A stretch of DNA of 35,006 nucleotides, from NCBI GenBank assembly GCA_012520395.1, contig JAAYOL010000111.1, positions 1 to 35,006 of the forward strand, written 5' to 3'. How positions within the stretch are numbered: position 1 is the stretch's first letter; each line of letters opens with the position of its first letter. The position numbers and the translations under genes were made by a program. Origin of the DNA: Clostridiales bacterium. Lineage in GTDB: Bacteria; Bacillota; Clostridia; Oscillospirales; Oscillospiraceae. The notes under the pieces were generated by a model, which saw only the letters and a list, made by a program, of their open reading frames with translations, ran no database searches and had not been told where the DNA came from. Positions 1 through 35,006 of this stretch are shown here, one piece after another.

Positions 1-197
1 CTTCGGCAAACTCGCCTTCGGTGCGGACATCCAGCAAAATGTAATCCTCTTGCTCGTCCATTATGGTCTTGGCTTGCTCGGCTGAGATTTGTATGTAGCT
101 GTTTGCCGGCGGTGAAGAAGCTACCTTATCCTGCTGCGTGCCGCAAGCGGTCAGCTGTGCAAGGCATAGCAACAGGGGCAGAGTAATCTTTTTCATG
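1..197 (-). CDS. Rhodanese-like lipoprotein, N-terminal part (runs off the window edge)
   Basis: Reading from the ATG at 197 gives a basic start (MKKIT), a short hydrophobic stretch and a lipobox-like LTAC with the cysteine near residue 17, so a secreted, lipid-anchored protein. It then reads SAEQAKTIMDEQEDYILLDV followed by RTEGEFAEG-type sequence, the entry strand of a rhodanese domain (LLDVRT.EEF). The catalytic cysteine loop lies outside the window. AGAGGTG sits about 7 bases before the ATG. Such lipoproteins are assumed to handle sulfane sulfur or thiols outside the membrane; the substrate is unknown. Only about 65 codons are present. Confidence 0.75.
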
Positions 198-253
198 ATA
201 CACCTCTTTCTTACGCTTAAGGCGATAAAAACAAATCCGATTGTATCACAATG

Positions 254-637
254 CTATAAGAACTGATTCCAAGAATCGTTATAGGGAGTATCCTCAATAC
301 CTTCTTTTTGTAGCCTGCTTACGAGGCGGTCAAGAGGGAGACGCATAAACTGTTTCGCCCAATTTACTGCGCCGAACCATTTGACAAAATGAGGGCTGAC
401 TGCATAGTAGCAGCGCACGAACGCACGCCCAAGTGCTGTCTGCTTCAGTCTGTAGTCGCGAAAACGGCGCAGTGTCCATACCTCCGGGCAGTCATAAGAG
501 CCATAGACGGCGGTTGCAATGTAGCAGCCGTCTTTTTTGGGGCCGCCGCCCCCGCCTTTGTTTTTTGCGTCAAACGCCTGCATGTAGTGCACATATCCAC
601 TGATGCCTTTTCCAAAATGCCCGTAATCATCTGCCAT
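254..637 (-). CDS. CFI-box-CTERM domain protein, 127 aa
   Basis: A soluble small protein with an N-terminal block (MADDYGHFGKGISGYVHYMQ), a glycine-rich linker at about 28-32, and from residue 38 the motif CYIATAVYGSYDCPEVWTLR, the signature of the CFI-box-CTERM domain found at the C-terminus of many bacterial proteins of unknown role. Two cysteines (about 38 and 50) lie in the box, and a basic/aromatic stretch follows to about 92. An ATG at 655 is in frame, but GGGAGGGG lies 8 bases before the ATG at 637, so the later start is preferred. The gene has its own promoter-like sequence and a long structured leader. No transmembrane segment is evident. Function unknown; the family assignment rests on the box motif. 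Confidence 0.75.
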   Translation of the reverse strand: MADDYGHFGKGISGYVHYMQAFDAKNKGGGGGPKKDGCYIATAVYGSYDCPEVWTLRRFRDYRLKQTALGRAFVRCYYAVSPHFVKWFGAVNWAKQFMRLPLDRLVSRLQKEGIEDTPYNDSWNQFL

Positions 638-769
638 GTGAAATGCCCCTCCCATTGATTTGAACTTTTATCACCACAGCTCATAATGTCTAACAGCGCG
701 GAACAGCTTACCAAGCCGCGCCTTGCCGCTCGTTATGATGGGCGGCTTTCTATATGGGCTCATCCAATT
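638..769 (-). promoter_or_regulatory. Structured 5' leader of the CFI-box gene, class not recognised
   Basis: About 125 nt separate the promoter from the start codon. The transcript can form GCCGC/GCGGC and GCGCGG/CCGCGC hairpins, the second with an inner GCTT/AAGC helix, and CATA/TATG segments could close them into a junction. No U-tract follows. I could not match it to a known riboswitch or small RNA. Confidence 0.35.
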
Positions 770-797
770 ATTAAACTAAATGATATGGGGTTGTCAA
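770..797 (-). promoter_or_regulatory. Sigma-A promoter for the CFI-box gene
   Basis: On the minus strand TTGACA (797-792) is followed after 16 bases by TTTAAT (775-770). It lies just beyond the stop of the PII-like gene, so the CFI-box gene can be transcribed separately from the antiporter operon. Confidence 0.6.
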
Positions 798-810
798 TGG
801 TTTATTAATT

Positions 811-1146
811 CTAGCAAAAGATCTCTCCAACAGGAACAGAAAATATAAAGCCTCTATCCGGTTTCTTTTCATCTTTTAGCAAATTCTGTATTGCCTGAAC
901 TACTTTATATAGCTTTTCTTGATTTTCTATGACTGTAAAGATTGTCTTATTGTAAGGGTGACGGTCCCTTAATAGGGCCTTCAATGATCCGAACAGCGGT
1001 ATGTCAGTAATATCATTATTTACAATGGAGCTTGCCATACCTTGACTATCCAAAATTGTGGCCCCCTTCACATTGTGCTCTATTAATAGCGTTAACAGAT
1101 CCTCAAGATATTCGGTTTTGTTTAGTACAATGATTAAAGCTTTCAT
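811..1146 (-). CDS. PII-like regulatory protein coupled to the antiporter, 111 aa
   Basis: Length and pattern fit the ferredoxin-like PII/PII-like fold: beta strand MKALIIVLNK, helix EYLEDLLTLLIEHNV, strand KGATILDSQGM, then a second half ending in GFIFSVPVGEIF, like the last strand of PII proteins. The canonical T-loop with its uridylylated tyrosine is replaced by a short segment (about 38-60), so it is not GlnB/GlnK. Its ATG overlaps the antiporter stop by one base (TAATG), which implies translational coupling and fixed stoichiometry. PII-like proteins bind nucleotides and regulate transporters; here it probably gates the upstream antiporter, which lacks its own RCK-type regulatory domain. 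The ligand is unknown. Confidence 0.7.
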   Translation of the reverse strand: MKALIIVLNKTEYLEDLLTLLIEHNVKGATILDSQGMASSIVNNDITDIPLFGSLKALLRDRHPYNKTIFTVIENQEKLYKVVQAIQNLLKDEKKPDRGFIFSVPVGEIFC

Positions 1147-2396
1147 TAACTTCCGCTCCCTTCATGAACACAGGTACAGACAAAATTGTCAAAACCATCT
1201 TCCTCTTCCAATGCCTGCCTATTATCTAATCCGTTTACTTCACCGGCTTTTTGGATTGCAAATTTCGAGAAAATCGGACCAAAAGTTTCATATATTAATA
1301 TACTAAACATAATTATTGTCGTTATCGCAGTGGCATATTCCGGAAGCTGCTGCGTAACTACGACACACAATCCAATTGAGATTCCCCCCTGCGGCAGAAG
1401 GGCGAGACCCAAGTACTTTGTTACTGGTTTTTCTGCCTTCGCAGACAGGCAACCGATAAAGCTTCCTATGTATTTTCCAAGACCACGAGCAATCACATAG
1501 GCTATTCCAATCAGTCCAATTGCCTTCATAATACTCAGATCAAGTGTAGCGCCGGCCAGAGTGAAAAACAGAACATAGAAAGAACAAACAAAATCATTAA
1601 TACAATTGAAGGCCTTATCCGGTCTTGGTAAAAGGTTTACTATGGTTGTGCCAATCATTATGTTGGTTAACAATGGTGAAAGACCTGTTAGTTTTGCGGC
1701 CCCCACACCTAGACCGATTGCAACAAGAGAAGCAACTTGAAAATCATTATGACCCTTTACCCTTTTTAAGACTATTGCCAAAATAAAACCAATGGCAAAT
1801 CCTAAGAGTAGAGAGCCTATGATTTCGATGAGCGGAGTTAATACAAGGGTGTAAAATGATGGTCGCAGTCCGATTCTTGACATTTTGGCAAGGGGTATAG
1901 CAAGGCCAAAAGCTATGATTCCCAATATGTCATCCAGAGCAACAACCGGTAGAATTGTTCTTGTTAACGGCCCATTTGCACGGTATTGTCTAATTACAAG
2001 AAGGGTTGCCGCCGGTGCTGTCGCAGCCGACATCGATGCAATAACAATACTAAAAGCAAAGTCCCTGTTAAATATAAAATACATAACTGCAAAGACAACT
2101 GCTATGGCGCCTATTACCTCTGCCAGTGTAATAATAAATATTTTCTTTCCATACTTTATCATGTCTTTCAGAATGAATTCACTACCAATGCTAAAAGCGA
2201 TAAACGCAAGTGCAAGCTCACTGATAACCTCTAGTGATTTGGCGTTTTCGGGAGTGACAAAATTAAAAAATGTTGGGCCAAGAAGCACCCCAACTATTAG
2301 GTAACCCGACACATTGGGCAGTTTAAATAAGCCTGCCAACTTACCTCCGAGAAACCCCACAGCCAGGATAATGCTGATTTTCAAAATAATATTCAC
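1146..2396 (-). CDS. CPA2/Kef-type cation:proton antiporter, membrane domain only, 416 aa
   Basis: A protein of about 12 membrane segments with the family pattern: GGKLAGLFKLPNVSGYLIVG near the N-terminus, SMSAATAPAATLLVIRQY, and VALDDILGI with the paired aspartates (about 154-155) expected for ion/proton exchange. It ends soon after the last membrane segment with a short acidic tail, so no RCK/TrkA domain is present. Translation starts at a GTG preceded by AGGAGGAG. The gene lies behind a c-di-AMP riboswitch, which points to K+ (or Na+) homeostasis, and it is followed by a one-base-overlapping PII-like gene. Predicted role: K+ or Na+ efflux in exchange for protons at the cytoplasmic membrane. 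Ion specificity cannot be read from sequence. Confidence 0.85.
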   Translation of the reverse strand: MNIILKISIILAVGFLGGKLAGLFKLPNVSGYLIVGVLLGPTFFNFVTPENAKSLEVISELALAFIAFSIGSEFILKDMIKYGKKIFIITLAEVIGAIAVVFAVMYFIFNRDFAFSIVIASMSAATAPAATLLVIRQYRANGPLTRTILPVVALDDILGIIAFGLAIPLAKMSRIGLRPSFYTLVLTPLIEIIGSLLLGFAIGFILAIVLKRVKGHNDFQVASLVAIGLGVGAAKLTGLSPLLTNIMIGTTIVNLLPRPDKAFNCINDFVCSFYVLFFTLAGATLDLSIMKAIGLIGIAYVIARGLGKYIGSFIGCLSAKAEKPVTKYLGLALLPQGGISIGLCVVVTQQLPEYATAITTIIMFSILIYETFGPIFSKFAIQKAGEVNGLDNRQALEEEDGFDNFVCTCVHEGSGS

Positions 2397-2444
2397 CGAA
2401 TCTCCTCCTCTTATAGTGGTGTCCTACGCTTAAGCTTCTGAAGC

Positions 2445-2479
2445 GAAAAAAGCGTAAAACAATAATTTGCAATACGCTT
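2445..2479 (-). terminator. Riboswitch-controlled intrinsic terminator before the antiporter
   Basis: In the RNA, AAGCGTA (2479-2473) pairs with TACGCTT (2456-2450), followed by a run of U (2449-2445). The 5' arm abuts the closing stem of the upstream c-di-AMP aptamer. A third copy, AAGCGTA at 2431-2425, can pair with the same TACGCTT and would break the terminator. Confidence 0.7.
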
Positions 2480-2602
2480 GGAACACTCCTATGAGGTTAG
2501 CTGACGGGTTAGGGCGCCCAAGTAGCCCTTCTAAAAATTAGATTAACCCCAAGAAACGGTTCCCCCACTATTTAGAATATTCGGAGATATACTACTGTAA
2601 TT
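2464..2602 (-). ncRNA. Cyclic di-AMP riboswitch (ydaO/yuaA class)
   Basis: The minus strand holds conserved blocks of this class in order: a GGGGGAACC segment, TTGGGGTTAATC, AGGGCTACTTGGGCGCCC, and the highly diagnostic CCGTCAGCTAACCTC then AGGAGTGTTCC. A closing stem can be drawn between AATT-CAGTA (2602-2593) and TATTG-AATT (2474-2464). Known members turn genes off when c-di-AMP is high and often control potassium transport and wall genes, which fits the antiporter just downstream. Recognised by eye from the conserved core, not by a covariance search. Confidence 0.88.
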
Positions 2603-2713
2603 TTTCTGTGGTAGCCGCCCTGTAAGGGAGGCGGCGCTGTGTCAAAAAGACAATCCGCCCCCCGCAGGAGACGGAACTAACTGAATATCGGGTATAATTA
2701 TTTCCTACCAATT
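2603..2713 (-). other. 5' leader segment upstream of the c-di-AMP aptamer
   Basis: About 105 nt between the predicted transcription start and the aptamer. It contains a stable GCCGCC/GGCGGC hairpin (about 2612-2635) and a weaker GTC-A5-GAC hairpin, without a U-tract. No ORF or known motif was seen. Confidence 0.4.
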
Positions 2714-2742
2714 ATTATACCATAGTAATTTAAGACGGTCAA
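2714..2742 (-). promoter_or_regulatory. Sigma-A promoter for the antiporter-PII operon
   Basis: TTGACC (2742-2737), 17-base spacer, then TATAAT (2719-2714) on the minus strand: near-perfect consensus placed just upstream of the riboswitch leader. The remaining gap to gerAB (2743-2818) shows nothing recognisable. Confidence 0.8.
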
Positions 2743-2818
2743 ATCGCCATCCAATAATGCTTAGGACTATGATTGCAGGACTACAATACGGTGAACAGGT
2801 AGCGCAAAGAGTAAGCAT

Positions 2819-3949
2819 TCAGCCAGCCGCATCGGTCTGCGCAGAGTCCGGGGAGTGACTGCCGTTTGCCGCTTTATCTTGGCGAACCTTGATTTCCGCC
2901 AGAATCCATATAAATACCGGAATGATAATCTGGAACGGTATTGCATAGATTTGATAGATTTCGAGGAAGTCAAACGCTTCTTTTATGTTCTCATACAGAA
3001 GAGTGCCCAGTGCGACAGCAAGCAGCCCGAGCGGGAAAACAATATGCTTGTAGTTGCACAGGCCAAACAGCCTTGTTATCCCCTTTGAGGCCGCCACAAG
3101 GCAAACTGTTGTTTTTATGACACCGGCCAGAATGAAGTTTAAGGCGGTCGACCCCTCTATACGCACCAGAAAATCCCCAACATTAATAATTCTAACCGCC
3201 GTGTAGGAGGGATAGTATTTTGCGTTTGTGACTGCAGGCCCCAGCAATAGGAGATTGCGCATTATCACAAGTAAAAAAATTACGGTGGCGATAAGTGTAG
3301 CAACAGTAAAGAGCTTATAGGGGCTGTCCTTTTTTCTCAGGGAGCCGGCTAGACATAGAAATACCACTGTTTCCGCAAACGGAAAGGCAAATATCTTATA
3401 TGCACCGCCGGCTATCGTGCCGAGGCTGTGCCCCATAATAGGCAGAAGGTTTGTAGGGTCAATTCTCTCAAGACCTAAAATCATGGTAAATATAACCACC
3501 AAAGTAATGACGGGTAGTATTATCACCGACCACTTACCCATAGTTTCAATACCGCTTTTTGACATATATACAACTACCAGAATCAATATCAGCATGATAT
3601 TAAGCTGCGGCGTCTCGGTCAAGACAGTAACTTTTATGAATTCCGAAAAATCCCGAATAACCAGTGCACACAGGTGCAACGCATACCAGATCATAAGAAT
3701 AGTAACGATTTTACCGCCGATTTTACCGATAACTTTTTCGACGATTTCAAAAAGGTCCATCTCCGGATATAGCCGCATAATCCTCGCGTAAATGAGGATT
3801 ATGGGTAAGGCCATCAGCATGGCTAACAGAAGGGAAATCCAAGAATCCTGCCCGGCTTCAGAGTTTACTCCCATAATAACGCTGCTTCCAAATAAAAACA
3901 TAACAAAAGTGCAGGCCGCCTGTCGTAATGATACCGTTTCTTTAGGCAT
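2819..3949 (-). CDS. gerAB: Spore germination permease, GerAB family, 376 aa
   Basis: An all-membrane protein with about ten segments, of normal length for the GerAB/Spore_permease branch of the amino acid-polyamine-organocation transporters. It opens with ETVSLRQAACTFVMFLFGSS, a typical start for the family, and carries the PEMDLFEIVEKVIGKIGG loop. GerAB subunits bind the germinant within the inner spore membrane complex and act with GerAA and the lipoprotein GerAC. It is last in the operon, 13 bases after the small membrane protein gene. The cognate germinant, usually an amino acid, cannot be predicted. Confidence 0.88.
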   Translation of the reverse strand: MPKETVSLRQAACTFVMFLFGSSVIMGVNSEAGQDSWISLLLAMLMALPIILIYARIMRLYPEMDLFEIVEKVIGKIGGKIVTILMIWYALHLCALVIRDFSEFIKVTVLTETPQLNIMLILILVVVYMSKSGIETMGKWSVIILPVITLVVIFTMILGLERIDPTNLLPIMGHSLGTIAGGAYKIFAFPFAETVVFLCLAGSLRKKDSPYKLFTVATLIATVIFLLVIMRNLLLLGPAVTNAKYYPSYTAVRIINVGDFLVRIEGSTALNFILAGVIKTTVCLVAASKGITRLFGLCNYKHIVFPLGLLAVALGTLLYENIKEAFDFLEIYQIYAIPFQIIIPVFIWILAEIKVRQDKAANGSHSPDSAQTDAAG

Positions 3950-3962
3950 GGGCTATACCCCT

Positions 3963-4196
3963 TTAAAAAATACTGTCGGCTATAAATAATATCTTTTCAA
4001 CCGCGCTTTTAATCGGCTTGCTAGGACCCGGAATCGGAATGTCGAGGAGGTATAAAACAAGCACACATAAGCCGACGGAGAAAAGGAGCAAGTAAATTAT
4101 GCGTTCTTTCACTGCAAGCTCCTTTTTTGTCGGCAAATAATCGGTGACCAACATAAAAACATACAGCAATACGAGGGGGACAACCGCCATTTTCAC
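3963..4196 (-). CDS. Small two-helix membrane protein inside the ger operon, 77 aa
   Basis: Two hydrophobic stretches (about 3-20 and 33-52) are separated by a basic loop (PTKKELAVKER), and a short amphipathic tail (KPIKSAVEKILFIADSIF) follows. It sits 15 bases after gerAC and 13 before gerAB on the same strand, so co-expression in the forespore is likely. I do not recognise a named family. Small extra membrane subunits are known in some Ger receptors; this could be one, but that is inference from position only. The tight spacing and hydrophobic pattern support it being a real gene. Confidence 0.65.
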   Translation of the reverse strand: MKMAVVPLVLLYVFMLVTDYLPTKKELAVKERIIYLLLFSVGLCVLVLYLLDIPIPGPSKPIKSAVEKILFIADSIF

Positions 4197-4211
4197 ATCA
4201 CGCTTTCATGA

Positions 4212-5345
4212 TTATTTTAAGGAGGCGGTGTTGGCGATTTCGATTTCTGACTCCACCTCTACCTCCAGAGTCCTGAAGTGCTCCTCCCAATTCTCGGCGA
4301 GCTGCTTCCAAAGCTTTATATCCTTTTTGTAAATCATATTCCCGAAGCCGTATATATCCGCACCGAATTCTGACTGAACTTTTTTTATTGAGTTGGATAT
4401 GTTTTTTTTAAGCTCACTCTTGGCTATATCCTCAAGCTCGTTTATTTCCTTTTCATCCATAGGGGCGTAGGGTCTCATAACCTCGCCCAGATATACGGTG
4501 GTATCTGTCTTTACAGTAACTTTAACCTTCCCGTCCTTATAATCAAAGGATGCGCCAGTCTTGTTCTCGAATATCTCAAGTGAAATATTGTGCTCTTCTC
4601 CAAAGGCTGAAAGGGTTAAAATTCCGCCCTTTACTTCATCAATTGCAAAAAGGTAATACTTAGATTCGTTCGGCGGCAAAAAGCCAACGAGCTTATTGTC
4701 TTTGAAAACGGCCATCCCATTGGTCTCGCCGACAGTCTTGCCGTTGTTAATCGCCTTATGGATAACCGGCAGGGCAAGCTCCTCGCCTTCGGAGTGCAGG
4801 CCACCAAACGCCTTATACAACTCAACGCATAAGGTTGTGGATGTGACCTCCTGATCTAACTCAAGAATATTATTTATCTCAGTGGATACCAGAGGATGTG
4901 TTAGCGCTTCGATTTCAAACATTTCGCGGGCAGTTTCCTCCTGCGATATAATAAAGCACATAGTCTCACGGCACTCAACATCCCTTAAAAACCAGTCGAT
5001 AATAATGCCGACATCTTCATTGCGTGCAATTTCCTGACTGACTATGATAATCTGTGCCTGCCCGAAATATAGCTTTTTTGTAATCCTTTTTTTTGCGTTT
5101 CTGACTGCGTCAAAAAGGGTCTTTCCTTCGGATTCGATAACCTGTCCTTTCAAGCCCATCTCCTTGACGGGCACAGTTAAATCAACGATTTCGAAGGTTA
5201 GCCGATAATTATCATTTTCGGGTGTTTTATCAATAGCGATGCCTGTAACAATTACCATTTCATCAAGTCCGCGATAGCCCTGGCACCCGCACAGCAGAAA
5301 AAGCATCAAGAGAACTATAATAAAGCATTTACCCTTTTTATTCAT
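4212..5345 (-). CDS. gerAC: Spore germination lipoprotein, Ger(x)C family, 377 aa
   Basis: A lipoprotein signal peptide (MNKKGKCFIIVLLMLFLLCG, lipid-modified Cys about 21) leads into RGLDEMVIVTGIAIDKTPEN, the characteristic N-terminal block of GerAC proteins. The middle (GKTLFDAVRNAKKRITKKLY, FGQAQIIIVSQEIA) and the rest match the usual three-domain GerAC layout and length. It is the outer-face subunit of the germinant receptor in the spore inner membrane. Its ATG overlaps the gerAA stop by one base (TAATG), so the two are translationally coupled. Confidence 0.88.
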   Translation of the reverse strand: MNKKGKCFIIVLLMLFLLCGCQGYRGLDEMVIVTGIAIDKTPENDNYRLTFEIVDLTVPVKEMGLKGQVIESEGKTLFDAVRNAKKRITKKLYFGQAQIIIVSQEIARNEDVGIIIDWFLRDVECRETMCFIISQEETAREMFEIEALTHPLVSTEINNILELDQEVTSTTLCVELYKAFGGLHSEGEELALPVIHKAINNGKTVGETNGMAVFKDNKLVGFLPPNESKYYLFAIDEVKGGILTLSAFGEEHNISLEIFENKTGASFDYKDGKVKVTVKTDTTVYLGEVMRPYAPMDEKEINELEDIAKSELKKNISNSIKKVQSEFGADIYGFGNMIYKKDIKLWKQLAENWEEHFRTLEVEVESEIEIANTASLK

Positions 5346-6874
5346 TACGATTTTCCGCCCTCTTTGCTTCTGACCCTATCCTCCGCAAATCCCGGGCGCA
5401 GAATCATCATCCACCACGGAGCCCTGATTACAGTATCCTTAATATCCTGAAACCGCAGCTTGCCGGAAATCGTGAGCTGCGGAACGCCGAAGGAGCGCAG
5501 GTTAATTATATGGATAAGCACGCAGGATACCCCAAGAATTATGCCATAGAAGCCAAAGGCGGTGGCCAGAAGGAGCAGCATCAGCCTTATATACACAATC
5601 GGAGAATTCAGTTTTGGAGTCAGCAGCCCCGTGATGCCCGTCAGTGCGACAACGATAATCATAGGGGCCGCTACCAGCTTTGCTTCCACAGCAGCCTGTC
5701 CTATGACCAGGGCACCGACGATGCTCAGCGTCTGCCCGATATTTGACGGCATTCTGACGCCTGTTTCTCTCAGAATATCAAAGACAAACAGCATAATTAA
5801 CGCTTCCAGGGAAGCCGGGAGGGGTACTGTTTGACGCTCCGAAGTGATATTGATAAATAATTGCAGTGGCATCATCTCGTGGTGAAAAGCCACAGCTGCT
5901 ATATAAACGCTGGGTACGATAACAGAAAGAAAAAATCCTATTATTCGCACCATCCGAGAAAATGATGTGTAATAAAAGTTTAAATAATAGTCTTCGCTGC
6001 TCTGGAAGTTTTCGATGAAAAGATAGGGCAATGTCAGAACCGCAGGCGAACCGTCAAGGAATATGGCTATGCGCCCTTCCAAGAGCTTGCCGACAACTGC
6101 GTCGGGCCTTTCGGTATAGCCTATTGTACGAAACGGCGACCACGGAGAGTCGTGAATCAGCTCGGTGATATAGTTTGTGTCCAGTACCGCGTCTATATCA
6201 ATCTTATCAAGGCGCCTGTAAAGCTCCGATAAAATCTGTTTATTGACAAGGCCATCCATGTAACAGATATAGGCCTTGGTCTTTGTGCGCCGACCAATTG
6301 TGTAGGACTTCATTTTCAGCTCAGATGTGAGAACTCTGCGCCGTATCATTGATAGATTCACCAGCAGCGATTCCGTAAAGCCCTCCCGCGAACCGCTTAA
6401 GTTTTTCTCGTTCTCCGGTTCATTAATCGGGCGGCTTTGAAAACCTTTGGTATCGAGGATGATAGCCTGTCCCAGCCCTTCGGCGAATAATACGGTATCG
6501 CCATAGGCAATGGCCTCGACAATCTCATCTACATTGTCAGTTTCCTTCATCCCGCCAATTTGTATGACCTGCGTCATTAAGGTGTAGACCGAATCAGTGT
6601 CCTTAACAGAAGATAGCATCAGCGGATTGATAATGCTCTCGTTAATTACTGATTGGTCCACCATGCCGTCACAAAAAATTATGCAGCAAGTTAATCTCCT
6701 ATCGCAGCAGTTTATATATTTCAAGCGCAGAATATCTACATCCTTAAAAAGCTCACTGATGGTTTCCACGTTTTTATCAAGAGAGTCAAATAGGACAGGC
6801 TTGTCCGTCGTCTCATTTGTGCTTTCATTTTTATTGCTGCTTAAATTCTGTTTTTTCTTAAAAAATCGGCCCAT
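5345..6874 (-). CDS. gerAA: Spore germination receptor subunit, GerAA family, 509 aa
   Basis: The N-terminal soluble half holds the family blocks SREGFTESLLVNLSMIRRRV (about 165) and GRIAIFLDGSPAVLTLPYLF, and the C-terminal half has about five membrane segments including VPLPASLEALIMLFVFDILR and IGQTLSIVGALVIGQAAVEA. Normal length. GerAA subunits oligomerise and are thought to form the ion channel that opens when the receptor senses a germinant. First gene of the operon; GAGGAAG precedes the ATG. A candidate sigma-G promoter lies about 33 bases upstream, so forespore-only expression is expected. Confidence 0.9.
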   Translation of the reverse strand: MGRFFKKKQNLSSNKNESTNETTDKPVLFDSLDKNVETISELFKDVDILRLKYINCCDRRLTCCIIFCDGMVDQSVINESIINPLMLSSVKDTDSVYTLMTQVIQIGGMKETDNVDEIVEAIAYGDTVLFAEGLGQAIILDTKGFQSRPINEPENEKNLSGSREGFTESLLVNLSMIRRRVLTSELKMKSYTIGRRTKTKAYICYMDGLVNKQILSELYRRLDKIDIDAVLDTNYITELIHDSPWSPFRTIGYTERPDAVVGKLLEGRIAIFLDGSPAVLTLPYLFIENFQSSEDYYLNFYYTSFSRMVRIIGFFLSVIVPSVYIAAVAFHHEMMPLQLFINITSERQTVPLPASLEALIMLFVFDILRETGVRMPSNIGQTLSIVGALVIGQAAVEAKLVAAPMIIVVALTGITGLLTPKLNSPIVYIRLMLLLLATAFGFYGIILGVSCVLIHIINLRSFGVPQLTISGKLRFQDIKDTVIRAPWWMMILRPGFAEDRVRSKEGGKS

Positions 6875-6907
6875 GCTGCAACTTCCTCATGCAAACTATA
6901 TTTACAG

Positions 6908-6936
6908 TAATATTCCCTTATCTGTAAATAAAATGC
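6908..6936 (-). promoter_or_regulatory. Candidate forespore sigma-G promoter for the ger operon
   Basis: On the minus strand GCATT (6936-6932) is followed after 17 bases by AATATTA (6914-6908), close to the sigma-G pattern (GHATR, 17-18, CATWHTA; one mismatch in the -10 and one in the -35). Location about 33 bases before gerAA and operon function both fit. No sigma-A-like hexamers are seen there. Confidence 0.5.
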
Positions 6937-7053
6937 GTGGCTGTTCAGCTTTCCCCTGTACCTTATGTGCACTGTTCCTGATATTATTTTTTCTCCTTAC
7001 TGTCCTTGTATTGCAATCCTACAATTAAGGCAAAAGCTGCGCTAAGAAATACA

Positions 7054-7082
7054 TTTACAAAACTGCGCGGTTGTGGTAGAAT
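7054..7082 (+). promoter_or_regulatory. Sigma-A promoter for prfA-ywlC-coaE
   Basis: TTTACA (7054-7059), 17-base spacer, TAGAAT (7077-7082); both hexamers are 5 of 6 to consensus. It lies 33 bases before the prfA start and back to back with the ger promoter. Confidence 0.65.
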
Positions 7083-7115
7083 ATCCTGATATCAAAAGGG
7101 AGAGTTTTAGAATAT

Positions 7116-8192
7116 ATGCTTGAGAAATTGAAGCTTATTGAAGAAAAATACAGCTACATCGAAAACCGAATGTCAAGCCCCGAAATATACAACGACCCGC
7201 AGGCCATCGCAAAGCTCGCTCGTGAGCAAAAGGAGCTGACACTCGTTGTGGAGGCGTACAGGAAGTACGAGAAGCACCGCCGGGACGCTGAGGAGGCCCG
7301 CACGCTCCTTGAGGGCAGGATAGACGACAGCGATTTCCGGCAGATGGTACAGGAGGAGTACGACAGCGCGCGCGAGGCCATGACTGAAATGGAGGAAGAG
7401 CTGAGGATACTTTTGCTGCCCAAAGACCCGAACGACTCCAAAAACGTAATAATCGAGATTCGCGGCGGAGCAGGGGGGGACGAGGCGGCCCTGTTTGCCC
7501 ACAGCCTTTACCGGATGTACACCATGTACGCCGAGTCCAAGCGCTGGAAGTCCGATATTGCCTATATAAATGAAACTGAGCTCGGTGGCATTAAGGAAGT
7601 CAGCTTTGTCATCGAGGGAGAGGGCGCATATTCGCGCATGAAGTTTGAAAGCGGAGTGCACCGTGTTCAGCGCGTGCCGGATACGGAGGCCTCGGGGCGC
7701 ATACACACCTCAACTGTCACTGTCGCCGTACTTCCCGAGATGGACGAAGTGGACTTTGCCATAAACCCCGCCGACTTGCAGGTGGATACTTTCCGCGCCT
7801 CCGGAGCGGGTGGACAGCACGTCAACAAGACGGAGTCGGCGATACGGATAACCCATCTTCCGACCGGGACGGTTGTCGAGTGCCAGGAGGAGCGTAGCCA
7901 GCATAAAAACCGCGAGCGTGCTATGAGGATTCTCGCCTCGCGTCTCTACGAGGCCGAGCGGGAGAAGCAGGATGCCGCCCTCGCGGCGGAGCGCAAAAGT
8001 CAGGTTGGGACCGGCGACAGAAGCGAGCGCATCAGAACCTATAATTTTCCTCAGGGGCGTGTTACAGACCATCGCATAGGGCTGACCCTCTATAAAATTG
8101 AGCAGATACTCAACGGTGACCTCGACGAGTTAATTGATGCGCTGGTAACCGCGGACCAGGCCGAAAAGCTCAGAATGAGCGAGGAAAACTGA
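7116..8192 (+). CDS. prfA: Peptide chain release factor 1, 358 aa
   Basis: Full-length class I release factor. It has the [16 protein letters not shown] block with the peptidyl-transferase GGQ at about 231-233 and the codon-recognition segment [15 protein letters not shown] with a P-x-T tripeptide (about 189-191) of the RF1 type, which reads UAA and [17 protein letters not shown] marks the start of domain 2. It hydrolyses peptidyl-tRNA at stop codons in the cytoplasm. GGGAGAG precedes the ATG at a longish spacing. The usual upstream neighbour prmC (methylase of the GGQ glutamine) is absent here; the gene starts the cluster instead. Confidence 0.95.
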
Positions 8193-8193
8193 T

Positions 8194-9237
8194 TTGACTA
8201 CCAAGATATTTCGAGTTTCGGACATAAGCGAGGGGGCCGCTGAAATTAGTCAGGCCGCTGAGATAATTAAGCGCGGCGGCACGGTCGCAATCCCTACCGA
8301 GACCGTATACGGACTCGGTGCCAACGGGCTGGACGAGCAGGCTGTAAAAAGGATATTCACAGCCAAGGGGAGACCGCAAGACAACCCGCTTATACTGCAC
8401 GTTGCCGACGAGAGCTGGATAAAGAGATACTGCGAGGATGTTCCACAGGAGGCTTATCTGTTAACGAGGCACTTTTGGCCGGGGCCGCTTACCATAATTT
8501 TAAAGCGCCGGAGCATCGTGCCCTCCGTAACCACGGCAGGGCTTCCGACTGTGGGGATGCGCTGCCCGAAGCATCCGATTACCAATGCCCTAATAAAAGC
8601 CGCTGACGTTCCGATAGCGGCGCCCTCGGCAAATATTTCGGGCAGGCCGAGCACTACGAGCTTTGCCCATGTGCTCCAGGATATGGACGGGAAGATTGAC
8701 GCGATAATAGACGGCGGCGACTGCGTCGTCGGACTGGAATCGACGATAATAGACCTGACGGAGAAACCGCCAAGGCTTCTGCGGCCGGGCGGGGTGACGC
8801 TTGAGGAGCTTCGCCGCGTTTTGGATGAAATTGAGGTAGACGAGGCGCTGCTTCGGAGCATGCCGGACGGAGAGAAGCCTAAGGCACCCGGAATGAAGTA
8901 CCGCCATTACGCGCCCCGCGCGCAGGTGACGGTGGTCTGCGGATACCCTGAGCGCGCGGCGCAGTATATACGCGAGCGCGTCTCCGACAGGACGGGGGTC
9001 CTCTGCTTCGACGAATACGCCTTTATGTTCGACAAAGGCAATACGCGTACATTCGGCAGGTCGACCGATTTGAAGGCTCAGGCAGAGCGGCTTTTTGACG
9101 CGCTGCGGAGCTTTGATGACAGCGACGTGACGGAAATATATGCCCAGTGTCCCTCGGATGAAGGCCTGGGCCTTGCCATTGCAAATCGGCTGAAAAAGGC
9201 AGCAGGCTTCCGAATCGTGGATCTGGGGAGAGATTGA
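8194..9237 (+). CDS. ywlC: L-threonylcarbamoyladenylate synthase (Sua5/YwlC), 347 aa
   Basis: An N-terminal YrdC domain (about 15-200) with PTETVYGLGANGLDEQAVKR and AKGRPQDNPLILHV, including the basic residues that hold nucleotide and bicarbonate, followed by the C-terminal Sua5 extension; the length separates it from short TsaC. It makes threonylcarbamoyl-AMP from threonine, bicarbonate and ATP for t6A37 modification of ANN-decoding tRNAs. The start is a TTG one base after the prfA stop, with GAGGAAA in the end of prfA as ribosome site, so translation is coupled. A prfA-ywlC pairing is common in Firmicutes. Confidence 0.92.
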   Translation: MTTKIFRVSDISEGAAEISQAAEIIKRGGTVAIPTETVYGLGANGLDEQAVKRIFTAKGRPQDNPLILHVADESWIKRYCEDVPQEAYLLTRHFWPGPLTIILKRRSIVPSVTTAGLPTVGMRCPKHPITNALIKAADVPIAAPSANISGRPSTTSFAHVLQDMDGKIDAIIDGGDCVVGLESTIIDLTEKPPRLLRPGGVTLEELRRVLDEIEVDEALLRSMPDGEKPKAPGMKYRHYAPRAQVTVVCGYPERAAQYIRERVSDRTGVLCFDEYAFMFDKGNTRTFGRSTDLKAQAERLFDALRSFDDSDVTEIYAQCPSDEGLGLAIANRLKKAAGFRIVDLGRD

Positions 9238-9238
9238 A

Positions 9239-9865
9239 ATGCTTGTAATCGGCATAACAGGCGGCACAGGCGCAGGCAAAACCACCGTTCTTGAGGAGCT
9301 TGAACGGATGGGAGCCTTTACTATTGACTGCGACGCGCTCTATCATGAGCTTCTTAAAGGCTCTGCCGATATGCTCTCGGAAATAGAGAAGGAGTTTCCG
9401 GGCACGGTAAAAGATGGCCTTGTGGACCGCAAGGCGCTTGGGAAGCTGGTGTTCAGCGATGCGCAGGCGCTTAAGCGTCTTAACGCAATTACCCATAAGT
9501 ATGTTGCGCAGGAGGTTGAAAACAGACTCCTTAACGCGGAGCGGGCGGGCAAAACGCTCGCCGGCATTGACGCCATCGCCCTCATTGAGAGCGGACTGGG
9601 TGCAAAATGTGATGTTATCATCGGTGTAATCGCACCGGAGGAGCAGCGGATAAGCCGCCTGATGAAGCGAGAGGGGATTACGAGAGAATATGCCCTTTTA
9701 CGAATAAGGGCACAAAAGGAAAACGACTTTTTTGAACGCAATTGCGACCACATACTGAACAACAGCTATGCCACGGTGCAGCAGTTCAGGCTGCAGTGCA
9801 GAGAGCTGCTTAGCAGTATTATCGGTAAAGAAAGAGATAAGGCCAGAAAGAAAAACGCGGATTGA
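9239..9865 (+). CDS. coaE: Dephospho-CoA kinase, 208 aa
   Basis: P-loop GITGGTGAGKTTV at the N-terminus, then FTIDCDALYHELL, the substrate-side acidic motif of CoaE, and a lid-like basic stretch (RISRLMKREGITREYALLRI). It phosphorylates the ribose 3' hydroxyl of dephospho-CoA, the last step of CoA synthesis. Length is normal. It starts one base after ywlC with GGGGAGA as ribosome site, third gene of the prfA operon. No terminator is obvious after it. Confidence 0.9.
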   Translation: MLVIGITGGTGAGKTTVLEELERMGAFTIDCDALYHELLKGSADMLSEIEKEFPGTVKDGLVDRKALGKLVFSDAQALKRLNAITHKYVAQEVENRLLNAERAGKTLAGIDAIALIESGLGAKCDVIIGVIAPEEQRISRLMKREGITREYALLRIRAQKENDFFERNCDHILNNSYATVQQFRLQCRELLSSIIGKERDKARKKNAD

Positions 9866-9963
9866 TTAATTGTCTGCCGTCAAACGGGCGGTAACCGCCG
9901 GACAGGCCGTCATACCAGAAGGGTTATGATGCACTTGTTCGCGGAGCGAATGGAGGTTTCAAA

Positions 9964-11223
9964 ATGAGCATCTATGAAGAGCTAGAATCAAATGTAAGGT
10001 CCTATTGCAGAAGCTTTCCCGTCTCCTTCAACAGGGCAAAGATGTCAAAAATGTACGCGGACGACGGCAGGGAGTACATCGACTTTTTCAACGGAGCCGG
10101 TGCCCTGGACTACGGACACAACAACGACTACATCAAAAAAAGAATCATTGAATATATTGAGAGTGACGGCATAAGTCACGCCCTCGATTTGCATACAAGG
10201 GTCAAGGGTGAGTTTTTGACCACCTTCCGCAACCTTATACTTAAGCCCAGAGGGCTTGATTATAAGGTCATGTTCTGCGGGCCAACCGGCACCAACTCGG
10301 TGGAGGCCGCGCTCAAGCTCAGCAGAAAGGTGACCGGGCGCACGGGTATTTTCGCCCTATCCGGTTCTTTCCATGGCATGACGCTGGGAAGCCTTTCTAT
10401 AACCAGCGGAAAGGTGCCTCGTGCGGGCGCGGGCATACCGCTGACCGGCGTCACATTCATACCTCATCCGCACAGCCACCCCGAACTGGACACGATAGCT
10501 TACATGGAAGAGCTGATGACGGACGAGTATTCCGGCGTCGAGAAGCCGGCGGCGGTGTTTATAGAGACCGTGCAGGCGGAGGGCGGCGTTATTGTTCTGA
10601 GCGATAAGTTTATCCGGGACCTGCGCGACCTCTGCGATCGCCAGGGTGTGCTGCTGGTCGTTGACGACATACAGGTCGGATGCGGCAGGACGGGCAAGTT
10701 TTGCTCCTTTGAGCAGGCTGGGATAATCCCCGACATGGTAACCCTGTCTAAGTCCATAAGCGGTTACGGTCTGCCGATGGCCCTGCTGCTTTTAAAGCCG
10801 GAGCACGACATCTGGACACCCGCCGAGCACAACGGAACCTTCAGGGGCAACCAGATGGCCTTTGTCGGGGCAAAGGCGGCGCTTGAATACCGTGAGGAAC
10901 ATAGGCTCGAGGAAAAGACGCTGAAGGACGAGGCCCTGGTCAGGAAGTTTGTCACGGAAAGGCTTCTGCCCATGGACAAAAATCTCCAGTACCGCGGCAA
11001 GGGTCTGATACACGGCGTTGATTTCGGCAGAGTTGAAATAGAAGATGCCGCAGGCCTTGTCGGCAAGGAGTGCTTCCTGAACGGTCTTGTCATAGAACGC
11101 GCCGGCAGGGGGGACTGTGTGCTTAAAATCATGCCCGCGCTCACGATTGAAGAGGATGAGCTGATAAAGGGCCTTGAAATTATCGAAGAAGCTATGAAAA
11201 AGGTTCTTATGGGCAATAAATAA
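9964..11223 (+). CDS. ectB: Diaminobutyrate--2-oxoglutarate aminotransferase-like (EctB type), 419 aa
   Basis: A class-III PLP aminotransferase. MFCGPTGTNSVEAALKLSRK and ALSGSFHGMTLGSLS are the cofactor-phosphate blocks of the EctB/PvdH branch, VVDDIQVGCGRTGKF has the aspartate that contacts the pyridine nitrogen, and Lys about 263 in VTLSKSISGYGLPMA is the PLP lysine. EctB-type enzymes make L-2,4-diaminobutyrate from aspartate semialdehyde with glutamate as amino donor. The ectoine genes ectA and ectC are not nearby, so ectoine synthesis is not indicated; the product could feed another pathway, or the substrate may differ. ATGGAGG precedes the ATG; 9866-9963 shows a GGCGGT/ACCGCC hairpin without U-tract and no convincing promoter. 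Confidence 0.75.
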   Translation: MSIYEELESNVRSYCRSFPVSFNRAKMSKMYADDGREYIDFFNGAGALDYGHNNDYIKKRIIEYIESDGISHALDLHTRVKGEFLTTFRNLILKPRGLDYKVMFCGPTGTNSVEAALKLSRKVTGRTGIFALSGSFHGMTLGSLSITSGKVPRAGAGIPLTGVTFIPHPHSHPELDTIAYMEELMTDEYSGVEKPAAVFIETVQAEGGVIVLSDKFIRDLRDLCDRQGVLLVVDDIQVGCGRTGKFCSFEQAGIIPDMVTLSKSISGYGLPMALLLLKPEHDIWTPAEHNGTFRGNQMAFVGAKAALEYREEHRLEEKTLKDEALVRKFVTERLLPMDKNLQYRGKGLIHGVDFGRVEIEDAAGLVGKECFLNGLVIERAGRGDCVLKIMPALTIEEDELIKGLEIIEEAMKKVLMGNK

Positions 11224-11260
11224 TGTAGACGGGTAATCGTTTTTTGAAAGGATTGTTACA

Positions 11261-12643
11261 ATGGCGGATAAGAAGGAAAAACTCTTTTACCAGCAGAAGA
11301 ATGCCTATGACCTGATAAGCGAGGAGGAGCGTAAGGCCTGCTACGATTATTGTGAGGGCTATAAAGAGTTCCTGGATAACTGTAAAACAGAGCGCATAGG
11401 CGTAAAATATACGGTAGCGCTGGCTGAAAACGCCGGCTTCAAACCCTATGTGCCCGGAATGGACTTCAAAGTCGGTGACAGGCTGTATTACAACAGCAGG
11501 GGTAAGGCAGTAATCCTTGCGGTCATCGGAACAAGGCCGCTTGGAGACGGCATCAACATCTCGGCGGCACATATTGACAGCCCCAGGCTCGATTTGAAGT
11601 CTGTTCCTCTTTACGAGGACAGCGAGCTGGCTTTTTTCAAAACGCACTACTACGGTGGGATAAAAAAGTACCAGTGGGTGGCTATCCCGCTTGAGCTGTA
11701 CGGAACGGTAGTACTCAAGGACGGCAGCACCGTGGATGTATCCATCGGAGCAGGCCCGGATGACCCACAGTTTGTAATTACCGACCTGCTGCCGCACCTC
11801 AGCGCTGACCAGATGAAAAAAACACTGACCGAGGCCTTTACGGGCGAGGGGCTGAACATTCTCATAGCGAGCAGGCCGGATAAGGAGACCGAGGGCTCAG
11901 ACCGCGTCAAGATGACGGTAATGACTATCCTGAACGAGAAATACGGAATTATTGAAGAGGATTTCCTCTCAGCAGAGTTTGAAGCTGTACCCGCCTATAA
12001 CGCGAGAGATCTCGGGCTTGACCGCAGCATGATAGGCGCCTACGGACACGACGACCGCTCCTGTGCCTATGCCGGACTTACAGCACTTATGGAGACGGAA
12101 AGCCCCGAAAAAACTGCTGTCTGCATCCTCGCAGACAAGGAGGAGATTGGCTCCGAGGGTGTTACGGGCATGAAGTCCCAGGGCTTTGAGTGGTTTATCG
12201 GCGCCTTGTGCGAAAAAAAGGGCGTAAGGCTTGAAGACTGCTTTGCAAATTCCTTCTGCCTATCTGCGGACGTCTGCAATGCCTTTGACCCGAACTACCC
12301 CGAGGTTTCCGAAAAGAGGAACAACGCTAAAATAAACTACGGCACTGCTTTAATGAAGTTCACCGGCTCAAGAGGCAAGAGCGGCTCTAGCGATGCCTCT
12401 GCCGAGACAATCGGCAAGCTGCGCACCCTGTTTGAGAAGGAAGGTGTTATCTGGCAGATGGCCGAGCTCGGCAAGGTTGACCAGGGCGGCGGCGGAACGG
12501 TTGCCATGTTCATGGCCCAGAGAAATATAGAAACCGTTGATTCCGGGGTGCCCGTTCTGTCCATGCACGCACCCTATGAAATCGTCTCAAAGATTGACTG
12601 CTATATGACATACAAGGCCATTAAAGCGCTGTATAATTCATAG
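11261..12643 (+). CDS. M18-family metalloaminopeptidase, 460 aa
   Basis: Complete dinuclear zinc peptidase: His104 in SAAHIDSPRLDLK, Asp264 in GAYGHDDRSCAY as bridging ligand, Glu294-Glu295 in ADKEEIGSEGVTG as general base and ligand, and His436 in SMHAPYEIVSKID. It removes N-terminal residues, often acidic ones, from peptides in the cytoplasm. Length fits the clostridial M18 subgroup. It lies 37 bases after ectB on the same strand with GAAAGGA as ribosome site, so it may be co-transcribed, though no functional link is known. A strong terminator follows. Confidence 0.9.
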   Translation: MADKKEKLFYQQKNAYDLISEEERKACYDYCEGYKEFLDNCKTERIGVKYTVALAENAGFKPYVPGMDFKVGDRLYYNSRGKAVILAVIGTRPLGDGINISAAHIDSPRLDLKSVPLYEDSELAFFKTHYYGGIKKYQWVAIPLELYGTVVLKDGSTVDVSIGAGPDDPQFVITDLLPHLSADQMKKTLTEAFTGEGLNILIASRPDKETEGSDRVKMTVMTILNEKYGIIEEDFLSAEFEAVPAYNARDLGLDRSMIGAYGHDDRSCAYAGLTALMETESPEKTAVCILADKEEIGSEGVTGMKSQGFEWFIGALCEKKGVRLEDCFANSFCLSADVCNAFDPNYPEVSEKRNNAKINYGTALMKFTGSRGKSGSSDASAETIGKLRTLFEKEGVIWQMAELGKVDQGGGGTVAMFMAQRNIETVDSGVPVLSMHAPYEIVSKIDCYMTYKAIKALYNS

Positions 12644-12725
12644 GCCGGCATATCGGACTATGCCTTTAATTTAAGCGTGGCGAAGGCGCGGCTCGCGGAA
12701 TAATACCCGCACTGCAGATTTGCCC

Positions 12726-12731
12726 TATAAT
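12726..12731 (+). promoter_or_regulatory. Possible -10 element before tepA
   Basis: A perfect TATAAT, but no -35-like hexamer at 16-18 bases. If real, the tepA transcript would begin just before the terminator-like hairpin that contains its ribosome site. Confidence 0.25.
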
Positions 12732-12748
12732 TTCTTCATAAATTCAGG

Positions 12749-12785
12749 TCCCCCTGCCGATACTAAAGCGGACAGGGGGATTTTT
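12749..12785 (+). terminator. Intrinsic terminator whose 3' arm contains the tepA ribosome binding site
   Basis: TCCCCCTG (12749-12756) pairs with CAGGGGGA (12773-12780), extended by CCG/CGG, and is followed by five T (12781-12785). It ends M18 transcription. The 3' arm AGGGGGA is also the only Shine-Dalgarno-like sequence before the tepA ATG at 12788. Confidence 0.8.
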
Positions 12786-12787
12786 AT

Positions 12788-13483
12788 ATGGATAAGAATA
12801 AGGAAAAGGAGCTTAATATCATATATGATAAAGAGCAGATAGTTGACATGGGCTCCTCTACCGTAAAAAGTGACAAGGGAAATATTCATTGCCTTACCAT
12901 CGTAGGGCAGGTGGAGGGGCACCAGCTTCTGCCCGAAAACAATAAGACCACGAAATACGAGCATGTTTTGCCCCAACTGGCGGCAATCGAGGAGAGCGAT
13001 GAAATAGACGCGCTTTTGATTTTGCTCAACACCGTCGGCGGCGATATAGAGGCGGGCCTTGCCATTGCGGAGATGATAGTCGGGATGAAAAAGCCCACGG
13101 CCTCCCTGGTGCTCGGCGGCGGGCACTCCATTGGTGTACCGCTGGCGGTAGCGGCAAAGCGTTCGTTTATAGCACCGTCGGCGGCCATGACCATACATCC
13201 CGTACGCCTCACGGGAGTCGTAATAGGGGTGCCGCAGACCTTTAACTACTTCGGCAAAATACAGGAGCGCATCGTACAGTTCATAACCGAAAACTCAAGA
13301 ATCAAGAAGGAAAAGCTCATAGAGTTCATGCTGAGAACGGGCGAGCTTGCCGCGGACGTCGGCAGTGTCATATACGGCGAAGAAGCTGTGGAAACAGGGC
13401 TTATCGACCAACTGGGCGGCCTTTCCGATGTACTTGAATACCTTCACAGCGAGATAAACAGAAGAAGAAACGCACAGGATTAG
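12788..13483 (+). CDS. tepA: Translocation-enhancing protein TepA, ClpP-fold protease, 231 aa
   Basis: ClpP/crotonase-fold serine protease of the TepA (YmfB) subfamily: LLILLNTVGGDIEAGLAIAE, nucleophile Ser114 in GGGHSIGVPL, and His137 in AMTIHPVR. It lacks a signal peptide. B. subtilis TepA is reported to assist protein secretion and degrade signal peptides, and lies close to spoIIIE as here. The ATG is 2 bases after the terminator T-tract, and its ribosome site is inside the terminator stem. A hairpin terminator follows the gene. Confidence 0.85.
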   Translation: MDKNKEKELNIIYDKEQIVDMGSSTVKSDKGNIHCLTIVGQVEGHQLLPENNKTTKYEHVLPQLAAIEESDEIDALLILLNTVGGDIEAGLAIAEMIVGMKKPTASLVLGGGHSIGVPLAVAAKRSFIAPSAAMTIHPVRLTGVVIGVPQTFNYFGKIQERIVQFITENSRIKKEKLIEFMLRTGELAADVGSVIYGEEAVETGLIDQLGGLSDVLEYLHSEINRRRNAQD

Positions 13484-13500
13484 GGATAAAATAGGTTACG

Positions 13501-13543
13501 GGCGGCGGGGGAGTGACCCCTGCCGCCTCGCGCTTTGATTTTT
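13501..13543 (+). terminator. Probable terminator after tepA
   Basis: GGCGGC-GGGG pairs with CCCC-T-GCCGCC around a GAGTGA loop; the T-run (13538-13543) begins about 10 bases after the stem, so efficiency may be modest. Confidence 0.5.
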
Positions 13544-13554
13544 GTCCTACATAG

Positions 13555-13583
13555 TTGTGCTTTTTTGAGAATTATGGTAATAT
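13555..13583 (+). promoter_or_regulatory. Promoter candidate for uppP
   Basis: TTGTGC (13555-13560), 17-base spacer, TAATAT (13578-13583), 45 bases before the uppP start and just after the tepA terminator. Confidence 0.45.
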
Positions 13584-13627
13584 ATATTGCATTAGATTGA
13601 AAAACACCACGGACGGGGGTCAGTTTT

Positions 13628-14461
13628 TTGACACTTTGGTTTGCTATTTTTTTAGGGTTCGTACAGGGAGTTACCGAATTTCTGCCCGTTTCCAGTTCGG
13701 GGCACCTTTCCATATTCCAAAACGTATTTGGTATGCAGAATATAGAGCAAAACCACCTCTTCTTTGACGTACTGCTGCATCTGGGCACCCTTGTGTCTGT
13801 TTGCATAGTCTACCGCAAAGATATAGCAGAGCTTATCAGTGCTTTTTTTGCGCTTTTCAGGAGGGGAGGGAAGGGCGAGGCCGCTACGAAACACCGTTCC
13901 TCTATCAGGCTTCTTATTATGATAATCATAGCAACGCTGCCGTTGGCCGCTGCGGTGATTCTTAAGGATTATGTTGAAAAGCTCTACTATAACGTCACCT
14001 TTATTGGTCTGGCCCTCATAGTTACGGGCCTGTTGCTCTTTATTTCCGACAGGATAGTAAAGGGCAAAAAGAACGAGAAGAACGCTAAGATGTCCAACGC
14101 CCTGATTGTTGGTATAGCGCAGGCCATCGCGGTCGTTCCGGGCCTCTCGCGCTCCGGCACGACCATAACAGCGGGATTATTCCAGGGCTTTGACCGCGAA
14201 TTTGCGGTCAAGTTCTCCTTTATTATGTCCATACCCGCTATTCTGGGTGCAAATATTCTCACCCTCATAGATGCCCTCAAGGTCGGCGTTGACTTATCAT
14301 TACTGCCTACGTATCTTGCGGGAGTCGTCGCAGCGGCGGTCTCCGGCTTCTTTGCGATAAAGCTTGTAAAATTGATATCACAAAAGGAAAGATTCGGCAG
14401 CTTTGCATATTACTGCTGGACGGCAGGACTGATTGTAATAGTACTGTCAATTATTATCTAG
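13628..14461 (+). CDS. uppP: Undecaprenyl-diphosphatase, 277 aa
   Basis: Polytopic membrane phosphatase with both UppP (BacA) signatures: GVTEFLPVSSSGHL near residue 15 and PGLSRSGTTITAGLFQG near 175. It converts undecaprenyl diphosphate to the monophosphate carrier for peptidoglycan and wall polymers and can confer bacitracin tolerance. The start is a TTG with GGGGGT upstream; no ATG gives the complete first helix. It stands between tepA and ftsK. Confidence 0.93.
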   Translation: MTLWFAIFLGFVQGVTEFLPVSSSGHLSIFQNVFGMQNIEQNHLFFDVLLHLGTLVSVCIVYRKDIAELISAFFALFRRGGKGEAATKHRSSIRLLIMIIIATLPLAAAVILKDYVEKLYYNVTFIGLALIVTGLLLFISDRIVKGKKNEKNAKMSNALIVGIAQAIAVVPGLSRSGTTITAGLFQGFDREFAVKFSFIMSIPAILGANILTLIDALKVGVDLSLLPTYLAGVVAAAVSGFFAIKLVKLISQKERFGSFAYYCWTAGLIVIVLSIII

Positions 14462-14483
14462 CGTTGTCTCTAAGGAGTGTATC

Positions 14484-16952
14484 ATGGCGAAACAAAAGAA
14501 AACTCAAACAAAAAAGAAAGCTGCGAGCAGCAGACAGAACACAAAACCGCCGAAGCGCAGAGAGATAGGCGCAGTAATATGCCTTTTTCTCGGAATATGC
14601 TCTGTCTTCGGCTATTTTAATAGCGAGGCCTGGTTTATCAGGCTAATTCGCAATGTCGGAACAGGTCTGTTCGGCTGGGGCTTCTTTGTGCTTCCGGTCA
14701 GCCTTTTCGCCTGTGCGTTCATTCTGGGCTTCCACAGGGGACGCCCGGTTATGCTGAGAGTAAGCTGCACACTCCTGCTTGTGCCCGTAATCGGTATTTT
14801 TCTGCACCTTATTTTCTGCCGGATAGACTACGCATGGACGAGGGGGATATTCAAGTTCCTTTACACTGACGGCATGGAGCTAAAAAGTGGGGGCGTTGTC
14901 AGCGGTTTTTGCGCCGTGGGCCTTACGAATATGCTCGGTCGCATCTGTAGCTCGATAATTATTGCCGCGCTTATAGTGATACAGTCAATGGCGACCCTGC
15001 GCATCACGCCCTCAAGCCTTATTGAATACAGTAGAAACCGTCCCAAACGTGAATACGAATCCCCGGCCGAACCCTCCTTCAAGGCCCCCATGCCGATTAT
15101 GAACAGGACGGAGCGGGCGGCGCAATCTGCGGAACCTGATTTAAAGTCGATAAAAAAGGCCATAGACATACCCGTCGATGACCCACCGTTGCCCGAAAAA
15201 AAGAGGGTAACTCTGTTTAATAAAACCCCCGGTGTTCCTACGCCGGACAAGGCTATTGAGACAGAGCCGGACAGGCCCTTCTCGCCGGTTCCCAAGCCCC
15301 CCACCGTGCCCGAGGCGGCTGCGGCACCCGTGGGAGAACCTCCAAAGCTAAAAAAGGAGGAAATAGAGGCGGAGCAGAAGGCCGTTGCGAAAACCATAGA
15401 GGAAAAGCTATCCTCGTCGGACGGCAGCTATGTATTCCCACCAACCTCACTTCTCACTGAGGTGAGGCATGCAGCCGTCGGCTCCGGTGACAGCGAGATG
15501 AGCATGAATGCCCGCCGCCTTGAGGCGACCATGCACAACTTCGGCATAAACGCTAAAATATCAAACATAACCAGAGGGCCTACGGTGACGCGTTACGAGG
15601 TGGAGCTTGAGCAGGGCGTGCGTCTTAACAAGCTGACGAACCTGGCTGACGATATAGCGCTCTCTCTTGGTGCTTCGGGTGTGCGCATAGCGCCCATCCC
15701 GAACAAGATTTCCATAGTCGGCATAGAGGTGCCCAACAAGCTCGTCAGCACCGTATTTATCAGGGAGCTTATCGAGTCTGTGGAATTTAGAAACGCAAAG
15801 TCAAAGGTCACCTTTGCCATAGGCAAGGATATAGGCGGCAAATGCGTGGTGGGTAATATAGAGAAGTTACCGCACTTACTCATTGCCGGCACGACCGGCA
15901 GCGGTAAGTCCGTCTGCATGAATTCGCTCATAATAAGCCTTCTCTACAAGGCGAAGCCCGAGGAAGTCCGCTTCATTATGATAGACCCCAAGATGATAGA
16001 GCTTGGTGTCTACAACGGCATCCCGCACCTTCTCATACCCGTTGTGACAGACCCGAAGAAGGCGGCCGGTGCCCTCCAATGGGCGGTTACAGAGATGATG
16101 AAGCGTTACAGGCTCTTCTCGGAAATCGGCGTGAAGAACATATTTACATACAATGCTGCCTGTGAAAAGGACCCGGAGCGCCAAAAGCTCCCGCAGGTGG
16201 TCATACTTATAGACGAGCTTGCCGACCTGATGATTGCGGCGGCAAAGGAGGTAGAGGAGTCCATCTGTCGCATAGCCCAGATGGCCCGCGCCGCTGGTAT
16301 GCACCTGATTATTGCGACCCAGCGCCCCTCGGCAGATGTCATCACCGGTCTTATGAAGGCCAACATACCCTCGCGCATCGCCTTCGCGGTCGCCTCCCAG
16401 CTCGAAAGCCGTATAATTCTCGACACACCCGGCGCAGAGAAGCTGGTCGGGCGCGGCGATATGCTCTATTTCCCACTCGGCTCCGGCAAGCCTGTCAGAA
16501 TACAGGGCACGCTTATCGGGGAAGAGGAGGTCGAGGCGGTTGTCGAATTCGTGAAGAAGAGCGGCGAGCCGGAGTACTCAGATGAAATTATGCAGCATAT
16601 GGAAAAGGCCACGGAGGAGAAAAAGGGCGGCTCAGAAGCGGCGCAGGACGCACGGGACGAGGGGGACGAGCTTTTGCCTGCCGCTGTCGAAGTCGTGCTG
16701 GAATCGGGGCAGGCGTCTGTTTCCATGCTGCAGAGAAGGCTGAAGCTGGGCTATTCGAGGGCTGCGAGGCTTGTTGACCAGATGGAGGACAGGGGAATAG
16801 TAGGGCCCTTTGAAGGGTCAAAACCGAGGCAGCTACTCATAACAAAGGCGCAGTGGCAGGAGATGCAGCTGATAAACGGCACAGCGCCTACCGAGAACTT
16901 CAGGGTAATGCAAGAGTTCGGGGGTATCGAGGAGACGGACGAGGAAGAATGA
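14484..16952 (+). CDS. ftsK: DNA translocase FtsK/SpoIIIE, 822 aa
   Basis: A lysine-rich start, about four membrane segments (about 30-175), a proline- and acid-rich linker (about 185-330), then the hexameric RecA-like motor with Walker A AGTTGSGKS (Lys about 475) and Walker B VILIDELADLM, and a C-terminal gamma winged helix (about 735-805) that reads polar DNA sequences. It pumps chromosome through the division or sporulation septum. AAGGAGT precedes the ATG. Linkage to tepA is as in B. subtilis spoIIIE. Whether this copy serves division, sporulation or both cannot be told. Confidence 0.93.
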   Translation: MAKQKKTQTKKKAASSRQNTKPPKRREIGAVICLFLGICSVFGYFNSEAWFIRLIRNVGTGLFGWGFFVLPVSLFACAFILGFHRGRPVMLRVSCTLLLVPVIGIFLHLIFCRIDYAWTRGIFKFLYTDGMELKSGGVVSGFCAVGLTNMLGRICSSIIIAALIVIQSMATLRITPSSLIEYSRNRPKREYESPAEPSFKAPMPIMNRTERAAQSAEPDLKSIKKAIDIPVDDPPLPEKKRVTLFNKTPGVPTPDKAIETEPDRPFSPVPKPPTVPEAAAAPVGEPPKLKKEEIEAEQKAVAKTIEEKLSSSDGSYVFPPTSLLTEVRHAAVGSGDSEMSMNARRLEATMHNFGINAKISNITRGPTVTRYEVELEQGVRLNKLTNLADDIALSLGASGVRIAPIPNKISIVGIEVPNKLVSTVFIRELIESVEFRNAKSKVTFAIGKDIGGKCVVGNIEKLPHLLIAGTTGSGKSVCMNSLIISLLYKAKPEEVRFIMIDPKMIELGVYNGIPHLLIPVVTDPKKAAGALQWAVTEMMKRYRLFSEIGVKNIFTYNAACEKDPERQKLPQVVILIDELADLMIAAAKEVEESICRIAQMARAAGMHLIIATQRPSADVITGLMKANIPSRIAFAVASQLESRIILDTPGAEKLVGRGDMLYFPLGSGKPVRIQGTLIGEEEVEAVVEFVKKSGEPEYSDEIMQHMEKATEEKKGGSEAAQDARDEGDELLPAAVEVVLESGQASVSMLQRRLKLGYSRAARLVDQMEDRGIVGPFEGSKPRQLLITKAQWQEMQLINGTAPTENFRVMQEFGGIEETDEEE

Positions 16953-17007
16953 GCTCTCTGATAGGACCTGCTCTCTTTGTATAATTTGTACTCCCAGTAA
17001 ACAATAT

Positions 17008-17039
17008 CGCGGGCGGAAATATTCCGCCCGCGTTTTTTT
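17008..17039 (+). terminator. Intrinsic terminator after ftsK
   Basis: A perfect 11-bp stem (CGCGGGCGGAA / TTCCGCCCGCG) with a 3-base loop and seven T. It separates convergent ftsK and the CDF gene; the minus strand lacks a T-tract on its far side. Confidence 0.92.
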
Positions 17040-17040
17040 A

Positions 17041-17943
17041 TTAAACTTCCTCGTTTTCAATTCCGGCAAAGGGATTTACATGTACCATGCAGTGCTTGCA
17101 TTCCGGGAAGCTGCGCTCAATCTCGCGATGTACTCTCTCTGCTATCTCGTGTGCCTCGGTAAGAGACAGAAGCGCATCCGCCGATATTTCTAGGTCCACA
17201 TAGATTTTTGAGCCGAAAAGCCGCGTCTTTATATCGTCAAGGCCGAGAACGCCCTCCTGCGCGAGCACCAGGTTTTTGATTTTTTCCACGGTTTCGGCGT
17301 CGCAGGAGCGGTCAGTCATTCTGGATATGGCATCCATAAAAATGTCGAACGCCGACTTAAGTATGAAAAGGCAGATTATTGTCGCCGCTACGGAGTCGAG
17401 AATGGGAAAGGCGATGCGGGCGCCAAGTATTCCGGCGAAGCTACCCACGGACGAAAGCGCGTCTGAGCGGTGGTGCCAGGCGTTTGCCATAAGCGCCGTC
17501 GAGTTCACCTTCTTCGAAACGCTGCGCACATACCAGAACATAGCCTCCTTGATAACTATGGTTACCGCCGCTGCGATAAGGGCGAGGACACCGGGTGCAG
17601 CTATCGCGCCGTAGTCTCCCGAAATGATGAGCGCAAGCCCTTTGTAACCTATGCCTATGCCCGTCGCGGCCACGAGGACCGCCATAATAATCGCGGCGAC
17701 GCACTCAAGCCGCTCGTGTCCGTAAGGATGATCGCTGTCCGTCGCTTTTGCGGAGGCTTTAATTCCCAAAATCACAAAGAGCGAGCTTAATATGTCCGAG
17801 AGTCCTTCCACGGCATCAGACACCATAGCCGCCGAATTTGCCAGAAAACCCGCCGCGAATTTGAAGGCTGTGAGCAGGGCGTTTACTATTATTGTGCCCC
17901 ATGTAACATTGATGGCCAGTTTTTCATTGCTGATTTCCTTCAT
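17041..17943 (-). CDS. Cation diffusion facilitator metal exporter, 300 aa
   Basis: Six-helix CDF transporter with a C-terminal cytoplasmic metal-binding domain. Transport-site residues are E46-x3-D50 in SDAVEGLSD and H157-x3-D161 in NAWHHRSDA, with HPYGHER at about 72 marking the family. Glu46 stands where many Zn transporters have His or Asp, so specificity may differ. The tail ends KHCMVHVNPF. CDF proteins export divalent metals in exchange for protons. A NiCo-like riboswitch with terminator precedes it, which suggests Co2+ or Ni2+ detoxification. AGAAAGGA lies before the ATG. Confidence 0.9.
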   Translation of the reverse strand: MKEISNEKLAINVTWGTIIVNALLTAFKFAAGFLANSAAMVSDAVEGLSDILSSLFVILGIKASAKATDSDHPYGHERLECVAAIIMAVLVAATGIGIGYKGLALIISGDYGAIAAPGVLALIAAAVTIVIKEAMFWYVRSVSKKVNSTALMANAWHHRSDALSSVGSFAGILGARIAFPILDSVAATIICLFILKSAFDIFMDAISRMTDRSCDAETVEKIKNLVLAQEGVLGLDDIKTRLFGSKIYVDLEISADALLSLTEAHEIAERVHREIERSFPECKHCMVHVNPFAGIENEEV

Positions 17944-17969
17944 TTATTCATCCTTTCTCCCGGAGGGTA

Positions 17970-18006
17970 TAAAAAACCTGCGGGACTTTACTTTACTGTC
18001 CCGCAG
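17970..18006 (-). terminator. Riboswitch terminator before the CDF gene
   Basis: CTGCGGGAC (18006-17998) pairs with GTCCCGCAG (17986-17978) and is followed by six U (17976-17971). The 5' arm uses bases that also belong to the aptamer core, so folding of the two is mutually exclusive. Confidence 0.88.
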
Positions 18007-18085
18007 ATGCCAAGGTTGACTCTGCTGCCGCCAAGGCGGCCCGGCACGAAGCCTGATCATTTTGTACTGTAGCGTTGTGCAGTGC
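17995..18085 (-). ncRNA. Probable NiCo (cobalt/nickel) riboswitch
   Basis: The leader contains, in order, CAGGC, GCCGGGC, a GCCGCC/GGCGGC hairpin, GGCAGCAGA, TCTGC and GGGACAGT, closely matching the 3' two thirds of the NiCo (czcD) class as I remember it; P4 would be GCAGA/TCTGC and P1 CTTT-ACTG/CAGT-AAAG. The expected second stem is poorly formed by eye, so confidence is moderate. Known members bind Co2+ or Ni2+, prevent terminator formation and turn on CDF-type exporters, exactly this arrangement. Confidence 0.58.
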
Positions 18086-18104
18086 AAAGAGATTATATAT
18101 TAAT

Positions 18105-18133
18105 ATTATATTTCGCTTAAGCTACTATGTCAA
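18105..18133 (-). promoter_or_regulatory. Consensus sigma-A promoter for the riboswitch-CDF transcript
   Basis: TTGACA (18133-18128), 17-base spacer, TATAAT (18110-18105): full consensus on the minus strand, immediately after the stop of the YpsA-like gene. Confidence 0.88.
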
Positions 18134-18138
18134 CAAAA

Positions 18139-18648
18139 TTATGGCCTTATCTCAATAATTTCCAGCCCCTTGCTGATTGCATATGTAATCGTCTGAAAGG
18201 TTCCTCCGAAAGTGCCGTCGTAAACCGCAACCAGAACCGAGGAGTTATCGACCATATAGCGGTTTCTTTTGTGCATGCAGTCTTTAGTATACTCATGCTG
18301 AATAACGGTTTCATAATCGCATTGGTGTACCAGGTAATTATATCGCCTTCGCTCGCGCTTGCCCCAGAGCTTCGTCTGCTCCTCACAGGGAATTGCGGCC
18401 TCAAGCGTTACCTCATTATGCTCAGCCCGCAGTCTTATGACTGCCTCACAGAAGTACATATCCGACCCGACGGCCATGCCGCAGATGTAATGCCTTATAC
18501 CCGCATTATATAGGGCTTCGACAATGTCATACAGCCTTTCCTTGAGAAGCAGGCAGCGCTCGTCGTCGTGATTCCCGCGCCAGGGCAGCTTTGAGCTGCG
18601 GTGCCCGGTGAAGCAGCAGGAGTTTTGTCTGTTTATATCAGGTGTCAT
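18139..18648 (-). CDS. YpsA-like SLOG-family protein (DUF1273), 169 aa
   Basis: A Rossmann-like nucleotide-binding SLOG fold: CCFTGHRSSKLPW at the start, YICGMAVGSDMYFCEAVIRL in the middle, and RNRYMVDNSSVLVAVYDG followed by GGTFQTITYA near the end, all typical of YpsA/DUF1273. B. subtilis and S. aureus YpsA disturb FtsZ-based division when overproduced; a bound nucleotide-type ligand is suspected, not known. AGGAGG precedes the ATG. Its promoter carries a LexA-type SOS box inside the spacer, so DNA damage induction is predicted. DUF1273 genes also occur on mobile elements, but base use here resembles the neighbours. Confidence 0.85.
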   Translation of the reverse strand: MTPDINRQNSCCFTGHRSSKLPWRGNHDDERCLLLKERLYDIVEALYNAGIRHYICGMAVGSDMYFCEAVIRLRAEHNEVTLEAAIPCEEQTKLWGKRERRRYNYLVHQCDYETVIQHEYTKDCMHKRNRYMVDNSSVLVAVYDGTFGGTFQTITYAISKGLEIIEIRP

Positions 18649-18767
18649 CTTATGCCTCCTGTGGGGGGAGTTTCCTCATTGTACGATTACCCTATCGGAG
18701 ATGGGGGCGAAAGCAAGCTCTTTTTAAGTATATGCGGCACCAAAAGGATACACGCACCATAATTTGC

Positions 18768-18797
18768 ATTATACAACATCGAACATATGTTTGTCAA
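18768..18797 (-). promoter_or_regulatory. Sigma-A promoter of the YpsA-like gene
   Basis: TTGACA (18797-18792), 18-base spacer, TATAAT (18773-18768) on the minus strand, about 120 bases before the ATG. The long 5' UTR shows no recognised motif. Confidence 0.75.
18780..18793. promoter_or_regulatory. LexA (SOS) operator
   Basis: CGAACATATGTTTG matches the Gram-positive LexA/DinR box CGAAC-N4-GTTYG at every fixed position and resembles the operator of B. subtilis lexA. It fills the spacer and touches the -35 of the YpsA-like promoter, an ideal repression site. The ribU -35 lies 14 bases beyond it on the other strand. Confidence 0.75.
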
Positions 18798-18807
18798 AAA
18801 CTTTATC

Positions 18808-18835
18808 TTGATTTTTGCAAAATACATGCTATAAT
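18808..18835 (+). promoter_or_regulatory. Promoter for the FMN riboswitch-ribU transcript
   Basis: TTGATT (18808-18813), 16-base spacer, TATAAT (18830-18835) with a TG extension (TGC) just before the -10. Confidence 0.7.
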
Positions 18836-18859
18836 ATTGTCAAAACCGAATATGCTATG

Positions 18860-18968
18860 TCTTCGGGGCGAGGTGAAATTCCTTACCGGCAGTTAAAGTC
18901 TGCGAGCGGTTATCCGCAGGAATCGGTGAAATTCCGATACCGACAGTTAGAGTCTGGATGGGAGAAGA
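18860..18968 (+). ncRNA. FMN riboswitch (RFN element)
   Basis: All RFN landmarks occur in order: CTTCGGGGCGAGGTGAAATT, ACCGGCAGTTAAAGTCTGCG, a variable hairpin, GCAGGAATCGGTGAAATTCC, GACAGTTAGAGTCTGG and ATGGGAGAAG. FMN binding is known to turn downstream riboflavin genes off. It precedes a terminator and ribU. Confidence 0.96.
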
Positions 18969-19005
18969 CGCTTAAATGCTTTGCATTATTGCTTTGCCTT
19001 TTTGC

Positions 19006-19036
19006 GCCCGGGAAGCCATGCTTTTCGGGTGTTTTT
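19006..19036 (+). terminator. Terminator controlled by the FMN riboswitch
   Basis: An 11-pair stem including G-U pairs (19006-19016 with 19020-19030), a CAT loop and five T (19032-19036), placed between aptamer and ribU as the expected off-state hairpin. Confidence 0.75.
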
Positions 19037-19055
19037 AATTCAAGGAGGAAGAGTA

Positions 19056-19706
19056 ATGCAATTAGACACAAAGAAAATCACAATCATCGCTATGTTCTGC
19101 GCCATAGCCTATGTAATCGTAGTTTTTGTCAGGATTCCCGTGGTGCTTTTTTTGAAGTATGAGCCTAAGGATGTCATTATCACTATCGGCGCTTTCATGA
19201 TGGGGCCCTTTACCGGCTTTTTAATCTCTCTTATAGTGTCCTTGGTAGAGATGATCACAGTCAGTGACACCGGGCCGATAGGACTCCTGATGAACGTCAT
19301 ATCAACCTGCGCTTTTACCTGTACGGCAGCCTTTATTTACAAAAAGAAGCACAACATGAAGGGGGCGGTACTCGGTCTTTTTACAGGAACTGTTCTCATG
19401 ACCGCCTCAATGTTGCTCTGGAATTACTTAATTACGCCGCTTTACCTGAACATACCGCGCCCCGCTGTCGTGGCGCTCTTGATTCCCGCTATATTGCCAT
19501 TTAACCTTTTGAAGGCTGGAATAAACATGGCTCTAACTATTTTACTGTATAAGCCGATTGTAACCGCGCTTCGCAAGGCAAACCTTCTCCCCCCGTCTCA
19601 GAGCGGGGTGAAAAAGGGCAAAATAAACCTTGGCTTTATGATTTTTGCCCTGGTATTGCTCATAACTTGCGTGCTGCTAGTTTTGGCGATGAGGGGTATA
19701 ATATAG
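19056..19706 (+). CDS. ribU: Riboflavin transporter S component RibU, 216 aa
   Basis: Membrane protein of the ECF substrate-binding (ECF_trnsprt) family with about six helices. YEPKDVIITIGAFMMGPFTG and NVISTCAFTCTAAFIYKKKH are typical RibU regions. It captures riboflavin and works with the shared ECF ATPase/T module encoded elsewhere. The FMN riboswitch directly upstream gives the substrate. An earlier in-frame ATG exists, but it lies before the terminator; GGAGGAAGAG places the start at 19056. Confidence 0.92.
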   Translation: MQLDTKKITIIAMFCAIAYVIVVFVRIPVVLFLKYEPKDVIITIGAFMMGPFTGFLISLIVSLVEMITVSDTGPIGLLMNVISTCAFTCTAAFIYKKKHNMKGAVLGLFTGTVLMTASMLLWNYLITPLYLNIPRPAVVALLIPAILPFNLLKAGINMALTILLYKPIVTALRKANLLPPSQSGVKKGKINLGFMIFALVLLITCVLLVLAMRGII

Positions 19707-19712
19707 AAGGGA

Positions 19713-19750
19713 ACGTCCGCAGCACGGCGCTGCGGACGTCTCTTTCTTTT
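19713..19750. terminator. Bidirectional terminator between ribU and the small lipoprotein gene
   Basis: Perfect 11-bp stem (ACGTCCGCAGC / GCTGCGGACGT). A pyrimidine tract with T-runs follows on the plus strand; the minus strand reads TTCCCTTCTA, weaker. The two genes converge here. Confidence 0.8.
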
Positions 19751-19970
19751 ACCGTACAGGAGCAGCGTCCCTATTTGCGTTCGGGGTTGCGACGCCAAAG
19801 TTGGGTCCAACATCTCCATCCATGCCATAGCCGGGGGCGCCGGGATTGACTGTTCCGGCCTCGGGTCTCACAGTAGCATAAGGAGAGGTCCTTGTTGCGG
19901 TGACTGCGCAGCCGCACAATGTCGTTGCCAGGATAAGTGCGGTCAATATACAAGCATATAAGCGCTTCAT
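19749..19970 (-). CDS. Small putative lipoprotein, 73 aa
   Basis: A signal peptide (MKRLYACILTALILATTLCG) ends in a lipobox-like LCGC with cysteine about 21; the mature part is about 50 residues, low in hydrophobics, rich in Gly, Pro, Ala, Asn and Thr (GTVNPGAPGYGMDGDVGPNF), apparently disordered. A start 13 codons earlier is possible, but AGGAGG lies 8 bases before the ATG at 19970. No family recognised. It probably coats the outer membrane face or spore surface; this is a guess from composition. Confidence 0.6.
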   Translation of the reverse strand: MKRLYACILTALILATTLCGCAVTATRTSPYATVRPEAGTVNPGAPGYGMDGDVGPNFGVATPNANRDAAPVR

Positions 19971-20052
19971 TTTTTTCCTCCTGTTTTTGCTAAAAATGGT
20001 CTTGCGCAACTCTATTATTAACCCATTTAAGATTTTTATGTCATAATAATCG

Positions 20053-20081
20053 TTGCAAAAAATGTAAATATGAAGTAAAAT
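20053..20081 (+). promoter_or_regulatory. Sigma-A promoter for rubrerythrin
   Basis: TTGCAA (20053-20058), 17-base spacer, TAAAAT (20076-20081). Confidence 0.65.
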
Positions 20082-20089
20082 ATATTTGT

Positions 20090-20113
20090 TAGTATTAGGA
20101 GAACATAATACTA
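20090..20113. promoter_or_regulatory. Inverted repeat at the rubrerythrin transcription start
   Basis: TAGTATTA (20090-20097) and TAATACTA (20106-20113) are perfect 8-base arms around an 8-base spacer, at about +2 to +26. It could be a repressor operator for a redox or peroxide regulator, or a 5' stem-loop stabilising the mRNA. It does not match the PerR or Rex consensus well. Confidence 0.5.
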
Positions 20114-20140
20114 GAAGAAAAAAGATACGGAGGAATCAAT

Positions 20141-20677
20141 ATGCCAGAACTTAAAGGAAGTAGAACCGAGGCCAATCTTGCCTATGCTTTCTCAGGAGAG
20201 TCGCAGGCAAGGACCAAGTATACTTTTTATGCAAGCCAGGCCAAGAAAGAGGGCTTTGAACAAATCGCTGCCATTTTTCTTGAGACTGCGGAAAATGAAA
20301 AGGAACACGCGAAGCTCTGGTTTAAGCTGATTCATGGGATAGGTTCAACAGACGAAAACCTCAGGGATGCCGCCGCAGGCGAGAACGAGGAATGGACTAA
20401 GATGTATAAAGAGTTTGCCGAGGTCGCCCGTGAGGAGGGTTTCCACGACATCGCGGAACAGTTCGATGGTGTCGCTAAAATTGAAAAGACGCATGAGGAG
20501 CGCTATCTTAAGCTATTAAAGAACTTTGAAGAGGGCAAGATCTTTAAAAAGGACGAGGAGGTTGTCTGGTACTGCCGCAACTGCGGACATCTGCACTACG
20601 GCAAGGAAGCCCCGGAAACCTGCCCCGTTTGCGTACATCCGAGAGCACATTTTGAGCTGCGCGCTACCAACTACTAA
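20141..20677 (+). CDS. rbr: Rubrerythrin, 178 aa
   Basis: Ferritin-like diiron domain (1-135) with Glu20, E53-x2-H56, Glu94 and E115-x2-H118, then a C-terminal rubredoxin domain with Cys145, Cys148, Cys161 and Cys164 (CRNCGH, CPVCVHP). It reduces hydrogen peroxide to water in the cytoplasm using electrons passed through the rubredoxin iron, an oxygen defence enzyme of anaerobes. GGAGGAA precedes the ATG. It has its own promoter and an inverted repeat; the nucleoside phosphorylase 23 bases later may be co-transcribed. Confidence 0.95.
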
Positions 20678-20700
20678 TATAGGTTTGAGTGGGTAATAAA

Positions 20701-21489
20701 ATGGATTACAGATCTACGCAGTACCATATTGCCTGTAAAATGGGCGATGTGGGAGGCTATGTACTCCTGCCCGGCGACCCCGGACGCTGCGAGGCCATAG
20801 CCGCGCACTTTGACGCTGCGCTCAAGGTTGCCCAGAACCGCGAATTTACAACCTACACAGGCACTCTCAACGGCGAAAAGGTCTCGGTTGTGTCCACCGG
20901 AATCGGGGGCGCATCCGCGTCAATAGCCATTGAGGAGCTTGTAGCCCTAGGCGCTCACACATTTATTCGCGTGGGTACCTGCGGGGGAATAGATCTGAAG
21001 GTGAAATCCGGGCACATTGTCGTTGCTACGGGGGCGATACGCCATGAGGGCACAAGCCGTGAGTATGCTCCCATAGAGTATCCGGCGGTATCCGACTTTG
21101 AGGTTCTCAGCGAGCTTGTCGGGGCTGCAAGGTCCCTCGGCTATACCTGCCATGCGGGTATCGTGCACTGCAAGGATTCTTTCTACGGTCAGCACGCGCC
21201 TAAGCGCATGCCTGTCTCCGCCGACCTTCTTTACAAATGGGAGGCGTGGAAGCGGCTCGGCGTTCTGGCCAGCGAGATGGAGTCGGCAGCGCTCTTTGTG
21301 GCCGCCGCCGCCCTGCGTGTGCGCTGCGGCGCAGTTTTCCATACCGTCTGGAACCAGGAACGCAGAAATGCAGGCATGGAAGAGAAGGAGAATCACAATA
21401 CCGAATCTGCTATCAGAGTCGGGGTGGAGGCCCTGAAAAGGCTGATAATCGCCGACAAGGCGAAGGAGCAGCGAAGCGCTGAACAGTAA
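20701..21489 (+). CDS. udp: Uridine phosphorylase-type nucleoside phosphorylase, 262 aa
   Basis: NP-I family enzyme: [18 protein letters not shown] (phosphate loop), [36 protein letters not shown] and [20 protein letters not shown] with the ribose-binding Met-Glu. The overall alignment to E. coli Udp, including [12 protein letters not shown], favours uridine over purine nucleosides. It splits uridine with phosphate to uracil and ribose-1-phosphate. A GTG four codons earlier is possible; GAGTGGG before the ATG at 20701 favours this start. A strong terminator follows. Confidence 0.88.
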
Positions 21490-21537
21490 AATGGACCAGA
21501 CCCGAGGCTTTAGCAGATAAAATCTTAAGCAGCCGAA

Positions 21538-21575
21538 GGGCTTGCCGCCTGTCGATTCAGGTGGCAAGCCCTTTT
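21538..21575 (+). terminator. Intrinsic terminator after udp (copy 1 of a repeated element)
   Basis: GGGCTTGCC-CCTG pairs with CAGG-GGCAAGCCC, then TTTT. The 5' arm is almost the same as the terminator at 22455. The following gap (21576-21776) is T-rich, with no clear promoter. Confidence 0.9.
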
Positions 21576-21776
21576 CAGTTTACAGGCTCTTTTTGATTTG
21601 CCCGACCGCCCCGCTTTTCGTAAAAGTAAGGATATTAGTAGGCAAAAAACAGGCATTTTTTTATCTTTTGTATTCGAAAAGCCAGTACACAAAGGGTTTT
21701 ACCGTTTTTTGCAGTTATTTCTTATTGCATTTATTCTTAGATATGCTAAGGTTATTCTGAAAAGGAGTGCAAACCT

Positions 21777-22403
21777 ATGAATACATATTCTCATGCGTTG
21801 ATTGGAGACCTTATATATAAATATCTTAAGAATAATTGCGATATACACCTCGATTTTGAGGAGTTTATTATGGGCAATATTATTCCTGACATTAGGAACA
21901 CCTGTGTTATACGTCCGCATTTCATAAGATTCAGCCTTAAGTACATACAACGGGAGATAGAGCTGTTTTCACATAAACTACTGAGATCAAGGGAAATTCC
22001 AAAGGCACATTCTCTGAAGCTAGGCGTTATATGCCACTACTATACTGATTTTTTCTGCTATTCCCATAATGGAGGATATAAGCAGAGAATAAAAAATCAT
22101 AAAAAATACGAGGCGGACCTCAATAATTATTTTACCAGCAGGGTTGACACGATAGGTCTGATAGACCTTATTCCTGATAGGGACATAAAGAATTCCGCCG
22201 GCGAAATCAACGAGCGCACTGCAAGGCTGCACCGGGAATATATTACGGCTCCGCCGTCCTATGAAAATGATATATATTATAGCCTGCTGGCCTGTGCCGG
22301 TGCGGTAGCCTCTCTGGTGCGCTGCTGCGCATCTAACACTGTCCCTGCTGAGAGGTTTTCTGTTTTTATGGCGAGAGCGGCTCTTGCTGCTGAAGGAAAA
22401 TGA
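21777..22403 (+). CDS. Zinc-dependent phospholipase C-like protein, 208 aa
   Basis: An alpha-helical protein of the zinc-dependent PLC/S1-nuclease-like fold: His6 in MNTYSHALIGD, Asp38 in GNIIPDIR, and H87-x3-D91 in GVICHYYTDFFCYSHN, the pattern of metal ligands in the family. There is no signal peptide, so it is a cytoplasmic relative and may not be a lipase; substrate unknown. AAAAGGAG lies before the ATG. The gene is flanked on both sides by near-identical terminators, so it is a separate transcription unit. Codon use is more A/T-rich than its neighbours, at least in the first half. Confidence 0.75.
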   Translation: MNTYSHALIGDLIYKYLKNNCDIHLDFEEFIMGNIIPDIRNTCVIRPHFIRFSLKYIQREIELFSHKLLRSREIPKAHSLKLGVICHYYTDFFCYSHNGGYKQRIKNHKKYEADLNNYFTSRVDTIGLIDLIPDRDIKNSAGEINERTARLHREYITAPPSYENDIYYSLLACAGAVASLVRCCASNTVPAERFSVFMARAALAAEGK

Positions 22404-22454
22404 GGCTGCTCTTGGCAGTCTGAATATTGAGGAGTGGCCGGAAATCGGCCCGGA

Positions 22455-22498
22455 GGGCTTGCTGCCTGTTAGTTTCAGGCGGCAGGCCCTTTAATTTT
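22455..22498 (+). terminator. Intrinsic terminator after the phospholipase-like gene (copy 2)
   Basis: GGGCTTGCTGCCTG (22455-22468) pairs with CAGGCGGCAGGCCC (22476-22489), followed by TTTAATTTT. It differs from the copy at 21538 mainly at compensating positions and in the loop. Confidence 0.85.
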
Positions 22499-22601
22499 GC
22501 CTTGTTCGCAGCACCTTTTTGCATAAAACACCTGTCGTCAATCACTCAGCAATCTGATTGCGGGCAGTTTTATAATTTGTTAACATAGAAAATTTGCTGA
22601 T

Positions 22602-22618
22602 GTAATTTAATAAATTAC
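22602..22618. promoter_or_regulatory. Palindromic operator candidate upstream of the ABC exporter
   Basis: GTAATTTA-A-TAAATTAC, a perfect 8-1-8 palindrome that ends at the base before the -35 hexamer. The position suits an activator or repressor of the export genes. No regulator gene is adjacent, and the site is A/T-rich, so chance is possible. Confidence 0.4.
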
Positions 22619-22647
22619 TTGATTGTAATGAAGTAAAGTAATATAAT
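22619..22647 (+). promoter_or_regulatory. Sigma-A promoter for the export cluster
   Basis: TTGATT (22619-22624), 17-base spacer, perfect TATAAT (22642-22647), 47 bases before the first ATPase start. Confidence 0.7.
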
Positions 22648-22693
22648 TCTATGCTATGGGATGGAATAAATTGTACTAATGAGAGGAAACAAT

Positions 22694-23395
22694 ATGCTGG
22701 CTATTAACAACGTTACCAAAAAATACGGCAAGACGATTGCCAACAATGACATAAGCTTTTCGGTGGACGATGGGCAGATAGCTGTGCTACTCGGGCCCAA
22801 TGGCGCGGGAAAGTCAACAATTATAAAGTGCATAGCCGGGCTGCTTCGCTTTAAGGGCGAGATAAGCATTGACGGTTATGAAAACAAGTCGATTGAGGCC
22901 AAGCGTCTGCTGGGCTACATACCCGAGATGCCCGCGATTTATGACCTTCTGACAGTGAGCGAGCATCTGGAATTTATACGCAGGGCCTACCGCATGGAGG
23001 ACGACGGGCTGGCCCAGACCCTGCTTGAAAGACTTGAGCTCTGGGACAAGAAGGACAAGCTTGGCAAGGAGCTGTCAAAGGGCATGCAGCAGAAGCTTTC
23101 TATCTGCTGCGCCTTAGTACATAGGCCAAAGGTGATTATTTTCGACGAGCCAATGGTGGGACTTGACCCCCACGCCATAAAGGAGCTCAAGATGATATTC
23201 CGCGAGCTTAAAAGCGACGGCGCCACCCTGCTTATATCCACGCATATGATAGACAGCGTCGAGGACTATTGGGACGTTACACATATTATGGTCAACGGCA
23301 GCATTGCGGCCACGAAGTACAACAGGCCGGATGACAACAAGGCCCAGAGTCTGGAGGAGCTCTTCTTCGACATAACGGAAGGGGTGGGAAAATGA
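22694..23395 (+). CDS. ABC exporter ATP-binding protein, 233 aa
   Basis: Complete ABC ATPase: Walker A LLGPNGAGKST, signature LSKGMQQKLS, Walker B KVIIFDEPMVGLD, switch His in LISTHMIDS. Its closest style is the CcmA/EcsA-like drug or peptide export ATPases. An ATG 15 bases earlier is in frame, but the purine-rich AGAGGAAA it contains is a good ribosome site for the ATG at 22694. It overlaps the permease gene by 4 bases (ATGA), so the two form one transporter. Substrate unknown. Confidence 0.88.
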   Translation: MLAINNVTKKYGKTIANNDISFSVDDGQIAVLLGPNGAGKSTIIKCIAGLLRFKGEISIDGYENKSIEAKRLLGYIPEMPAIYDLLTVSEHLEFIRRAYRMEDDGLAQTLLERLELWDKKDKLGKELSKGMQQKLSICCALVHRPKVIIFDEPMVGLDPHAIKELKMIFRELKSDGATLLISTHMIDSVEDYWDVTHIMVNGSIAATKYNRPDDNKAQSLEELFFDITEGVGK

Positions 23396-24960
23396 TGGGA
23401 GGCGCTCTCCTTTACCTTCTCCTCACCAGACTGAAAAACAGCCTCAAGAGCCTGATAAAAAGCCCCGGAAAGCTTATCTATTTGATTATTATGGTCGCGC
23501 TTATAGTCGTTACAATAATTGGAGGCAAATCCTCCGCCGGGGGAGCGGACCATGTATATCGCGATATCCGCGAATTCAATGCCATAGTTATCGCCCTATA
23601 TACTGCCATGTTTATTATCATCGCCGTTGGCGGCTTTTCGAAGGGCGGCAACATCTTCTCTTTGTCGGACGTTAACTTTATTTTCCCCGCACCCATAAGT
23701 CAGCAAAGAGTGCTCTTTTATGGACTGTTCCGGCAGATGGGAATGTCTTTGATGGTCGGTATATTCATACTTTATCAGTATTCATGGACACACATGACCT
23801 ATGGAATCAGCTATGGCAGGCTGCTTATCGTTTTGCTGGGATACGCCCTTGCGGTCTTTTTTGGGCAGATAACGGCTATGGTAATCTACTCGTTTACAAG
23901 CGGCGATGAGCGGCTTAAGAGAATGATACAGACTGCTTTCTATGCAGTGTTCGCAATCTTCGGCCTCTACCTCGTTTGGAGCGTGCTCACAGGCCCGCAG
24001 ACCCCGCTGCAAAATCTTGTCTCAGCCGCAAGCGGTACGGTAATTCGCCTTCTCCCTGTGGGAGGCTGGCTCGGCTCGGCCTTCGCGGCGGCGGGCAGCA
24101 CGGCAGGCGTTCTGACGGGGCTTGGAATCTCCTTCGTTTATCTTGTAATCCTTGTCTGCCTCATCGTCTTTTCAAAGCGCGACTACTATGAGGACGTGCT
24201 GAAAACAGCGGAGATTTCCCAGTCGGCGATAACGGCGCAGAGGGAGGGCAGAATGAACGAAGCCATCCCCGCAAACGTAAAGCTCGGCAAAACGGGACTT
24301 AATGGCGGCTTCGGCGCAGACGCGTTTTACTACAAGCATCTTCTGGAGAACCGGAGGTCCAGGAAGCTATTGGTCAGCACCACATCTCTAATCTGGATAC
24401 TTGTCTCGATAGTCCTTGCCTTTTTTATGAGGAATCTGGGGATAGCGTCGGTTTTTATATCGACGACCTATATGCAGATTACTGCTGTGGCGCTTGGACG
24501 GATAAGCAGGGAGCTTTCAAAGCCGTACATATTCCTTGTTCCCGAGCCTCCTTTTGCCAAGCTGATACAGAATTTGCGGGAGTCATTCTTCCCTGCACTT
24601 GCTGAAGCGGCGCTCATATATGTGCCGGTTGCCTTTATTATGAAGCTATCGCCCCTCGATATGGTCTTGTGTATTGTGGCCAGAATGAGCTTTGCGATGC
24701 TCTTCACTTCTGGTCTTGTTCTGATTGAGCGCATCTGGAGCGGGGTATCGAAGACCTTCGCAATCCTTCTTTATTTTGCGGTAATGCTTCTGATTTCAGT
24801 TCCGGGCATTGCTGCGGCTATCCTTATGACGAGCTTCCACTTAATAGTAAGTGAAAATTTTACGATATTGGTTTCGCTGACTGCCGTCAATGTTCCCATA
24901 TCTCTGCTGGTGCTGTATCTCTGCCGTAATATGCTCCAGTACGCGCAGCTGAATAAATAG
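23392..24960 (+). CDS. ABC exporter permease (putative ABC exporter family), 522 aa
   Basis: A large hydrophobic protein with about twelve membrane segments in two halves joined by a charged segment (KRDYYEDVLKTAEISQSAIT). It contains FSLSDVNFIFPAPISQQRVL, a motif of the EcsB-like/ABC-exporter permease family in Firmicutes. It pairs with the overlapping upstream ATPase. The two halves probably give a full-length permease that may work without a second subunit. The cargo cannot be inferred. Confidence 0.8.
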   Translation: MMGGALLYLLLTRLKNSLKSLIKSPGKLIYLIIMVALIVVTIIGGKSSAGGADHVYRDIREFNAIVIALYTAMFIIIAVGGFSKGGNIFSLSDVNFIFPAPISQQRVLFYGLFRQMGMSLMVGIFILYQYSWTHMTYGISYGRLLIVLLGYALAVFFGQITAMVIYSFTSGDERLKRMIQTAFYAVFAIFGLYLVWSVLTGPQTPLQNLVSAASGTVIRLLPVGGWLGSAFAAAGSTAGVLTGLGISFVYLVILVCLIVFSKRDYYEDVLKTAEISQSAITAQREGRMNEAIPANVKLGKTGLNGGFGADAFYYKHLLENRRSRKLLVSTTSLIWILVSIVLAFFMRNLGIASVFISTTYMQITAVALGRISRELSKPYIFLVPEPPFAKLIQNLRESFFPALAEAALIYVPVAFIMKLSPLDMVLCIVARMSFAMLFTSGLVLIERIWSGVSKTFAILLYFAVMLLISVPGIAAAILMTSFHLIVSENFTILVSLTAVNVPISLLVLYLCRNMLQYAQLNK

Positions 24961-25045
24961 AAAAATTTTCTTGTTTCCGGAACAAACCCGGAGCACACTA
25001 CGTCAAAATGTATGCCATTTCGTTTTTATATCGGAGGTTAATTAT

Positions 25046-26719
25046 ATGCTTGAAACTAAAGTGCCACAGGAAGAGATTGACAAACAGGAAGAGAAGAGAC
25101 TGCTTAAGCTGAAGCGTAAGCGCAAAAAAACGATTAAGCGTATCGTGTCGATAGCCGTTGTGCTCGCCGTAGTCGGTGGCATCTGGTACGGCATAGCCAG
25201 CCTCTTTCGCGAAGAAGAGGTGGAAAGGGAGATACTTACAGACATTGTTTACCGTGGCTCCATACAGAGCATGGTCACTGGCAGCGGACTTACACGCGCG
25301 AAGGACGCCTCCACCATTACGCTCGGGGCGAGCGGGACGGTTCTCGACGTGTATGTAACTGACGGACAGCTCGTAAACAAGGGAGATCCGCTCTATACAA
25401 TAGACAGCACCGAGGCGGCCGAGGCGGTAAAAACCGCGCAAAAAACTGTTAACAACTATGAAAAACAGCTCGCTGCCCTCTATGAGGCCTATGACAACCT
25501 AAACCTCAGAGCCCCTCACGCCGGCAAGCTCCTCGATGCAAAAACGGACATTGAGGTCGGGGATGAGTTGCCGAGCGGCGTCAAGATAGGTACCCTTGTC
25601 GATGACAGGATGATGAAGCTCAAGCTCTATTTCAGCTACGCCTATGAAAACGATATATATGTCGGACAAACCGCACGAGTATCCATCCCCGTTACGATGA
25701 GCACTCTGGATGGTAAGGTTAGTGAGGTCAACAAGGTGCGCAAAGTTTCCGATGAGGGCGCCGTGCTCTTTGAGGTCGTGTTCACGCTGGGCAACCCCGG
25801 GGGACTTACTCAGGATATGGGGGCCTCAGTAGTGCTGCGCACCGATGCCGGAGAGAGCATCTATCCCTATGAGCCGGGTAAGCTTACATACAACAAGACC
25901 ACAAATATTGAAACAAAGGTATCAGGTGAGGTCCTTGCGGTTAACCTTGTCAATTACGCGGACTTGAGCGAAGGGGAGAGCCTCCTTAAGCTGGCGGGGG
26001 ACGATGCCGAAGAGCAGATAGCCACTGTGGAAAACCAGCTGAAAACCGCAAACGAGACCCTCGCCAAGGCGAAGGAAAACCTGGACAATTTTAACGCGGT
26101 TGCCCCGATAAGCGGTACCGTGCTTTCCTGCAGCCTTAAACCCGGAGATAAGGTCGAGGCCGGCCGTGTGGCGGTGTCCATAGCTGACACCACTGTGATG
26201 ACCGTTGAGGCGCGGATAGACGAGATGAACGTCTCATACATAAAGCCGGGCATGATGTGCAATATCACGCAGTGGGGCAGAAACGGCCAGCAGAGCTTCA
26301 TGGGAGTGGTTGAATCGGTAAGCCTGGAGGGTAAGTTTGAAAACGGCATATCATTTTTCCCGGCCGTCATAAAGGTCGAGAACCCGGACGGCGCTCTGAT
26401 GAGCGGAATGTATATAGATTACAGTATGGTTGCCTCGCAGTCCGACGACTGTCTCCTGGTACCAGTTCAGGCTGTAAAATACACAGGAGAGGGGACCTGT
26501 CTGTTTGTCAAAGCGGATCAGCCCCCGGAAAACGCTCTTAACGCGGAGGAGCTTGCACTTGAAATACCCGAGGGCTTCTATGCAATCCCTGTAAAAGTTG
26601 GTCTGTCCGATAACAACAGTGCCGAGATACTTGAAGGTGTTGAGGAGGGCACTGAGGTATTTACTCAGTTTATGACCAACAGGGGTGATATGTACGGCGG
26701 CGGAATTATGGTTTATTAG
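25046..26719 (+). CDS. HlyD/MacA-like efflux adaptor protein, 557 aa
   Basis: A basic N-terminus, one membrane helix (about 32-54), then an extracytoplasmic part with lipoyl-like half motifs (GTVLDVYVTDGQLVNKGDPL and APISGTVLSCSLKPGDKVEA), short coiled-coil stretches (VKTAQKTVNNYEKQLAALYE; QLKTANETLAKAKENLDNFN) and a beta-barrel. It appears to hold two tandem hairpin-lipoyl units, making it longer than typical MacA. It links the MacB-like ATPase/permease to the wall or substrate. GGAGG places the start at 25046 rather than the earlier ATG. The 85-base gap before it has no clear promoter or terminator. Confidence 0.85.
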   Translation: MLETKVPQEEIDKQEEKRLLKLKRKRKKTIKRIVSIAVVLAVVGGIWYGIASLFREEEVEREILTDIVYRGSIQSMVTGSGLTRAKDASTITLGASGTVLDVYVTDGQLVNKGDPLYTIDSTEAAEAVKTAQKTVNNYEKQLAALYEAYDNLNLRAPHAGKLLDAKTDIEVGDELPSGVKIGTLVDDRMMKLKLYFSYAYENDIYVGQTARVSIPVTMSTLDGKVSEVNKVRKVSDEGAVLFEVVFTLGNPGGLTQDMGASVVLRTDAGESIYPYEPGKLTYNKTTNIETKVSGEVLAVNLVNYADLSEGESLLKLAGDDAEEQIATVENQLKTANETLAKAKENLDNFNAVAPISGTVLSCSLKPGDKVEAGRVAVSIADTTVMTVEARIDEMNVSYIKPGMMCNITQWGRNGQQSFMGVVESVSLEGKFENGISFFPAVIKVENPDGALMSGMYIDYSMVASQSDDCLLVPVQAVKYTGEGTCLFVKADQPPENALNAEELALEIPEGFYAIPVKVGLSDNNSAEILEGVEEGTEVFTQFMTNRGDMYGGGIMVY

Positions 26720-26727
26720 GTGCGGCT

Positions 26728-27426
26728 ATGAAACTTATTGAGCTTGATAATGTATTTAAAATATACAACGAGGATATGGAAAACGAGGTACGCGCCTTAA
26801 ACGGTGTATCCCTTGAAATAGAGCGCGGAGAGTTTGTGGCGATTATCGGTGCCTCCGGCTCCGGAAAGTCCACGCTGATGAATATTCTCGGCTGCCTTGA
26901 CGTACCTACATACGGAGATTACTATCTCAACGGCAAGCTGGTCAGCGAGATGGAGGACAGGGAGCTTTCGAAGATAAGAAACCGCGACGTTGGCTTCATT
27001 TTTCAGAGCTTCAACCTTATACAGGCGCTCAGCGCCTACGAAAACGTAGAGCTGCCGCTGATTTATCAGGTCATACGCGGCGACAAGCGCGAGGAAATGA
27101 CCTTTGAAGCTCTGGAAAAGGTTGGGATTGAGGACAGGGCCTATCACAAGCCCTCCGAGATGTCCGGTGGTCAGCAGCAGCGCGTCGCCATAGCCAGAGC
27201 TATCTCGACGCGGGCCCCGATTATCATGGCAGACGAACCTACGGGAGCACTTGACTCAAAAACCGGAGAGAACGTGCTTGAAATTCTGCACGGGCTCCAT
27301 AAAGAAGGGACAACCGTAATACTAATCACTCATGACACCAGGATAGCCGCCACCGCCGAGCGCATAATCATGATTTCGGACGGAGTGATAGTACAGGATT
27401 GTTCCAGAGAGGAGGCGGTGCTGTGA
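26728..27426 (+). CDS. MacB/LolD-like ABC ATPase, 232 aa
   Basis: Walker A GASGSGKST, Q-loop FIFQSFNLI, signature MSGGQQQRVA, Walker B PIIMADEPTGALD and switch His in ILITHDTRIA. The ALD-SKTGENVLEILHGLHKEG end places it in the MacB/FtsE/LolD group, which drives mechanotransmission rather than classical transport. It lies 8 bases after the adaptor and overlaps the permease by 4 bases (GTGA). The three proteins likely form one exporter. Confidence 0.92.
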   Translation: MKLIELDNVFKIYNEDMENEVRALNGVSLEIERGEFVAIIGASGSGKSTLMNILGCLDVPTYGDYYLNGKLVSEMEDRELSKIRNRDVGFIFQSFNLIQALSAYENVELPLIYQVIRGDKREEMTFEALEKVGIEDRAYHKPSEMSGGQQQRVAIARAISTRAPIIMADEPTGALDSKTGENVLEILHGLHKEGTTVILITHDTRIAATAERIIMISDGVIVQDCSREEAVL

Positions 27427-28619
27427 ATATAGGACAGTCCTTTAAGATGGCCTTCAAGTCCATTTTTTCAAACAAGGCAAGGTCGATACTCACAATGCTA
27501 GGAATAATCATCGGCGTCGCCGCGGTAATTATAATGGTCTCCATCGTTCAGGGCTCAAATAAGCAGATAAGGGATTATTATGAGAGCATGGGCACCAATA
27601 AGATTACCATCTATGCCTATCAGTGGAACGGTGCGGACATAACCGATGAGCTTTACGATTATTGCCTGAGTCTTGACGAGCTGGTGATGGGGGTTACCCC
27701 CAACGCCTATTATCACGGAAGGGGAATAAAGTACAAGACCATATCCACTGATAATATGGAGTACGGTTCTCCCCAGGTATACATGGGCAGTGACCAGTAT
27801 TCGCTCTGCAACAATTTTGAGCTAGAGCGAGGGCGCGATATTTCATATCTGGACGTAAAAAATTACAACCAGGTGGTTGTGCTGGGGGCGAGGCTAAAGG
27901 ATTACCTGTTCCCGTACCGGGACCCCATAGGAGAAGTAGTGACAATAGGAGAGTATTCCTTCACTGTAATCGGTGTCTATGCGGCCAAGGACCCGAACTC
28001 AACCTGGTCCATGGACAACATGGCCGTGGTACCCTATTCAATGGTCCGCCTGCTGAACAAAACCACCCAGATTGAGGAATTCACAGTAAAGGCAAAGAGC
28101 AAAAAGGATACAACGGAGGCCATAACAAGGCTTACGGGCTTTCTCTCCGGTATGATTGATCAGAACTCGGGATACTATTCTGTCTATTCCCAGAATCAGT
28201 GGATGGAGCAGGATGAGCAGGCCACCAAGATGATGAGCCTTGTTTTGGGCGGAATTGCCGGCATATCCCTCCTGGTCGGAGGCATTGGGATAATGAATAT
28301 AATGCTGGTCACGGTCAAGGAGCGAACACGCGAAATAGGCATCAGAAAAGCCATAGGCGGTTCCAGGAGATCGATTATCCTCCAGTTTTTAATTGAATCT
28401 TCGGTTATTTGCGCCATTGGCGGCATTTTCGGAGTAACCGTAGGCTATCTGGGTACGCTTGTAGCAGGAAAGCTGATAATGGATATTGTATTGACGCCGG
28501 GCCTCACCATGACAATCGGTGCTGTGGCCTTTTCCGTAGTGCTGGGTATAGGCTTCGGAATGTATCCCGCAATAAAAGCCTCGGGGCTTCAGCCGGTTGA
28601 AGCTCTGCGGGCAGAATAA
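27423..28619 (+). CDS. MacB-like FtsX-domain permease, 398 aa
   Basis: First membrane helix near 15-45 (KARSILTMLGIIIGVAAVII), a large extracytoplasmic MacB periplasmic-core domain (about 45-270), then three C-terminal FtsX helices with GGIGIMNIMLVTVKERTREI and GIRKAIGGSRRSIILQFLIE. It exports antimicrobial peptides, lipids or similar with the ATPase and adaptor. The start is GTG at 27423 with GAGAGGAGG upstream; the longer upstream reading has no better site. Confidence 0.92.
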   Translation: MNIGQSFKMAFKSIFSNKARSILTMLGIIIGVAAVIIMVSIVQGSNKQIRDYYESMGTNKITIYAYQWNGADITDELYDYCLSLDELVMGVTPNAYYHGRGIKYKTISTDNMEYGSPQVYMGSDQYSLCNNFELERGRDISYLDVKNYNQVVVLGARLKDYLFPYRDPIGEVVTIGEYSFTVIGVYAAKDPNSTWSMDNMAVVPYSMVRLLNKTTQIEEFTVKAKSKKDTTEAITRLTGFLSGMIDQNSGYYSVYSQNQWMEQDEQATKMMSLVLGGIAGISLLVGGIGIMNIMLVTVKERTREIGIRKAIGGSRRSIILQFLIESSVICAIGGIFGVTVGYLGTLVAGKLIMDIVLTPGLTMTIGAVAFSVVLGIGFGMYPAIKASGLQPVEALRAE

Positions 28620-28631
28620 GGAGTTGAGGAT

Positions 28632-30863
28632 ATGAAGAAATTTGTTTTATTCAGTCTTGTAATTTTACTGCTGGTATCTCTGGCTGCTCCAGTAATGGCA
28701 TCAACCGCGCCCTTTCCGGACGTGTACGATGAGACCACGCAGCTGGAGACAGACATTTTGCGCCTGCTAGGAGTGCTCAGCGGTGATGAAAGAGGATATT
28801 TTAATCCCCACAATAACCTTACCCGCGCCGAATTTTGTAAAATGGCAATTGTTATAATGGGAAAGGGAGAGGAGGAGCCTCTTTACAGAAGCCGCACCAT
28901 ATTTTCGGATGTCAGGGGAACGCACTGGGCCAGGGGGTATATAAATCTCGCCGTTTCCGGTGACAGCCGAATTATTCAGGGGAACGGCGATGGCACTTTC
29001 GGGCCGGACGACAAGATTACATATGCCCAGGCTGTGACAATTCTGCTCAGAATACTGGACTATTCCGATGCGGACGCAGGCATGCTCTGGCCACAGGGCT
29101 ATATTGCCCTGGCCAAGAGCACCGGTCTTTCGGACGGTCTTGATGGAATTGGACCGGAAAATACGATAAGCCGCGCGCAGGCGGCGAAGCTCTTCTGCAA
29201 TATGCTGAGAACAAAAACGAAGTCCGGCGCCGCCTATCCGGGCAAGCTTGGAAACACCGTATCAAACGCTGCAATACTTGAGCTTGACGTTTTAGCCCCC
29301 GACGGCAGCCGCGTCGTAAAGACATCGGCCGGAGATTATAAGATAAAAAATGAGGTACCCGAGTCCCTGCTCGGCAAAAAGGGCACAATCATATTGGATT
29401 CCAACTCGTATCTATTGGGCTTTGTCCCCACCGCGCAGTCCTTCAATACGGTGACCGTAGCCTCGGTCTATGCAGACTCGCTTACCGACCTGAGCGGCAG
29501 GAGATATGAGATACCCTCGACGGCTAAGACCTATATTCCATCAAAGGCCACGGACACATACGGTAAGCTGTGGAGAGATATAACTCCGGGCACGCAGGTA
29601 ACCCTCTATTATGACCAAAAGGGCACCGTCGAGGAAGTTTACATAAAATCTTCGAGCTCCGATGTTGCGGTTGTGGCAAAGAACCCTGTTGTCGGCAATC
29701 CCTTCTACTCGCTCCTCGGCGGGGATACGGAGTATACGATAATAAAGAACGGCACACCGGCGACGCTTGCCGATATAAGGCAGTATGACGTGGCGACCTA
29801 CGACAAGGCCGCGCGCATACTTAGGGTCTCCGATTTCCGTATTACTGGCTGCTATGAAAAAGCCGAGCCGAATCAGGAGGCACCAACGGAGATCAAGGTG
29901 TTGGGCCAAACATTTAAGGTCCTGCCTTCGGCTGTAAGCGATGTTTCGTCATTTAAGGTCGGGCAGACCGTGACCTTCCTGTTTACTGCGGATAACAAGG
30001 TTGCGGGGGCGGTATCGCCCAGTACCCTGCAGAACACGGCAATAGGAGTTGTAACGCAGGCAAGCGGAAGTTCTGCGACTGTGGAGCTTTTAAACGGTCT
30101 GGTCGTTTCCGGGGACCCGGGACTGACGAATTTTGATGCGGCAAATTATGTCGGGGAGCTTGTCACCGTCTCCTCCTACAGAACGGGACAGATTACCCTG
30201 GTACCTCTGAAATCTTCCGTAACACATTACACCCTGGACCTTGTGAACAGGACCATGGGGGGCATACCCCTCAGCGCGGGTATAAATGTTTTCGAGCGCG
30301 TCGGAAAGAGCAAGCTTGCTCAGATTAGTATTGACGAGCTGACGCAGAAGACTATTAGTGCTTCAAAAATACTGTACGCCGCCAGGGACTATTCAGGTAA
30401 AATCGGTACGCTCATACTCAATGACGTAACGGGCGACAGGTATACCTATGGAATTATTTCCGATTTGACAACAGAATCTGATATAAATCGTAGAGTAACC
30501 GTGAAAAACGGCGGTACCGCACCCACACTCATCACCGGAATGCCCTTTAAAAGCGGCAGCAAAGGCGGCATTGTCGCCGACGCCTCGGGAGAAAAGGCCG
30601 CGGGGATAGTCGAGCTGATTGAAATTAGGAATGTAAGCCGAAACGCATTCCGCACCGAGGGCGATAAGGTACTAGCAAGCCTGCCGGACATGGAAATACC
30701 GGTTGCGAAAAACGTCGTATGCTATAATAAGACAACGGGCTCCTTGATTGGTTCGGGGCTTAGCGCTCTGGACGCGGCGCGGGCGTATTCGGATACGCTT
30801 ACCCTCTATTACGACAGGGAACCCGAGGAGGGCGGCAAGGTACGCTTCGTTGAAGTAAGCTAA
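28632..30863 (+). CDS. SLH-domain cell-wall protein, 743 aa
   Basis: Signal peptide (MKKFVLFSLVILLLVSLAAP, cut after about 24), then three S-layer homology repeats (about 28-200): FPDVYDETTQLETDILRLLG, FSDVRGTHWARGYINLA with GNGDGTFGPDDKITYAQA, and LWPQGYIALAKSTGLSDG with GPENTISRAQAAKLF. Repeats of this kind bind pyruvylated wall polymer. The remaining 540 residues are beta-rich without a named catalytic motif. It sits 12 bases after the permease stop, so it is expressed with the exporter and could be its cargo, a wall-side partner, or an independent surface protein. A large hairpin terminator follows. Confidence 0.85.
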   Translation: MKKFVLFSLVILLLVSLAAPVMASTAPFPDVYDETTQLETDILRLLGVLSGDERGYFNPHNNLTRAEFCKMAIVIMGKGEEEPLYRSRTIFSDVRGTHWARGYINLAVSGDSRIIQGNGDGTFGPDDKITYAQAVTILLRILDYSDADAGMLWPQGYIALAKSTGLSDGLDGIGPENTISRAQAAKLFCNMLRTKTKSGAAYPGKLGNTVSNAAILELDVLAPDGSRVVKTSAGDYKIKNEVPESLLGKKGTIILDSNSYLLGFVPTAQSFNTVTVASVYADSLTDLSGRRYEIPSTAKTYIPSKATDTYGKLWRDITPGTQVTLYYDQKGTVEEVYIKSSSSDVAVVAKNPVVGNPFYSLLGGDTEYTIIKNGTPATLADIRQYDVATYDKAARILRVSDFRITGCYEKAEPNQEAPTEIKVLGQTFKVLPSAVSDVSSFKVGQTVTFLFTADNKVAGAVSPSTLQNTAIGVVTQASGSSATVELLNGLVVSGDPGLTNFDAANYVGELVTVSSYRTGQITLVPLKSSVTHYTLDLVNRTMGGIPLSAGINVFERVGKSKLAQISIDELTQKTISASKILYAARDYSGKIGTLILNDVTGDRYTYGIISDLTTESDINRRVTVKNGGTAPTLITGMPFKSGSKGGIVADASGEKAAGIVELIEIRNVSRNAFRTEGDKVLASLPDMEIPVAKNVVCYNKTTGSLIGSGLSALDAARAYSDTLTLYYDREPEEGGKVRFVEVS

Positions 30864-30887
30864 AAAATAAGCCTTTCGTGGCAAAGC

Positions 30888-30933
30888 AAAGGGCTGCAGC
30901 AAACGGTAGATTTGCTGCAGCCCTTTAGTTTTA
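30888..30933. terminator. Bidirectional terminator between the SLH gene and the glycosyltransferase
   Basis: A perfect 16-bp stem (AAAGGGCTGCAGCAAA / TTTGCTGCAGCCCTTT) with a 7-base loop and AGTTTTA after it. The convergent glycosyltransferase gene ends 29 bases away. Confidence 0.92.
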
Positions 30934-30961
30934 TTGGTGAATGAGCTTTAGGCCTGTTGCA

Positions 30962-32269
30962 CTACTCGGCTTTGCAGGCGGGCTCCCTTTTGCGATAGAG
31001 CCTTCTTCGCTTTTTGTAAGCCGCGCTATTAGCCATATGCTGGCGGACAAGACGCTGGTAATCGTTGAAGGCGGTGGCGACAGCCTCGTCCCAGGTCCTG
31101 TAGAGGTCGCGGAAGGCTCCTTCGGATACTCTTTTCAAAATCTCCTCGTCCGAGACTATTTCAATTATTCTCTTAGCGTAGTCCTCCACCGAATTGTCGG
31201 CTATAAAGCCGTTAACCCCGTCCGTAACGCTCGAGCCCGTGACCGCGCCTTTGATGAAAAGCGCGGGGGTGTGCTGGGACGCCGCCTCAATCTGCACAAG
31301 GGAGTTTGCGTCGTAGAGGGAAGGGAAAAGAAAGAGGTCGGCCCTTGCGTATATTTCGGCAAGCTCATTTCTGTCATGTATTCTCCCGCACAGGAGGATT
31401 TTGTCCTCCATGCCGGTTTCGCAAATCCGCTCCCGAAGCCTGTCCTCGTCCCGCCCCGAGCCGACAAAGAGCATTTTAAAGGGGATGGAGCAGTTTTCCC
31501 TCACGATTTTCAGAGCGTCCACGATAAAGAGAATGTTTTTCAGTATGTTGAGGCGGCCGACAAAAAGGAACACCTTCTCCGTATCGCTAAGGCCGTACTT
31601 TGAGTTAACCCTTTCCCTGCACTCTTCGATATTCTCGCAGGGGAGCATATCGGTCGCGTTGCAGCGTATCTTGGGGACGTTCCTTCCGCCGTAGTCCTGC
31701 AGGTAAACCCTGCGCATTCCCGAATTTACGGTCCAGCACTCGTCGGCGCTGTTATAGAGCCTAATGACGTTGTACATGGCGGGTTTTGTGAGAAATTCGT
31801 ATTTGAGCGCCCTGTGAAAATCGGATTTATACTGGCTGTGGATTGTGGCGACAACGGGAATGTTGTGTTTCCTGGCATATCTCAAGCCCAACTGCCCCAC
31901 AAAAAAGGGTGAGTGTATGTGCACAATATCGAGATTCGCCTTTTCAAGCTCGTTTTTAAAGTACAGGTCAAGGTCGGGCAGGGGCATTACGTACTCGAGT
32001 GAGGGGAATTTTGCCGATTTACACCTGACTACCCGGTAAGAGTGGTTGTCTTTAAAGGATTTGTCGATGGTTGTTGTAAACACCGTGACGTCGGCAAAGC
32101 GCGAGATGTGCTTTGCGTAGTTGTCGACCACCATCACCACGCCGTCGAGCATGGGGAGGTAGGTATCGACAAAGAAGCCGATTTTCAGCCTCCTGCAGTC
32201 CGGATTTTCTAAACCGCACAGCTTTTCCGCTATCATGCTATCAACCCTTTGAAAGTTCTCCTGATACAT
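30962..32269 (-). CDS. GT4-family glycosyltransferase, 435 aa
   Basis: GT-B fold enzyme. The N-terminal acceptor domain has IGFFVDTYLPMLDGVVMVVD and DIVHIHSPFFVGQLGLRYAR; the C-terminal donor domain has FVGRLNILKNILFIVDALK and the E-x7-E-like segment SLYDANSLVQIEAASQHTPA. The tail is strongly basic (KKRRRLYRKREP), suggesting membrane surface binding. The closest well-known relatives are Firmicute diacylglycerol glucosyltransferases and polymer-synthesis enzymes; the acceptor cannot be fixed. The start at 32269 has no good ribosome site; an ATG 11 codons later has AAAGGG upstream and may be the true start. Confidence 0.82.
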   Translation of the reverse strand: MYQENFQRVDSMIAEKLCGLENPDCRRLKIGFFVDTYLPMLDGVVMVVDNYAKHISRFADVTVFTTTIDKSFKDNHSYRVVRCKSAKFPSLEYVMPLPDLDLYFKNELEKANLDIVHIHSPFFVGQLGLRYARKHNIPVVATIHSQYKSDFHRALKYEFLTKPAMYNVIRLYNSADECWTVNSGMRRVYLQDYGGRNVPKIRCNATDMLPCENIEECRERVNSKYGLSDTEKVFLFVGRLNILKNILFIVDALKIVRENCSIPFKMLFVGSGRDEDRLRERICETGMEDKILLCGRIHDRNELAEIYARADLFLFPSLYDANSLVQIEAASQHTPALFIKGAVTGSSVTDGVNGFIADNSVEDYAKRIIEIVSDEEILKRVSEGAFRDLYRTWDEAVATAFNDYQRLVRQHMANSAAYKKRRRLYRKREPACKAE

Positions 32270-32377
32270 TGATATAGTACAGATTAGAGCGGTTTATGAT
32301 ATAATATTAGCATAAAATATAATTTTTATTTCTGCCTGCTTCGATTGTGCCTGTTCTCCCTTACAGCCCCCCTCTCT

Positions 32378-32407
32378 TTTATATATTATTTTCCTATCAG
32401 ATTGCAA
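32378..32407 (-). promoter_or_regulatory. Weak promoter candidate for the glycosyltransferase
   Basis: TTGCAA (32407-32402), 18-base spacer, TATAAA (32383-32378) on the minus strand, leaving a leader of about 100 nt with no recognised motif. Confidence 0.35.
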
Positions 32408-32446
32408 CGAAAATTATGACTAATTATATCAGAAAATTGAAATTGA

Positions 32447-32455
32447 TGGTATAAT
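32447..32455 (+). promoter_or_regulatory. Extended -10 promoter candidate for the flavodoxin-fold gene
   Basis: TGGTATAAT, a perfect -10 with TG extension; no matching -35. The upstream reading frame crosses this element, which supports the later start at 32535. Confidence 0.45.
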
Positions 32456-32534
32456 GGCTGCAGGAGTTAAGTATCACTTAGCTGCGCTTAAGTCTGAGAG
32501 GATTAAGATAAAAAAGACATGGGGGGACAAAAGT

Positions 32535-33086
32535 ATGAAAACTTTGATATTCAACGGCTCGCCCAGAAAAAAAGGAAATACGATGTCGCTAGTAAATGAG
32601 CTGTTAAAGCATCTTAAAGGGGAGCACAAGCTGGTAGACGCCTATTACTGCGGAATAAAGCCCTGCATTGACTGCAGGTACTGCTGGAAAAACCCCGGCT
32701 GCTCAATCAAGGACGGCATGACGGAAATCTATGATTACATACAGGAAGCCGACAACATAATTGTGGCCTCCTCTCTGAATTTCGCGGAGCTAACCGGGCA
32801 GCTGCTTTCGGTTTTGAGCCGACTGCAGACATATTATTGCGCGGAGACCTTGAGAAATGAAACCCCCATCCCTAAAGCCAAGCGGGGCGGCATTATCCTG
32901 GTCGGCGGCGGCGACGGAACCACCACGACCGCGCAGAAAACCGCGAAACTGATACTAAAGCACATGAACGCAAAGGAAATTGCGCCGCCTGTCATTTCAC
33001 ACAATACCGACAGGGTCGCCGCGATAGACGACCCCGCAGCTATGTCCGGCATAAGGGAGCTTGCCTCATTTTTAAACAGGGATTAG
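32535..33086 (+). CDS. Flavodoxin-fold FMN-dependent oxidoreductase, 183 aa
   Basis: N-terminal FMN-phosphate loop (TLIFNGSPRKKGNTMSLVNE) and a cysteine-rich segment with Cys44, Cys47, Cys50 and Cys56 (C-x2-C-x2-C-x5-C), then LNFAELTGQLLSVLSRLQTY and GGIILVGGGDGTTTT. It belongs to the NADPH-dependent FMN reductase/iron-sulfur flavoprotein superfamily. The spacing matches the 4Fe-4S motif of archaeal Isf, but the same cysteines occur in relatives without a cluster. It transfers electrons to an unknown acceptor. GGGGGGAC precedes the ATG. Confidence 0.8.
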   Translation: MKTLIFNGSPRKKGNTMSLVNELLKHLKGEHKLVDAYYCGIKPCIDCRYCWKNPGCSIKDGMTEIYDYIQEADNIIVASSLNFAELTGQLLSVLSRLQTYYCAETLRNETPIPKAKRGGIILVGGGDGTTTTAQKTAKLILKHMNAKEIAPPVISHNTDRVAAIDDPAAMSGIRELASFLNRD

Positions 33087-33096
33087 CTTCAGTGAT

Positions 33097-33122
33097 AAAA
33101 CCGTCGAAAAACGGTTATTTTA
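33097..33122 (+). terminator. Small terminator after the flavodoxin-fold gene
   Basis: AACCGT/ACGGTT around a CGAAAA loop, flanked by AAA on the left and ATTTT on the right. Short stem, so moderate strength. Confidence 0.55.
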
Positions 33123-33210
33123 AGCGTGTGCTGTACTTTGATGCCGAATTTTCGGTATTAATCTCGCAGATTTATGAAAAGATTGTACAAAAAAATAGCA
33201 ATATAATTTA

Positions 33211-33239
33211 TTGACAATTATATGCAGCTTATTTACCAT
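33211..33239 (+). promoter_or_regulatory. Promoter candidate for fchA-folD
   Basis: Perfect TTGACA (33211-33216), 17-base spacer, TACCAT (33234-33239; 4 of 6), about 67 bases before fchA. Confidence 0.5.
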
Positions 33240-33305
33240 AGAACTAATAGTTTTATCTGGCATACTGTAATTAACACTTTATTTTTATGTTTCAGGAGGT
33301 GTCAC

Positions 33306-33938
33306 ATGGGATTTTGTGATAAAAGCTGCAGAGAGTTCATCGCGGAGCTGGCGAGCAAAGCTCCGGTGCCCGGAGGCGGAGGGACGTCCGCTCTGGTAGG
33401 GGCCATTGGAACGGCTCTTGGTAACATGGTGGGATCCTTAACCGTTGGGAAAAAGAAATACGCAGATGTTGAGGGCGAAATAATTGCTCTGATGGAGAAG
33501 GCGAATAAGCTGATGGACGAGCTTATGGTACTCGTTGACCGCGATGCCGAGGTTTTCGAGCCCCTTTCCAAAGCCTATGGAATGCCCAAGGATACTGAGG
33601 AGCAGAAGGCTGAGAAGGACCGCGTGATGGAAAAATGCCTCAGAGATGCCTGCTCCGTTCCCCTTGAAATCATGGAGAAGTGCTGCGAGGCTATTGAGCT
33701 CCAGAAGGAGTTTGCCGCCAAGGGCAGCGCGCTCGCGATCAGCGATGCGGGCGTAGGTGTCGCCTTCTGCAAGGCAGCGCTGCAGGGAGCGAGCCTCAAC
33801 GTGTTTATCAACACCAATTCGATGAAGGACAGGGATTACGCTGAAAAGCTCAACGCCAGGGCAACCGAGATGCTGGACAAGTACACAGCCCTCGCTGACG
33901 ACGTTTTTAGCGGCGTCTACAACAGGCTTAAAAAGTAA
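33306..33938 (+). CDS. fchA: Methenyltetrahydrofolate cyclohydrolase / formimidoyl-THF cyclodeaminase family (FchA), 210 aa
   Basis: All-helical FTCD_C family protein: SKAPVPGGGGTSALVGAIGT near the start, VDRDAEVFEPLSKAYGMP in the middle, and KGSALAISDAGVGVAFCKAA then NVFINTNSMKD near the end. In purine-fermenting and acetogenic clostridia FchA converts 5,10-methenyl-THF to 10-formyl-THF (or deaminates formimino-THF). CAGGAGGTGTC sets the start at 33306, not at the upstream ATG. It lies 12 bases before a folD whose own cyclohydrolase residues are changed. Confidence 0.9.
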   Translation: MGFCDKSCREFIAELASKAPVPGGGGTSALVGAIGTALGNMVGSLTVGKKKYADVEGEIIALMEKANKLMDELMVLVDRDAEVFEPLSKAYGMPKDTEEQKAEKDRVMEKCLRDACSVPLEIMEKCCEAIELQKEFAAKGSALAISDAGVGVAFCKAALQGASLNVFINTNSMKDRDYAEKLNARATEMLDKYTALADDVFSGVYNRLKK

Positions 33939-33950
33939 GGAGGAACGATT

Positions 33951-34802
33951 ATGGCAATGCTTCTTGAAGGAAAAAAGGTAACGGCCAATCTAAAGGAACG
34001 CTTGACGGCCGATGTTGAGGCGCTGAAGGCAAGAGGGATAGTTCCCACCCTGGCCATTGTCCGCGTGGGAGAGAAGGAAGATGCGATAGCATACGAGCGC
34101 GGAGCCACCAAAAGGTGTGAGAGCGTCGGAGTTGAGGTCCGTTCGGTGCTGCTTTCTGAAGAGGCCACGCACGATGAGATGATGGCCACCGTAGAATCGC
34201 TCAATAAGGACAAGAATGTACACGGCGTTTTGATTCTCCGCCCGCTGCCCAAGCACATGGACGAGGCGAAGATAGTCGCCGCCCTCGCTCCTGAGAAGGA
34301 TATAGACGGCATTACGGACATCTCCATGGTCGGCACCTATGCCAATAAGATAACAGGTTTTGACCCCTGCACTCCCGAAGCCTGCATGGAAATCTTGGAG
34401 TTCTTCGGAATAGAGACGACAGGAAAGAACGCCGTCGTGGTCGGAAGAAGCCTCGTGGTCGGCAAGCCCGCCGCCATGATGCTCTTAAAGCGCAACGCAA
34501 CGGTCACAGTCTGCCATACAAAGACACAGAATTTGCCCGAAATCTGCAAGAGGGCGGATATACTTGTTGTCTGCGCGGGCAAGGCTAAGGCGGTCGGAGC
34601 CGACTGCGTCAGCCCCGGACAGACCGTCATAGACGTTGGCATCAATGTCGACGACGAAGGCAAGCTCTGCGGAGACGTCGACTTTGAGGCGGTAGAGCCC
34701 ATCGTAGGCGCGATTACTCCCGTTCCGGGCGGAGTCGGCACGGTTACGACAAGCGTGCTTGTAAAGCACGTGGTTGAGGCTGCAAAGCGCCAGAACCCCT
34801 AA
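33951..34802 (+). CDS. folD: Methylenetetrahydrofolate dehydrogenase FolD, apparently without cyclohydrolase residues, 283 aa
   Basis: Complete FolD fold: APEKDIDGITDISMVGTYAN, the NAD(P) loop VVVGRSLVVGKPAAMMLLKR and the C-terminal PVPGGVGTVTTSVLVKHVVE. The conserved Tyr is present (Tyr48), but the catalytic lysine four residues later (Lys56 of human MTHFD1) is Ala52, and the Gln of the QLPL motif (human Gln100) is Leu96 (LRPLP). The second aspartate (Asp119, human Asp125) remains. It should oxidise methylene-THF to methenyl-THF but is unlikely to hydrate it; FchA next door can do that step. AAGGAGG precedes the ATG. Confidence 0.92.
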   Translation: MAMLLEGKKVTANLKERLTADVEALKARGIVPTLAIVRVGEKEDAIAYERGATKRCESVGVEVRSVLLSEEATHDEMMATVESLNKDKNVHGVLILRPLPKHMDEAKIVAALAPEKDIDGITDISMVGTYANKITGFDPCTPEACMEILEFFGIETTGKNAVVVGRSLVVGKPAAMMLLKRNATVTVCHTKTQNLPEICKRADILVVCAGKAKAVGADCVSPGQTVIDVGINVDDEGKLCGDVDFEAVEPIVGAITPVPGGVGTVTTSVLVKHVVEAAKRQNP

Positions 34803-34849
34803 AATATAGGCTCTATGTCAAGAGTTGGGGTAGAGCAAGAAGAAAGAAG

Positions 34850-34895
34850 CAACCACAAAGAGGGTTGGGCCGCGGCCCAACCCTCTTTGTGGTTG
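34850..34895 (-). terminator. 46-bp perfect palindrome, likely terminator of the transposase gene
   Basis: Each arm is 23 bases, without loop or mismatch, centred at 34872/34873. On the minus strand it begins 3 bases after the transposase stop and is followed by GCTTCTTTCTTCTT, so it can end transposase transcription. On the plus strand it would also block read-through from folD. Confidence 0.65.
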
Positions 34896-34898
34896 GCG

Positions 34899-35006
34899 CT
34901 AAGCGGCAGCGCAATGGAATATTCTGTTTCTGAAGCGAGAGAAATTGCGGACACCAAAACATACGCGTTTAAGTACCTTAATCTTGTTATTGCATCCTTC
35001 AGGGAA
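34899..35006 (-). CDS. ISL3-family transposase, C-terminal 35 residues (truncated by the window)
   Basis: The minus strand reads EGCNNKIKVLKRVCFGVRNF followed by SRFRNRIFHCAAA and a TAG stop, the conserved C-terminal end of DDE transposases of the ISL3 family (EGxNNKIKxxKRxxxGxRxF). The Glu at the third visible residue is a probable member of the catalytic triad. Whether the rest of the gene is intact cannot be seen. Confidence 0.85.
   Translation of the reverse strand, partial: FPEGCNNKIKVLKRVCFGVRNFSRFRNRIFHCAAA

Follow-up and report, generated by a model that had tools for sequence, protein, structure and literature searches.

LexA acts as the switch that governs the SOS response to DNA damage, and SOS responses usually contain a brake on cell division, the inhibitors being YneA in Bacillus (a small LysM protein of ~100 AA), SulA in E. 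coli and DivS in Corynebacterium. YpsA is widespread in Firmicutes, its structure has been solved and its overproduction gives a strong phenotype; we know of no signal to which it responds and of no physiological occasion on which it acts. Oscillospiraceae are common anaerobes of the gut and elsewhere, and to our knowledge little work has been done on their SOS response.

In both B. subtilis and S. aureus an excess of YpsA stops cell division (PMC6459960), as the initial annotation of the DNA studied here had stated for YpsA homologues. The gut SOS meta-regulon (Cornish et al. 2014, PMC3998124) includes LexA sites of gut Firmicutes, among them one at mraZ, a gene which carries a box in the family studied here too; in contrast to the LexA-boxed ypsA described below, YpsA is absent from its main text. 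The C. difficile LexA regulon (PMC4234289) has the same clostridial GAAC-N4-GTTC/T type of box as found here, and a text search of that paper for cell division, sulA or yneA came back empty. Searching the open-licence literature for LexA together with YpsA or DUF1273 returned no relevant paper, so that, as far as searched, LexA control of ypsA in LexA-bearing Oscillospiraceae is undescribed, in line with the initial annotation, whose author knew of no such link.

The window analyzed here (the whole stretch of 35,006 nucleotides) is one contig of a 1.86 Mb genome that is 98.9% complete. On its minus strand ypsA (18648-18139) encodes a 169 AA SLOG-family protein, the assignment to DUF1273/YpsA being borne out by a PF06908 profile match of 82.7 bits (E = 3.9e-23), above the curated cut-off of 27.7. 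The promoter of the gene, described beforehand as a consensus one, indeed agrees with the consensus at 12/12 positions, with a -35 TTGACA (18797-18792, minus) and a -10 TATAAT (18773-18768, minus) separated by a spacer of 18 bp. A 14 bp LexA box, CAAACATATGTTCG on the minus strand and CGAACATATGTTTG on the plus strand, lies at 18780-18793 and scores 18.5 bits with a matrix derived from lexA promoters; as had been claimed, it agrees with CGAAC-N4-GTTYG at all fixed positions. The description of this box as filling the promoter spacer needs adjustment, since it covers 12 of the 18 spacer bases and takes in the final two bases of the -35 element as well.

A pattern match of this kind is weak when taken alone: sites with up to one mismatch occur four times in the window where 3.1 are expected, which is not decisive, and the case for a LexA box gains its strength from conservation in relatives. 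At the scale of the genome, which was scanned with patterns and not with the matrix, the exact CGAAC-N4-GTTYG pattern occurs a single time in 1.86 Mb, at ypsA, and just three sites differ from CGAACATATGTTCG by at most one base. Besides that of ypsA, these are in the promoters of dinB and of a radical-SAM DNA modification/repair gene (TIGR03916), both carrying CGAACATATGTTCT, so that the ypsA box keeps the company of SOS genes. The genome encodes one clear LexA (PF01726, 89.8 bits; TIGR00498, 207.8 bits against a cut-off of 110.95), and its gene has a box of its own, GGAACAAATGTTTG, located 85 bp 5' of the lexA start and overlapping the -35 region. By contrast with these genes, recA (C145:17160-17945) may not be directly under LexA in this genome, because no core site with up to one mismatch was found within a 3-kb region around it and its start follows shortly 3' of a preceding reading frame.

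To follow the box across Oscillospiraceae we used the core GAAC-N4-GTTC, which was detected with no more than one mismatch and near the expected place in 31 of 86 distinct orthologue upstream regions, against 4.2 expected from dinucleotide shuffles. The initial annotation had made its proposal depend on conservation of the box in orthologous promoters, and the box is kept: all five of the nearest orthologues (at least 73% identity) have it, at the same offset from TTGACA. Moreover, a scoring matrix was built solely from the boxes at 34 lexA promoters, a restriction chosen to avoid circularity, and applied to genomes divided according to the presence of LexA. At a threshold of 8 bits the ypsA box was present in 25/40 LexA-bearing genomes (shuffles 1.8) and missing in the other 15, whereas it was found in only 2/45 genomes in which LexA was judged absent by profile search of drafts, some of them incomplete (shuffles 2.2). 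At 11 bits or more the figures were 24/40 and 0/45, while control windows taken from the same loci gave 6/483 and 1/745. As a calibration, the repair radical-SAM gene was scored with the same matrix, which recovered a box at 20 of its 24 promoters; the rate at ypsA is thus only somewhat under that of a gene of established SOS type.

The co-occurrence of LexA and the ypsA box gives a Fisher p of 3.9e-9 with related genomes treated as independent, a value that overstates independence because the co-occurrence is phylogenetically clustered: on the YpsA protein tree the presence of LexA switches about five times, with a single well-supported independent contrasting pair, so that a phylogenetically corrected test has no power. 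The excess in LexA-bearing genomes, the lack of one in the others and the promoter geometry described below stand independently of this p-value. Among the 85 family genomes examined, 45 lack a full-strength LexA match, near-complete genomes among them, and LexA appears to be absent from whole branches of Oscillospiraceae. Orthologue-like ypsA genes from other families of the order showed a box in 1/23 cases, with no enrichment; for this reason the link between LexA and ypsA is claimed for Oscillospiraceae only.

The position of the box relative to the promoter allows its owner to be named. In the window ypsA is divergent from a second transcription unit, whose promoter TTGATT-16-TATAAT (18808-18835, plus) serves an FMN riboswitch (18855-18973, plus; RF00050, 108.3 bits) and a gene for a ribU-like S component of an ECF riboflavin transporter (19056-19706, plus; PF12822 and PF07155); this unit is context only and lies outside the LexA unit. 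The same divergent arrangement of ypsA and FMN riboswitch-ribU is seen in many relatives, LexA-bearing ones and beyond. Since the box sits between two divergent promoters in the window and in many of those relatives, it could be thought to serve ribU instead of ypsA, the more so as in 17 loci it starts 20-23 bp 5' of the ypsA -35 and is thus upstream of both -35 elements. Nevertheless, the box occurs in three arrangements, each in fixed phase with the ypsA promoter: besides the 17 loci just mentioned, it starts 4 bp past the start of the -35, and so overlaps that element, in the clade of the window (five loci, counting the window and the four relatives closest to it), and it adjoins the ypsA -10 in three others. 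Furthermore, out of 20 loci scanned with Rfam (19 box loci from the wider family and one from the nearest clade), seven keep the ypsA box although an FMN riboswitch is missing upstream, and in two of these the locus has tRNA or 5S rRNA genes instead; these counts were taken from Rfam, a simple regular expression giving too low a number. The box therefore belongs to ypsA, and on its geometry together with those seven loci we discarded it as a ribU element, a reading to which we give hardly any weight. A coincidental match, or a site for a different regulator, is nearly as improbable, even though the matrix is short and palindromic and one-mismatch matches are frequent by chance in the window. 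Such a reading would have to accommodate 25 boxes in 40 LexA-bearing genomes where 1.8 are expected, with no excess in genomes lacking LexA, obtained with a matrix that owes nothing to ypsA, as well as the fixed offset to the promoter; we rejected a chance match on the rarity of the site genome-wide and its conservation across the family.

Taken together, ypsA is very probably under LexA/SOS control in LexA-bearing Oscillospiraceae, as the initial annotation had proposed from the box alone; the conclusion now rests on sequence comparisons that include a box at lexA itself and a family-wide ypsA box which tracks the presence of LexA and keeps a set phase to the ypsA promoter. In the clade of the window LexA would exclude RNA polymerase by sitting on the box, which overlaps both -35 and spacer; at lexA promoters the same motif likewise extends into the -35. 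For the 17 loci with the box further upstream repression is less obvious and is an assumption, and LexA could act differently there. Upon damage, RecA on single-stranded DNA would trigger self-cleavage of LexA, and ypsA would be expressed along with lexA, dinB and the radical-SAM repair gene. YpsA would then work by means of the conserved nucleotide pocket of its SLOG fold, and most likely growth or division would be braked during damage, as with YpsA overproduction in B. subtilis or S. aureus. The box, its promoter geometry, its conservation and its association with LexA are observed, as is the conserved pocket; the binding of LexA, a response of ypsA to damage, a ligand and an effect on division are steps that we infer. 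LexA control would give YpsA an occasion, DNA damage, across a whole bacterial family, and if this is true a protein with a SLOG nucleotide pocket joins the SOS response.

What the protein itself might do was approached through a structure model (22 orthologues in the alignment, mean pLDDT 94). The best match of the predicted structure to a solved fold is B. subtilis YpsA (2NX2), with a Z of 23.4 over 162 residues, followed by DprA (Z 14.6) and the DprA-like ShosA (Z 13.8), and then by Moco carrier, LOG and ThsA SLOG domains. The likeness to DprA and ShosA, which are DNA-linked SLOG folds, is confined to the SLOG core, at 15-17% identity. Both the window protein and that of B. subtilis belong to the same Pfam family (PF06908, the 'YpsA proper' clade of the SLOG superfamily) and keep the GxD/E motif, although they share only ~21% identity; and whereas B. 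subtilis ypsA is paired with gpsB, that pairing is not present here, ypsA having as neighbors a cation exporter and the FMN riboswitch-ribU unit and carrying a LexA box in its promoter. Invariant in the 22 aligned sequences are the GxD motif (G61, D63), R128-N129 and G148-G149-T150. In B. subtilis the substitutions G42A, E44Q, W45A, G53A, E55Q and W87A each abolish filamentation (PMC6459960), and the equivalent residues here are G50, R52, H53, G61, D63 and W95, respectively. The set needed for division inhibition is thus incomplete in the window protein, G42, G53, E55 (as D) and W87 being kept and E44 and W45 replaced; as judged from the alignment, the SLOG pocket is retained and two division-relevant positions are replaced. 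A search against the PADLOC defense families gave zero matches.

The initial annotation had suggested that the gene may be a division inhibitor, and this part of its proposal is plausible as a candidate role: the YpsA-like predicted fold with its GxD pocket fits it, while the change of E44/W45 to R/H and the existence of mraZ as a competing LexA-linked division gene do not. YpsA as a division brake is a candidate, and tentatively the leading single idea, because of the overproduction phenotype in other Firmicutes, because SOS responses usually have a brake, and because no YneA-sized LysM protein is seen. Regarding the latter, whose absence had been put forward as a check, all LysM matches in the genome fall in frames of at least 250 AA, judged by LysM frame size, so that a LysM-less YneA could escape; the ypsA product itself, a SLOG protein, is not YneA-like. 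It would resemble YneA, SulA and DivS in being LexA-controlled and in perhaps restraining division after damage; these are unrelated proteins, in contrast to which the window YpsA has a SLOG fold with a nucleotide-type pocket and a division effect that is putative. The more specific proposal, that YpsA is the Oscillospiraceae SOS division brake, binding a nucleotide signal of damage, blocking FtsZ assembly in a ligand-gated manner and replacing YneA/SulA, is rather unlikely as a whole. YpsA is in any case a testable candidate for a lineage-specific division brake in this family.

Under the same LexA control the protein might instead be DprA-like or nucleotide-handling, aiding repair, or sensing or processing a nucleotide released by damage, such as a derivative of NAD or ADP-ribose, and to this we assign a chance not far short of even. 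The nearest solved folds after YpsA are those of DprA and ShosA, a match that is partial and says nothing on function, so that binding of a ligand or of DNA stays putative; moreover, the protein has other residues in place of E44 and W45, on which division inhibition depends in B. subtilis. In a disc assay the B. subtilis ypsA null differs from wild type with H2O2 only and not with mitomycin C, and other YpsA branches accompany NAD salvage and nucleotide signaling (PMC6459960). Against such a role stands the observation that two different Firmicute YpsA proteins block division when overproduced. With a fold resembling DprA, two substituted residues and a B. subtilis null whose phenotype shows with H2O2 but not with mitomycin C, a role in repair or in nucleotide sensing is in sum as likely as a role in division. 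A further alternative is that SOS control of division in the family runs via mraZ, YpsA having a side role. With the lexA-promoter matrix a LexA-type box was found 177-218 bp upstream of mraZ (mostly 177-198) in 22/31 LexA-bearing genomes, the source genome included, and B. subtilis LexA bound a gut-metagenome mraZ site in the EMSA experiments of PMC3998124; the mraZ box in Oscillospiraceae extends that single site as reported there. Nonetheless, in the source genome the box (C132:6023-6036) lies well 5' of the visible mraZ promoter, and mraZ and ypsA could both act, so we regard control through mraZ with YpsA on the side as doubtful.

Two other observations were made along the way. A 100 AA protein encoded divergently from dinB (contig C47), with no NCBIfam match, has the LexA box in common with dinB and is possibly an unknown SOS protein. 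Finally, in the gap that separates ypsA from the cation-efflux gene (17943-17041), the minus strand of the window carries a NiCo riboswitch (17994-18070; RF02683, 59.7 bits), which has its own promoter at 18133-18105, again with a 12/12 match to the consensus.
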